From Cantharellus purpuraceus (Eukaryota > Basidiomycota > Agaricomycetes > Cantharellales > Hydnaceae): a stretch of 64,000 nt of DNA. The translations under genes and the position numbers were made by a program. The notes under the pieces were generated by a model, which saw nothing but the letters and a program-made list of their open reading frames with translations, was not told where the DNA came from and made no database searches. Shown piece after piece: positions 1 through 64,000 of this stretch (position 1 is the stretch's first letter; the number at the start of each line of letters is the position of its first letter). The stretch is from contig JALBUN010000001.1 in NCBI GenBank assembly GCA_025174535.1, forward strand, positions 3,472,001-3,536,000, in the 5' to 3' direction.

Positions 1-496
1 CATTCCTGACATACTCCCTGGCTGAAGTGGCTACAGACCGTGCGTGTGAGGATTTTGAAGCTTAAAGCTCTTGACTCCGGAAGATAGGAATTTGAAATAT
101 GTGAGATATTCCAATGAGCACTTTGCTTCAGTAATGATTATAGCCGAAAAGCTCGGGCATAAGCAAGCGTGGGAGTTTGACTCCTAGCAAATCGATCTCG
201 ATCGCTGCTCATTGGCTCACCGATCACAATTGTTTATGATCCAGAAACTATTGCGGCATCAACCCCCAAACAAAGCTCCACCCACGGAGCGCCATAAGAG
301 CATGATGCCCGTACCCGTGCACAATTGACTTGCGGATGCATACTATGCATTAATCACCAGGGGTTTGGTATTCCCCAGGTTTACTTACAGAAAATCGCAC
401 AGGTGAAACTTGCGATGTCATGCTATTTATAAATAACAAATATTCTAGCTGCATTTGAGTGTCGCGAGCCCGTACAGTGGGTACAACTCATGATTT
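1..496. other. Gene-free stretch
   Basis: No open frame here resembles a known protein and no RNA gene is evident. It is flanking DNA left of a small TIR element. Only short frames without codon-like structure are present. Confidence 0.5.
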
Positions 497-935
497 TATG
501 GAACCAGCTTAAGCTGAAAACTGATACTCCACCATTGTCTCAACCCAGCCCGACGTTAGCCCAAAGTGGAGCAACGGAGCAGGCCTGGACCGGCAGCCTG
601 TCAGACCGCCGAATGCAAGCCGAATGGCATGGCATCCCTTTGTGCGACTTGCGATGGACAATCATGCATGGCTAGTGTTCATGAAGATTACTTGTGCTCC
701 TGACCACTACTGCTGTGCCTCCCAAAACCACCTCCCTGGTTGTCAGAATCTTCTGCTCTGTGCTTGAGCACCCTCATCGTTTATGGTAGCTTCACATCGG
801 CGTGGTGTGAGGTTTGACACTCTTTTTGAACGGAGCTTCAAAGCGGCACGTGGAGCCACTGGAGCTTCACCGGAGCCTTGCGAACGCTCCACTGTAGCTT
901 TTCCTACGGCTATCTCAGCTTAAGCTGGTTCCATA
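497..935. mobile_element. Small non-coding TIR element (MITE-like)
   Basis: Positions 497-517 (TATGGAACCAGCTTAAGCTGA) are perfectly inverted at 915-935. If the outermost TA is read as the target duplication, the element has 19-bp terminal inverted repeats beginning TGGAACC and a TA target site, as in Tc1/mariner-derived MITEs. The interior (about 400 bp) has no credible coding frame. It has subterminal GGAGC/GCTCC-rich motifs near both ends that are partly complementary. The superfamily is an inference from TIR and target site only. No second full copy is seen in this window, although a similar GTGGAGCAACG motif occurs near 14575. Confidence 0.6.
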
Positions 936-1304
936 TACGCCCTAATGCCTGGGGAGGTTCACACCCTATACATAGTTAGGTTTGTGCCCAGCTTATGCAT
1001 ACAGCCTATATATTACGGGGTATTATACATTCACGAGCTCACGTGTTGGCCGAGACGGCACTGGTTCGTTCTGCCAGTATTTATGCACTGTGAAACATTA
1101 TGAGCAAGTCAACTGTCCAGATATTTGCATACGAGTAGACTTCGCGTAACGAAGGGTGTCAAAACAAAAACAAAAACAGTTATCATATTCAGATGTACAG
1201 ATACATGTTACACAAACTTGCGGACAAATCCCGTAACATAGCCACATAATAATCAAGAAACACGCTGAGCGAACCATGTTAGCACTATGAGGTATAATAA
1301 AAAA
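936..1304. other. Intergenic region, 3' flank of the PHD gene
   Basis: No coding potential is seen. AT-rich stretches just downstream (in gene sense) of the PHD-gene stop, including AATAAT-like runs near 1240-1300, could hold its polyadenylation signals, but no site can be fixed. Confidence 0.4.
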
Positions 1305-4062
1305 TCACTCGCGACGTGGCGAGCGGTCAACGCGAGAAGTGAGCTCAGTGCTATCCTTTGCCCTGAAGAAATGACGAGATGTTGGAGAGTCATCTATGCC
1401 AGTGAAGAATGGCCGATGATCTGTGCCTGGCACGGTTAATGGAGAGTCAAGTGCACGCTGTGAATTAGGGTAAGACCATGTCGAATCTGCCCCTTTGTGA
1501 GGCTTCCGAGTCGGTGAATCATCCGACGGCCAGGGGGAGGTCAAGGGACCAGCACTATCCTCTAATGTCGAGAGTGAGTACGCTAAACTGCGAGTCGACG
1601 AGCCACTCTGGGCAGAGAATTGCGGTGTCTGAGGCAGTGCAGAAGGCGTGGTCCATGATAGAGGGAGGGCTGGGGTCCAGAGAGGTGGGCGACGAGGAGT
1701 AATAGGGACTGGATTTGGAAATTTAAGACCTCGAGAAGGAGTCGACGTTGGATCAAACGGCGCCTGGTCATCTATCCCATACTCATCGTAGAACTTTGGT
1801 GGGGAATATAACCTAGAGTCAGTAGATCGGGAATGATATGGTGTAGACGGTCCGCCCCGAACTGGATCTCCGGGATCTCCCAAAGAATGTGGAAGACGCG
1901 ACCGTCTCGTAGGCGATCGATCACCCTTCCGCTGTGTGATGGGGCTAGGTGGCATGGGTGAAGGTTGTAAAGCGGACTGGTAAAGTGGCTGATCACCAAC
2001 TCCAGCTCTAGGTGGCGACTCTGGCATTGCAGGTGCAAACGTTGGCTCGGTAGAGGGAGGGAGTGGGGGATCCTCGGCGGAAGGTAAACATTTCCAACAG
2101 TACCATTCGTCCCCTAGTTCCGACTCGTCATGAATATCCATGCAGATGAGGTGATACCAAGTCCGACATTCATCACATCGCACCATCGGCCGTCCATCAT
2201 CCGCACCTTGGCATATACACATGACGACGCCTTCTTCCTCTTCAGCTATTCTTCGCTTATGAAGGCGCTCCACTACTTCCCGAACGTGTCTTTTTGATAG
2301 TAGCACTTCACGTGCGTCAGTGTTGGCGGCACTAAACGTCACTTGATGGAGGCTCCCTGACCGTTTTGAGTTGGGGGAAGCATTCGTAGATTTTTCAAGT
2401 TCCCTCTCTGGTCGTGTAATCAGGCCAGAGTCAAACGTCCGATTCCAAGTTGATGGTCCAGCGACACACTCGTTCTCTTCTTCCTCACTTTCGCTCTCAC
2501 GGTCGAGGAAGCGTTCAATCCATGCCAAGCGTTGGCGTCTCCATGCCTCCTCATAGCCATCCCGTTGACGCTCTTGCAGTGACCAAGGATATTCTTTGTC
2601 TGGCCATTCAGCTCCGTGACCAGTCGCAAGGGACAGCTCTGCATGCTCCACAGAGTCCATCTCGGGTGTATCAAGTAGTTGGAGTACGCCGTCTAGATTA
2701 TGTTTTGTTTAAAGAACAAAGTTAGCTCTTCAATAAGTTGAGACTTCGTGGTGGCTTTACCTTCTGCAAGAATTCGTGATTCCTCCGATGTGATATCGAC
2801 AATCACACGGCCCTGTCCTACGACCTCTGCGGGTTTCAGGCGGCGGCCCTTGCCGGAGGAATGTGGTGCTGCGAATGCCTGTAACCTTTTCTGCTTCCTG
2901 CGTTCGTCTTCTTCAGTCCAAGCAACGGGCGAAGAACGACCTCGTCTCGGACTATGCCAATCGATCGCTCGCATAGACATGGATGGGATCATGGCCAGCC
3001 GGGATGATATAGAGCTTGTGGGCATCGTACTGATCGGAGGGGGCGTTTTCGGCTCTGGAGCTTCATCTGCCTCAGTGGGATCCTCGACATTGCCAGCCAC
3101 TGCCACTGGTTGATATAGTTTTAGTCGTCTTCCTCTTTGGGGTGAAATGACTACGCCAAGGCCTGGTGTTACACTCTCCTGTTCGCCCTCTGCAGCTTTC
3201 TCGTCAGTAACGTCGTGAGAGCGTTTGATTCGCATCAGATAATCTGGTCGACGCTTCTCGCTTTGCGTGAGGCGGGTCTCGTCTAGCACTGCTTGGCGTT
3301 GGCGAATCCGTTCAATCTCACCCCCAGAGAGAGATGGTTGGGTCTGAAAGGTCGAATCTCTGAGTGTCGACACATGCGGATCCGATACAGATGCTCTCCC
3401 TGACCCTGGACGTGGTGGTGTATGAGGCGAGATGGGGGCTTGAGATGGTGTTCCACTGTCGTTGATAGTATTATTAGGCGCCGATAAGGCCACCATGGGA
3501 ATACTGTAGTATCCGTCATCGATTTCGGCTTTAACGGGAGAACTCTGTGGTTGGGAAGGAGAATATATGCTTGAGGACAGTATATGTTCTGCACTGGGGT
3601 TCTCTATTGGACTTCCTCCTTTTGACTGCGCATTTTGGAGGGGCGAAGTGGTCGTATGAGCGGCATGAAGCTGCTTCGGATGCGGGGGCGATGGGTATCG
3701 CTTTCTGGACAGCGCATCCCTATGGCCCTCCCCACCTTCACGGACGAAGAAGGGGTCGTCCATGTCATAACTGCCTTGAGCGCGAACTGCAGCCTGGTTA
3801 CTGTGCTCAGGAACGAGAGCAGCCAAGCCATAAGTAAAATCAGGTGTCTGGCTAGGCTGTAATGAATAATCGTGCCGGAATTCAAGAGAAGCATTGTACA
3901 TAATGGAGTCGATGGAATTGGCAGGAGAGATGATCGGAGCAGGGGCCAATGATGTGGCCTGTGTGTAGAGATGCGAAAAACTGTGGTAACTAGCTTTAGG
4001 TGACTTCTTGTTTCAAGACATCACGCTTACCTCCGTATCCCAGGTTGTGGTGTGGCGAGCAT
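1305..4062 (-). CDS. PHD-finger protein
   Basis: Probably a nuclear chromatin reader. Three exons fit: 4062-4031, 3980-2761 and 2692-1305. The introns are 3981-4030 (gtaagc...cacag) and 2693-2760 (gtaaag...ctag), giving 879 aa. The ATG at 4062 was chosen because the downstream frame has no in-frame ATG at its start and the short first exon splices in phase. A PHD zinc finger lies near residues 575-620, with C4-H-C3 ligands visible as MCIC, VRCDEC, WYH, LIC and WYCWKC. PHD fingers of this class bind histone H3 tails, often methyl-Lys4. The rest is low-complexity and rich in Ser and Pro, with an acidic stretch (SESEEEE) before the finger. No SET, bromo or JmjC domain is visible, so the partner complex is unknown. 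Its upstream side faces the divergent DNMT2 gene. Confidence 0.82.
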
Positions 4063-4853
4063 TGTCTCACTACTAAAAAGTGAACGTGCGTGAAGCGATA
4101 CTCAAGATCCTCGGAAGTCTAGTGAACTCACTCGGAAGGCGTGTTCGGTATCGAAGTTTGTCGTGTTCTGGAGATCTCGGGACTGTTCACTCCGTGAGGT
4201 CGTGTCAAAGAGAGAACTACTAGACCATACCTGGGTGTCGCAACTTGTGAATGGGCTATCCGTGCTGACCTAGGACATCCAACATAAATAGGGTATGGAA
4301 TAATCAGAGAGATAGGCTAACTTCATCTCTTCCGGACTTGGGGTATCTCCGAGCTCCTTTCGGACGGAAAGGAAAGGTGGATTATTGCTGGAATATTGAT
4401 GTTAGGGGATAAGGGAATATCCTTGTAATATAAACGTACAAAGCCGACGAAGGTCGACCGCGTTGCGGAGTTTGCGGACTGGTGGGGTGAATTAGTGAGA
4501 TATGATAGCGAGCAGCGTGCTGTTAGAGCATACGACTGTGTACTTGTGGGTCGAGAGGGAGGACGTTGAGATGATAAATGGCGACTGTGGCTTGATCTTT
4601 GATGTCTGTGCAATAATTTGAGCATCCAGGGCCGTGAGAGAGAGAGAGCTATATACTCCACGGACAAAGGGGATCCGCCTGGGCCAGGCAAATAATTTAC
4701 AAGGTCACCCGGGCTTAACATTGCAATATCAGTGCATTAAATAGGTATTGTTCAGAGATGATTATTAACCTTAAAGGAGTGGGCAGGTGAGCTGGCTGGA
4801 CTGAACCAAAAGGAGGTAGCAACGACGGGGTGCGCTCCGGAGACCTGCAGTTT
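4063..4853. other. Upstream region of the PHD gene
   Basis: No protein is recognised. On the minus strand near 4645-4655 there is a TATATAG motif followed by a CT-rich run, which could be a core promoter with a long leader for the PHD gene. That is speculative. A 132-residue minus-strand frame (4323-4721) has no recognisable domain and may be leader sequence. Confidence 0.3.
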
Positions 4854-5237
4854 TCAAGCAAGCATTAGGATTGACCAAAGAAGTGAACGAAGGCTGAAGT
4901 ACTCCATGTCCCATCTAGGTTCCTCGAGCTTGTGTGCAAGGTCGTCTGCTTTCATTATGCTTGAGCCTCTTCGACCACCGGCCTCTTCGCCACGATCCAT
5001 TTCTGACACGTTGGCATCGAGCAAAGGCACAGCCATGGAGGTAGCTGAGGCGTGAAACGCCTCCATGAGTCGTCTGCAAAGAAGGGTTTCGTGACTTTTC
5101 AACGAGCTGCAGATCGTCCTCAAGTGGCACTGGCGCTCTGAAAGCGCCCACAATTTCCGCGCAATTGGCCTAAGCGAACGAGGGCATTACATATTACAAC
5201 CATTCCCCTCCCCACCTGTGTCCAGCCCATGGAGAGA
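4854..5237 (-). CDS. Possible small hypothetical gene
   Basis: Two overlapping minus-strand frames look weakly coding. One starts with an ATG near 5231 and could splice (gtgggg...cttag) into a frame reading GAFRAPVPLEDDLQLVEKS. The other reads MEAFHASATSMAVPLLDANV from about 5070 and ends near 4854. I found no intron of plausible length that joins them in phase. The product is not recognised. It lies between the divergent PHD and DNMT2 genes and could equally be promoter or leader sequence. Confidence 0.22.
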
Positions 5238-5329
5238 ACCTTGGTGCATCGACGAGCCTAATAAGACAAAAGAAAGATAATTGGGGTGGAACAGGTTACC
5301 CGGCGTCATTCTCTGGCCACAACTAAGAT

Positions 5330-6762
5330 ATGATACGAGTTCTTGAATTCTATTCTGGAATTGGTATGCACTCCAGCATTGGTTTAATTCTTTACCATAT
5401 TCCGTCGATGTTTCGTATTCAGGCGGGTTGCACCTGGCACTCCAACGGTCTGGTGTCGAGGCCCAAGTCGTACGTGCTTTTGACTGGGATCCAGCCGCCT
5501 CTCAGGTCTATAGTGAGCATTGGGGAAAGAATATAGTACAGACTGTGCGTAGTCGAGCATATCTTTCAATGAGTCCTGATCATGCATCAGACGGATATCT
5601 CGCGTTTAGCCGCAGCAGATTTATCGTCCTTACATGCTTCTTTGTGGCTTCTCTCGCCGGCCTGTCAACCTTACACAGTGCTGAATCCTTCCGCAAAAGG
5701 ATCTACTGACCCTCGTGCCAAAAGCTTCCTTCACTTGATCGAAGTTGTCTTGCCAGAGCTTGCAGAATTGGACAAACATCCGCGTTGGATTCTCGTTGAA
5801 AACGTCGCGGGATTTGAGGTGACTTGTCTCCTTTTATAAGTTTCAGAAAGATAACTCTATTTGCGTGAACACCCTGAAGTCTTCCTCCACCCGCCAAACC
5901 CTCTTGTCATCTTTACAGAACCTGGGATACAATATACTAGAGTTCCTCCTAACACCTCTCCAGTTTTCCATCCCAAATTCAAGGCTTAGATATTACCTGC
6001 TTGCAAAGCTCAAACCCCTCACTTTTGCAGACATCCCAGTGGGAGACTCTACCCTCCCTAAAAGGAGCATTCCTGGTTATGGTGAGGACTGGATCGACCC
6101 AAGACAGCGCACAACGAGCAATTTACCTGAGCATCAATGTCATGAACTTTCTCGTTACCTGGACATTCCAGAAAAAGCACGAGACCCAAACTATTGGTCA
6201 GCGTATGCCGTGTCCGACAAAACGTTGCAGAAAAAGGGAGTGTTGTTTGATATCGTGCTCCCGAATTCCAGAAGATCATGCTGTTTTACTCGAGGTGCGC
6301 GTCTCGAAAATACCTAACACTGTTATAAAGGATCAACTTGTGACCCTACAAGGTTACACCCACATGGTAGAAGGCACAAGCATCTTGCAGATGAACGAAG
6401 CACTTGACGTATGTTCCTGGTGATATATTATTTCGGCGCCAAGCAGCTAACTATGAGACAAGACTGCCACCGTATTTGATTCTTTTTCTGCATCTGCCTT
6501 GAGATCATTGTCCGGGGATACACGCTTACAGCTATTGCGCGACCTCCGGCTTCGTTATTTCACCCCAGACGAGCTACTGCGACTCTTCCATTTCTCCCCA
6601 ACTATCCAGGAGCTGTCTATCACCGATCATGAACCTGAGTTCTGTTGGCCATCTAATATAACTACGAAAACGAAATACAGGCTCATAGGCAACAGCGTAA
6701 ATGTCAAGGTCGTGCAAAATCTCATCACTTATCTGTTCAAAGGAGACAGTATGATTACATAA
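5330..6762 (+). CDS. TRDMT1: tRNA (cytosine-5)-methyltransferase, DNMT2 family
   Basis: DNMT2/Pmt1 enzymes transfer methyl from S-adenosylmethionine to C38 of tRNA-Asp. Six exons fit: 5330-5363, 5423-5544, 5591-5818, 5880-6294, 6353-6408 and 6463-6762. They encode 384 aa, close to the family length. Visible motifs are the SAM-binding FYSGIGG (residues 7-13, formed across intron 1), the motif IV cysteine loop SPACQPYT (Cys77), ENV (122-124), the family-specific CFTRGYTH formed across intron 4, and motif X GNSVN near 361. The family consensus around the catalytic cysteine is PPC; here it is PAC, with the cysteine kept. The gene converges on the thiolase gene, with about 80 bp between their stops. 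It is a tRNA enzyme by homology and should not be assumed to methylate the genome. Confidence 0.92.
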
Positions 6763-6843
6763 CAAAACTGAAGACAAAAAGTACAAGTTCACTGGTGGAT
6801 GTAATCTTTACAGAGATCCAAACATCGCATTTAATGAAATAAT

Positions 6844-8673
6844 TCAAAGCTTAGCCTGTTGCAATAGGAATGGAGAAGAGCACTTTGACTTGACCTTGTC
6901 GACATCCATTTTCGTAACAGGTCGCACCTCGTGTGCGTGGTTATAACCAAGCCTGGAGAGGTTCTCTTAGATACCGTAAGGGGCATCAATCAACAGGAAT
7001 GCAAACCTATCACGCCCATCTATTCCACCTTCTTTGTAAAATTCAGGTCGACGCAGGAGGCTGACCACCACAGCACCTCCGAGCCCAACGTTATGTACGA
7101 GCCCGTATTTTCCACGTGGGTCCTTGTCAAACAGTCCGGGGGCTTGCATTGGCCCCGACCAGCCACGAAGCTGATCTAAATATCCCAGATGCTGATTGTC
7201 AGAAGTCTATAAGAGGGTATAATATCCAGATCTCACTGGCTATGTAGAAGTGCATGCCTAGGCCGGTTGCACCGAGCGGATGTCCTTTAGCTTCTAGACC
7301 ACCACTAGGGTTCACGACGAATTCGCCACCATACTGATACATCAGTTAGTCATTACCCTTGTGACTTGCTCTGAACGGCATACAGTATTGTTACCACTCT
7401 CGACCATTTTGTGTGCCTCGCCCACTTTGCAGAGTCCCAGTGCTTCGTACGTGAGAAGCTAGGCGGGTATCAGCAAGAAAGGGGCGCCGATAAATTGAAC
7501 TTGGGAGCCTCACCTCGTTGCCGGCAAAGCAGTCATGAAGTTCCACAACTCCTACCTCGTCTCTACCTGTCCCGTTCTTGAAGCCAGCGTTCTCGAATAC
7601 GGTATCTGCTGCCACTTTGGACATGCCATAACCAACCAGTTCTATAGCGCTGCGACTTTCGAATGTTGCCGCGTGGTCTGTGACAAGTGCCTGTGAGACA
7701 ATTTCGATTGCTTGATTCTCTAAACCATGCTTGTGTACGAAGTCTTCGGATGCAACAATACACGCTGCGGCGCCATCAGACGTCGGCGAGCACATGAATT
7801 TTGTGAATTGTTTGGTGATCATGGGCGACTTGAGGACTTGTTCAACCGACCAGCCATCTCGGAACTGTGAATAAGGATTAGCCATCGAGTGCCGGTGGTT
7901 CTTCGCCGCTGACGATTGGAGTATTAAGCGCACTAGTCCATATTATTGCTGCATGAGCCTACCTATCTGTGCCAAATGGTTAATATTGGCACCGTACTTG
8001 TCAAAGTATTCTTGTGTCCCATTAGAAAACATACGGGGAGCCGACGGTCCGTGATTCTTCCCTAGGTTGGTATCCTCCAGTTCTTGCGACATCTGATTAA
8101 AAGCAGCCATAGGTGAAGGCCTGTCCGGAAAATGTGTTCCAAGCGAACCCGGCGCCATTCGTTCAAATCCAAGGGCCAGCGCGACTTCAGCTGCGCCAGA
8201 CTTCACCCATGTGTTTGCATTGTAAAGAGCCGTAGAGCCAGTAGAGCAGTTCTGCAACAAGAACGTCAGTCAGCTCACTCTCAATGAAATGAATGATGTG
8301 ATTTCTAAAGATACATTGTTGACATTCGTTATGGGAATGCCCGTCAGACCAAGGTTGTAAAGTGCACGCTGCCCACATGTTGAATCACCAAAACACTTGA
8401 CGGAGTTAGTCAGTAGTAGTTTCTTGACTGGTGGACGCTCTCGTATGTACATAACCAACAAATGCAACCTGAATTGCATCGTATGTGATACCAGCCTCAA
8501 GTAGTGCCTTGGTGGCAGCCTCGAGACCCATCTACTAATGATTTAGCATTACACTACAAAGTGACGGTGTATTATTCGCCTACGTCGTCTGTTGTGCGCG
8601 TCGCACGCGGCTTTATGAACGCAGTGCATCCTGTGCCAACGATGAAAGTTCTGCGATTGAGGGAAGAGCTCAT
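6844..8673 (-). CDS. Peroxisomal SCP2-type thiolase (3-ketoacyl-CoA thiolase)
   Basis: Thiolases of the SCPx type cleave 3-ketoacyl-CoA in peroxisomal beta-oxidation. Nine exons fit: 8673-8584, 8531-8451, 8395-8315, 8251-7963, 7908-7514, 7458-7384, 7333-7237, 7175-7007 and 6952-6844. They give 461 aa in one frame. Catalytic elements are the nucleophile in NNNCSTGS (Cys86) and the [14 protein letters not shown] loop (His355). Exon joins restore family motifs such as [13 protein letters not shown] and FYIA/NQLRGW. The protein ends in AKL, a canonical PTS1 signal, so import into peroxisomes is likely. No C-terminal SCP2 lipid-transfer domain is encoded, which is usual for fungal members. It is transcribed in tandem with eIF5, about 350 bp downstream of that gene's stop. 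Confidence 0.93.
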
Positions 8674-9024
8674 GGTTGTTAGAGGGCAAGTTCAATTGAC
8701 ACCGAGTTATTCCTGATACCGGCTGATGGAGACGGACTCTACCCGGTGTTGAGGCTACTACGTAAAGAAAGTATACGTGTGAGAATATCACGATTTAAAA
8801 TGGAGGGGTCATTTGTTTCTGAGGGTCCTGTATCTTATAAGTGTAGTTCACATTGAACTGGCTGTTAAGGTAGTGAAGATGCATGCTCTGTAATTTGCTG
8901 TCCCATAGTGGCGGCAGCACATTGACCACTAAATGTAAGACAAGTTACTCGGATGTGTTGAATATAATATGCACGACATAGATCATATATTCATGACACA
9001 AAGGGTCAACCACAGTAGTTATGA
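8674..9024. other. Intergenic region between thiolase and eIF5
   Basis: This must hold the thiolase promoter and the eIF5 3' UTR, both on the minus strand. No clear TATA element or further gene was recognised. Confidence 0.45.
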
Positions 9025-10499
9025 CTAATCGTCATCGCCGTCAGAATCTGCTTCATCAAGCCACTGGATCCTGACGTCAACGGCATGGTTCAACACTAGA
9101 GGTTAACCTGTGCTCACTTTCAAGAATGGCTCGCTCGCTTTGCGAACCTTCTTGCTTATGTCGCGGTCAACGTACTTCTTAGAAACGTGCGTCCCCCACT
9201 GCTTGATAACATCTTCCTCCAGTATGTCAGCCTGATAGAATTGCATAAGAATCTTCGGCACAGTTGGTATGAGCGCCGGTTGTTCAACACCAACGGTGCG
9301 CTCAACACCGCCAAGCAGTGCTTTCTGATGGCGCTCGGACGTTACAATCTACATGGACGGTAATCATTAGCTTCGGGGAGCCAGAGAAGCAGAATTGCAT
9401 TCTACCTTGGAAAACAGTGACGCAAACTTGGGAATTTCTGTGACGATGTTCTCGGTAAACAAGCTTTGAACGAGCACCTGTACCGTCTTATGCTTCTTTT
9501 CAATACCCAGTTCTTGAGTTTTTTTGAAGACTTCCGCAGGCGACACCTTGTTGCGGTTCTCTTCGACCCATAAGGCGAGTTGTGTGTATGGACTATCTCC
9601 ACCTTCGTCGCTATCATCTTCCCCAAGAACTAGTGAGGATTTCATGCCACCCTCTAGTTCCTTTATACGGGCGCGAACAGCGTCAGCTGACGTGTCAGCA
9701 GACCAGTTTCCGTCCGCTACAGGTGATGTTGGTGCAAGCTCGGCCGCTTCAGCCTTAATGCGACGCGTAAGCTCGTCATCGGATCCGCCGTCTTGTCCAC
9801 CGGTTTCGGGGGTCCTGTCGCCATTGACTTCAGCTGTCGCATCGCCATTATCCTTGTCATTAGAAGTTTTCTTGGTTTTGTTCTTCCTACTGCTCTTTGG
9901 CGGATTCTTAAGGATGAACGTTGTAAGCTTGTGACGCATGTCGACGCCAGAACGCTTGCCACAAGCTTTGCAGTCGCGTATTATGTCCTCAGACTTAGTG
10001 AGGATGAGCTCGGTCTCAGGATTCTTGCACTCGGCACATAGCACGAACTTGTCGATGAATACATCGAGGAGCTCACGTAAGCGCGTAGCGTCATGTGCAC
10101 CGTTGACAATGTAGCGATCCCCCTTTTCGTCGAATGTCGTTTGAGCCCCCAACTCGCAGCCAAAGAACTTGGTGGGATCTGATAGAGGTAATAAGTAGAT
10201 GTCAAACGACTGTTGGAGGTTACGCAACATGTTGGAGGGCGGCTAAGAGCTCGGGCAACGTCAGACATATTGGGAACCACCGTCTTGATCCCATTGCCTT
10301 TGCCTTCGATCTTAGTCATCAAGACTGGCATCCTGTAAACCATATAAGAGATCATCATCTCATGAAAGGTGACCAGCGAACTTGTAGCGGTAAAACTTGT
10401 CCTAACGGAGAATAAATATCAGATTCTCATTCTATGGGCGGTATCGCCAAAACTTACATCGACATCGCGGCGGATGTTCACGATGGGTCCGGAAGCCAT
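9025..10499 (-). CDS. TIF5: Translation initiation factor eIF5
   Basis: eIF5 is the GTPase-activating protein for eIF2 in the 43S pre-initiation complex. Six exons fit: 10499-10458, 10401-10382, 10332-10229, 10178-9406, 9348-9118 and 9063-9025. They encode 402 aa, close to the yeast protein. The N-terminal domain has the arginine-finger segment DKFYRYKMP (Arg19 by alignment with human Arg15) and a zinc-binding ribbon with cysteines at about 103, 106, 125 and 128. A charged linker follows, then the HEAT-type W2 domain, ending in the acidic/aromatic tail [12 protein letters not shown] formed by the last small exon. Introns 2 and 3 use weak donors (gttcgc, gttgcg), but they restore invariant residues. 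The start faces the divergent kinase relic about 276 bp away. Confidence 0.95.
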
Positions 10500-10775
10500 A
10501 TTGAGCAGTAATCAAAGTTTCAAGGCTGCTTGCCAACATCAGATTACGTTCATAACCCCAAAAGCGTTTTCTGTCCATACTCACTGCGGGAAAAGGTGGA
10601 TTTCTACTGAACGAAAATTGTCGATCGTGTCTGGGTGATTCGTGTGGAGATCGAAGCATGAATCCTCTGCTTTCACAGGGGAGGAGCGCAGAGGGATAAG
10701 AGGGCGCAATGTTGAAAGCTGTGGTAGAAGGAAGTGGTTGAGGTCAAGAAGTTTTCAGTCTCCGACGGAAGTCTT

Positions 10776-12282
10776 ATGTCAGTGCCAGGACACCTCGGGT
10801 TCCCTGAAGAACCTCTCTTGTTGACTGCAGCTGATGGGTATGGCTTCTTTCCTGCTCGTCCTGGTGTTACTCTCGACCATGGCCGGTATGAGGTCATCAG
10901 AAAGCTTGGCTGGGGTCAGTATTCCTCAACGTGGTTAGTGCGTGATACACGACCAGAGTAAGTCTTCATTTTAATTCTAACAAGTTGCCAGTGTGACTTC
11001 AATGAACAGTGTATCTCAGATCTCCAGCACTTAGATATTACGCGGCCAAGGTGTTGACTGCTGACGCCACTCGGAGACACAAAGAAGGTCAATTACGTGA
11101 GCTTGAGTTCCTGCATGCTGTAAAACAGTTGGACGACATGGATTACTTGCCCATCCTACGTGGCCACTTCGAGCACACAGGTCCACATGGCGATCACATT
11201 TGCTTTCTCTTGGACGTACTCAGCACTGATGTCGGCAGCTTCCGACGCTCAGCTCCCACCAAATCTCTACCATTGTACATGGTCAAGATCATAATTGCAG
11301 AAGTGGTTGAAGCTTTGGAGCAACTGCACCGTTTGAACATAATACACACTGGTGTGTCCAACGCTCCTCTTACCAATAGTAAGGATGATGCGTGACATCA
11401 CCTCAGACCTTAAGCCAGACAACCCTTTTTCCTGGGAGTTGACACCGCTGCGATAGACCGTAAACTGTCCGAGGATGAGCCGCCCGTTATTATTGATAAA
11501 GTCGATCTGCACGCCAAGCAATATTTCATTTTGCGCTCGCAGCCCTTAACTCACGACTTTAAATGGGATAATCGTCCTTTTATCGCCGAGTTACTCTCTG
11601 TAACTCTTACGGATTTTGGCCATGGTATGTTTCATTTGTTAGGAACAACTATCACTTACGCATACATCTTTTCTCAGCCCAGTGGGCTAATAAGGAACCT
11701 ACTGCGGGCGAGATCGGTTCGTACGCTCTGCGGGCGCTGGAAGTCATTTGGGAGCTAGGTTTGACACGAAGGTGGATATTTGAGCACTTGGTTGTATGGT
11801 ACGCAATTCCTTCTGTCTGTCGTGGATGTTCCTAAGTCCTCTGATCAATATCAGACATTCGAACTTTTAGCTGGTCGCTGGGCTTTCCACCCTGAGGGTG
11901 GTGACGAATGGGGCTTGGAAGACGACCACTTGGCAAAAATGATGGAGCTCACTGGGGAGACTTTCAGTGCAAAGATGATCGTCCGGTCATGGCACAGTAA
12001 GGACTACTTTGATGAAGGCGGTAAGTCACCAGCACGAACTCTAAGCTGCATGTCAGCTAACGTCATCGTTTAGGAAATCTTCGTAAGATAAATGAGTTAT
12101 ACCCGTGAGCTTGGAAGAGGCTTTAGAACTACAAATTAATAGATGAGGATATTCCATCAGCGGCCGCATTTATTAGGGTATGTCTTCGATTGGATCCTGA
12201 AGATCGCGCATCTGCCGGTGATCTACAGCTGCACGATTGGTTGACACGCGCATTTTCATGTTGGACCCATTCAGGACGGTAG
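10776..12282 (+). pseudogene. Broken SRPK-like protein kinase
   Basis: SRPK kinases phosphorylate SR splicing factors, and this subfamily is expanded in many mushrooms. Visible in order: RYEVIRKLGWGQYSSTWL (glycine-rich loop), YYAAKVL (ATP lysine), HTDLKPDN (catalytic loop across an intron with donor at 11352), TDFGHAQW (DFG), then LLAGRW, AAAFIRVCLRLDPEDR and LQLHDWL near the C-terminus. Lesions are a one-base loss in the T run near 11428 right after DLKPDN, another one-base loss near 11750 in EVI/GARFD, a TGA in place of the tryptophan codon of VDIW at about 11780, and a frame break near 12145. GT-AG introns are still recognisable. The start ATG at 10776 is the one preceding the family motif FPEEPL. 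It is probably non-functional; transcript data could show otherwise. Confidence 0.8.
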
Positions 12283-13083
12283 GGTATTTAAGAACTCGCA
12301 GACAGGTTTTCCAGCACTTTTCAGCGCCAAAGACCTCTCGAGCCACTAATAAAAAGATATGAGAAAGCCAATGGTCGTATTTCCCAAATCCCTCGGCCGT
12401 CCTCCTCGAACACTTCTATCAGTTGAATTGTTACCCGGACATACCCCTCCAGGCATCTGGCCTCCAAGACCCACATGAGAACCATCTATCTATCTATTTG
12501 ACATTGTCAGGCAATATTCATTATAGTTCCCCTACTTCATCTGCTGTGTTTGATTTCATGGGGGTTCTGTTGGCCTTTTATTGGCAAAGTTGGAATTATA
12601 GATGTAGTTAGATCAACCCTTCACTAACTGGATACTTTATGCAGAAATTGCATCTAAGTTGTTGTGGTTTATGCGCTTTGACCTAACTTTGACCGCCATG
12701 ATGTCTTATAGCTATACTGTACCATGTGTCTCTGAAATACGCAGTGCAGTATATTCTTCACCCTTTTCCCTGGACATACACGGTTTCTCTAGATATATTG
12801 TCTACACGATAAAGTTTTTCTTCGTCCGTTTTGCGATGATGCGGGCACATCCCAGTTAGGATATCAAAGGAATCAACGGAATTACTTCAAGGCCATACGG
12901 GCAGCGCCGGACTTAAGTTTACACAATTCAGGATCGACACGGGTTTATATTTTTGACAAGTATATGCAAGACGCAGAAGAATTCAAAGAATTGGTAGTAA
13001 AATTACTGTTTATGGTATCGACTTTCGATTGTGACTGGTATGGTGCCGACTCTCCGTTAACCTGCGGATGCTTTAATCCTCTC
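12283..13083. other. Gene-free stretch
   Basis: Nothing convincing was seen on either strand. It is the shared 3' flank of the kinase relic and the minus-strand CS/phosphoesterase gene. Confidence 0.45.
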
Positions 13084-14438
13084 TTACACTGTCACTACCT
13101 TCTGCGGTTGAAACTCGCTCCTCGCTGCCTCGAAACCCTCGTACCCCCTCTGGTTGCTAACTACCCGTACCCCATCCTTCAAAAAGTCTACGCATTTGTG
13201 AGTGTGGCCAAACGCCCATAGTTTGAGAGGTCGTGCCCAACACGGTTGCAAGCTCATTTCTGTTACAAAAGCGCAGCTGAGCTCTGTGTTTTCGTGCTCC
13301 GGCTTTAGTGTACCCTTGGTTGTTGGGCCATGGTGAGTGAAAATCACCACCTGCCGATCGGGCTCGTTCTCCCTGAGGTTTCGACATGTCTCATTTAGCC
13401 ACTCCACGTCTGATAGGTGTGCCGTCCTATAGTCTTCTGGCGTCCAGTTCTCCACGCGCCGAAAATCATTTAGACCTGCCCGCATTACTTCCGCAGCGTG
13501 CGAAGATGGTACATATGACCATAGCGTGCATCCAAGGATCGTTACGCGATCAGTAATGTCGTATCGCGTGCGGTCCATGAAGATAAATGAACCTAGCCGC
13601 TCGCCAGCTGCTCGGAGTTCATCTACCCAACGTATGAACTCAGTGATCTTTACTCGCGCAGCATCCTAGGCAGCAGTCAATGATCAGCACGTTTTAGAAC
13701 GAGCAAGAAACATTTACATAGGTGCTATTATATCCCTCGTGATTACCAAGGACAAAGAAGATGCGCTCGAACCGCGACAGTTGACGGTGGAAAAACTCAA
13801 AAAGGCCAGGTTGTGTGGTAAGACCAATATTGCCTAGGAATGCAAGATTAGACGCGGCTGCAGGAAAGTCAAAGACCTGGTATCCAGGCCCTGAATGCCC
13901 TGTTACAGGCCGCAAGTGAAACTCCAAATGTAAGTCGCTCATTAGCTGGATTGCGACTGGATTAACACATGCGCTTTCTATACGACATAGGACGAATAAG
14001 CGCTTTATCACCGACTGAAAGACCGTGTGGGACGAACCATTTAACTCTTCAATATACGCTTCCTGTGCTGCTTTCGCCTTCTCTGCCGCAAGTTCATCCT
14101 TTGCTTCGATAGTTGTCCACTTTATGCCAGGCTCCTTTTTGCGTAACCGTATCTCTATACGCGTGGGGAGGACTGACACTGTAGATTTACTAGGGAGGAT
14201 TTCATGTTTTAGTTGTTTGAGTGTGAAGGATGCCTTGGTCCCCTCGGGCATACGAAAATCGACCACGAGCTATGTGGAGTGGAATAATGAGCGAAAATGA
14301 TAATATATTGAGTCGAACACAACGCACTGTCTGCGGTTGAACATCTGAGACTAGGTCTTTTGCTCGAATTCGCTTGATCAAGAGGTCGATTACGACTTCG
14401 TGCTGCGACTGGTACCATACATGCCTGACAGGAAACAT
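13084..14438 (-). CDS. CS-domain protein joined to a metallophosphoesterase
   Basis: Exons 14438-14328, 14269-13718 and 13665-13084 give 414 aa in one frame. Residues about 4-95 form a CS (p23/SGT1-like) co-chaperone domain: HVWYQSQHEVVIDL, VLPTRIEIRLRKKEPGIKW. A charged helix follows (about 97-112). Then comes a calcineurin-like phosphoesterase with IQLMSDLHLEF (metal ligands Asp/His near 149-151), GNHE (212-215), THHGPT and GHTH. The usual GD motif reads GN (Asn184), so one metal-bridging aspartate appears lost. An optional in-frame 66-nt intron (gtgata...atccag, about 13952-14017) could remove residues just before the DLH motif. The frame may instead cover two genes, because CS proteins normally carry TPR, CHORD or SGS domains and none is seen. 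Activity and substrate are unknown. Confidence 0.65.
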
Positions 14439-17400
14439 GTGAGCTGCCTATTGTCGTTGGGTTAGAGTGTAAAGGAGACGTGCGTCAAGCAGGACATGAA
14501 AGTTGTCAAGAAGTAAATGACAAATCAATGTTGCAGATAGTAGGAGATCACAGCATTGGGTGAAGTATTGGAACAGAGTGGAGCAACGCGGCTCGCCAAG
14601 AGCCGCCGGTGCCACGGAGACGCTCCACTGCGCTCCACAGATGATAATTTTCTACGCTTTTCTCACAGGCTGCCGAGTGGTTTGTCACCACGACACACAT
14701 GCAAGGACCAACATCAAGAGGTCAAAAATGCATTTGACTACGTAGCATACCGGTTCACTGATAGAGCTTGCGGCGGTATATAAAACAATATATGCGGCCC
14801 GCTTTGGAAATACGACTGGGGGCTGCTAGTCATATACAGTAATCGGCACGGTTAACCAAATATAGTCTCTGGTATTATTGTCATGTCCGTCATGTGCCAC
14901 TCCTGTCTAACCCACTGCAACCCAATTGCTCCTTGCTTGCCCCTAAGCTGTATTGTTTGGACATATCTATTGTTAACCTTTATATGACACACACACATCT
15001 ACTTGACCCCTTTGTTGGCATCGGTGCGTTGGTGTCGGTCGGCAACTTACCATCAACCAGCCAGGTTTTCTTCGCCACCTACCTGGAGCTCGTGGCTTTG
15101 GTGCTTTGTGCTTTATGCATACGAGTTTCGGAATTGGTGATCAGAGAGTCGTGGCAAAATAGCTGTACCAGGACAATCTATTTAAACTTGACTGCATCCG
15201 GAGGGTTGTAATCTGCAAATTTTGTCACCGCATGCATGTAAGGTTGTTTCGCTACTCTCCCTCGTGACCAATCCCCGCGCAATGTTCTGCATTTGCATTC
15301 GTTCTGCTAGAGGGAATGCAAATGGGAGAGCGAGGGGTGACTCGGACACCACTAGAACCAGTGTATCTCGCATGTCGATCCTTGTACAACACTTGCTAAT
15401 TTCCGCTTCTCCAATATACATTCAGGGTTGTGATAGACCTCAACTCACATATACAGTGCCAGTGCATGTCGTGCGACTAAGTGAGCTAATTCCTTCTATG
15501 CCTGCTTCTTAAGCAATAAGGCATCTCTACAGTACTTACAATCAAGGTGCCAAATTCAGCACCGGTCAGATGCCTAATCAATAGCAGCCAATGCATGATG
15601 ATTATCAATCTTGGAACCCAAAAGATCACTAGACGCCAGCACTCGAGAAGTGATGTCACAAACGTGGCACGAAATCAGTAAGAAATTTCAAAACGGAGCT
15701 CGGACCAGTGATAAAGATCAGGGATATGAAATTGACATATTGGACCCGCTACGCCCTCTCATCCACGGTTCGTATTTGCCAGGCCGCCGACACCGGTACT
15801 TCACGCTTATCATGCGATTTGCCACGAGAGTCAGTAATCCGAAAATTGAGATACACCAACATTACAATGACAGTTATCATCCAGAATCGCGGTAAGTTCT
15901 TCCGACTTAGCGGCAAACTGTGGGGATTACTTTACAGCTTCCACAGTACCGGTGCGAGATCCGTGGTGGTGTAGGCAAGTATATTTATGCAACCTGATCA
16001 TATTAACCACGAGATTATTCTGAGTTCCTGCCACCGCCGTCAGTGAAGACTTTCGGGACAAAGAGGAGAGAAATCGAGCATCCGGTGCACAAGCGCTCAT
16101 TGTGAATCTCCCCAGGGAATAAACAGTCATGTAGTCTTTTTGAACAGCACAATCATTCAAGCTCTCAAGTCCAGGACTTCGGTCTATTCCTCTTCTCGTG
16201 GGCACTCCGAGGTTAGGGGTAATGTTGCCAACACTAGTACGATTGGAGACATGAGGCAAATAGACAGGTCCTATGACTTATCGGCAATCCCATCTAACCT
16301 CAATAATGCAGCGGCAGCACAGTCACGGACTCACTTCAGGGTCTCATCGATCATTTGTCTCATCATACGTCAACAATTGGTCAAGATATATGTTCCCATT
16401 TCGGTATACTCCGCTCCAACCGGTTTGTAGCGCATTTGTGAATGAGTCGTGAATGTAGGCAGGACGCGGATAACAGGAATGTACTAATGCACGTTGAGGT
16501 CAGGCTTGCTGATATCGCATGTATCAAATGGTTGTCATCTCGTGGTAATGTGGCATGACTGCCTCATACTGTCTCGTAGGCCGATTCATTGAATGCACAA
16601 GGCAAGTAATGTGTATCTCAAGGCGAGGGGGGTCTATATGGTAATGATGTCACCTTTTGATCTGTTTTGGCGCACGCCTGCACCAGCTAGTTGCATTCTA
16701 CCTTCACACTCCATTCCTATTAACCAGTTAACCGGCTATTACAATAGCCATCACCGCTTACAAAAAACTGAACCTAGGTACCCTCTCTCCATGACTGCCA
16801 CAGGTCGCTTAGAGCAGACGATGGAGCCTCCAGAATGATCCCTGAGCTCACGCTAGCCAATGTTGCCAGAGTGCATGCATTTGGAGCCTGACTTAACAGT
16901 TAAATAGCAGGCATTCCCAGCCTGAAAAGGCTCTACTGCGTTCTCCCTTGGAGGTCTAAGGGCTTTTCTATCGACATAGCCATTCGTACCTCATCATGGA
17001 GCTATTGACACACTCCTGGACGACGTTCGGTGATTATGTCTCCCATGAAAAGCTGCTTGTTACATTGGTGACCTAGGTTCGCATATGGATTGGCTCTAAA
17101 TCCGACTGTGTGATGTACACAGCCAGCTCTTGCATGACAAGGGCATACTGCGTTCAGCCTCCTTCCCCGTTTCTTTGTCGTTCACGAATGTTACATGCCT
17201 TTGCTGGCCCCTGGCACGTCAATGTCCAACGTATCACACGACAGCTCGCTAGATAGATGAAGGCAGCTTGTGTCTGTGCTCATGTTTTGGTATCCTCATT
17301 ATTGTAGTTTCTCATGTTCGGTGAGTGTTTTATTAGGTCGTCTGTATCATGCATGGCCAGGACGTGAAGAACAATGCCTCTTCTGGTATAATTTCCTTAG

Positions 17401-17635
17401 GCTTGTCCCGCTAATCCTCGAGTTATCCATGATGGATTCTACATTCCGAGAAACGTCTCCAAATCTGGGACAGTAGTGCATTGACAAATGTATAACTTCC
17501 ATAATTGGGGCATACGCTCTGCTGATGCCAACATGGGCGAATGTTTGAGCTCCATGCATATAGAGATCTAGAAGAGGTACATCATATTCAAAGTCGGAAA
17601 CATGATGTACAGCGCAAATATCTGGATAGGAATGC
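14439..17635. other. Gene-poor 3.2-kb stretch
   Basis: No protein domain or RNA gene was recognised on either strand. A short GC-rich patch at about 14575-14640 shares the motif GTGGAGCAACG and inverted GCTCCAC blocks with the TIR element at 497-935 and may be a decayed relative. The remainder shows only short random-looking frames. Confidence 0.45.
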
Positions 17636-18640
17636 TTAGAGTTTGATATCTACCTCTTTCGGCTCAAAGACGATAGCTTTTCCAGTCTTCTCCCAAGCAT
17701 CGGCGCCGTCAGCTACTTCGTAATCGAAGTCTAAGTAACTCTTCCTGTGTTCCTTCCTTCCCTCCGTATTCATCCCGCAAGCTTGATCGCGGCTTTTGAT
17801 GAGTCCAGGGTTGCCTTGGCCTTCACCCGTCCAGGACATCATGAGGTTTGGAGGACCAATTGGGAAGTCAGGATGCAAGTCGATAGCCCAAGTATGAATG
17901 GTCTTCCCATAGGTCTTGTGCAAAACGTTCATGACAGGGTCACCCACTTTGAGTTTGGTTGACTCTGGGAGGCCGTCTTTGAACTAAATTGGACATATGA
18001 CCAAAGATCCCCAATGTAGAGTTCTTTGCATACCTTGAATTGAAGGACACCACTCTCGACCTAAAGTCAAAGTATAGGTAAGCACATATTTAAATTGCTC
18101 AATAATACCTCAAATTTGTGAGAGTGCCAGTATCTCTTTTCTTCTGCAGGCAGCGTCTTGAAAGTCTGACAATAAGCAAAAATCAAACAAATAAGTATGG
18201 CCACTGGCATAAGTTGCATGACAGGCCTCTACCTCCTCTGACACAATGTACTCAATTCCGATCAACCTTGCAGTGGACTCATCTGAGTCGTAAATGATGC
18301 ATTGATGAAATAAGTTAGACGGTCTGCCAGTTGGAGTTGTAACGATACACTTCACAACGGGAACAGAGACGTACTTGATGCAAGTGCAGTAGTGGTGACT
18401 TTCTGGGAGACCCAAAGCATTAGTCACAATATATATGCTTGCAGGTAAGTAATGCAACACTTACCAACCTGACGAGTGTGGTCCTGTCTGTATGGGGACC
18501 CCATGAGTGGCGAAATCATAATGCGACACAAGTAATTCTCACGCGTATACATGGAACGCGCAAAGCTGCTGGTGAATACCCTTGAGTGGCTTGAGGCTCA
18601 GATGTTCAGCTGAGAGACATCTAGAGTGATCGTGAGACAT
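17636..18640 (-). CDS. OBAP / DUF1264 family protein
   Basis: The family is named after oil-body-associated proteins of plants; the fungal role is unclear. Seven exons fit: 18640-18543, 18487-18465, 18402-18375, 18323-18233, 18165-18109, 18060-18034 and 17983-17636, giving 223 aa. Recognisable blocks are LCAFHVYAQDHTRQVESHHYC (split over three exons), HQCIIYDSDESTARLIGIEYIVS, FKTLPAEEKRYWHSHKFEV and KTYGKTIHTWAIDLHPDFP followed by GPPNLMMSW. All are in the family order. No signal peptide or membrane segment is seen. Alternative acceptors exist at exon 2, but only 18487 restores the conserved frame. Confidence 0.87.
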
Positions 18641-20754
18641 AATGCGGGGAGAAAAAGCAGTGGAGGATTGGGTTAAATGGGCTTCGAGTCGGGCAATGTC
18701 CAGGTGTCACTTATCCTACATTTGTAGAGTTTATGGTGCCTACAGGCATCAATCCGGAAGATCATGACCGGAAGATGTATTAGAAGCTCAGGGATGGAAC
18801 AACTACGGGCCAATAAATTAAACGGCAAGAGGGGTCTTGGGCTTAAAAGGGGCTTATGTGACGGCTGAAGTGGAAGTGACAGCGGAAGCGTGTGCAGTTG
18901 GTGAAAGACCACGCTCCTGAGCAATCTCAGCATACAGAGGGACCGCATGAGACATCCAAGGATTTAAGTCGAATAGATCATGAGAATCTACGGTGGGGGC
19001 ATTGAGTGTCAATAGGAGATATAGTGAAGGAGGGGTTTGGGGGAGTTAAGCAGGTTCAGAACGACGGGTGGATATCCAGTGAGAATCGACACGTCTCAAA
19101 ACGGACAAAATCGCATGAACAACACAACCCCAAACTAGTCTGAGGACTTACTCCAATTTGGCGCTTTGTACGCAGGATAGCACCAGCTCCGTGTAAATCA
19201 TCTTCAGTAGTAGCTAGTAACCTCTAGTAACATCATTCACCGCGTTTTGTGGGTAGCAATTAATTGTCCGAATACCTTAGGATAGCCGTGTTTATTGTGG
19301 AATGGAATCTTGAGGACTATTTAGCCCGAGTCTATGGATCATGAAGAGATCCGCATAGTTCACAAGAGGCTTTCATTCTAGACCCAATCGGTGGTCTGTG
19401 CAGTTTCTTTGCATCATAATTATTTACCTATGTGGTGTACGACTGTGTCTTGTACTTAGCACTGTAGGAAGAGAATACACTTCTCTGCAGTCCCGTGGGG
19501 ACTGTTAAAAAGTGTGGGAAACGCTCCAAACCAGTGATTGAGTACTGGTCTAAAGTGCAGTTGGCGAGGATGCGGAGAGGTCGGCAAGCACTGATGCGCA
19601 GTAGGAGAAATGAATACGAAAAGTACATTTTTGGTCTGATCATGAGTTCAAATATTGCTTCTTTTAAGTCCAAGTTTATCATGTAGCACTGGTTTAAAGA
19701 AATTAATATACTGGTTCAGACTATATGATACTGGTATAGACACCGCCAAACGGCCATTCTTTGTCATCTGCATCATAAGACAACATCAATACAACACACA
19801 GGGTAAAAGTAGGGAACAGGGAATACTGCCGGAAACCTGCAGCCTGAAGACAGCACTGTTGGATTATAGGCTCCATTGTGAGTCCTATCTGCCAAGTTCC
19901 TCCTATAGGAATGGAGTGATCATGAGGTGTGGGGGTGATGGGGACTGTGGGCCATCACGCATGGTTGCAACATCTCTGCAACACATACAGCTGAGGGGGA
20001 CACTCTTGAACTGGGAAGAACTAGAACAAAGAAACATGGCGGGAGCACGGTGGGAAACGTTAAACGGTGGGTCACATGTGTCGATGTCGGAAGGCATATA
20101 CACCAGCCAGGGCGTGTGGGAGGGAGGGACTGTATATGTGGCTGAGATCGACTCATTCTGTGGTTAGAGTCAGCTCAGCTCGGTCGGAACAGGGCGGGGT
20201 ATCATGTGCGGGAAGCACCGCATATTCGCGAGGTGTGGCTCATCTACGCTTCTCGAACGCACATCAAAGCACAGTATGATGGAGGTAGATCATTGTTGAT
20301 TGCAGGGGAGACGGTTCCAATAACATAAAGTGTCCAAAAATCGTAGTTGGCCAAGGCACAAGCACAAGCGTTAGATAGCGCCACGGCGAGGTTGGATGAT
20401 CTTGCCATGTGGCATTTCTGAATGAAGTCCTCCATGGGGCTTGAATGCGGATTCCTGCAGTCAGATTCTTTCCATTGACTTAGGGTTGATTGTCGATAAC
20501 TTCTGAGTCTCATCATGGGCGTGTCGAATGCCTAACAGTGATGGACTTGGGCCGTACACAATGCTCTTGGACCTGTCAGCGTTAACCATTGGAATGGTAT
20601 ATGACATTCTTGCCATAAAGTGTGTACAACTCATGGTAGTCCATACCTCCTAGCCAGGTGTGAACATGCCTGTGTTCCTTCAGGTTGGGGAAAAGATCCT
20701 CACTGTTTAAGTGATGCATCTGCTAACACATGTTGTTGGATATTTTATTGAGCC
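18641..20754. other. Gene-free stretch before the transposon block
   Basis: No credible gene. The OBAP promoter must lie at its left end. Frames near 19655-20170 are open, but their residues are of random-looking composition and match nothing I know. Confidence 0.4.
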
Positions 20755-21425
20755 TCAAGCTGTGAGCATCAGGATGAGCAGCTGGGGGAGGGAGGAAGGT
20801 GAAGTTAGACGGAGTCCATGGTGTTTCCACACATAGTCACAGAAGAGTCGTGCAATCCCTATGGAATTAATGTCAGGGGTGGTAGGGATCACATGTGCTC
20901 GTTTGGAGAGTTGGTCCACAACAACAAGAAGTGCATCGTAGCCATGGCTAGTGGGTAACTCCACAATTAAGTCAATGGATATCACTTGCCATCTTTGGTC
21001 TGGGACATGATTAGGTAGGAGTTTACCCATAGGAGCAGCTGGGAAGGTTTTGGTCTGATTGCAAAGATCACAGCCCTTTATGTACTTTGCAATATATCAT
21101 CCAATTCATTCATGGAATTGTGGTGATTTAGAGTTTGCCCTAACACCATAATTTTGCAGGTTCCAAAACAGCAGAACTGCAACAACAGAGATGAAAAGGT
21201 TGTGAAAGCTCTCAAGGAACTCGGTTCTTCTGGAAACCTATGAGGACAGGAATGGACCAAGGAGAATGGACTCATTCTCTATCATGGCAAGGTGTATGTA
21301 TGTTCCCCTTGACTTAAAACTGTGCCATGATATTGTAAGGGCACACCATGATACTCACATCACAGGTCACCCTGGTCACTGGAGGACAACAGAGCTTGTA
21401 TCACACAGCTACTGGTGGCCTGGAA
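20755..21425 (-). pseudogene. Gypsy-A integrase fragment with internal inversion
   Basis: The minus strand at 20755-21104 encodes the core of a Ty3/gypsy integrase (VPDQRWQVISIDLIVELP, LLVVVDQLSKRAHVIPTT), matching 34070-34280 of the full Gypsy-A copy. The next block, 21105-21425, carries the preceding part of the same gene (HHDTHITGHPG, SYWWPG) on the opposite strand, together with the first 66 bp of LTR-E. Flipping 21105-21425 makes both the integrase and LTR-E continuous with a single mismatch at the junction, so a local inversion is the simplest explanation. Non-functional. Confidence 0.75.
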
Positions 21426-21838
21426 CAGCTGAGAAGAATATCAAACCCTGCTGCAGCACAACTCCAGAAACGATTTAACGTTTGTACTTTGGTTACAATC
21501 CCTTGTATTGGTCAATGCAGACTATATGCAGAAAAGTAATACATTTCTTAGCAGCAAGAAGACTTCCAGAGTCTAGAGTTCATGGATGCTTAGGGGTCCA
21601 GATATTCCAAAAAGAGGGGAATGCACTTAGAGGCTAAAGGAAGTAGGTGGATGAATCCAACTGTCCAACCAGTGGCACTCTGAAGCAGGTAACAGCGATG
21701 TGTGAAGTAGGCTAGCAACTGCTTCACACAAGTTCAAGCTTCATGCTCTGCAAAGGCAGTACACACTAGTTACTTAAACAAGAGCACTAATGGCAGGACT
21801 ATCGACAGACAATCTCACCCTGTGGATTTGTAGTCACA
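21426..21838 (+). mobile_element. Truncated LTR-E fragment
   Basis: It matches the LTR-E solo copies at 38522, 57455 and 61366 from the motif CAGCTGAGAAGAAT onward, and stops near the motif GTAGTCAC about 400 bp in. Its first 66 bp lie inverted at 21105-21170. The 3' kilobase is missing. Confidence 0.7.
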
Positions 21839-22046
21839 TTGACGAGCCAGGATGCATCGAGGATGTATATCAAACCACTCTGACAGTCCAACTCCGCCAG
21901 CATCTTTTCATATCAAACTTTTAAATAGCACCGCAACTCCCTCTCCACCCCAGTCTCTAATTCTAGCCATCAATTGTCACTTGTGTTTCATCGCCATTGA
22001 TCATTATCAGCCTTCTATTCACACTAATCCTTTCATCATCATTCAC

Positions 22047-22481
22047 ATGGCTTCCAATTCTATTCCCCTCTCCAACATCTCTTCTAATGATATGTCACAC
22101 TGGTCTCTGGACACAGAGGACTATCAAAAATATGCCGAGCTCCATGGGCATGTTAAGCCACCTCCATGTGTCAAAATACTTCCAAAACTCTTTCAACGTC
22201 CAAGATCCCCACCATGTCTCTCTTATGCCATTGGTGATCCTATATTCTTTCACGATTCCGTTGAACCATATACATTCCTTGGCATTTCGCCTCTATATTG
22301 TAACACAGATAGAAGAGTCGAATGTGAGGTAGAGTTTCAGTCACCATCGCTGACCTATCCTCCCACTTCAATCCGACTCAGGTTACATCATGTCAGGCAA
22401 AGGGACCAAATACCCTTGGAACAGGATACCATATGGAGACAGATCACTAAGACAATAAGGAGTATTTGTTGTGGATGCTGA
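22047..22481 (+). CDS. Gypsy-D ORF3, unknown function
   Basis: 144 aa from the ATG at 22047; the frame is open from 21852. It lies just before an LTR, in the same place as the 145-aa ORF3 of Gypsy-A. The two share a motif of the form Y-x-IGDP-x-F followed by PY-x-F-x-G, and a C-terminal block (DTIWRQITKTIRSICCGC against ALLWQRVRRDLAECFRVC). No signal peptide or clear membrane segment is seen. I do not recognise the family. It is not an envelope protein by any feature I can see. Conserved length and position suggest a real retroelement gene. Confidence 0.55.
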   Translation: MASNSIPLSNISSNDMSHWSLDTEDYQKYAELHGHVKPPPCVKILPKLFQRPRSPPCLSYAIGDPIFFHDSVEPYTFLGISPLYCNTDRRVECEVEFQSPSLTYPPTSIRLRLHHVRQRDQIPLEQDTIWRQITKTIRSICCGC

Positions 22482-22547
22482 CTGAAGTCCTCATGTGACT
22501 CAGGGTCAATTTACCTTTGGAGCTGTAGGGAAGATGGTATTGGTGGA

Positions 22548-23266
22548 TGTTTCTATTGTTCTTTTATATGACTCACCCCTGTTTCATCTTTTAATTCATT
22601 CATACATGACTTACTCATCCTTGTTCTATTTTTGGTTCTTTTATTACTCATCACCTCCTATTCTTACAAAGATTACCCCTATCTGTCGCTTCATTTCTCC
22701 ATGATTTCCCCATTAGTAGTTCAACTTCACACGCTTTGTCAGCTGGCTTGGTCAGCATTTCTTGCATCATATCACATCATTTGCTCCTCATATTGTCATT
22801 GTGCCCTGGGGATTTGTATATAAAAGGGTGCTAGTTTTTGCCTTTGGAATCAATCAACAAGTTTTCAGCCAATGCTCTAAAGTCAAAGTCCACACTGTAA
22901 GTCTACACTCTATGCTCTATATCACAATCCATCAGCTCTACACTGAGGCAAAGCACCTTGGTTCAATGATCAGATTTCCCTCCGCCACCGAGAGGTTGCA
23001 TCTCCTGAAACCAGCTTTCGCATACCTCCCAACCGGGCTCTCCATTGTCATCCAGTCACAGAGCATGATCACCCATCTGGACCATCCTTTTTGCTCCCCA
23101 TCCTCCTCCAATCACAGAGCACTATTACACTTACCCATTACTCAGTGCTATCCCTACCCCTCGACCTGATTGTTCTTTGGTGTGCTGAACAACTGCATTA
23201 CACACTGTCTGTTTGCTAGGACCGTTGCGTGCAGGCTTATAGGATCTATTCCATAAGTGAACCGAC
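22548..23266 (+). repeat. Gypsy-D LTR
   Basis: It begins TGTTTCTATT after a purine-rich stretch and ends GAACCGACA, with a TATATAAAAG core promoter motif near 22817. A second copy, lacking the first 130 bp or so, lies at 51995-52539. The left boundary is inferred from TG and the purine tract and is less certain than the right. The right boundary abuts a truncated Gypsy-B integrase at 23267. Confidence 0.6.
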
Positions 23267-26200
23267 AGTGCATGGTTGATTATTATCTCAATGAGCCTCC
23301 TCCCCTTCAGGAACGCTGAGTGGGGTATACAGATGACATCGTGTTTGTATATATTTTTGGTCCATATTAGACCATCATGCACACCAAATTGTGTGCTTCC
23401 AGCACCTTAGAAAGGACAGTATCCTTTCTATATGTGCCTTGTATGATCTGCACAAGGTTGATCCCATGCTCGACATGGGATTGCAATGGTGTTCCATCAT
23501 CATCTGATGACATCACTCCAACATCCTCTATTTCTTTAGAGGAATTAGAATCATCATTCAATGATTCTGTTTGAACATTGAGTGCTTCAGCTTCTAGCAC
23601 TCTGTTTTCTTTTTTCTTGAGCAGTCACCTTTGGGTGACTGCTGCTGTCCTGATCCCGATAAACCGTTCTGTGGGAGCAGTTCTCCTTCAGGGTTGAGAC
23701 ATACATCTGTGCTCACATAGATGTAGTTGGGATGACTCTCTGTTGGGGAGTCATCAGCATAGTAGCATGATAGACAATCCGCTACTTTGTTCTCTACCCC
23801 ATCTATATGCAGGGTAGTAAAGTTGAAACAGGATAAGAATTCCCAACCTAATCTGCCTAGGAGACAGGTTCTTTTGGGTCTCAAAGTATTTGAGACCCTT
23901 GTGGTCAGTTACTAGGATTAATTTTCATCCTAGTAGCTTATCTTCCCATCTCATTAGGGCTTTGAGCATGGCTATAGTCTCGTGCTCGTGGGTCTTATAG
24001 TGCTGTTGTGCAGCACTAAATTTCTTGGATAGGAATCCGGCAGGCTGACAGGTCTGCCAATCTTTTCCTTGTCCATAGATGGCTCTGACTCCAGTTTTGG
24101 AGCTGTCAGTAATAACCCAAATAGTATTGGGGTTATTGACATTGATGGGCTTCAATATTGGAGCCCTACATGCTAGGAGCTTGATGCTTTCAAAGCATTT
24201 CTCTAGCAGTGGCATCCATAAGAATGGATGATTATTATGAGCACAACCTGATAACAGGGTTGTGTATGCAGTTGTGTCTGGCATATAGTGTGCCAGATAC
24301 TGCACTAGTCCAAGAAAATGTTGGACTTCATGGTATGACCTAGGTCATCTCCACTCTCATATTTGCTGCATTTTATCAGTGTCTGCGTGCACACCTTGGT
24401 CATCTATTAGGTGACCAAGGCAATCCATACTTGTTGAGTATAGATCGATCTTATCCTTGCTCAGGAACATATGTGCTTTCCTGAGCTTGGTGAGCACCAT
24501 CTCTAGGTGGTGTTCATGCTCTTGTATAGTACGAGAGTACACAAATATGTTGTCCAGATATACATGGATGAATCTTCTGATATATTCTCAGAAGATGGCA
24601 GTCATTAGCCACTGAAATGTTGAGGGGGCATTGCAGTCCCCTTGCTGCATGACCTGACTGATGAATGTCCCCAAGATGGTTGCAAATGCCATCTTGGGTA
24701 TATCTGTTGGTCTGACACGTATCTGTTCATACACCTCAGACATATCGAGTTTAGATCAATATGTACAGCAGGCAACATTGTGTCTAATGTTGTCCTGATC
24801 GGGGAAGGGTGTTACGTCCTTCACTGTATTATCATTCTGTTCACACAAGTCAAACACAGCGCGGAGCTTCCCATTTTTTTTGGGAATGCATAGCATTGGT
24901 ACAGCCTGCTGGGCTGTAGCCAATCACCATTTAGCAGTGGTGTATCGCAGGACTTTCTCTGAAAGTTCTGCTTGGTAGTGCTCTGGACACTTAGGCAAGT
25001 GATAATGTATTCGCTTGTCAGGATCCATGAGATTAATCTTGTGGTTAACTTCCCTAAATGGGGGAAGTTCTAAGGGTATGCTGCCGAATAGGTCAGCATA
25101 CTTTTCTTTCCATTGATCCCTCAACTGAGGGATCTGACCAGCCATGTAATTGGTTGATCCTTCATGAGATGAAGCTGTTTGCATCGTGTTCTTCTTTGGA
25201 TCCTCCATTGGGGGGTCCTTTACTGAGTCTAGTCCTTCTTTTAGGAAGGACTGTGTTGTGGGTAGCTTGTGTTTAGAGTTACCCCCTTGGCATCATTTAT
25301 TCATGCCAATACTCTTTCTTCATATTGAGTTTATACCCTGTGATGGGGTATGAAGAGCATTGGTATTATGCTCTCCATTGGCGAGGACTTCTTCAGTTCC
25401 CATCATGATTTGGCCTGGGCCATTAAAGTCCAGGCATATTCCTAGCTTTTGTAGGAATGGGGTACCAAGTATTACATTGTAATACTCAATGTTGGTGACA
25501 TCGAAATATTCTTCAATGTCCCAACTACCAAACTTTATGGTAGTGTGAGTACCATAATTTATGGTACTCCTGCTCCCAACACATGCTAATTGCAGTGCGA
25601 TAGGTTGCTCTAGCGTGAATGTCTTCATACCTGTTGCATGTGTGAATTCAGGGGATATCATTATCCCCTTGCTTCCACTGTCTAATCGACAGTGGGCTAG
25701 TGTTCCACCAATCTCCCAATACCCAGAGATTGTTTTATTGTCTATGCATGGTCTATCTGGTTGTGCTGTCGACTTCTGTTGGCTCCTATGATTATACATA
25801 GGTTTGGCTGATCTGTTGACACTCGCAGCAGCTATATGCAGCTGTCGTGATTCCCTGCTTCTTGGGAATCTTGTTGCACTACAGAAATGCACTGCATAGG
25901 TGTGTCTTGGTGGAATTCAATCATTGGGTCAAATTTGTATCGCATTAGAGTGATACATTGGCATAGCCTCCCTTTTGGGGGCATCATCTTGGTTGTCCCA
26001 TTTGTATGGGGCGACCTCTTCATACCATTTGTCAGCCACTTCTATAGCTGATACTTTCTTGTCTAGATGGTCCTTGGGATCATCCATTGCTTCTTCATGT
26101 TCTCCCTCTATTGGGGAGAATCTGTCTACATTGTCCTCCACTATGTGTGAGGACATGTCCTTTCGGACTGCAGCTGACCTTACATTGCCCTTTAATTTGG

Positions 26201-26519
26201 GGCAGCTATGTCACATGTGACCTGTCTGGCTACATTCATAGCACACAATGTTACTAGTAACATTGTTTGATCGATCACCACTCACATGTGCTGGTGGTTT
26301 CAATGGATAATTACCCTTGAAAAGGTAATTGTTGGAATTGGCCCTGGAGCTTCCATTATGGGGTTCCAACCTTGACACACTCGCTTGTCATGAGTGTGTG
26401 TTGGGGGCTGTATACACATGTCCTTGGGGCATGGGTCAACTCCCCATATTCATCATACCAGTAGTTCTATTGACTACTGGTCTATGGGTTGAGGGGGATG
26501 CATTAGTTGTGCTCTCTGG
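23267..26519 (-). pseudogene. Gypsy-B gag-pol relic
   Basis: Read right to left on the minus strand it keeps the order of a Ty3/gypsy element. There is a gag tail with a zinc knuckle (CYECSQTGHM, then a TGA where Arg is expected, then HSC, near 26170-26235), an aspartic protease (LAHCRLDSGSKG, frame 25320-25892), and reverse transcriptase pieces (24357-25208). RNase H is at 23594-24305 (TDSSKTG, HIDGVENKVADCLS), and part of the integrase N-terminus follows (HDVICIPHSAFLKGRRL, to 23267). Stops and frameshifts separate nearly every block. It is truncated at 23267 by the Gypsy-D LTR and at 26519 by a Gypsy-A LTR. Confidence 0.75.
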
Positions 26520-26860
26520 TGTTAGGGTTCATATGACTCAGTTTCTATTTTTAGTACCTTTCTTATCGCCCCTATCAGCACAGCCTGTTAAGGTGCGCTC
26601 TCCTATCTCTCCTCTATTGTTCCCCAATCTTGGTTCCCCTATTCCTTGCGTCATCTAGTATAAAGAACTTGCCTGGTGCAGCATGGTTTCCTCAGCTGAT
26701 CTCTGAGGATATCCACTGTACCAGGTGAGTCCCATGTATTTATCAGTGACAAGTGTATAGACTGAGGATATCTGCTGTACCAGCTGGCATTATCTCTTAT
26801 CAGCTCTCATCTATTGAGTATCTTGTTGTTGTGGCCTCGTCATTCAGTGTAGCCCTCACA
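26520..26860 (+). repeat. 5' LTR of the eroded Gypsy-A copy
   Basis: Runs from TGTTAGGGTTC to CCCTCACA and aligns over its length with the 362-bp LTRs at 29862 and 35864. It keeps the TATAAAG box and the duplicated motif around GAGGATATC. Many CG positions of the better copies read TG or CA here. Confidence 0.8.
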
Positions 26861-26927
26861 GAAGATCAAGCTCATATGACGACCCCACACTTTATAAATA
26901 CTTTCCCTATTACCCTCTATACCAATC

Positions 26928-29824
26928 ATGGCTGATCAACTTCCTGAGGCATATTGGGGCACTCTGGGTGAAAGTGGCGCCTTCTTGCGAGCCTTGCTCA
27001 ACAGCCAAGCACAGCAGCTCCAACAGCTGCAACTCCAGAACCAGCACCTGCAGGGCCATTTTGCCAATGTTCAGAACAACCTAGCTGAGGCTGCCACAGC
27101 TGCTGCTGTTGCTGCAGCACAAACCATCTCCCTTCCAACATCTCCTCCTGCATCATCATCTGCTCATCCCATAAAGGCAGCTGAACCGGAGAAATTTAGT
27201 GGAGACCGTACAGAGACAGATGGGTTCATTTGTGCTATCAGGCTTGCCATTGCAATCCAGCCTGCATCTTTCCCAGATGAGCAGACCAAGATCCTGTATC
27301 CCCTCTCTTTCATGACAGCAGGTTCCGCTGAAGTATGGGCCCACAATGAGACCCAAGTAGTCATTGATGGGACTTCATCACTCTCCACTCTTGAAGAGTT
27401 CATTAGACAAGTGGAGAATGCCTTTGGAGACCCTGATTGCTCTCAAACAGCATGAACAAGGTTACATGATTTCAAGATGACAGCTGGCATGTCAGCAGAT
27501 GAATACATGACACAGTTTGAGACACTGGCAGGAAGAACAGGGTTTAACGATGCAGCACTCAAAGATGCCTACACACAAGGGCTCCCTGCAATGATTCTTG
27601 AAAAGATCTACGCACAGCCAGTACTCCCATTAGGTCTCAAGGCCTGGAAGGAAGCAGCCCATCAAATTGACTGCAACTACCGTTGCCTCGTAGAAGTGAA
27701 GCGGGCACAGGCTCCCCACACCTCCTCTCACTCTATTCCATCTTGAGCTCTCAACACTCCTGCCATCTCTGCACCCACCACTCCTGCACCATTTAGTGGT
27801 GCTGTACCCATGGACATTGACTCCAGCCGTTGTCGTATTGAAACTCAAATGTGCTATAATTGTGGCAAGTGTGGCCATATCTCCCCAGCATGTACTGAAC
27901 CATGCAGAGAACATATTCAAGCTGATCTGACAAAAGCAGCCATTGACAGTATGGTCTCTGAATCAGTCACAGCTGCAATGGACGCCAAAGAAACAGCACA
28001 GAAGGCATCCACTCCAGCACAAGAGGAAAAGCAGGGTTTTCAGGCCAGTCAGCAGTGAAGAGCATGCCCTGCTTGACAAATTGGTTTTCAGTTCTTGAAT
28101 CATGTACAATAGGGCTCACAAGCAATATGCTACACTCATATCCCCCCCATGATCAGACTGAAACCAAAACAGCCATGCCTAAAACTTCTTCTCAATTCCT
28201 AACTGTACATGATGACTCTCCCTGCATTTATGTTTGATCTGCAGACATCTGTCAATGTACAAGAATTCCTTTGAAAATCCACTCTGTAGACACTGGATAC
28301 CCTCTAGCAGTGGACACGCTTCTTGACAGTGGAGCTACAGGGATGTTCATTGATGTAGAATATGTCAAGGCAGAAAAACTTTGAACACATCCCCTGCAAT
28401 GTGCCATACCTGTTTATAACATTGATGGGACCCCCAATGAAGCTGGTTCAATCAAGGAAGAAGTTGACCTCATCTGCACATATGGGACCCATATGGAACG
28501 TGCCACATTCTCTGTTACAAGCTTGGGAAGCCTTGGTATCATCATTGGTCATACTTGGCACATAAAACACAATCCAGAGGTGAACTGGTGCACAGGAGAG
28601 ATAAAGATGACTTGTTGCCATGTGGAGAAGTACCAGAAAACAGAGAGCCCTTAACCGGAACCACTCTGTTGAATGGCAAGAACCCACACAGGCAACCCCT
28701 ACTTGAGGAGAGAGACCAAACCTTTGTCATCTTTGTGGAAGAAGACTTGGAGAAGATCTGTGCAGGCTCAACAGTCTCACAACAGCTTGCACAGAAGGTC
28801 ACAGAATCTGCTCCTGTCACTTGCACCTCAAACCAGAGAAATGCCTCTTCATGCAACAGAAGGTAGATTATCTTGGACTTATTCTCTCACAGGGGCAGGT
28901 CGCTATGGACCCAGTCAAGGTAGCTGGAGTTTGAGACTGGCCTACACCCTGCAATGTCACAGAAGTCAGATCCTTCCTGGGCTTCATCAACTTCTACTGT
29001 CGTTTCATTGAGGACTTCTCACACATTGCAAAACCCCTGAACCTATTAACAAAGGCAAATTCACAATGGTCCTGGATGTCCAATGGCCCAGAACAAGAAG
29101 CCTTTGAGGAACTCAAGTGCTTGTCACATCAACTCCAATCCTTGTCCTCCCTGATCAAACCAAGCAATTCTGACTTGAGACAGATGCTTCAGCATATGCA
29201 ACAGGTGCTGTTCTATCTCAGCTCTGTGATGATGGGAAATGCCATAGGATTTGTATCCAAGAGTCTTTCAGATGCAGAGCACAACTATGCCATCCATGAT
29301 AAGGAATTGCTCTCTGTCATATGTGGATTAGAGGAATGGTGCCACATCCTGGAAGGAACCAAACACAAGATCAAGATCCTCAATGACCATCAAAACCTCA
29401 TGTATTTCCATACAGCTCAGAACCTTAATCACCAACAAGCTCGCTGGTCACTCTACCTCTCTCACTTTGATTTTGAACTGATCCATCGTCCTGGACACCA
29501 TTCAGCTAAACCTGATGCCCTCTCACAACGTGTAGATCATAAATGGGGGGAGGAAGATAATCAAAATCAGATTCTCCTTGGCCCTGAGCTGTTTCACATT
29601 AACGCAACGTCCACCTATTCAGGACCAGGAGCTCAAATGGTCACAGGAGAAGGGGACATATTTCTGGATTGTGTGTGGAACTGCAACAACAGAGACAAAA
29701 AGGTTGTGAAAGCTCTCAAGGAACTCGGTTCTTCTGGAAACCTATGAGGACAGGAATGGACTGAGGAGAATGGACTTGTTCTCTATTGTGGCAAGGTGTA
29801 TGTTCCCCTTGACTCAAAACTGCA
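26928..29824 (+). pseudogene. Eroded Gypsy-A gag-pol
   Basis: gag starts at 26928 and carries a zinc knuckle CYNCGKCGHISPAC; pol follows in a shifted frame from 28055. Compared with the copy at 30292-35320, CGA arginine codons have become TGA at about 27453, 28236, 28381 and 29745. About 690 bp including the reverse transcriptase palm is deleted at about 28820. RNase H (HDKELLSVICGLEEW) and the start of integrase remain. The element is cut off at 29824, where a Gypsy-B LTR end begins. It cannot encode active enzymes. Confidence 0.85.
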
Positions 29825-29861
29825 TGTAAGTACCCAAGGCACTTACTTACTATAGTATGTA
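29825..29861 (+). repeat. Gypsy-B LTR end fragment
   Basis: These 37 bp (TGTAAGTACCC...) match the complement of 44167-44203, the presumed start of the Gypsy-B LTR. They sit between the two Gypsy-A copies. Confidence 0.55.
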
Positions 29862-30223
29862 TGTCAGGGTTCAAATAAGTCATATTCTATTTTTAGTATT
29901 TTCTCTTGACACCCCTATCAGCGCAGCCTGTCAGGGTGCGTCTCCCCTATTTCATTGCCCCAATCACTTCCCCTATCTTTCCTCCCCTATCTTGGTTCTC
30001 CTATCCGTCTCCATCATTTAGTATAAAGACTCGCCTTGGTGCAGTGTGATCCCCTCAGCTTGATCTCTGAGGATATCCGCTGTACCAGGTAAGTCCCATG
30101 TATTTATCAGAAACAGCTGTATAGACTGAGGATATCCGCTGTACCAGCTGGCATTATTTCTTATCGGCTCTCACTTATTGAGTATCTTGTTGTTGTGGCC
30201 TCGTCATCAGCGTCGCCCTCACA
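29862..30223 (+). repeat. 5' LTR of Gypsy-A
   Basis: TGTCAGGG...CCCTCACA, 362 bp. TATAAAG box at about 30022-30028. The 22-bp motif CTGAGGATATCCGCTGTACC+AG occurs twice, at 30067-30088 and 30126-30147. The first copy runs into GTAAGT and the second ends in CAG, so the intervening segment has the form of a small leader intron. Confidence 0.9.
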
Positions 30224-30291
30224 GAAGATCAAGCTCATAAGACGACCCCACACCTCATAACACTTTCCCTATTAACTACTTCACCGATACC

Positions 30292-31434
30292 ATGACCGAT
30301 CAGCTCCCTGAAGCCTATTGGGACACTCTAGGTGAAAGTGGTGGCTTTCTGCGAGCGTTGTTCAACACCCAGGCGCAGCAGCTCCAGCAGCTGCAACTCC
30401 AGAACCAGCACCTCCAAAGCCAGTTCGCCAATGTCCAGAACAACCTAGCAGATGCTGCCACTGCTGCTGCCATCGCTGCAGCACAGACCATCTCTCAGAC
30501 CACCTCATTTCCCACACCTTCTCCTACATCGTCATCCGTTTGCCCAATAAGGGCAGCTGAACCAGCCAAATTCAATGGAGATCGTGCAGAGACGGAAGGT
30601 TTCATTCGCTCTATCAGGCTTGCCATTGCAGTCCAGCCTACATCTTTCCCAGATGAGCGGACCAAGATCCTCTATGCCCTCTCTTTTATGACAGGAGGTT
30701 CTGCTGAAGTATGGGCGCACAATGAGACACAGGCAGTCATTGACAGGACCTCACCGCTCTCCACCTTGGAGGAATTCATTAAGCAAGTGGAGAACGCTTT
30801 TGGGGACCCTGACCGCTCTCGAACAGCACGAACAAAGCTACATGATCTTAGGATGACACCTGGCATGTCAGCGGATGAATACACGGCACAGTTTGAGATA
30901 CTAGCAGGAAGGACTGGGTTTAATGATGCAGCACTGGAAGATGCCTATGCCCGAGGGCTCCCTGCAATGATTCTTGACAAGATCCATGCACAGCCATCCC
31001 TCCCATCTGATCTCAAGGCATGGAAGGAAGCGGCCTGTCAAATTGACCGCAACCACCGTCGTCTTCTAGAAGTGAGACGTGCTCAGACTTCCCTCACTCC
31101 TGCCCGCTCTACCCCATCCCGCCCTCACAGCACTCCGGTCATCTCTGTACCAACTACCTTGGCAACCTCTAATGGTGCTGCACCTATGGATATTGACTCC
31201 AACCGCCATCGCATTGAGACTTGGACGTGCTATAACTGTGGAAAGCGTGGCCATATATCCCCAGCATGCCCTGAACCACGCAAGGAACGTATCCGAGCTG
31301 ATCTCACACAAACAGCAATTGCAGGCATGATATCAGAGTCAGTAGCAGCTGCACTGAAGGCCAAGGAAGAAGCGCAGAAGGCAGTAATTCCAAAGCAAGA
31401 GGAGAAGCAGGATTTTCAGGCCAGTCAGCAGTGA
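30292..31434 (+). CDS. gag: Gypsy-A Gag
   Basis: 380 aa, intact. Structural capsid protein of a retrotransposon. There is a Gln-rich coiled-coil near residues 25-45, then a retrotransposon-gag capsid region (AEPAKFNGDRAETEGFIRSI, SFMTGGSAEVWAHNET, GMSADEYTAQFE). A single CCHC zinc knuckle CYNCGKRGHISPAC lies near residue 305. A short Ala/Glu-rich tail follows. The stop overlaps the start of the pol frame by a few bases, so pol may be expressed by re-initiation or frameshifting. Confidence 0.9.
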   Translation: MTDQLPEAYWDTLGESGGFLRALFNTQAQQLQQLQLQNQHLQSQFANVQNNLADAATAAAIAAAQTISQTTSFPTPSPTSSSVCPIRAAEPAKFNGDRAETEGFIRSIRLAIAVQPTSFPDERTKILYALSFMTGGSAEVWAHNETQAVIDRTSPLSTLEEFIKQVENAFGDPDRSRTARTKLHDLRMTPGMSADEYTAQFEILAGRTGFNDAALEDAYARGLPAMILDKIHAQPSLPSDLKAWKEAACQIDRNHRRLLEVRRAQTSLTPARSTPSRPHSTPVISVPTTLATSNGAAPMDIDSNRHRIETWTCYNCGKRGHISPACPEPRKERIRADLTQTAIAGMISESVAAALKAKEEAQKAVIPKQEEKQDFQASQQ

Positions 31435-34400
31435 AGAGCATGCCCTGCCTGACAAACCGGTTTTCAGTTCTTGAATCATGTACTGTAGGGCTCACAAGCG
31501 ATATGTTACACGCACACTCCCTTGTCCATCAGACTGAAACCAAAACAGCCATGCCTGAAAACCCTTCTCAACTTTCAGCTAAACATGATGACCCTCCTCG
31601 TCTCTACCTTCGATCTGCAGACATCCGTCGATGTACAAGAATTCCCATGAAAATCCACTCGGTAGACACTGGATACCCTCTAGCTGTGGATGCACTCCTC
31701 GATAGTGGTGCTACAGGAATGTTCATTGATGCAGAATATGTCAAAGCAGAGAAACTTCGAACACGCCCTCTACCACGTGCCATACCTGTTTATAACATTG
31801 ATGGGACCCCAAATGAAGCAGGTTCAATCAAGGAAGAAGTCGATCTCATCTGCACATATGGGACCCATACTGAACGTGCCACATTTTCAGTCACAAGCCT
31901 GGGAACCTTTGGCATAATTGTTGGGCACACCTGGCTTGTGAAGCACAACCCAGAGGTAGACTGGCGTACAGGAAAGGTACAGATGACTCGCTGCCCTGAT
32001 TCATGTGGAGAAGTACCAGAACACAAAGAGCATTTGCTTGGTACAACTCCTTCAAATGGCAAGAACTCACACGGGCAACCCCAATATGAGGGAGACCGAA
32101 CATTTGTTATCTTTGTAGAAGAAGACTTGGAGAATATCTATGCTGGTTCAACAGTTTCTCAACAGCTCGCACAGAAGGCTGCAGAATCCACTCCAGTCAA
32201 AACCTTTGAGGAGATTGTCCCAAAGGCGTACTGGGGATTTAAGGATGTTTTTGCAAAGGAGTCCTTTGACCAACTTCCACCTCGAAAACTGTGGGACCAC
32301 GCTATTGAACTCACTCCAGGAGCACAACCCTTCAGCACAAAGGTCTATCCAATGTCCCCAAATGAGCAGAAGGAGTTGGACGCATTCCTTGAGGAGAACC
32401 TACGGAATCATCGTATTCGTCCTTCCAAGTCACCCATGGCATCCCCTGTCTTTTTGTGAAGAAGAAGGACGGTAATCTTCGTTTTGTGCAAGACTACCGC
32501 AAGCTGAATGATATCACAATCAAGAACGCCTACCCACTACCCCTGGTACCAGACATCATGAATAAAATTGCCGCAGCCAATGCCAAGTACTTTACCAAGC
32601 TTGACATCCGATGGGGATATAACAATGTGCGTATTAAAGAGGGCGATGAGTGGAAGGCAGCCTTTCGAACCAATCGTGGTCTATTTGAACCCCTGGTCAT
32701 GTTCTTTGGTCTCACAAACAGCCCAGCAACCTTTCAGACGATGATGAATGGCATTTTCAAGGAGCTCATTGACGATGGCACTATGGTAGTGTTCATGGGC
32801 GACATCCTCATTTTCACTGAATCCCTAGAACAACACCACACGATCGTGCAATCTGTCCTTGAAATTCTTTGGGCCAACCACCTGTACCTCAAACCAGAGA
32901 AATGCCTTTTCTCGCAACAGAAGGTAGATTATCTTGGATTGATTCTCTCACAGGGACAGGTAGCTATGGACCCAGTTAAGGTGGCTGGAGTCAGGGACTG
33001 GCCCACACCGCGCAATGTGACAGAAGTCAAATCCTTCCTGGGTTTCATCAATTTCTATCGTCGCTTCATTGAGGACTTCTCACATATCGCAAAGCCTCTG
33101 AATCGGTTAACAAAGGCAGATACACAGTGGTCTTGGATACCTGATGGCCCAGAACAAGAAGCCTTTGATAAACTCAAGCAGCTTGTCACGTCAACTCCAA
33201 TCCTTGTCCTCCCAGATCAAACCAAGCATTTTCGACTAGAGACAGATGCTTCAGCATATGCAACAGGTGCTGTTCTATCTCAACTCTGTGACGATGAGAA
33301 ATGGAGGTCGGTAGGTTTTGTATCCAAGAGCCTTTCAGATGCAGAGCGCAACTATGCCATCCATGATAAGGAATTGCTCTCAGTCATCCGTGGACTAGAA
33401 GAATGGCGCCACATCTTGGAAGGGACCAAATACAAGATTGAAATCATTAACGACCATCAAAACCTCACATATTTCCGTACAGCTCAAAATCTCAATCGTC
33501 GACAAGCTCGCTGGTCACTATACCTTTCTTGTTTTGACTTTGAACTGATCCACCGTCCTGGACGACATTCAGCCAAACCTGATGCCCTCTCACGACGTGT
33601 AGATCATAAGCGGGGGGAGGAAGATAACCAGAACCAGATTCTTCTTGGCCCTGAGCTGTTCCACATCGATGCGACATCCACCTATCCAGGGCCAGAAGCT
33701 CAAATGATCACAGGAGAAGGAGACATATTCCTGGAACGTGTGCGGAATTGCACCAACAGAGATGAAAAGGTTGTAAAGGCTCTTAAGGAACTTGGCCCCT
33801 CTCGGAATTTACGAGGACAGGAATGGACCGAGGAGAATGGACTCGTCCTCTATCGTGGCAAGGTATATGTCCCTCTTGACCCAAAATTGCGCCATGACAT
33901 TGTAAGGGCACACCACGATACTCACATTACAGGTCACCCTGGTTGCTGGAGAACAACAGAACTTGTATCCCGCAGCTACTGGTGGCCTGGATTTGGACGA
34001 TACATTGCCAAATATGTCAAGGGATGTGACCTCTGCAATCGGACAAAAACTTTCCCTGCTCCTCCTATGGGTAAACTCCTGCCTAATCGTGTCCCAGATC
34101 GGAGGTGGCAAGTGATATCTGTTGACCTTATTGTAGAACTACCCATCAGCCATGGCTATGATGCACTCCTTGTCGTTGTGGACCGTCTTTCCAAACGAGC
34201 ACATGTTATCCCTACCACCTCTGACATCAACTCCATAGGAGTTGCACGACTTTTACGAGACCATGTGTGGAAACACCACGGCCTTCCTGAGGAGATCATC
34301 AGTGACCGTGGCACCCAGTTTGTCTCTCAATTTATGCGCTAGCTCAATAAGCTTTTGGGGATCAAGGTTGCAGCATCCACAGCATATCATCCACAAACCG

Positions 34401-35320
34401 ATGGTCAGACGGAAAGGGTCAATCAAGAAATTGAACAATACTTGAGGCTTTTCGTCAATCAGCACCAGGATGACTGGATTGAGTGGGTTCCTCTTGCCGA
34501 ATTCACATACAACAACCGCATCCACTCCTCCACGCAATCAACCCCCTTCATGCTTGATACAGGCCAACACCCAAGGCTTGGGTTAGAGCCAATCCGAGAG
34601 ACACGACTTGAAGCACTGGAAGAATTCACTGAGCGTATGGAGACAGCCACCACTGAGGCTCGCTCCGCCCTGGAAAAGGCAGCAGATGATATGGCACGAT
34701 TCTATGATGCCCATCGGCAAGCAGCCCCAGTATACAAACTTGGTGACAAGGTCTGGCTCAATGCACAAAATATCACCACCACCCGTCCAACCAAGAAACT
34801 TGATCACAAATGGTTAGGACCGTATGTGATTAATAAAGTGGTCTCACGAAATGCCTATGGCCTACGACTTCCCCCAATCTTTGGCTGCACTCATCCAGTG
34901 TTCTCTGTTGTCTTACTCCGTCCTTATGAAAAGGATCCCATCCCTGAACGCCAGTCATCTCCTCCACCACCTCCAGTCATTCGAGATGGAGTACAGGAAT
35001 ACGAAGTTGAGAAGATCCTTGACAGCAGAGTTTTCCGAGGAAGACTGGAATACCTGGTGCGTTGGAAGGGCTATGGAGCTGCTGACGACCTCTGGATCCC
35101 AGCTAAGGATGCCAGTGGGGCTAGAAGGCGCATTGCAGACTTCCATCAGGAAAATCCTGAAGCCCCAAGGCGTATTTCGGCAGCCACCTATGCGGCTCTT
35201 CCCTTCAGACGCTTTGAGAACTTCACAGAACCTCCCAAACAGGTCCTCTTTGATTGGACAGCTGGCAGGAACCCAACACGTGGTATTGGACACATTTCAG
35301 AGCCGCAGAATAGCCAGTGA
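31431..35320 (+). pseudogene. pol: Gypsy-A Pol (protease, RT, RNase H, integrase, chromodomain)
   Basis: Protease: ALLDSGATGMFID near 31690. Reverse transcriptase: 32460-33100. RNase H: LETDASAYATGAVLSQ (33236). Integrase: HHCC zinc domain (HDTHITGHPG, CDLC), catalytic Asp in VDLIVELP, SDRGTQF, and Glu in DGQTERVNQEI. Chromodomain: EVEKILDSRVFRGRLEYLVRWKGY (35005-35080). Three defects are visible: a one-base loss in the T run at about 32452-32456 shifts the frame ahead of VKKKDG; a TAG at 34340-34342 interrupts integrase between the second Asp and the Glu; and the RT active site, normally Y/F-x-DD, reads FMGD near 32798. Order and lengths are otherwise normal. Confidence 0.88.
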
Positions 35321-35372
35321 ATCCACTTCCCCTTCCTCAGTAAAACCATCATCGTTCACTACCCAACCCACC

Positions 35373-35810
35373 ATGCCTTACCAGTCTGAATCCACCCCTC
35401 TACGCTCACTCCGTTCCTACCCCTCAATCACTTGGTCAGTTGACTCAAGGGATACTGCACGTGCTGTAGAGGATTATAACCTCCCATCTCCACCTCCACA
35501 AGTTCATTTCCCCTTCTGGCATCGTAATCCATCCAGACGTCAGACATACTACATCGGGGACCCTCTATTCATCAGCAACTATGACATACCATATGCCTTC
35601 CAAGGGCTCGCCGGTAAAGTCACCTATGAGGGAGGGGAGATGATACTTGGGGCAGTTTTCAGCACGAACAATCCCATATCCCCTGGAGAGTTCACCATCC
35701 CACTTTACCCCAAGGCAGAGAAGAGTCACCATCAACACTCGTCATGGGCTCTACTTTGGCAGAGAGTGAGAAGGGACCTTGCAGAGTGCTTCAGGGTGTG
35801 TCTCTCTTGA
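35373..35810 (+). CDS. Gypsy-A ORF3, unknown function
   Basis: 145 aa from the ATG at 35373; the frame is open upstream through the end of pol. It lies between pol and the purine tract of the 3' LTR. It has a Pro-rich N-terminal half, then YYIGDPLFISNYDIPYAFQG and a C-terminal basic helix-like block ALLWQRVRRDLAECFRVC. A homologue of nearly equal length lies before the Gypsy-D LTR (22047-22481). Not recognised; no signal peptide or membrane span is evident. Most fungal Ty3/gypsy chromoviruses lack a gene here. Confidence 0.6.
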   Translation: MPYQSESTPLRSLRSYPSITWSVDSRDTARAVEDYNLPSPPPQVHFPFWHRNPSRRQTYYIGDPLFISNYDIPYAFQGLAGKVTYEGGEMILGAVFSTNNPISPGEFTIPLYPKAEKSHHQHSSWALLWQRVRRDLAECFRVCLS

Positions 35811-35863
35811 GATGGATGGGACGATAGTGCATATCGAGACGACATGCATTAAGAGGGAGGTGA

Positions 35864-36225
35864 TGTCAGGGTTCAAATAAGTCATATTCTATTTTTAGTA
35901 TTTTCTCTTGACACCCCTATCAGCGCAGCCTGTCAGGGTGCGTCTCCCCTATTTCATTGCCCCAATCACTTCCCCTATCTTTCCTCCCCTATCTTGGTTC
36001 TCCTATCCGTCTCCATCATTTAGTATAAAGACTCACCTTGGTGCAGTGTGATCCCCTCAGCTTGATCTCTGAGGATATCCGCTGTACCAGGTAAGTCCCA
36101 TGTATTTATCAGAAACAGCTGTATAGACTGAGGATATCCGCTGTACCAGCTGGCATTATTTCTTATCGGCTCTCACTTATTGAGTATCTTGTTGTTGTGG
36201 CCTCGTCATCAGCGTCGCCCTCACA
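35864..36225 (+). repeat. 3' LTR of Gypsy-A
   Basis: 362 bp, the same length as the 5' LTR and nearly identical by eye. It is preceded by the purine tract AAGAGGGAGG. It runs directly into a truncated element-X terminal repeat. Confidence 0.9.
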
Positions 36226-36726
36226 ACACTTCAATTCAAACTTATTTTCATATTTCAACATGATTCTCAAATTTTACACAATATACTAGATTAAAACATA
36301 TTTTGATATTTTGGCATAATTCTCAAAAATAATTGTTTTTTCCCCATTTAGTGGTGGCAACTCCCTTGAGGGAACATCCAAATATCATTGATTCTTTCTT
36401 ATACAATACTTGTAACATAATTTGAACTATCTTTAATCCCCACCTGGTATTTGCATATCTAAATACCCTATATAATACCAATTATATTCATATATACATT
36501 CCTATTATATCCATGTAAATAATTATGTTCATCTCAACCAAATATCTTATCTTTTAAAGTTTATTAAAATATAGAATATATGTTTATATTTATGAAAATT
36601 TCACACATCCGAAATCTTTTAAGATATCCAAATTGTAACTCCCTGGCTTTATGTATCATTGAAATCCTGATGTATATCTCCTATACATCAGAATATTGTA
36701 TACTGACATGATTCCGAACAAGCGTC
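36226..36726 (-). repeat. Orphan element-X terminal repeat, truncated
   Basis: Minus-strand copy of the 565-bp terminal repeat of element X (compare 49545-50109). It ends in GAACAAGCGTC at 36726 and lacks about 60 bp at the other end, where the Gypsy-A LTR begins. It shows that the repeat also exists apart from element X, like a solo LTR or a MITE. Confidence 0.8.
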
Positions 36727-36839
36727 TTAGGCACTCGCCTTAAAGGCGAGGCCCAGAAATGGTTCTACAGGAATGTAGAACACTACAACAGGGCATGCTT
36801 GAACCTGCTACTACAAATGAGATCTCTGGTCACACCCAA
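36727..36839 (+). pseudogene. Mosaic of gypsy fragments
   Basis: Positions 36727-36797 encode a gag-like piece (TRLKGEAQKWFYRNVEHY). This is probably the middle part of Gypsy-B gag, which is missing from its larger relics. The rest matches the end of Gypsy-C pol (LLLQMRSLVTP). Confidence 0.5.
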
Positions 36840-37354
36840 TGTTATGACTATATTCATTAATGCCCAGATCCCCGTCCAATCCACTCAGATCCCCACACAT
36901 ATGAAATCTATACTCCATTTGGAACCGTCACATCTCCACTTATCTGTCCAATTGTCACCGCCAAATCTTGCCCATCCGTCTCCAGTTCTGATTGATGCAT
37001 CAGCATCACCATAGGAACCCAGACATCCGTCCCTGTCAGACTCAGACATACTCATGTTTGGAGACCCATCACTGGAGTGATTATTATAAGTTTTCAAATT
37101 GCCCGACTGGGGACTTCATTCCCCAGTTTGAATATCGAATCACGCCTAGTTCCTAAGTCTGATCCTAACTCTCTAAGTCATACTCCATCTCCAAAATCTT
37201 GGACACCGGTATTAGTGAAGGCGCAGCACATAAGCTGAAGCCAAGTCCGTTCCGATCCCCATGACATACCCCGACTCCCTCTCCAACTCCAACCAAACCT
37301 CCGACCCAAATTCCGACCCAATCTCCAACCCCCAATCAGACCTAGTGCGTAACA
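36840..37354 (+). repeat. 5' LTR of a Gypsy-C copy
   Basis: TGTTATGAC...GCGTAACA, 515 bp. Homologous to the LTRs at 40320-41003 (plus) and 45058-45585 and 47495-48033 (minus). Followed by a Gypsy-C gag. Confidence 0.8.
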
Positions 37355-37386
37355 GTATATTTGAACTGCCATACTCACTCCTACCA

Positions 37387-38505
37387 ATGCCACAATCCAC
37401 CACCAATTCCGAATGTGCATGAACCGTCAAGGTGCCTGCTCCCAGCATCGACACCATCCCCGAGGTCGTTGAAGAACCGACGGACCACATAGAGGCCATT
37501 AATGAAGAGGATGACACCCTGCCCTCCCCAAACCTAGCGCAAGCCATCTCCCTGCTCACCAGCAGCATCCGTAACCCACAAGTTCCTAAGTCCTGGACCA
37601 AGGTCTGGGAACCCGACCCATTCAATGGCTCTGATCCGTGCAAGCTCCAGCCATTCTTGGTGCAATGCCAGTTGAACTTCTGTGACCGCCCCGATGCATT
37701 CACATCTGATCAGGTGAAGGTCACCTTCACCATGTCCTATCTCAAGGGCACCACACTGGACTACTTTGAGCCAGCACTCATGGATGACTCCAATGACCCA
37801 ATATGGTCAGAAGACTACTCCGACTTCATCTCTGAACTTTGGACCAATTTTGGTCCTTACAACCCCAAGGCCGATGCCAAGAATGAACTTGATTGACTTC
37901 GGATGAAGGAAAATCATGAAATTGCAAAATACATTGTGAGTTTCCACCAGCTAGCCCTGAAAGTCCAATGGGACGACACCACACTCTGACATCAATTTTA
38001 CGTTGGTCTCCCATCCCGCATCAAGGACGAGATATCACATATTGGTAAGCCAGATACTTTGGTAAACCTTCACAAGTTTGCCCAATCCATCGACACCTGT
38101 TATTGGGAACATCAATCGGAGGTCTCCCATGAAAATTCGGCCAACAACAAATTGGACAAATCATCGGACAAGACCCCAAAGTCCAACAAGGGGTCCAATA
38201 AGAAGACCACTGCCAACTCAGGCCAGAAGTCAAACACTGGTAATGCTGCTGCCTCTGGTTCCAGTCAGAACAACTCCAGAACTGGCAATAGCTCTGGAGC
38301 TCGCAAGAGCGCTCCGGACCTCTCCACCAAGCTGGGGAAAGATGGAAAACTCACCCAGCAGGAACGCCAGCGTCACATGGACAACAACCTCTGTCTGTTC
38401 TGTGGAAAACCTGGCCACCAAGCCAAGGATTGCAACAAGGCAACCTCGTCCACAGCAAAGGCAAAGGGCCATGCCGCCAACACCACAACGGACAAAAAAA
38501 AATAG
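37387..38505 (+). pseudogene. gag: Gypsy-C gag
   Basis: The capsid region reads WEPDPFNGSDPCKLQPFLVQ and VTFTMSYLKGTTLDYFEPAL. It is followed by a Ser/Asn/Lys-rich linker and a zinc knuckle CLFCGKPGHQAKDC near 38395. In-frame TGA codons near 37417, 37893 and 37986 are consistent with C-to-T change of CGA. The gene is separated from its protease part (39958 onward) by a solo LTR-E. Confidence 0.8.
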
Positions 38506-38521
38506 TAAGCAGTCCTATATC

Positions 38522-39952
38522 TGTTTTGGAACCCGCAAAATTATGGTGTTAGGGCAAACTCTAAATCACCACAATTCCGTGAATGAACAGCTGAGAAGAA
38601 TATCAAACCCTGCTGCAGCACAACTCCAGAAACAATTTAACGTTTGTACTTTGGTTACAATCCTTTGTATTGGTCAATGCAGACTATATGCAGAAAGGTA
38701 ATACGTTTCTTAGCAGCAAGAAATGAATAAGACTTCCAGAGTCTAGAGTTCACGGACGCTTAGGGGTCCAGATATTCCAAAAAGAGGGGAATGCACTTAG
38801 AGGCTAAAGGAAGTAGGTGGATGAATCCAACCGTCCAACCAGTGGCACTCAGAAGCGGGTAACAGCGATGTGTGAAGTAGTCTAGCAACTGCTTCACACA
38901 AGTTCAAGCTTCTAATGCTCTGCAAAGGCAGTACACACTAGTTACTTAAACAAGAGCACTAATGGCAGGATTATCGACAGACAATCTCACCCTGTAGATT
39001 CGTAGTCACGTGAGGCAGATACTACACTCACGCCCAAAGCAGGAATATCACTACTTTGAGTGCAATCAAGTACAGTTACACAACTGTAAAAGATCCTTGA
39101 ACTGGTAATCAACAGTTACTGAGATAGAGGATGACACTGTATGTCACTCTAGTCACACTGGTGTGCAGAAGATGGGTAGAATATGATGATATGTTATTCT
39201 TTCAGAGGCAGAATGGCCTCCTTATATATTGTATTTACAGGGGCTGACTAATGCTTCTGGAATATTCTACCTATTAATAGATGGAAGCTACTGGAAGGTT
39301 GTGGAAGGTGGAAGAAAGGGGTAGAATATTCCAAGCCAATCACAGGATCTGATCACAGCACTAACACTGATCAGGAGCTGAATAATGGTTCTGGAAAGTT
39401 CTATCTAATAATAGAAGGAAACAGCTAGAATGTTATGGAAAGGGGTAGAATATTCCAAGGCAATCACCTGATTTGATCACCCATCAGCTGATCTGATCCC
39501 TGAGCTAGGCACTGATCAGGCAAAAGAAGGGTGTCCACCCTGTTTTCTGCACTGGTTTGGACAGCCATGGATAGCCACATGTCATGTGATGATCTCCACG
39601 GAAAATAGTGCCCTGAGAGGCTGTGGTTGTTAAGTTACAGAATATTTATTGATCAGAGACATCTGAGCTTGAATTGAGGCCAAATGCCTGGTCCAAAAGG
39701 GGAGAGCCGGCTGCGCGAAGGTTTGTGGGCGCCTATGGGTCCACAACTGTAGCACAGCAGAAATAAATGATTCTGGGCCGAGTTCTGCATGGAATATTCC
39801 CAGAAAAATATGGAAAAATAGAGAATATTTGAATAAGTCCATTCCAGGTACAAGCATCAAATATATGCTGATATTTAGGAATGGAAAAGCAAAGAATAGC
39901 ACATTGGTGCTGCATAAATGGAATTTGATAGGGAAAAGGTGATTCCCATACA
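38522..39952 (+). mobile_element. Solo LTR-E (copy 1)
   Basis: 1431 bp running from TGTTTTGGAA to TTCCCATACA (inverted ends TG...CA) and flanked by the perfect 5-bp target duplication ATATC (38517-38521 and 39953-39957). It interrupts Gypsy-C between gag and protease. Removing it and one ATATC restores the sequence seen on the minus strand near 63400. No coding capacity. No internal region of this retroelement occurs in the window. Confidence 0.9.
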
Positions 39953-39957
39953 ATATC

Positions 39958-40319
39958 CTCTGTACGGGCTGAGGGCTGCGTTGGTACTCCCCGTACGACA
40001 AACAAGGTTTGCCTGAACGCATCCACTCTTTCCCACTCTGACTCCCTTACCCTCCTTGTCTACTCCAACTCCATTCCTGATACCGCTATCCAAGCATTAA
40101 TTGACTCCGGTTCTACTCACTGTTTCCTTGATTCCTCTTTTTCTGATTTACATAAACTCCATACATACACCATAACTCCGATACCGCTCCGATTATTTGA
40201 TGGCACTACTAATGCTGTTATTTCACGAGCTATAGATCTGTCTATCCGTTTTTCTGTTGGAGAAATCCAGAACCTTACATTCTATGTTACTCCACTTGAC
40301 TCCAGCTGTTCTGTGGTTC
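39958..40319 (+). pseudogene. Gypsy-C protease region
   Basis: Encodes a retroviral-type aspartic protease (ALIDSGSTHCFLDSSFSD, then FYVTPLDSSCSVVL). It is interrupted at 40320 by a Gypsy-C LTR and resumes at 41004-41320 (HNWLTRYNPLIDWALGHITF), where it is again cut off. Confidence 0.75.
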
Positions 40320-41003
40320 TGTTATGACCATATTCATTAATGCCCAGATCCCCGTCCGATCCACTCAGATCCCCACGCATATGAAATCTATACTCCATTT
40401 GGAAACCGCCACATCTCCATCTACCTGTCTGATTGTCACCACCGATTCTGCCCATCTGTCTCCAGCTCCAATTGATGCATCAGCATCACCATAGGAACCC
40501 GGACATCCGTCCCCATCGGACTCGGACATACTCATGTAAGGCCGTCGGCCTCGGAGACCCATCACCGGAGTAATTATTATTAGATTTCAAATATGTATTT
40601 AAGTTACCTGACTGGGGACTTCATTCCCCAGTTTGAATATTGAATCACGCCTAGTTCCTAAGTCTGATCCTAACTCTCTAAGTTGTACTCTGTCTCCGAA
40701 ATCTTGGACACCAGTATTAGTGAGGGCGCAGCACATAAGCTGAAGCCAAGTCCGTTCCGACCCCCACGACGTGCTCTGACTCCGACCCAACCTCCAACCC
40801 AACCTCCAACCCAACCTCCAACCCAACCTCCAACCCAACCTCCAACCCAACCTCCAACCCAACCTCCAACCCAACCTCCAACCCAACCTCCAACCCAACC
40901 TCCAACCCAACCTCCAACCCAACCTCCAACCCAACCTCCAACCCAACCTCCAACCCAACCTCCAACCCAATCTCCGACCCCCAATCGGACCCAGTCCGTA
41001 ACA
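40320..41003 (+). mobile_element. Solo Gypsy-C LTR with expanded minisatellite
   Basis: TGTTATGACC...CCGTAACA, 684 bp, flanked by the target duplication GGTTC (40315-40319 and 41004-41008). It sits inside the protease region of another Gypsy-C copy. It is about 150 bp longer than its relatives because of a 12-bp tandem array. Confidence 0.9.
40785..40970 (+). repeat. 12-bp tandem array inside an LTR
   Basis: About 15 near-perfect copies of ACCCAACCTCCA. Open frames across it (TQPP, GWVG or EVGL repeats) are by-products of the 12-bp unit, not genes. Other Gypsy-C LTRs have only two or three diverged units here. Confidence 0.95.
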
Positions 41004-41320
41004 GGTTCTCAGACATAATTGGCTCACCCGCTACAATCCATTGATTGACTGGGCATTGGGCCATATCACATTCCGTTCCCCAGTACAGGCTGTGTCATCC
41101 CCGATGTCACCAGCAACTTTAGGTGCAAAATCATCTTCCACCTCCACTGACTCCACTCCAATAGATACTCCGCCCACACCTCCATCTATATCAATGGTGG
41201 ACGCTATGGTCTTCACCAGACTAAGCAAACTGGATGGCTCTCACACGTTCCAGGTTCACCTCTCCGATCCAATATTCCTCACTGCTCATTCCGCCCAATC
41301 AGCTCCACTGGACCTATACT
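41004..41320 (+). pseudogene. Gypsy-C protease/linker remnant
   Basis: Continuation of the protease region after the solo LTR (RYNPLIDWALGHITFRSP, then MVDAMVFTRLSKLDGSH). It matches the minus-strand copy near 62796-63050. It stops near 41320 at a junction with inverted pol sequence. Confidence 0.65.
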
Positions 41321-41658
41321 GTTGGAGATGGATTCGGATGTGTGATCAAGTTCGACATGGAGATCCACGAGGACTCTTCGTCAGTGCCTTTGTATCCAGT
41401 CCATTTGACTAGGTACTGGAGCTTGATGATTGATCTTCGAGTCCAGGATCTCAGATATCTCATATTCGTTTTCTCCTTTGATAATGATCGGAGGAGGTGG
41501 AGGTTCGGTGTGACCAGAGATCTTGTTTGTAGTAGCAGGTTCGGGCATTGATATATGGAAGACCAGATGAACTGCTTGGAAGTGGTCAGGGAGGCGGAGC
41601 GTGAAGGACCTGCTGCCTGCGTGAGCAATGACCTCATAAGGACCTAAGTATTTCTTGC
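41321..41658 (-). pseudogene. Gypsy-C integrase tail and chromodomain fragment
   Basis: Minus-strand match to 59370-59720: the end of integrase and a chromodomain (KLQYLVKWTGYKGTDEESSW). Several frame breaks. Confidence 0.65.
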
Positions 41659-41820
41659 ACTCGATATGGATCTTTTGAGTGGTGTGTCATGCCCTTCGGA
41701 CTAACCAATGCTCTGGCCACCTTCCAGAGGTTCATGAATGATACCTTTGCCTACCTCCTCGATGTGACCGTCCTTGTTTACTTAGATGACATTTTAGTAT
41801 ATTCAGACTACCTTCCATCT
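41659..41820 (+). pseudogene. Gypsy-C reverse transcriptase fragment
   Basis: Encodes [18 protein letters not shown] and the catalytic motif [13 protein letters not shown]. Same gene as the minus-strand segment around 60720-60860. Fragment only. Confidence 0.75.
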
Positions 41821-41834
41821 GATTTTCTACCAAC

Positions 41835-42190
41835 ATGGCTATCTATCCCAAAATCTCCCTGCTTGACTTCACTCTGCATAGGAAAGGGGACTTGTACATC
41901 CAGGAGCCAGTCTTCTTTCCCATCTATGGACATTAGTATACTGCCAACCTTGACTACTACAAACCTGGCTGGTTCTGCTTTATCTATTTCAGCAACCCCT
42001 CTAATGAATATGGTGTTCTTTGCAGTGACCTAGCCAGCTGCTACTGGGAAATGTTAAAAATGAAAGGGTGCTACATCCTAGCCACCACTCACAATTGGAA
42101 TGGAGAAATGGCCCTGGAGTCCCTCTATTCGTCCCTTCCAAAAAACTGCTTGATATCACTAAGACAAATACTCCTTATTGTCTTAGTGAT
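41835..42190 (+). pseudogene. Unrecognised ORF remnant
   Basis: From ATG 41835 the frame reads [20 protein letters not shown], has one TAG near 41934, then continues for about 80 residues ([14 protein letters not shown]...). It lies between an RT fragment and a Gypsy-A LTR and might be a retroelement accessory ORF. I see no firm similarity to the ORF3 genes. Its end runs into an imperfect palindrome at about 42152-42187. Confidence 0.35.
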
Positions 42191-42710
42191 CGTTCTGGAG
42201 CTGCAGCTGTTGGAGCTGCTGTGCTTGGCTGTTGAGCAGGCTCACAAGGCACCACTTTCACCCAGAGTGCCCCAATATGCCTCAGGAAGTTGATCAGCCA
42301 TGATTGGTATAGAGGGTAATAGGGAAAGTATTTATAAAGTGTGGGGTCGTCATATGAGCTTGATCTTCTGTGAGGGCTACACTGAATGACGAGGCCACAA
42401 CAACAAGATACTCAATAGATGAGAGCTGATAAGAGATAATGCCAGCTGGTACAGCAGATATTCTCAGTCTATACACTTGTCACTGATAAATACATGGGAC
42501 TCACCTGGTACAGCAGATATCCTCAGAGATCAAGCTGAGGAAACCGTGCTGCACCAGGCAAGGTCTTTATACTAGGTGACACAAGGAATAGGGGAACCAA
42601 GATAGGGGAACAATAGGGGAGAGATAGGAGAGTGCACCCTAACAGGCTGTGCTGATAGGGGCAATAAGAAAGGCACTAAAAATAGAAACTGAGTCATATG
42701 AACCCTGACA
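42191..42710 (-). mobile_element. Gypsy-A 5' end fragment (LTR plus start of gag)
   Basis: The LTR occupies 42369-42710 on the minus strand (starts TGTCAGGG at 42710, ends CCCTCACA at 42369). It is followed by the leader and about 100 bp of gag, then breaks off. It resembles the eroded copy at 26520 more than the better copy at 29862. Confidence 0.8.
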
Positions 42711-44203
42711 AGTACCCATTGGGCATCTCATTGCTCATGGCAGGTGTCTCCTGAAAGGCCTGCCACTCATACGTGCTGATAACTGTTCAGCACATGTTGC
42801 AACTGTTGGTTTAAATTGACAGCCACATTGAGCTCTTGCTGGGGCCACTGCTCTCTAAACAGCTGGCCAAGCTCCTGCTCCGCATGTTTAGCCTTCCATT
42901 CAAGGGCAAACCTGTGTTTATGAGAAGCCTCAACTTCTCATTGTTTCCATAGCTTGATCTCTTGATTGAGCTCCTTTGCCATAGATTGAGGAGTTTCCTC
43001 TTCAATCTGGATTGGTAATCCTTGCCTCACAGGGATTATTGGGTCTCTGATTCCCTCCATTGGGGGAATTTCATTTCCTCTGTCCAACCAATCATTCAGT
43101 TGGATCCTCTCACCCTGGGGAGATCCAGACTCTCTGAATTCAGATTCTCATCAAGAATCTGATCTTCGGCGACACAACTTGTGTCACTCAGAGTTCTCTT
43201 GGAGCAATTTTAACATCATTCCTAGCTCTGCAATTTGCTGCCCCATAGTAGTGGCAGCATGCCCTGCTTTGGCAGCCATCTTAGCTGCCTGAGCACTAGC
43301 TTCACTAATGCTCTTCATCTCATGTTGATTACACATGAGTTGTTCAGTCAATCTTGTGATTGACCTGTTGGTTTCACACTGCCATGCTGTGCAATTCCCT
43401 AGTAGAAGTATTACTACTTCTACTTGTGCTCGTATATTGAGCATGTTCCTTTCCTTTAGGAACATTGGAGACAGTTGATGACTGTCTCCTCCTTTCTTCT
43501 CTAATTAAAGAACCACTTGATGAAGGGTTCTTGTTTGACAGACAATCTATTATGTGATTGTCTGTGTGGTCTCACAATCGTGGCGACTCTCTTCTAGAGT
43601 CTTCCTTATGAGAAGTCCCTGCAACTTCTCTAGGGTCTAGCTCCCCTTCATGGGAGCTTCCACTGCTGGCTATGCACCGCTGTTCATCATTTATGATGTC
43701 CTGGGCACTGCCAGCATGACTCACTCTACTGCAAGTCATCATTATGATGACACCTTTTTTTCTTCTGTCTTTGTAGACTAACTTAGTTAGTCTACTAGTT
43801 GCTCACTTATATGAGTGACTGGGGGGGTTGGTATATGTCTGTACACCAGCAACAGCCAGTTTTCTAGTATTGACTAGAAAACTTCAATAATGAGGAAGAA
43901 TCAATTGATTCTTCCTTTGGAAGTTCAAAAAAAGTGTTAAAGGGTGTCTTAGTTCACACCATTGCACAGAACTCAACCAAGTATACTGGTTGGGCGATAT
44001 GTTGTACAGTGTGGTAGTTAACTAAGCTCTATCTACCATAAGTGGACCCACATGTGTACTGGGTCCACTGGCTTACATAATAACTATACATATGCACCCT
44101 ATGGGCACATGCATCTACTAAGAGGACAACATTCCTTAAGGGAATGCTGCATATATCAATTATACTTATATACTATAGTAAGTAAGTACCTTGGGTACTT
44201 ACA
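42711..44203 (-). pseudogene. Gypsy-B 5' end: LTR and gag start
   Basis: On the minus strand the LTR begins TGTAAGTACCC at 44203. Downstream (43990-42800), broken frames include a long helical, coiled-coil-like segment (SISEASAQAAKMAAKAGHAA, near 43250) and charged stretches, as expected for a gag N-terminus. It ends abruptly at 42711 against a Gypsy-A LTR. It may be the other half of the relic at 23267-26519. Confidence 0.5.
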
Positions 44204-44566
44204 GCATTGGAGATGGTTTTTTGGAGATGCTGATGGAGTTCATGGAGATCCACAGTGAAGTTTCAAGCTCTTGAGGAAGCAAGGTCTCATTCAGGGTGTA
44301 CAAAGATGTTTGGGTGGTAACCCTTGTTGGCAAAGAATGGAGATAAGCCAGTAGTGGCATTTGGAGCATTATTATATGCGAATTCTGCAAGTGGAAGTAA
44401 GTTGGACCAGTTGTCCTGTTAGTAGTTGCAATAGACTCAGAGGTACTGTTCCAGAGTCTGGTTCATTCATTTGGTTTGTCCATTGGCTTCCAGATGGTAT
44501 CCAGAGGTGAAATGGAGTTTGATGTCCAAAGCCTTTCCAAGGGTTTGGAAAAAGGAGGTGTTAAGC
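44204..44566 (-). pseudogene. Gypsy-C integrase fragment
   Basis: Minus-strand match to 59850-60200 (integrase core to C-terminus). The helix HQHLQETISNAQ equivalent is at its left end. Several stops. Confidence 0.6.
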
Positions 44567-44736
44567 TCTGGGACAACTCAGGGTTCAATGGGAAATGGCC
44601 AGAGTTCAGCTGCTAGTAAAGAGGGAGATGGGACTTTACTGTTTGTTAAGGTCTGGGACAACTCAGGGTTCAATGGGAAAAGGCTGGAGTTTGGCTGCTA
44701 ATAAAGAGGGAGATGGGACTTTACTGTTCCAGTTCA
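44567..44736 (+). repeat. 85-bp tandem duplication
   Basis: Two head-to-tail copies starting TCTGGGACAACTCAGGGTTC, at 44567 and 44652, with several substitutions between them. No function is suggested. Confidence 0.8.
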
Positions 44737-45057
44737 TCCAGAGACAGAGTGGGAGCAATACCATTGAGTCAGATCAAGTGGACTTGGCTTCAACTTGTGT
44801 GTTGCACCCCCTCGGATCATCAGTCCAATATTTTGGAGTTTGGAGTACGGAGTTGGATCAGGGATCCAGAGTTCAACTTGTCAAGAAGGTACTTGTCAAG
44901 AAGCTAGCAACCAAGAAGTTAATGGGGAAAATCTTAGTCGATATACAAACTACTGTAATAGACAAAGTAGCCTGTATAAGTATGTGGAGAATTGAATGCT
45001 GAGACTAAAACAATAAGACAATAAGATGGATATGGAGTACAAAATGGAAAGGAGTTC
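44737..45057 (-). repeat. Diverged Gypsy-C LTR-like sequence
   Basis: Positions about 44775-44870 resemble the Gypsy-C LTR block around 45160-45230 but with many changes. Nothing else was recognised up to 45057. Confidence 0.4.
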
Positions 45058-45585
45058 TGTTACACACTAGGTCTGATTGGGGGTCAGAGATTGGGTTGGA
45101 GATTGGGTTGGAGTTGGGGCAGGAATTGAGGTGCATCATGGAGGTTGGAACAGACTTTGGCTTCAGCTTATGTGCTGTGCCCTCACTACTACTGGTGTCC
45201 AAGATTTCGGAGACGGAGTACAACTTAGATAGTTAGGATTGGACTTAGGAGCTAGGTGTGATTCGATATTCAAACTGGGAAATGAAGTCCCCAGTCAGGC
45301 AACTTAAATACATATTTGAAATCTAATAATAATTACTCCGGTGATGGGTCTCTGAGGCCGATGGCCTTACATGAGTATGTCCGAGTCTGATGGGGATGGA
45401 TGTCCAGGTTCCTATGGTGATGCTGATGCATCAATTGGAGCCGGAGACGGATGGGTGAGATCGGCAGTGACAATTGGACAGATAATGGAGATGTGATGGT
45501 TTCCAAATGGAGTATAGATTTCATGTGTGCAGGGATCTGAGTGGATCAGACAGGGATCTGGGCATTAATGAATATAGTCATAACA
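45058..45585 (-). mobile_element. Solo Gypsy-C LTR (minus)
   Basis: 528 bp, TGTTACACAC...GTCATAACA on the plus strand, flanked by the perfect target duplication AGTTC (45053-45057 and 45586-45590). Confidence 0.9.
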
Positions 45586-45924
45586 AGTTCGGAGTTTGGA
45601 CCCAAGTCCAAACTGAAACTAAACAATATAAAAGAAGGAGGTTTGTTGTAACCCATAAGAAGAAACTACTTATAAAGAGAACAATAATGGAGTTCAGGGT
45701 TGACGGAGGTGGAGTTGATGGGGATGGAGATGAAGGAGATGGAGGTCCAGAGTTCAGACTTGGTGTTACAGGATGTAGCAGTATCTCCATTCTAGATTGA
45801 GCCCATGAGATCTTAGTCAGCATCATGGGAAAGTTGGCGGTATATGTGTTTGAATTGGTGCATGAGGCTGGCCAAATTATTAAATGCATGTTACCTCTCT
45901 CCTTATCTCTTACCACCATCTGAT

Positions 45925-46890
45925 ATGCCCTCTGCTGAAGAACTTTGCCAGCAATGCACCACATTGGATAAGTCAATCATGGAGGCTGACGCTGCAGAGA
46001 AAAAGAAGGCAGAAGAGGAAAAGAGGATTGTGAGGGAGGTAGCAGCTCATGAGAGGGCTGCTGAGGCAGCTCAGGTTAGGGTGGAGGCCGTGAGAAAAAG
46101 GGCCTTAAAGAGGGTAGTCACAAAAGGCAAGGAGGTGGCCAAGGATTTGGATGAAGAGTCCAAATTGGACCTTGTATGCAATACATGCATCAAGCACAAC
46201 AACGTGTGTGAGTGGGCAACGGTGAGTGAAATAGTGACTGGATGTTGATATATCATACTGATTATTACTTTGTATTTCCTAGACCAGAAAAGCACACTCC
46301 TGCCTCACATGCCAGTCAAACCAGCTGAAATGAGAGGTAAAGGGTAGTGCTCCTCCTCAACGGAAATGTGATCATGAGGAGGGCAGCAGCACGGTGGATC
46401 CTTCTCCCAAACAATGACGGACTAGGGCCACAAGTATGGGTCCTGCTGTGGAAAATGTTCCTCCTGCCTGGTCGAAGCCATGCAGGATGCCAGTATTAAT
46501 GCGGCTGCAGTGGCCTGTCGATTGATCAAGGTTTCCAAGCATGCCAAAAGGGCAAACGTGGCTCTCCAGGGCATCGAGACCTATATGGGTGAGCTTGCAG
46601 GGATGTTCTATCATTATACGATAGGACAGAGGTGGGGTCCACTCCAACAGGAGTTGGATATGCTGGAAGCTCTGGGTGCCATATATGACATGGACTCAAA
46701 CTCCTCAGGATCTTGGGACTCTTTGAAGAATCTTGATAGGCTAGATGATGAGAGGTGGTGGTCATGGGAGGAGATAGATTGGATGATCAGGGAGCAGGAG
46801 TTGGAATCAAAGAATCCAGAGAAGGAGGGAACAGTGGATGGGGAATCAGAGGAGTCAGGAGTAGGAGAATCGGAGATAGAAGAGACGTGA
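45925..46890 (+). pseudogene. Zn2Cys6-like protein gene, paralogue 1 (broken)
   Basis: ATG at 45925. A charged helical N-terminus (EKKKAEEEKRIVREVAAHER) precedes a cysteine cluster, CNTCIKHNNVC, split by an intron at 46222-46282 (gtgagt...cctag). It continues HSCLTCQSNQLK. The expected sixth cysteine codon reads TGA. A further frame at 46480-46890 (VACRLIKVSKHAKRANVALQ, acidic C-terminus) is the probable distal exon. The layout resembles the gene at 48175. The cluster spacing fits fungal Zn2Cys6 domains, which are usually DNA-binding, but the function is unknown. It lies beside Gypsy-C debris. Confidence 0.55.
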
Positions 46891-46950
46891 TGTATCTAGA
46901 GAACATGATGACTAGTGAATGACTCAGCTTCTTGGATAAACTGGAGTGAA

Positions 46951-47494
46951 TCAAAGCAATGTGGGGCTGGGTTTATGAGGGTAGGCCTGGTGGAAATCAG
47001 AGATAATCTCCATCACATGTCCTAATTCCAAAGCTGGTAGCCAGGAGGTTTCTTTGTCTGTTCCTTCATATCCTGCCCACTTGACAAGGTATTGCAGTTT
47101 ACATTTTTGTCTCTTGTCGATCTTGGAGTCCAATATCTCTGATATCTCATACTCCAGTTCTCCATCTATGATGACAGGAGGGACTGGAGTTGGTTCTCAA
47201 CCGGAGAATGGATCTGGAGTTGAGGGTTCAAGCATGGAAACGTGGAAGATGGGGTGAATGGGGCACATGCTTTCTTGTAGATGGAGGGTAAAGGAGTTAG
47301 AGCCTGCTTGAGTGATGATTTCAAAAGGACCAAGGTATTTTTCTGATAGTTTCTTGGAAGGTCTTGTTGTACAGATATTGTCAGATTTGATGAAAACCTT
47401 GTCTCCAACCTTGAAGTCCAGGGCTGGAGATCAGTGACAGTCAGCAGAGGTGGAGTATCAGAGTTGAGCATCGGAGATGGTCTTTCAGAGATGC
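46951..47494 (-). pseudogene. Gypsy-C integrase tail and chromodomain
   Basis: Minus-strand chromodomain (KLQYLVKWAGYEGTDKETSW, 46951-47133) preceded by integrase C-terminal sequence to 47494, broken by frame changes. It abuts a Gypsy-C LTR in the same orientation. Confidence 0.7.
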
Positions 47495-48033
47495 TGTTAC
47501 GCACTGGGTCTGAATTGGGGATCGGAGGTTGGGTCGGAGGTCAGGTCAGAGGTTTGGTCGGAGTCGGAGAGGGAGTCAGGGCACGTCATGGGGGTTGGAA
47601 CGGACTTGGCTTCAGCTTATGTGCTGCGCCCTCACTAATACTGGTGTCCGAGATTTTGGAGACAGAGTACAACTTAGAGAGTTAGGATCGGACTTAGGAA
47701 CTAGGCATGATTCAATATTTGAACTGGGGAATGAAGTCCCCAGTTGAGCAGCTCAAATACATATTTGAAATCTAATAATTACTCTGGTGATGGGTCTCCA
47801 AGGCCAACAGCCTTACATGAGTATGTCCGAGTCCAATGGGGATGGATGTCCGGGTTCCTATGGTGATGCTGATGCATCAATCGGAACCAGAGACGGATGG
47901 GCAAGATTCAGTGGTGACTATCGGACAGGTAAATGGAGACGTGACGGTTCCCAAATGGAGTATAGATTTCATATGTGTGGGGATCTGAGTGGATCGGATG
48001 GGGATCTGGGCATTAATGAATATGGTCATAACA
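47495..48033 (-). repeat. Gypsy-C LTR (minus)
   Basis: 539 bp, TGTTACGCAC...GTCATAACA. The flanking 5-mers GATGC and GTATC do not match, so this is not a clean solo insertion. Confidence 0.8.
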
Positions 48034-48135
48034 GTATCTCTCCATCTAAGGCCGAGCCCCTGAGGCCTCATGTCCATGGATTGAATAGGTGAGATGGTTG
48101 GGTGCAGTCGGAGTTATACTGGGGGTCTGGAGACA

Positions 48136-48142
48136 TATAAAA
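48136..48142 (+). promoter_or_regulatory. TATA box upstream of the Zn2Cys6-like gene
   Basis: TATAAAA, 33 bp before the ATG at 48175. The position would leave almost no 5' UTR, so transcription may start close to the ATG. Confidence 0.35.
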
Positions 48143-49544
48143 GGAGGGGCATGATTGAGGTCTTATCCTCAACAATGTCAAACCCTTTGGCAAACATGAG
48201 CATGGCCGAGCTTGAGCAGTTGCTCTTGGCCCAACGGAAGGAAGAGGAAGAGGAGCAGAGACAGAAAGAGGAGGAGGAGGCAGAATGGAGATGGAAGGAG
48301 GAGGAGGCAGAATGGAGATGGAAGGAGGAGGAGGAGCAGAGACGAAAGGAGGAGCAGCAGCAGCAGAGATGGAAGGAGGAGGTGGAGATGGAATGGAGAA
48401 GGAAGGAAGAGGAAGAAGTGAAAGCTGAGTGAGCCCGCAGGGTCAAGGAACTTGCGGTTGCGATGGAGGCCGCAAGGCTGAAGGAAGTGGAAGAGCAGAC
48501 ACATGAGCTTGAAGCCACCATGGAGGTAGAGGAGGAGGTGACTGGGGCAGGGGCGACCAGTCACTCGGGGAGTCCAAGTGTGCCAATATGGGCAGGAACC
48601 CCTGAGGTCGCCATCATCTCGATTACGCAGACAGAGTCAACCCATCCGACAACTGCCCCTATGATGGACTCGCCGTTATGCCCGTGGTCACGGCCATTAT
48701 TTGTGGTGGGTGCGGCTGAGGAAGATGATGCAGCAGAGGTGGAGAGGGTGGAGGTGGAGGCGGATCCCAATGCCAATATGGAGCTCGACGCAAATGCAGA
48801 GCCTGAGGCGGGTGTGGATGTTGGGACGGATGCAGAGCTGGATCTGACTTCAAATTGCTACGAGGAGATGGCTTGGGTAGCCGCAGTTGAAGCTTGCAAA
48901 AGGGCGGAGCTCTATGCTGCTACCACCAAGAAGAACCTCAAGGTCACGATCTTTTCATTGAAGGTGCACCCAAGTGCTGATACAGAGAAGCAGGAGGCGG
49001 ACCAGAGGGTCATATGGTGCAAAGTGGAGAATCGTGTGTTGGCGACCCGTAAGAAGGAGCTGCATGTTGCTAGGTCAGTGATCCAGCTTCATAAGCGCGA
49101 GATGGAGAAGGCAGTGGCAGAACAACAGGACAAGGAGGAGGAGAGGGAGCACTTGGAGGCTGCATTGAGAAGGGGCAGACCACCCAAGGCTCTGGCTCCG
49201 ACGGAGCCATTTGGCAGGCCCAGTGTAATTTGCAACTTGTGTCGTGATGTGGGCGTGGAGTGTGTGTGGCCTACCAGTCCAACTCGCCGCCTTCGGTCCT
49301 GCAATCATTGTTGGGGTCAGAAAGGAGGGTGTAGGATCAATGGAAAGTTCGATCCCTGGAGTCAGAGCATCAAGCCCCGACTAGTGGTACAAGGAGGGGC
49401 AGAGAAAGAATCAGAAGGTCATCTGACCAAAAAGCGGTGGACGGAGATGGGTGCTGTGGCAGCTGGGGGTAGCGGTGTTGGATCAGAAGGGGCAACGACC
49501 GGTGCAGGTATGGGGCGTGTTGTTTTGGAACCCGCAAAATTATA

Positions 49545-50109
49545 GACGCTTGTTCGGAATCATGTCAGTATACAATATTCTGATGTATAGGAGATATACA
49601 TCAGAATTTCAATGATACATAAAGCCAGGGAGTTACAATTTGGATATCTTAAAAGATTTCGGATGTGTGAAATTTTCATAAATATAAACATATATTCTAT
49701 ATTTTAATAAACTTTAAAAGATAAGACATTTGGTTGAGATGAACATAATTATTTACATGGATATAATAGGAATGTATGTATTAATATAATTGGTATTATA
49801 TAGGGTATTTAGATATACAAATACCAGGTGGGGATTAAAGATAGTTCAAATTATGTTACAAGTATTGTATAAGAAAGAATCAATGATATTTGGATGTTCC
49901 CTCAAGAGAGTTGCCACCACTAAATGGGGAAAAAAGAATTATTTTTGATAATTATGCCAAAATATCAAAATATGTTTTAATCTAGTATATTGTGTAAAAT
50001 TTGAGAATCATGTTGAAATATGAAAATAAGTTTGAATTGAAGTGTATTGTATAAAATTTGAGGAAAATAGGTTGTACATACGTATTTGTTGTATTTCTGA
50101 ACAAGCGTC
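49545..50109 (+). repeat. Left terminal repeat of element X
   Basis: 565 bp, AT-rich, no ORF. Same length as 56887-57451, and I saw no difference between them by eye. A truncated third copy is at 36226-36726. Confidence 0.92.
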
Positions 50110-50642
50110 TTAGGAAAGTCTTGGAAACAAACACCTTTAATGCAGTGAAGCTACTTTTAAAACAAAGTAACTTAGTTAGGGCATAGTGGTAGATAATCTT
50201 GTTCTAACATGAGACTGTATGACTATCCCTCGTACTTTAGGGTGCAATACCATCAGATTTTCCATCCAAAGTGGTGGAAAATAATGATCCTGCTCCATAC
50301 TAGTATATAACTCTGTTAATTTCTGTTCCAGAAGTGTGCCATCAGTACATCTGTATAAAGTCAGTGATTGGAACCTTGATATTTATAAAGGAACTTACCT
50401 CAGAAACAAATCATGGAGGGATCCTATCCGAGATATATACCAATCATTAACTCTTCTATCAAACTCTATCTTGCATTGAAGCATAAAAGAGAGCATCTTC
50501 ATAATGCTTATAACATAAAAACATAATAATCATTTTATTAAGAAAGCAAGATGTATATATCTACTGCCTATACAAAATATCAAATGTTCAGAAAAAATGA
50601 TTATTATGTTTTTTCATTTCTGTTTTATAAGCAGAGAGGGAT
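50110..50642. other. Element X left interior, no gene seen
   Basis: AT-rich. An inverted pair of about 18 bp (AAAACATAATAATCATTT at about 50516 and its complement at about 50597) could form a stem-loop just before the first ORF. No coding sequence was recognised. Confidence 0.4.
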
Positions 50643-50891
50643 TTGAAAATGCCACAAATCTTTGAAGATATAAAAGCAATCAAAGGCTGGATAAGTGACA
50701 ATGATGCACTGATAAAAGCTATGGCAAGTCAAATGGAAGTAAAAGATGAATTAATATCTGATCTTATAAATGTCAAGTCTTGGATGAGTGAAAAGGATAG
50801 GCAGATCACTATGCTTGAACAACAGGTTAATTCCCAGAGTCAGGAAATTCAGGTGCTTAAGAAACAGGTTGAGGAAAAAATACAATTATAA
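50643..50891 (+). CDS. Element X coiled-coil ORF a
   Basis: 82 aa from the ATG at about 50649 or the upstream TTG-frame start. Helical, with heptad-like spacing (MLEQQVNSQSQEIQVLKKQV). It probably belongs with the next frame as one gene, since the two are separated by only a stop and a few bases. Not recognised. Confidence 0.4.
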   Translation: MKMPQIFEDIKAIKGWISDNDALIKAMASQMEVKDELISDLINVKSWMSEKDRQITMLEQQVNSQSQEIQVLKKQVEEKIQL

Positions 50892-50896
50892 CTACT

Positions 50897-51924
50897 TTGA
50901 CAGACAGGAAAGAGAATTTAGATGAATGGATGAGTGAAATGAATGATATTGTATCAGGATTTGGAACAGATATTCATAAACTTCAGAGACAGGTTAATAG
51001 GTGTGTTGCCACAATATCAGACCATGGAACAGATATTCATCAACAGGTCAATACACATAATGCAGAGAATCTTATATTGGACTATAGAACAGATATTCAT
51101 AAACTTCAGAAACAGGTTAATAGATGTATTGCAACAATATCAGACATTGTGGAATGGAAATCTGAAGTGCATGAGTGGATTGTAGAAACAGATGATACTG
51201 TAGTGGAACTTGGAACAGACATTAATAAACTTCAGAAACAGGGTGATAAATATAAAGCAATAATATCTGAGATTGTTGACTGGAAATTTGATATGAATCA
51301 CTGGGCTGGAAAACAAGAACAGGAGGTAACAAGGTTACAGGAAAATGGTACCAGAAAGGTGACATTTAAGATAGTGAAAAGAGGTGTAGACTATATACTT
51401 ATAGACTCAGATCAGTCTTGTAGACTAAATAGAATGGAATTATTCATAAATGGTGAGCCTAGAAAACTATCTACAATATATACTAGAAAGAATGAAATGT
51501 CATCATATGACGTAGATGGTAATAGGATTAATTTTCAAACATGGAAGCAAGGAATGACTCAAGGTTTAAGGCATCAAGAAAAAGGTCTAATGAACGATCT
51601 CAAACTCCTAGTTCAAGGCATCAAGAAAAAAGGTCTAAGGAACGATCTGATTCAGACTCTGATCAATCTGATTCAGACTCTGATCAATCTGATTCAGACT
51701 CTGATCAATCTGATTCAGACTCTGATCAATCTGATTCAGACTCTGATCAATCTGATTCAGACTCTGATCAATCTGATTCAGACTCTGATCAATCTGATTC
51801 AGACTCTGATCAATCTGATTCAGACTCTGATCAATCTGATTCAGACTCTGATCAATCTGATTCAGACTCTGATCAATCTCAAATTCCTAGTTCAAGAAAA
51901 AGATGTAGAGGGAGAACCCAGTAA
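50897..51924 (+). pseudogene. Element X coiled-coil / acidic-repeat protein
   Basis: The frame from 50897 has three imperfect repeats of a segment like TDIHKLQ-x-QVNRC-x-ATIS (about 50960-51150), then WKSEVHEWIVETDD-type helices. It then has a more globular part (VTFKIVKRGVDYILIDSDQS). Near 51541 the likely coding frame shifts to one reading MEARNDSRFKASRKRSNERS, followed by eleven 7-residue SDSDQSD units and a basic end (SSRKRCRGRTQ) stopping at 51924. The basic and acidic tail looks nuclear. The frame change implies a lesion or an unrecognised intron. No known family. Confidence 0.45.
51646..51879 (+). repeat. 21-bp coding minisatellite
   Basis: About 11 near-perfect copies of TCTGATTCAGACTCTGATCAA. 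In the favoured frame it encodes the acidic unit SDSDQSD; the alternative LIQTLIN reading is probably a shadow. Confidence 0.93.
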
Positions 51925-51994
51925 TGTAAGCCTCCGAAGACGTAGGATACAAGGTCACCTTGGAGTGAATGGCTGTCCATGAGCAGTCTAATGA

Positions 51995-52539
51995 TGTCCC
52001 TATCTGTCGTTTCATTTCTCCATGATTTCCCCTTTAGTAGCTCAACTTCACACGCATCGTCAGCTGGCTTGATCAGCATTTCTTGCATCATTTGCTCCTC
52101 ATATTGTGTCGTTGTGCCCTGGGAATTTTTATATAAAAGGGCGCTAGTTTTTGCCTTTGGAATCAAAAAACAAGTTTTCAGCCAACGCTCTAAGTCTACA
52201 CTCTACATCACAATCCATCATCTCTACACTGAGGTAAAACACCTTGGTTCAACGATCAGATTTCCCTCCGCCACCGAGAGGTTGCTTCTCCTGAAACCAG
52301 CTTTCGCGTACCTTCCAACCGGGCTCCGCATTGTCATCCAGTCACAGAGCACGATCAGCCATCGGGACCGACCTTTTGCTCCCATCCTCATCCAACCACA
52401 GAGCACTATCCCACTTCCCTGTTACGTATCCCTCGCCCTGATTGATCTTTGGAGTGCTGAACAACTGCGTTACACACCGTCTGCTTGCTAGGACCATTGC
52501 ACGCAGGCTTATAGGATCTATTCCATAAGCGAACCGACA
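51995..52539 (+). repeat. Truncated Gypsy-D LTR inside element X
   Basis: Matches 22677-23266 (TATATAAAAGGGCGCTAG near 52130, end GAACCGACA). The first 130 bp or so are missing and no target duplication is evident. It may have been carried into X or been truncated after insertion. Confidence 0.75.
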
Positions 52540-53031
52540 CCGAGTGACATCATCGGGCTGCTCAAGGACAACGATTCAATTATCTGGTACACCATGCCGC
52601 TGCAAAGTCTCACCTACTGTCTGCTCAGTAAGTGCATCATTATCAACCCTCACAGCCAAAAGGCTGTCCTTTGATAATGTGATCAAACTGCTCCTGACAA
52701 GGTGACCTTCCATCCGACGTCATTACCATGATATGATAATATCCAATCGGCTGGTACACCTATTTAGCTATGCAGCAAAGAATTTGGAATGAAAGACTGG
52801 CAAGATAGGAAACAAGGAACTGGTAGAAGAATGATAGATGAAAGGACAGGGAATTCTGTATGGGACTTTGTTGTAGTATTCAGAACGAGTGCATGCATCT
52901 GGCTATTGACAACTTTAGAAAATATATATAATTCAATTTATAAATATTAGATAAAAATATGGACATTCTGCTCTTCAGAACTATGCACATATCTAGTAAA
53001 TAAATTTTATATATCCTTCTTTATTGACATC
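52540..53031. other. Element X interior, no gene seen
   Basis: A hairpin at about 52637-52680 has outer arms CATTATCAA/TTGATAATG and a core ACAGCCAAAAGGCTGT. No coding sequence was recognised. The left part may be flanking or internal Gypsy-D sequence. Confidence 0.35.
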
Positions 53032-53199
53032 ATGGGTAAAGATAAGAAGTGCAATGATTGGAGTTCTCATGATCTTTGGGATTATGGTATAATGGTTGAC
53101 ACACAATGGACTAAACAGTTTTTTGAGACAGATTTTAGAGATATTACTTTAGATACTGATGATGAGATCCTCAGTTTTGATTACAAAAAGATGATGTGA
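53032..53199 (+). CDS. Element X small ORF 1 (55 aa)
   Basis: An ATG-to-TGA frame with an acidic, Trp- and Asp-rich composition (MGKDKKCNDWSSHDLWDYGI). First of a run of short same-strand ORFs. Not recognised. A 17-codon ORF follows at 53201-53254. Confidence 0.35.
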   Translation: MGKDKKCNDWSSHDLWDYGIMVDTQWTKQFFETDFRDITLDTDDEILSFDYKKMM

Positions 53200-53276
53200 A
53201 ATGTTTAAAGGAGTCTTCAAGAAAATTTTTACATACTTAGATAAGGAAGAATAAGGGAAAAAGTGCTTTAGAGGAA

Positions 53277-53522
53277 ATGACAATACCTTGCATTCAAACA
53301 TCGAGAAAAGTCCCCCAGTTTTACCTAGTAACTGTTACAAGAGAGCTTGATCATGCTATCACAGAAGGGTTGTTTTCAGAAGTGATAACAAATGTAAGGT
53401 GTTGTTTCCCTGTAACAGTAACAGGTATGAAACATATTAATAGTAGAAAGAATGTTCTACAGTGTTTTGAAGCATTTAAGAAGTTTGTAGATATACTTGA
53501 TAGGAAATTAGATGAGAAATAA
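53277..53522 (+). CDS. Element X small ORF 2 (81 aa)
   Basis: The frame starts ATGACAATACCT and encodes a mixed beta/alpha-like sequence (FYLVTVTRELDHAITEGLFS, FEAFKKFVDILDRKLDEK). No signal peptide, no known domain. Confidence 0.4.
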   Translation: MTIPCIQTSRKVPQFYLVTVTRELDHAITEGLFSEVITNVRCCFPVTVTGMKHINSRKNVLQCFEAFKKFVDILDRKLDEK

Positions 53523-53560
53523 TGAGTTTTGAAAATTAATATATAATAACCAGAGACACC

Positions 53561-53740
53561 ATGTTGAATATACCCGAGATTGGTGATAAGGTATCATTTA
53601 TCAATGCAAGAACACAAATGACAGTGACAGGTATTGTTACATTAGTAACTGGCACTTTGTCAGATGACACTTTGCTAATAACTGTTACTTATGATGACAA
53701 TGAGATTCAGCTACCACTACGTGCACTACAACAAGTATAA
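53561..53740 (+). CDS. Element X small ORF 3 (59 aa)
   Basis: Begins MLNIPEIGDKVSFINARTQM and is rich in alternating Val/Thr, suggesting a small beta-barrel-like fold. That is an inference from composition only. It follows ORF 2 by 38 bp on the same strand. Confidence 0.4.
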   Translation: MLNIPEIGDKVSFINARTQMTVTGIVTLVTGTLSDDTLLITVTYDDNEIQLPLRALQQV

Positions 53741-54032
53741 GATAAATCAGATAAGTGAATATGCAATATTTTTATTCACTCAAATGAAGGCATGTGTGGT
53801 GATAGTGAAAAATTCAAATTACTTGGAAGTGCAATCATATAACTACTACATCTGTAGTTACAGATTGTAAGGATATTAAATGTCCTAAGAGCTCTGAACA
53901 TTCAAAAATACTCATCATGATACTAATGGTACTTATTGTTGTGTGAACAAAAGTTCAAATCTTGAAATTATCCAAGTGAAAATAGATGAAAAATGTTGTG
54001 AGTGTAGAAACTAGGACTTTTAAATCAACTCC
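53741..54032 (+). other. Element X interior with Cys-rich remnant
   Basis: A short frame at about 53926-54014 ends ...DEKCCECRN and contains YCCVN; upstream stops prevent a complete ORF. Possibly the end of an intron-containing or decayed small Cys-rich gene. Confidence 0.25.
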
Positions 54033-54683
54033 TTATGAGGATTCTTTGAACATCTGATTTCTTATACTTTGGAATATAATGTCAATAGCATTAGAACACT
54101 CTTCAAACTGAGCTTCTATGCTGTATCCAGAGGAAGGATATACAACAATTGAAACACCCTGATTGTTATTGGTGGTTTCATATAATTTTAACCTACCATC
54201 CTTAGTTATGATCATACCATAGATTGTGATTTTACTTTTCTTGAAAACTCTCTGCTGTTGTTTCAATGCAACAACCATTGATGTAACCAAATTGTTATAC
54301 ACATCACAGTTCTTACAAGTTTCCCCAGCAATAGAAATATCACACTTCTTGCCAGTTTCTCTAGCAATAGAAATATTACAACTAGGCAGATTATCCTGTT
54401 GCATGGTTTGCAGACTTGACATACAATGATTTTGTTGAATCCAGGTTGAATTACTTATTTCATTGCCCTTTTCAATCATCTTATTGTACAGTGCTTCTGG
54501 TGTTTTATCTCTTTCCTGAGAAACCGATCCAGCTGGAAAGAAGTCCTTTGGGGGATTTCTTAATCTGAATTTTATGTAGATGGTGTCAGAGTCTATATAC
54601 AAAGGATTTTCATCATCCTCTGGTTCTTTTTTAACAAAGACAGTAGATATTTTACGAACAACTTGCTTAGAGACAGACAACAT
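54033..54683 (-). CDS. Element X antisense ORF (216 aa), unknown
   Basis: The only sizeable minus-strand ORF in X. It begins MLSVSKQVVRKISTVFVKKE, has a short internal duplication (ISIARETGKKCD / ISIAGETCKNCD) with four cysteines, and a C-terminal part that looks like a folded alpha/beta domain (KITIYGMIITKDGRLKLYE). Its start lies about 97 bp from the transposase start, so the two may share a divergent promoter. Not recognised. In Harbinger elements the second gene is often a Myb-like protein, but I see no Myb/SANT motif. Confidence 0.5.
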   Translation of the reverse strand: MLSVSKQVVRKISTVFVKKEPEDDENPLYIDSDTIYIKFRLRNPPKDFFPAGSVSQERDKTPEALYNKMIEKGNEISNSTWIQQNHCMSSLQTMQQDNLPSCNISIARETGKKCDISIAGETCKNCDVYNNLVTSMVVALKQQQRVFKKSKITIYGMIITKDGRLKLYETTNNNQGVSIVVYPSSGYSIEAQFEECSNAIDIIFQSIRNQMFKESS

Positions 54684-54779
54684 AGCTTCATAGAATACAT
54701 ATTATTTAATTTAAAATTCAATTATCAAAAAAATGAACATATTTTTGTTTTACTGTAATATAAGAGTATCTTAGTCAAA

Positions 54780-56253
54780 ATGCCCTCAGACCAGCAAAAA
54801 CGCACAAAGGAGCAAAAAGAGAAAGAGCAAAAAGAGAAAGAAGAAAAAGAGCTTCAGCAACTTAAAATGTGGAATGATCAAAGGGACAGAGCATATAATA
54901 AGTTGATGGACAATCATTGGAATTTTCTATACACAAAGTGGCCTGTCTTAGAACACAAAAATATCATAGAACAAAACTAAAAGATATGAATGACATGGAT
55001 GATGTAAAAAAAGTAGTATATAACAAGCTTGGACCAATACCAGTATTTTTCTTTCTTGTGGTATTGTTTTCAGTTGAAGAACATTCTACACCTTATAGAG
55101 AGATAGAAAAAGGCTTGTTAGTACTATATCATCTACTCAAAGGTCCTACTTATGAAGAAATAGGAAATTTCATGCCATCAAGTAGCTTTTATGATGTTCA
55201 TAAGGAATTTTATGGTCGTCTGCATCATCTTAACTTTGATCTAGATAAACAAGTTACTGATTCACTGCGTACAATGTTCTCAAATATAATAATAAGGATA
55301 TTATCAGCTCTTATAAAGAATCCTCCAAAAATGGAATCAGTGACATTACTTCTTGATGGTCATGATACAAGAGGAATTTTGATTGGATCGACATCTGAAG
55401 AGGGGTACTCACATAAATTTAAAAGGCAGGATTTCGTACTCAAGTATGCATTGACATTAATCAAATGGTTCTATTCACCTCACCTTCATTGGCATGTAAA
55501 CTAAATCCTGATGCAAAAATGTTTGTAGAGATGGCTGTATGGAATAAAATAGATAAGAATGATCAGATAGGCTTTGATGGAGCTTATCCATCTGCTATTC
55601 CAGAAGTAGTAAAGGCAAGTATATTAAAGCCTAAGAACTTCTTTTATCCTTTTCGGAAGCCAAAAATGTTGAACTTAAACCTGAAGAAAAGATTTTTAAT
55701 AAGAAGTTTGGTGCCTTTCGTTCAACAGTAGAAGCATTCTTTGGAGGGTTTGCAATATTGTTTGAAAAATTTGATAATAAGAGATCTATTAGAACTACAA
55801 ATCCTGCTGTCTTTAATCTGGAATTAAAGGTAGCATGTCTATTATGGAATATTAAGAAATTTGTAGAACTACGTAAGATCAAACCATCCCCTTATCATGA
55901 AAAATGGTGTGAACAATATTTTGATTACCCTGAGGAAGAGGACCCAGATATTGAGCCACCCAGATCATTACTGGAAAGAGCAGAAGATGTTGACAAGATG
56001 ACTCTATCTCAACAACGACTATTAGAAAGATGTGAGTATGATGTGGAGATGCATTATGAGACTGAAAATGAAGTAGAACAAATAATAAGGCAAAGAAAAA
56101 GGAAAGTACGTAGAATATTTAGTTAAATGGAAATGTTATGCAGAGAAAACTTGGGAAGCAACATCAAGCTTTAAATCTACAGAATGTATTAAAGAGTATT
56201 GGAAAGACAATAGTAATAGTATTATTGTATACCTATGCTACATTCAACTGTAA
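54780..56253 (+). pseudogene. Element X DDE transposase with C-terminal chromodomain (frameshifted)
   Basis: A Lys/Glu-rich N-terminus (MPSDQQKRTKEQKEKEQKEK) is followed by a helical domain and DDE_Tnp_4-like catalytic blocks: LLLDGHDTRG (first Asp, about 55355), GFDGAYPSAIP (second Asp, about 55574) and FGAFRSTVEAFFGGF (Glu, about 55715). The C-terminus is a chromodomain: EVEQIIRQRKR, then YVEYLVKWKCYAEKTWEA, ending near 56253. Frame changes occur near 54957, 55470, 55655 and 56100, mostly in A or T runs. It would cut and join DNA; the chromodomain could bias targeting to methylated histone H3. The copy is inactive as read. Confidence 0.72.
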
Positions 56254-56309
56254 ATTTTTTTTCCCAGAATAAAATTGAATATTTGTATGTTTTATACTTA
56301 TAGGTATCT

Positions 56310-56807
56310 ATGGAGACTGATCCATTACTGAAACAGCGTCTCAATCAACAGTTTTACCAAAAGCCTTTTCACAGCAATCCACACCGGCTAGCTAATTGTG
56401 CAACGTGTGACTGGTACCCCTTTGGGCAGTATCTGGACCGTTCATATGCTGAAGGTGAAGTGTTCCAGCTTTCAAAGTATCCTCATATCAAATATGTATT
56501 TCTTGGTCTACAACCTGATAAAATAGGCTATAATGAAAGTGATCCTATTTTTGTAGCAGAATTTGCAGGTTTTCTGAATAAAACCAACAGATTTGTAAGT
56601 GGTTCTGATCCAACCTCTGGATATGCACACATTATAACCACACATGTGAATCAGGCGTTTGTTAGACAGCCAGGCCCAGATATAAATAGGCAGAAACTAT
56701 ATCTTGGCCGTACAGTGCACATGATCTACATAACTAGTATTGGTATACTATTGGCTTTGCTGTGTTGGACAGTGTCCAGACATACCAATGAAGATAAGAA
56801 TTCATAA
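56310..56807 (+). CDS. Element X ORF with C-terminal membrane segment (165 aa)
   Basis: METDPLLKQRLNQQFYQKPF start. The middle part has a CATCDW motif and no known domain. A hydrophobic stretch MIYITSIGILLALLCW near residues 138-153 is followed by a short hydrophilic tail, suggesting a tail-anchored membrane protein. It lies between the transposase and the right terminal repeat. Not recognised. Confidence 0.45.
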   Translation: METDPLLKQRLNQQFYQKPFHSNPHRLANCATCDWYPFGQYLDRSYAEGEVFQLSKYPHIKYVFLGLQPDKIGYNESDPIFVAEFAGFLNKTNRFVSGSDPTSGYAHIITTHVNQAFVRQPGPDINRQKLYLGRTVHMIYITSIGILLALLCWTVSRHTNEDKNS

Positions 56808-56886
56808 TGGCATGTCTAAATCTATGGAGAAAGAAGCTTGTTGATGATATAAGGTGATGATTTTTGTTTTTAAAATGACCTCCCTA

Positions 56887-57451
56887 GACGCTTGTTCGGA
56901 ATCATGTCAGTATACAATATTCTGATGTATAGGAGATATACATCAGAATTTCAATGATACATAAAGCCAGGGAGTTACAATTTGGATATCTTAAAAGATT
57001 TCGGATGTGTGAAATTTTCATAAATATAAACATATATTCTATATTTTAATAAACTTTAAAAGATAAGACATTTGGTTGAGATGAACATAATTATTTACAT
57101 GGATATAATAGGAATGTATGTATTAATATAATTGGTATTATATAGGGTATTTAGATATACAAATACCAGGTGGGGATTAAAGATAGTTCAAATTATGTTA
57201 CAAGTATTGTATAAGAAAGAATCAATGATATTTGGATGTTCCCTCAAGAGAGTTGCCACCACTAAATGGGGAAAAAAGAATTATTTTTGATAATTATGCC
57301 AAAATATCAAAATATGTTTTAATCTAGTATATTGTGTAAAATTTGAGAATCATGTTGAAATATGAAAATAAGTTTGAATTGAAGTGTATTGTATAAAATT
57401 TGAGGAAAATAGGTTGTACATACGTATTTGTTGTATTTCTGAACAAGCGTC
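56887..57451 (+). repeat. Right terminal repeat of element X
   Basis: 565 bp, direct orientation relative to the left copy. It ends GAACAAGCGTC at 57451, followed by ATA and the rest of LTR-E. Confidence 0.92.
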
Positions 57452-59165
57452 ATAGTGTTAGGGCAAACTCTAAATCACCACAATTCCATGAATGAACAGC
57501 TGAGAAGAATATCAAACCCTGCTGCAGCACAACTCCAGAAACGATTTAACGTTTGTACTTTGGTTACAATCCTTTGTATTGGTCAATGCAGACTATACGC
57601 AGAAAGGTAATACGTTTCTTAGCAGCAAGAAATGAATAAGACTTCCAGAGTCTAGAGTTCACAGATGCTTAGGGGTCCAGATATTCCAAAAAGAGGGGAA
57701 TGCACTTAGAGGCTAGAGGAAGTAGGTGGATGAATCCAACCGTCCAACCAGTGGCACTCAGAAGCGGGTAACAGCAATGTGTGAAGTAGTCTGGCAACTG
57801 CTTCACACGAGTTCAAGATTCTAATGCTCTGCAAAGGCAGTACACACTAGTAACTTAAACAAGAGCACTAATGGCAGGACTATCGACAGACAATCTCACC
57901 CTGTAGATTTGTAATCACGTGAGGCAGATACTACACTCATGCCCAAAGCAGGAATATCACTACTTCGAGTGCAATCAAGTACAGTTACACAACTGTAAAA
58001 GATCCTTGAACTGGTAATCAACAGTTACTGAGATAGAGGATGACACTGTATGTCACTCTAGTCACACTGGTGTGCAGAAGATGGGTAGAATATGATGGAT
58101 ATGTTCCTATTTCAGAGGCAGAATGGCCTCCTTATATATTGTATTTACAGGGGCTGACTAATGCTTCTGGAATATTCTACCTATTAATAGATGGAAGCTA
58201 CTGGAAGGTTGTGGAAGGTGGAAGAAAGGGGTAGAATATTCCAAGCCAATCACAGGTTCTGATCACTGCACTAACACTGATCAGGAGCTGAATAATGGTT
58301 CTGGAAAGTTCTATCTAATAATAGAAGGAAACAGCTAGAATGTTATGGAAAGGGGGTAGAATATTCCAAGGCAATCACCTGATTTGATCACCCATCAGCT
58401 GATTTGATCCCTGAACTAGGCACTGATCAGGCAAAAAGAAGGGTGTCCACCCTGTTTTCTGCACTGGTTTGGACAGCCATGGATAGCCACATCTCATGTG
58501 ATGATCTGCATGGAAAATAGTGCCCTGAGAGGCTGTGGTTGTCAAGTTAGAGAATATTTATTGATCAGAGACATCTGAGCTTGAATTCAGGCCGAATGCC
58601 TGGTCCAAAGATGGAGAGCCGGCTGCGTGAAGGTTTGTGGGCGCCTATGGGTCCACAACTGTAGCACAGCAGAAATAAATGATTCTGGGCCGAGTTCTGC
58701 ATGGAATATTCCCAGAAAAATATGGAAAAATAGAGAATATTTGAATAAGTCCATTCCAGGTACAAGCATCAAATATATGCTGATATTTAGGAATGGAAAA
58801 GCAAAGAATAGCACATTGGTGCTGCATAAATGGAATTTGATAGGGAAAAGGTGGTTCCCATACACGTGTCTCTGCGCCCAACAGTACTGTGGGCCAGCTT
58901 ATCCAGCTGGTTAACCTGCAGTCAGAGCACCTCCAGTGGACGGAGGGGTTGTTAGTGGACTTGGTGAAGACGATAAAACAGAAGGAGGTTCTGGAGGGTC
59001 AGCGGACTGCTGAGTTGCGTCAGCTGTGGAAGTTCATGGCCCCTTTGGACAAGGATTCAGATATGGGGGATGAGAAAGATTGGGTGTCAGATGTAGAGAG
59101 TGATGATGAGTTGGAGACGGAGCCTGAGGTAGACAAGGGGAAGGGAAAAAGGAAACACAATGTAT

Positions 59166-59369
59166 AACATAAAAATGATTTTGATTTTGATTGTAATATT
59201 TTGGAGCGGAGAAAAATGGGGTGGAGTGAGATTCCTTTGGAGCTTGGGGTAGACTTGTAATTCCTTTTGTGACTTGTAATAAAATGATGATGTGAAATAA
59301 TAGAATTAGCATTAGTAATGAAACTTAAAGATTCATAAGAGGGCCAGGTTTGTCTGGATAAGTGGAGTG
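59166..59369. other. 3' flank of the split Zn2Cys6-like gene
   Basis: AT-rich, with AATAAAATG near 59278 as a possible polyadenylation signal for the upstream gene. No gene. Confidence 0.35.
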
Positions 59370-60234
59370 AAAATCGGAGATGGATTCAGATGCATGATCA
59401 AGTTCGGACATGGAGATCCATGAGCTCTTCATCAGTGCCTTCATATCCCGTCCATGTGACTAAGTACTGGAGCTTGCACTTGTATCGACAATCGATCTTT
59501 GAGTCCAGGATCTCAGATATCTCATATTCATTATCTCTTTCAATGATGATCGGGGGAGGTGGAGGTTGCATGCGACCAGAGATCTCGTTTGGAGTAGCAG
59601 GTTCAAGCATTGATATATGGAAGACCAGATGAACTGCTCGGAAGTGGTCAGGGAGGTGGAGGGTGAAGGACCTGCTGCCAGCGCAAGCAATGACCTCATA
59701 AGGACCTAAGTATTTCTCGGAGAGTTTCTTCAATGGATGGGTGGTCTGGAAATGTTTGGCCTTAATGAATACTTTGTCTCTGAGTTGCAGGTCTGGAGCT
59801 GGAATGCAGCGTCGGTCTGCAGAGACTTGGTATTGTTTCTGAGCATTGGAGATGGTTTCTTGGAGATGTTGGTGTAGTTGATTGAGGTTGGTTACGAATT
59901 GGTGGGCTTTGGTGGAGGCGAGTTCCTTCTTGGGGTGGATGGAGATGTTCGGATGGTAGCCTTTATTAGCAAAGAACGGAGAGACAGCAGTAGTCGCGTT
60001 TGGAGCGTTGTTGTAGGCAAACTCTGCTATCGGAAGTAGATCAGCCCAGTTGTCTTGTTGATAGTTACAATAGACTCGGAGATATTGCTCCAGGGACTGA
60101 TTCATTCATTCTGTTTGTCCATCTCCTTCAGGATGGTATCCAGAGGTGAAATGGAGCTTCATGTCGAGAGCCTTTCCTAATGTGTGGAAGAAGGAGGACA
60201 TGAACTCTGAGCCCTGATCAGATGTGACATGCGA
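59370..60234 (-). pseudogene. Gypsy-C integrase and chromodomain
   Basis: Minus strand. The catalytic Glu region YHPEGDGQTE is followed by a TGA, then MNQSLEQYLRVYCNYQQDNW. The C-terminal domain (LREKVFI-like LRDKVFIKAKHFQTTHPLKK) and a chromodomain (EISEILDSKIDCRYKCKLQY) follow. One stop falls in the chromodomain near 59430. It is the 3' part of the Gypsy-C copy that extends to the right edge. Confidence 0.8.
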
Positions 60235-60425
60235 TGGGAATTTCACTGAACTCCATCTCCATGGATTTCATAGAGAAACTCCCCCCATTGCTCAGATATG
60301 ACACCATACTCGTGATTGTCAACAGGTTCACTAAACAGTCACTATTCATCCTGATGCATGACACCATCACCTCCACCTCACTAGCTAAGTTGTTCATTCT
60401 CCATGTATTCTCTAAACACGGAGTC
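60235..60425 (+). pseudogene. Inverted integrase core segment
   Basis: Encodes ISMDFIEKLPPLLRYDTILV and VFSKHGV on the plus strand, although the gene on both sides reads on the minus strand. Turning it round joins VFSKHGV directly to PSHVTSDQG at 60232. The RNase H and integrase zinc domain that should precede it are missing, so the inversion came with a deletion. Confidence 0.7.
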
Positions 60426-61365
60426 CATTGGTTACCTTTCCTAGTAAGTTGGGTGAGCGGGACAGTGATATCGGAGTAGCCGTAAATGAAATGGCAGTAG
60501 AAGTTGGCAAACCCCAGGAAGGACTGTACATCTCTGACTTTCCATGGTTCTGGCCATTCCTGTATGGCTTTGATTTTGTCATCGGACATTGTTAGTCCTG
60601 CCAGGGAGAGGGTATAGCCTAGATACTCAACTGAGTTGGAGTGGAATTCACATTTGTCAGCATGGGTGAAGAGGCCATGTTTTCAGAGATGTCAAAGTAC
60701 CTCGCGGACGTGTGTCCAATGCTCTTCTTTGTTATCTGAATATACCAAAATGTCATCTAAGTAAATGAGGACAGTCACATCGAGGAAGGTGGCCGGAGCA
60801 TTGGTTAGTCCAAAGGGCATGACACACCATTCGAAAGATCCATATCACGTGCGGAAAGTCGTTTTCCATTCGTCACCTTCTTGGATGCAGACTAGATGGT
60901 AGGCATGTCAGAGATCTATTTTGGAATAGATCTTAGCCTTTCAAGGACTCTCAAGTAGGTCCACAGTGCGGGGTATTGGGTATCGGTCTTTCTTGGTGAT
61001 CTTGTTAAGTCCACGGAAGTCGATGCATAGACGGAGTGATCTGTCTTTTTTGCAGACAAATAGGACTGGAGCTCCATGGGGGGATAAGGATGGGTGGATG
61101 AAGCCCATGGCCAAGTTCTCGTCTATGAATGTTTGGAGAGCCAGTAACTCTTTTTGGGATAGTGAGTAGATAGGGCCAAGCAGAGGGGTGGAGTTGTCAT
61201 CTAACTCATGAGATTGTATAGTCAGTGTTCCACTAGGGAGTTGGCTTTAGACTTGCTGAACACATCGGCGAACTCATGATACTCCTTAGGAACCATAGAT
61301 AGGTCCAGTGGAGCTGATCGGGTGGAATGGGTGGCGAGGAATATCAGATCAGAGAGGTGAATCTG
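60426..61365 (-). pseudogene. Gypsy-C reverse transcriptase
   Basis: Minus strand: DVQSFLGFANFYCHFI (connection), YLDD-type active site near 60745, [12 protein letters not shown], and upstream RT blocks, with stop codons and small indels. It is interrupted at 61366 by a solo LTR-E and continues as protease beyond 62795. Confidence 0.78.
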
Positions 61366-62795
61366 TGTTTTGGAACCCGCAAAATTATGGTGTTAGGGCA
61401 AACTCTAAATCACCACAATTCCGTGAATGAACAGCTGAGAAGAATATCAAATCCTACTGCAGCACAACTCCAGAAACAATTTAATGTTTGTACTTTGGTT
61501 ACAATCCATTGTAATGGTCAATGCAGATGATACGCAGGAAGGTAATACGTTTCTTAGCAGTAGGGAATGAATAAGACCTCCAGAGTCTAGAGTTCACAGA
61601 TGCTTAGGGGTCCAGATATTCCAAAAAGAGGGGAATGCACTTAGAGGCTAGAGGAAGTAGGTGGATGAATCCGACCGTCCAACCAGTGACACTCTGAAGC
61701 GGGTAACAGCAATGTGTGAAGTAGTCTGGCAACTGCTTCACACGAGTTCAAGATTCTAATGCTCTGCAAAGGCAGTACACACTAGTAACTTAAACAAGAG
61801 CACTAATGGCAGGACTATTGACATACAATCTCACCCTGTAGATTCGTAGTCACGTGAGGTAGATACTACACTCACGCCCAAAGCAGGAATATCACTACTT
61901 CGAGTGCAATCAAATACAGTTACACAACTGTAAGCGACCCTTGAACTGGACAATCAACAGTTACTGAGATATAGAGGATGACACTGTATGTCACTCTAGT
62001 CACACTGATGTGCAAATGATGGGGTAGAAATGGTTATTTATTCAGAGGCAGAATGGGCTCCTTTTATATTGTATTTACAGGAGCTGACTAATACTACTGG
62101 AAACTTCTACCTATTAATAGATGGAAACTACTGGAAGCTAGTGGAATATGTGAGAAGGGGGTGGAAGTTTCCTAGCCAATGAGCTGCTTGTATTTGCTCT
62201 GACTCATGGCATGAGTCATGGATGGAGTCATAGTGTGACTCAGAGCAGGAGTCATAGTATGAGTAATCACAGGAGTCATGGTATGAGTCATGGCAGGAGT
62301 CATTGCATGAGTCACCATTACTCAAATAACTCGGTCAATACTTCGTTTCCCAGGCTGATTAGCACAGCTATGGGTAGGCACAGCTTCTATTGAACTCTCC
62401 ACTGAAAATGGAGTCAGGAGGTGCAGTGGTTGTGAAGATATTGAGCATTTACTGGCAGTGGTGACCAGATTGAGTCGGAGATTGAAATGAGTCATGTGAT
62501 CGAAAATGAGTCAGTTGTCCGGGTGACTCCGGCTGACCCTGGGGCTGCTGACATCTGCGAAGGTTTGTGGGTCCATGTGGGTCCCAAAACTTTGCCCAGC
62601 AGAACAATAAGTTTGTAGACTCATTTCTGCATGGAAAATTCCCGAAAAAATATGAAAAAATAGAGAATATTTGAATGGCCCTGAATCAAGAGAAAGCAGC
62701 ACATATATGCTGATATTTTAAGGCCATGAAGCGAAATTGTACAGTTTCAGGACTTTGAACAAGATCTTTTTTAAGGGAAAACCAGTTCCCATACA
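61366..62795 (+). mobile_element. Solo LTR-E (copy 3)
   Basis: 1430 bp, TGTTTTGGAA...TTCCCATACA, flanked by the perfect duplication ATCTG (61361-61365 and 62796-62800). It interrupts minus-strand Gypsy-C pol. Its second half differs from the other copies and carries a degenerate GAGTCATG tandem array. Confidence 0.92.
62205..62325 (+). repeat. Degenerate GAGTCATG array in LTR-E copy 3
   Basis: About ten imperfect units of the type ATGAGTCATGGCAGG. Absent from copies 1 and 2, which have unrelated sequence at the same place. Confidence 0.75.
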
Positions 62796-64000
62796 ATCTG
62801 GAACATGTGAGAACCATCCAGTTTGCTTAGTCTGGCAAAGACCATAGTGTCCACCATTGATATGGACAGAGGGGTAGATGGAGTATCTATCGGAGCGGAG
62901 TCAGGAGAGGCGGAAGATAATTTCACACCTAAAGTTGCTGGTGACGTCGGGGATGACACAGCCTGTACTGGAGAACAGAATGTGATATGGCCCAATGCCA
63001 GTCAATCAACGGATTGTAGCGGGTGAGCCAATTATGTCCAAGAACCACAGAACAGCTGGAGTCAAGCGGAGTAACATAGAATGTAAGGTTCTGGATTTCT
63101 CTGACAGAAAAACAGATAGACAGATCTATAGCTCATGAAATAACAGCATTAGTAGTGCCATCAAATAATCGGAGCGATATCAGAGTTATGGTGTATGTAT
63201 GGAGTTTATGTAAATTGGAAAAAGAGGAATCGAGGAAACAATGAGTAGAACCGGAGTCAATTAATGCTTGGATAGCGGTATCAGGAATGGAGTTGGAGTA
63301 GATGAGGAGGGTAAGGGAGTTGGAGTGGGAAAGAGTGGATGCATTCAGGCGGACCTTGTTTGTCGTACAGGGAGTACCAACGCAGCCCTCAGCCCATATG
63401 GAGGCTATAGGACTGCTTACTATGTTTGGTCCATCACTTTAGCGTCGGACTTGTCCGTCATGGCATTGGCGGCACAGCCCTTTCCCTTTGCTGTGGACGA
63501 GGTTGCCTTGTTGCAATCCTTGGCTTGGTGGCCAGGTTTTCCACAGAACAGGCAGAGGTTGTTGTCCATGCGGTGCTGGCATTCCTGCTGGGTAAGTTTT
63601 CCATCTTTCCCCAGCTTGGTGGAGAGGTCCGGAGTACTCTTGCAAGCTCCGGAGTTATTGCTGGTGCTGGAGTTGTTCTGACCAGAACTGGAAGCGGCAA
63701 CATTACCCGTGTTTGACTTCTGGACTGAGTTGGCAGTGGTCTTCTTATTGGACCCCTTGTTGGACTTTGGGGTCTTGTCCGATGATTTGTCCAATTTGTT
63801 GTTGGCTGAATTTTCACAGGAGACCTTGGATTGACGTTCCCAATAATGGGTGTCGATGGATTGGGCGAGCTTGCAAAGGTTTACCAAAGTATCCGGCTTA
63901 CCAATGCGTGATATCTCATCCTTGATGTGGGATGGGAGTCCAATGTAAAATTGGTGTCAGAGTGCGGCGTCGCCCCATTGGACTTTTGGGGCTAGCTGCT
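62796..64000 (-). pseudogene. Gypsy-C gag/protease, runs off the window
   Basis: Minus strand, right to left: a gag tail with a Lys/Ser/Asn-rich linker and zinc knuckle CLFCGKPGHQAKDC (near 63530), then an aspartic protease (ALIDSGSTHCFLDSSFSNLH, near 63250), then protease/RT linker to 62796. TAG/TGA codons interrupt the protease end. Homologous to 37900-38505 and 39958-41320. The element continues past 64000. Confidence 0.78.

Follow-up and report, generated by a model that had tools for sequence, protein, structure and literature searches.

The long direct repeats (LTDRs) that bound element X and its relatives are older than the internal region (INT) between them, and each element nevertheless holds a matched pair. 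We compared the divergence of an element's own repeat pair, of the interior and of repeats between elements; this comparison is new and showed ends that are older than the middle and have been paired afresh. Judged from the sequences, the spread of INT would be recent and the repeats it spread over older, with every element gaining a matched pair. The best reading of X is a DNA transposon with LTR-like direct repeats, not a retroelement, and an element of this type apparently makes or renews its matching ends while it spreads. Long terminal repeats that match are commonly read as a sign of reverse transcription, and LTR-retrotransposon callers that rely on terminal repeats may mislabel X-like elements. 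The divergence comparison also gives a direct handle on the upkeep of the layout.

Boundaries and target site of element X

In the window, the whole stretch of 64,000 nucleotides that was analysed, the copy of X lies at 49545-57451 and is made up as follows.

49542..49544, no strand: target duplication ATA, left copy, from the flank reading
49545..50109, forward strand: left LTDR, 565 bp, with 11-bp inverted ends at 49545-49555 and 50099-50109
50110..56886, forward strand: INT, 6777 bp, which starts TTAGGAAAGTC and finishes TGACCTCCCTA
56887..57451, forward strand: right LTDR, 565 bp, 100% identical to the left LTDR
57452..57454, no strand: target duplication ATA, right copy, from the flank reading

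The earlier note had described long direct terminal repeats with inverted outer ends, a 3-bp target duplication and a high AT content, and each of these was borne out. The repeat-against-repeat comparison showed identity over all 565 bp, and the LTDR starts GACGCTTGTTC and finishes GAACAAGCGTC, a perfect 11-bp inverted terminus. The edges of X had been placed by uninterrupted copies of its target, and two empty sites within the window (38522-38745, 98.2%, and 61366-61589, 93.3%) did cross the joined flanks of X without interruption, with a match to the left flank of about 24 bases only. Both empty sites read ...AAATTATGGTGTTAG..., and the flanks of X read ...AAATTATA on the left and ATAGTGTTAG... 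on the right, which confirmed the 3-bp duplication ATA. The third base of ATA is G in both empty copies. The GC content of X was 0.34, against 0.47 in the left and 0.45 in the right surroundings.

Copies, solo repeats and multimers across the genome

Other genomic copies with these repeats at both ends, on which the earlier reading of X as a transposon turned, were found: 54 INT units genome-wide, each with the same two inner junctions, together with hundreds of further LTDR ends. The reversed control patterns gave 0 matches, except for 1 match in one search. X is not a product of chance, because near-exact copies sharing these junctions turn up across the genome and the controls were nearly empty.

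Full elements were sampled at 25 loci (5 from the best-scoring list and 20 plus-strand loci among the 54 units), and 23 of them were used, leaving out L060 and L062 with their incomplete left repeats. L054 and L058 have a common right flank and L016 and L022 common flanks, so that these are not independent. Solo LTDRs came from 30 loci among the 40 copies most similar to the query, a set biased to the query type, and 28 were counted, leaving out L022 (which ends at base 563) and L036 (the edge of a full element). Matching 3-bp duplications were present at 18 of the 23 full elements and at 25 of these 28 solo LTDRs. The match was thus exact in 43/51 sampled insertions (TAA 11, TTA 11, ATA 9, other 12), and the target context gave the consensus C-TWA-G. 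In L058 the duplication mismatch accompanies a shortened left repeat.

Three multimers were found, with four shared LTDRs in all, and the flanks of the one dimer that was read matched (TAA/TAA). No INT-INT junction was found. Likewise, no INT edge was clearly without an LTDR: 59 of 60 left-edge places coincided with an LTDR-bearing edge, and the right edge gave 59 places, two weak ones of which lay outside the list of LTDR-bearing edges. Since there was no clearly bare INT edge, excision of an LTDR from a full element was not seen here. Two neighbouring repeat pairs on C3 with interior-like spacing were considered as second INT families and rejected, their flanks being unrelated in the stretches read. 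One C3 stretch that was checked is the right flank of L049.

Genes of the internal region

The following coding features were located within INT.

50649..51924, forward strand: ORF1, coiled-coil-like protein whose SDSDSDQ run varies in number; broken frame in the window copy
51598..51921, forward strand: 21-bp tandem repeat encoding the SDSDSDQ run
53032..53522, forward strand: remnant of a 256-aa gene, predicted PD-(D/E)XK-like fold; shortened and split in the window copy
54033..54683, reverse strand: 216-aa ORF, no family match; full length in 21/23 sampled copies
54780..56126, forward strand: DDE_Tnp_4 transposase; broken in the window copy
56101..56211, forward strand: stretch coding for a chromodomain, not in frame with the transposase in the window copy
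56310..56807, forward strand: 165-aa ORF; full length in 23/23 sampled copies

The DDE relic noticed earlier inside X is indeed broken in the window copy, where it is split into four overlapping open frames. However, "relic" does not describe the family, since the transposase frame was full length in 6 of the 23 sampled copies and broken in 17. In L013, whose frame is full length, the catalytic residues are D193, D267 and E319, and D, D and E were kept in 15/15 aligned transposase sequences. On its sequence the transposase is of DDE_Tnp_4 type and Harbinger/IS5-like, its placement among the Harbinger transposases being provisional. Its own score against Pfam DDE_Tnp_4 was 23 bits, just below the cut-off of 24.8, and relatives at 53% and 50% identity scored 39.8 and 40.0, above that cut-off. 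The Kolobok C/DxxH motif between the second D and the E was absent in all 15 aligned sequences. NCBIfam gave weak IS5/IS982 matches only, obtained for the relative P0001, and the PDB held no sequence matching the transposase. Foldseek with the transposase model returned weak RNase H-like matches only, with Tn5 at the top (E 0.015). The named relatives of the transposase are fungal, many relatives carry an attached chromodomain, and a scan of viral contigs with the transposase alignment found no homologue. The arrangement of chromodomain and transposase in the DNA was the same in 23/23 copies.

The ORF1 product is 355 aa long in L013, and 12 of the 23 copies carried frameshift indels inside its first 900 bases. 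The PD-(D/E)XK-like gene reached 256 aa in 4/23 sampled copies. Its structure model, of moderate confidence (mean pLDDT 67.9), gave mitoribosomal chains as the best Foldseek matches, which we take to be degenerate PD-(D/E)XK proteins, and AddAB, MGME1 and RecE as far weaker ones; the model suggests that the protein is PD-(D/E)XK-like, its motif being degenerate. The 165-aa ORF has a hydrophobic stretch at its C-terminus, as judged by eye, and gave no homologue at E 0.001. A low non-synonymous ratio was seen in the 216-aa ORF alone, on small counts (5 synonymous, 4 non-synonymous, 1 stop). Pfam gave nothing convincing for the orphan ORFs of INT. Among the ORFs given to Pfam (some small ORFs left out), there was no match to a His-Me finger nuclease, to a Myb/SANT domain or to reverse transcriptase, gag or integrase.

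Divergence of the repeats and of the interior

Divergence and frame counts were obtained from 23 of the 54 units. Among the 18 elements with matching duplications, the own LTDR pair differed by 0.32% and INT (last 3 kb) differed between elements by 0.32%, while the LTDRs of different elements differed by 1.99%, about six times as much. Over the 565 positions, own pairs showed 3.0 differences and permuted pairs 11.2, and 0 of 10,000 permutations were as low. The window copy and L053 were identical over the last 3 kb of INT, with LTDRs 9-11 differences apart.

Diversity was 0.021 in the LTDR, 0.0057 in INT and 0.0042 in INT minus its middle insert, and noncoding INT was also low at 0.51%. Diversity fell at both LTDR/INT junctions, less sharply in 60-bp bins at the left junction than at the right, with the first 120 bp of INT at 0.0065 and 0.0121 and one LTDR bin down to 0.0083. 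The LTDRs of full elements showed a recombination signal, the sampled solos showed none in the same test (P 0.90), and INT had 29% incompatible site pairs as well. The five elements with mismatched duplications had own-pair differences of 4, 6, 7, 9 and 11, compared with 0-6 in the others, as expected if several of them are recombinants.

Origin of the matched repeats

We put at slightly better than even the chance that X belongs to a DNA transposon family of the form LTDR-INT-LTDR whose repeat is renewed from the genomic pool through a one-LTDR circle or multimer. The transposase would act on the LTDR ends, so that a solo LTDR moves like a MITE and the whole LTDR-INT-LTDR moves as a larger unit. 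Recombination between LTDRs would then yield a one-LTDR circle or a multimer carrying INT, and each new insertion would thereby start with two copies of one LTDR. During this stage, we infer, the LTDR would be exchanged by recombination with solo LTDRs, which form a large and older pool in the genome, and INT would stay uniform. Only tentatively, and at rather less than even chances, do we go further and describe INT as a parasite of MITEs that acquires and duplicates one older mobile repeat per new site via the circle or multimer. If that is true, the parasitic INT would be a DNA-only route, free of reverse transcriptase, to matched long terminal repeats, and such a route would have arisen in Kolobok and, separately, in a Harbinger-like lineage.

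The same pattern could also come about without circles, if gene conversion were frequent among LTDRs already inserted. The matched pairs would then arise through conversion between linked LTDRs, with occasional ectopic conversion from solos, an account that we find unlikely while giving it real weight. The recombination signal in the LTDRs of full elements agrees with it, as do the 5' and 3' LTDRs from different groups in several elements (L045 and L053 among them) and the LTDR pair of L010, which matches solos exactly. However, conversion must diversify nearly all elements within the short time implied by an INT divergence of 0.32%, and homogenisation of the pairs would have to run still faster. 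Own-pair divergence also equals INT divergence, as one duplication event per insertion predicts.

It is improbable that INT instead entered an existing solo LTDR and the resident LTDR was duplicated, the 3-bp duplications dating from the earlier solo insertion. The LTDR lineages do predate INT, the inner junctions are fixed and the LTDRs of some full elements are identical to solos, but simple crossover or gap repair would by our reasoning produce hybrid, unmatched LTDRs and not matched pairs. One site close to the right end of the LTDR had 10 C and 29 T in full elements and 50 C and 11 T in other repeats (first 100 places listed, split by hand into full and other), which argues that the present outside repeats are not a random source of those in full elements.

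The earlier proposal of a composite of two MITEs fits the solo repeats, and the inner flanks TTA-G and C-CTA resemble old halves of 3-bp duplications in the preferred context. Its chance form, in which two independent MITEs came to enclose a cargo and the whole has since moved as a unit with no duplication step, does not fit and has very little probability. Independent ends would preserve separate lineages, but between elements the 5' LTDRs were 11.6 differences apart and 5' and 3' LTDRs 11.5, against 3.0 for own pairs. Chance capture is contradicted by this far greater likeness of own pairs, and it also fits badly with the same inner junctions on all 54 units. A gutted LTR retrotransposon (LARD/TRIM-like) enclosing an unrelated transposase would also have direct repeats, solo copies and multimers, but it is the least credible origin, given the 3-bp duplications (mostly TAA/TTA/ATA), the 11-bp inverted ends, the lack of any Pfam match to reverse transcriptase, gag or integrase among the ORFs submitted, and inner edges (TTAGGAAAGTC and TGACCTCCCTA) that on inspection are unlike a primer-binding site and a polypurine tract.

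Comparison with known systems

Like LTR retrotransposons, the X family has direct terminal repeats matched within the element and solo repeats; unlike them, it has 3-bp duplications and a DDE_Tnp_4-type transposase, and no reverse transcriptase was found. The further comparisons draw on PMC9587614 (Kojima and Bao 2022) and PMC6327408. For IS26 translocatable units, circles that contain one copy of the end have been proposed (PMC9587614). As in bacterial composite transposons and IS26, the ends of the X family are also mobile alone, but its transposase lies in the interior and not in the ends, and it is eukaryotic.

The X family shares with PIF/Harbinger elements and Tourist MITEs a DDE_Tnp_4-type domain, 3-bp TTA/TAA/ATA duplications, an extended target preference and many short non-autonomous copies. 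It differs from PIF/Harbinger in its long terminal direct repeats and in inverted ends that start GACGC and not GG; the inverted ends have GG in 6 of the 7 elements tabulated in PMC6327408 and GK in the seventh. Among its ORFs that were searched, none was recognised as Myb/SANT, and many of its transposase relatives carry a chromodomain; the same table lists some named PIF/Harbinger elements in which no ORF1 was found either. No Harbinger-type element with the LTDR-INT-LTDR layout was found in the open-access literature searched.

The closest layout is that of KolobokP in animals (PMC9587614), with repeat, interior and repeat, LTDRs of about 450 or 660 bp, inverted ends of 11-18 bp, a DDE transposase in INT, and solos and (LTDR-INT)n-LTDR multimers with target duplications. 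That paper leaves open how the layout is maintained. The X family likewise has LTDR-INT-LTDR with short inverted LTDR ends (LTDR 565 bp), solos (25/28) and a multimer (one, TAA/TAA) flanked by target duplications, and an accessory gene of putative nuclease type. In contrast to KolobokP, its transposase is of DDE_Tnp_4 type with the C/DxxH motif absent in 15/15 sequences, its duplications are 3 bp in a C-TWA-G context, the His-Me nuclease appears to be replaced by a PD-(D/E)XK-like protein whose motif is degenerate, and INT, 6.0-7.2 kb long in the 23 copies sampled, holds several orphan ORFs. Its named transposase relatives are fungal, and no INT-INT junction was found. The earlier suggestion of a new class with LTR-like ends therefore stands as to a DNA transposon with LTR-like repeats and falls as to a wholly new architecture, the layout having been published for KolobokP in another transposase superfamily. 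Its transposase is of another type than in the only published case found. The layout therefore seems to have at least two origins, and the X family looks like an independent second case of it on a different type of transposase.

Element X and its insertion site

The genome assembly searched for copies of element X comprised 40.15 Mb in 50 contigs, with the window at C1:3472001-3536000. The features of the window considered here are:

36226-36726, minus strand: truncated 565-bp repeat (bases 1-501, 98.4%)
38522-38745 and 61366-61589: uninterrupted copies of the repeat that X interrupts
49545-57451: element X
49545-50109 and 56887-57451: left and right terminal direct repeats of X
50110-56886: internal region

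The uninterrupted copies confirmed the edges that the earlier note had set for X, as well as its 3-bp target duplication, ATA on either side; both empty copies have ATG at this position. The two 565-bp direct repeats proved identical when compared base by base, and each carries the expected inverted ends, 11 bp in length (GACGCTTGTTC/GAACAAGCGTC).

Genome-wide copies, solo repeats and multimers

The proposal that X is a transposon was borne out by genomic copies with the same two inner junctions, amounting to 54 internal units having both edges. At ≤3 mismatches, the genome contained 61 matches to the left inner junction (the end of the repeat joined to TTAGGAAAGTCTTGG) and 58 to the right one, and none to the reversed control pattern of either. 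The edges of the 54 units were spaced 5975-7263 bp apart, bar one unit at 12,442 bp. When searched alone, the left edge of the internal region gave 60 matches, against 1 for its reversed control; 59 of the 60 were left-junction places with a repeat end. The 60th (C45:2948848, 3 mismatches) lies about one repeat length beyond the right edge at C45:2949433, and the space separating them is thus probably taken up by a diverged repeat that both units share. The right edge was found at 59 places, including two weak ones (contigs C23 and C48) absent from the right-junction list. Nowhere in the genome search were the two internal edges joined directly to each other.

Repeat ends numbered 625 right and 525 left genome-wide at ≤2 mismatches, counts that may include older related repeats. 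Compared with the 54 internal units, these numbers place the majority of repeat ends outside those units. Both flanks were read for 28 repeats outside the units, which were solos (repeats with no internal region). At one C45 locus (L018, 501-1589), two repeats stood back to back in opposite orientation, 92% and 98.8% like the query; older repeat subfamilies therefore exist.

Multimers, in which one repeat serves two adjacent internal units, were seen at three places (C38, C44 and C45) and contain four such shared repeats in all. Two of the four belonged to the C44 multimer, on a contig of 19,130 bases. The C45 dimer had TAA on both flanks, and its three repeats differed mutually at 1-2 sites. 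The first array repeat of C44 (L064, 3451-4005) lacked its outermost 10 bases beside TTA, perhaps the footprint of an incomplete excision. Judged by coordinates, with the sequence read at C40 only, contigs end inside element copies at the end of C9, the starts of C15, C33, C36 and C40, and the end of C44; the start of C27 probably does too. These contig ends hint at long arrays left unresolved by the assembly.

Insertion signature

The outer flanks matched exactly at 3 bp in 18 of the 23 sampled full elements whose repeats are complete. Other lengths gave far fewer matches: two elements at 2 bp, one at 4 bp and zero at 5 bp. The solo repeats matched at 3 bp in 25/28; full elements and solos therefore have one insertion signature in common. 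The 43 matched sites were led by TAA (11), TTA (11) and ATA (9), with C before the site in 31 and G after it in 26. The five full elements with unmatched flanks were L012, L045, L051, L058 and L063, among which L058 had a shortened left repeat and a right flank common to L054.

Divergence of the repeats and the internal region

The two repeats of one element differed at a mean of 3.0 of 565 sites, compared with 11.2 for random 5'/3' pairing of the 23 full elements; a mean that low was not reached in any of 10,000 permutations. In 13/23, no other repeat of a full element was as close as the own partner. Between different elements, left-left repeats (11.6) were no closer than left-right repeats (11.5), and the two ends therefore have no separate histories.

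Across all 23 elements, divergence was 0.36% for the last 3 kb of the internal region compared between elements, 0.54% within own pairs and 2.04% for repeats taken from different elements; in the 18 with matching duplications the values were 0.32%, 0.32% and 1.99%, respectively. Noncoding internal sequence adjoining the left repeat showed 0.51% divergence (all 23). Along the element, diversity was about 0.02 in both repeats versus mostly 0.0015-0.008 in the internal region. In 60-bp bins it dropped cleanly at the right junction and more roughly at the left: there the internal region gave 0.0065 and 0.0121 over its first 120 bp, and a single bin of the repeat was as low as 0.0083. An exception within the internal region was 51710-52909 of the window (diversity about 0.01-0.02), probably a later insert; its core was largely absent in 5/23 elements (64% gaps in L010, L047, L048 and L063; 86% in L051).

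Because divergence was low in the internal region and own pairs and high between repeats of different elements, we infer, as the main new result, that the internal region spread recently across a population of older repeats and that each element's pair dates to about that time. A raised mutation rate in the repeats alone is unlikely, since own pairs, unless homogenised, would then diverge more too, which was not observed.

Proposed mechanism

For a recent spread over older repeats, the most likely scheme is one in which the transposase would move both the solo repeat, as a MITE-like unit, and the repeat-internal-repeat element as a whole. The internal region would pass through a circle or multimer with one repeat, this repeat would be exchanged with the genomic repeat pool by recombination, and a new insertion would then be bounded by this repeat in duplicate. 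In the left repeats of full elements, incompatibility affected 56% of the informative pairs of sites and was less frequent between neighbours (P 0.001, 1000 permutations), which supports recombination among these repeats. Counter to exchange, the sampled solos showed no neighbour effect (P 0.90), and the internal region had 29% incompatible pairs with no significant clustering (P 0.14). The main rival to this scheme is gene conversion after insertion, which would make matched pairs.

At a site near the right end of the repeat, full elements had 10 C/29 T versus 50 C/11 T in other repeats, among the first 100 listed of the 625 right-end places. This strong contrast suggests that simple deletion from the present full elements does not explain the repeats that currently lie outside them, and fits independent solo spread or different ages.

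Genes of the internal region

The transposase frame was 441-454 aa in 6/23 copies. Chromodomains were annotated in 53 of its 80 relatives (a hand count from precomputed annotations), nearly all of these with DDE_Tnp_4. The named relatives were fungi (Apophysomyces, Rhizomucor, Mortierella, Actinomortierella, Circinella and Thamnidium). In Pfam, two close relatives scored above the DDE_Tnp_4 cut-off and the family's own transposase just under it. D193, D267 and E319 were kept in all 15 aligned transposase sequences, and the Kolobok C/DxxH motif was absent from all 15. Chromodomain-coding DNA (56101-56211 of the window) was out of frame with the transposase identically in 23/23 copies, which points either to an old change or to joining with the transposase by some route.

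The 256-aa gene, full length in 4/23 copies, had six relatives, the named one being from the fungus Ephemerocybe; with the named transposase relatives, this makes a fungal host likely. In the alignment, a D...(E/Q)xK-like pattern was present in most relatives and degenerate in the element's own protein, whose predicted structure weakly resembles PD-(D/E)XK proteins. The 165-aa and 216-aa ORFs were full length in 23/23 and 21/23 copies, respectively.

Comparison with known systems

In the literature searched, KolobokP and its terminal direct repeats appeared only in PMC9587614, which describes an animal element encoding a Kolobok transposase together with a His-Me nuclease. X shares with that element its layout and the occurrence of solos and multimers. 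However, the Kolobok features of KolobokP that were tested were not found in X; therefore X is not placed in KolobokP, although it works like it. No Harbinger-like element with terminal direct repeats was found in the open-access literature searched. X differs from PIF/Harbinger as described in PMC6327408 in having no Myb/SANT match among the ORFs searched and no GG at its ends, but resembles it in transposase, duplication length and target context. Because of these two differences, we regard X only provisionally as PIF/Harbinger-like.
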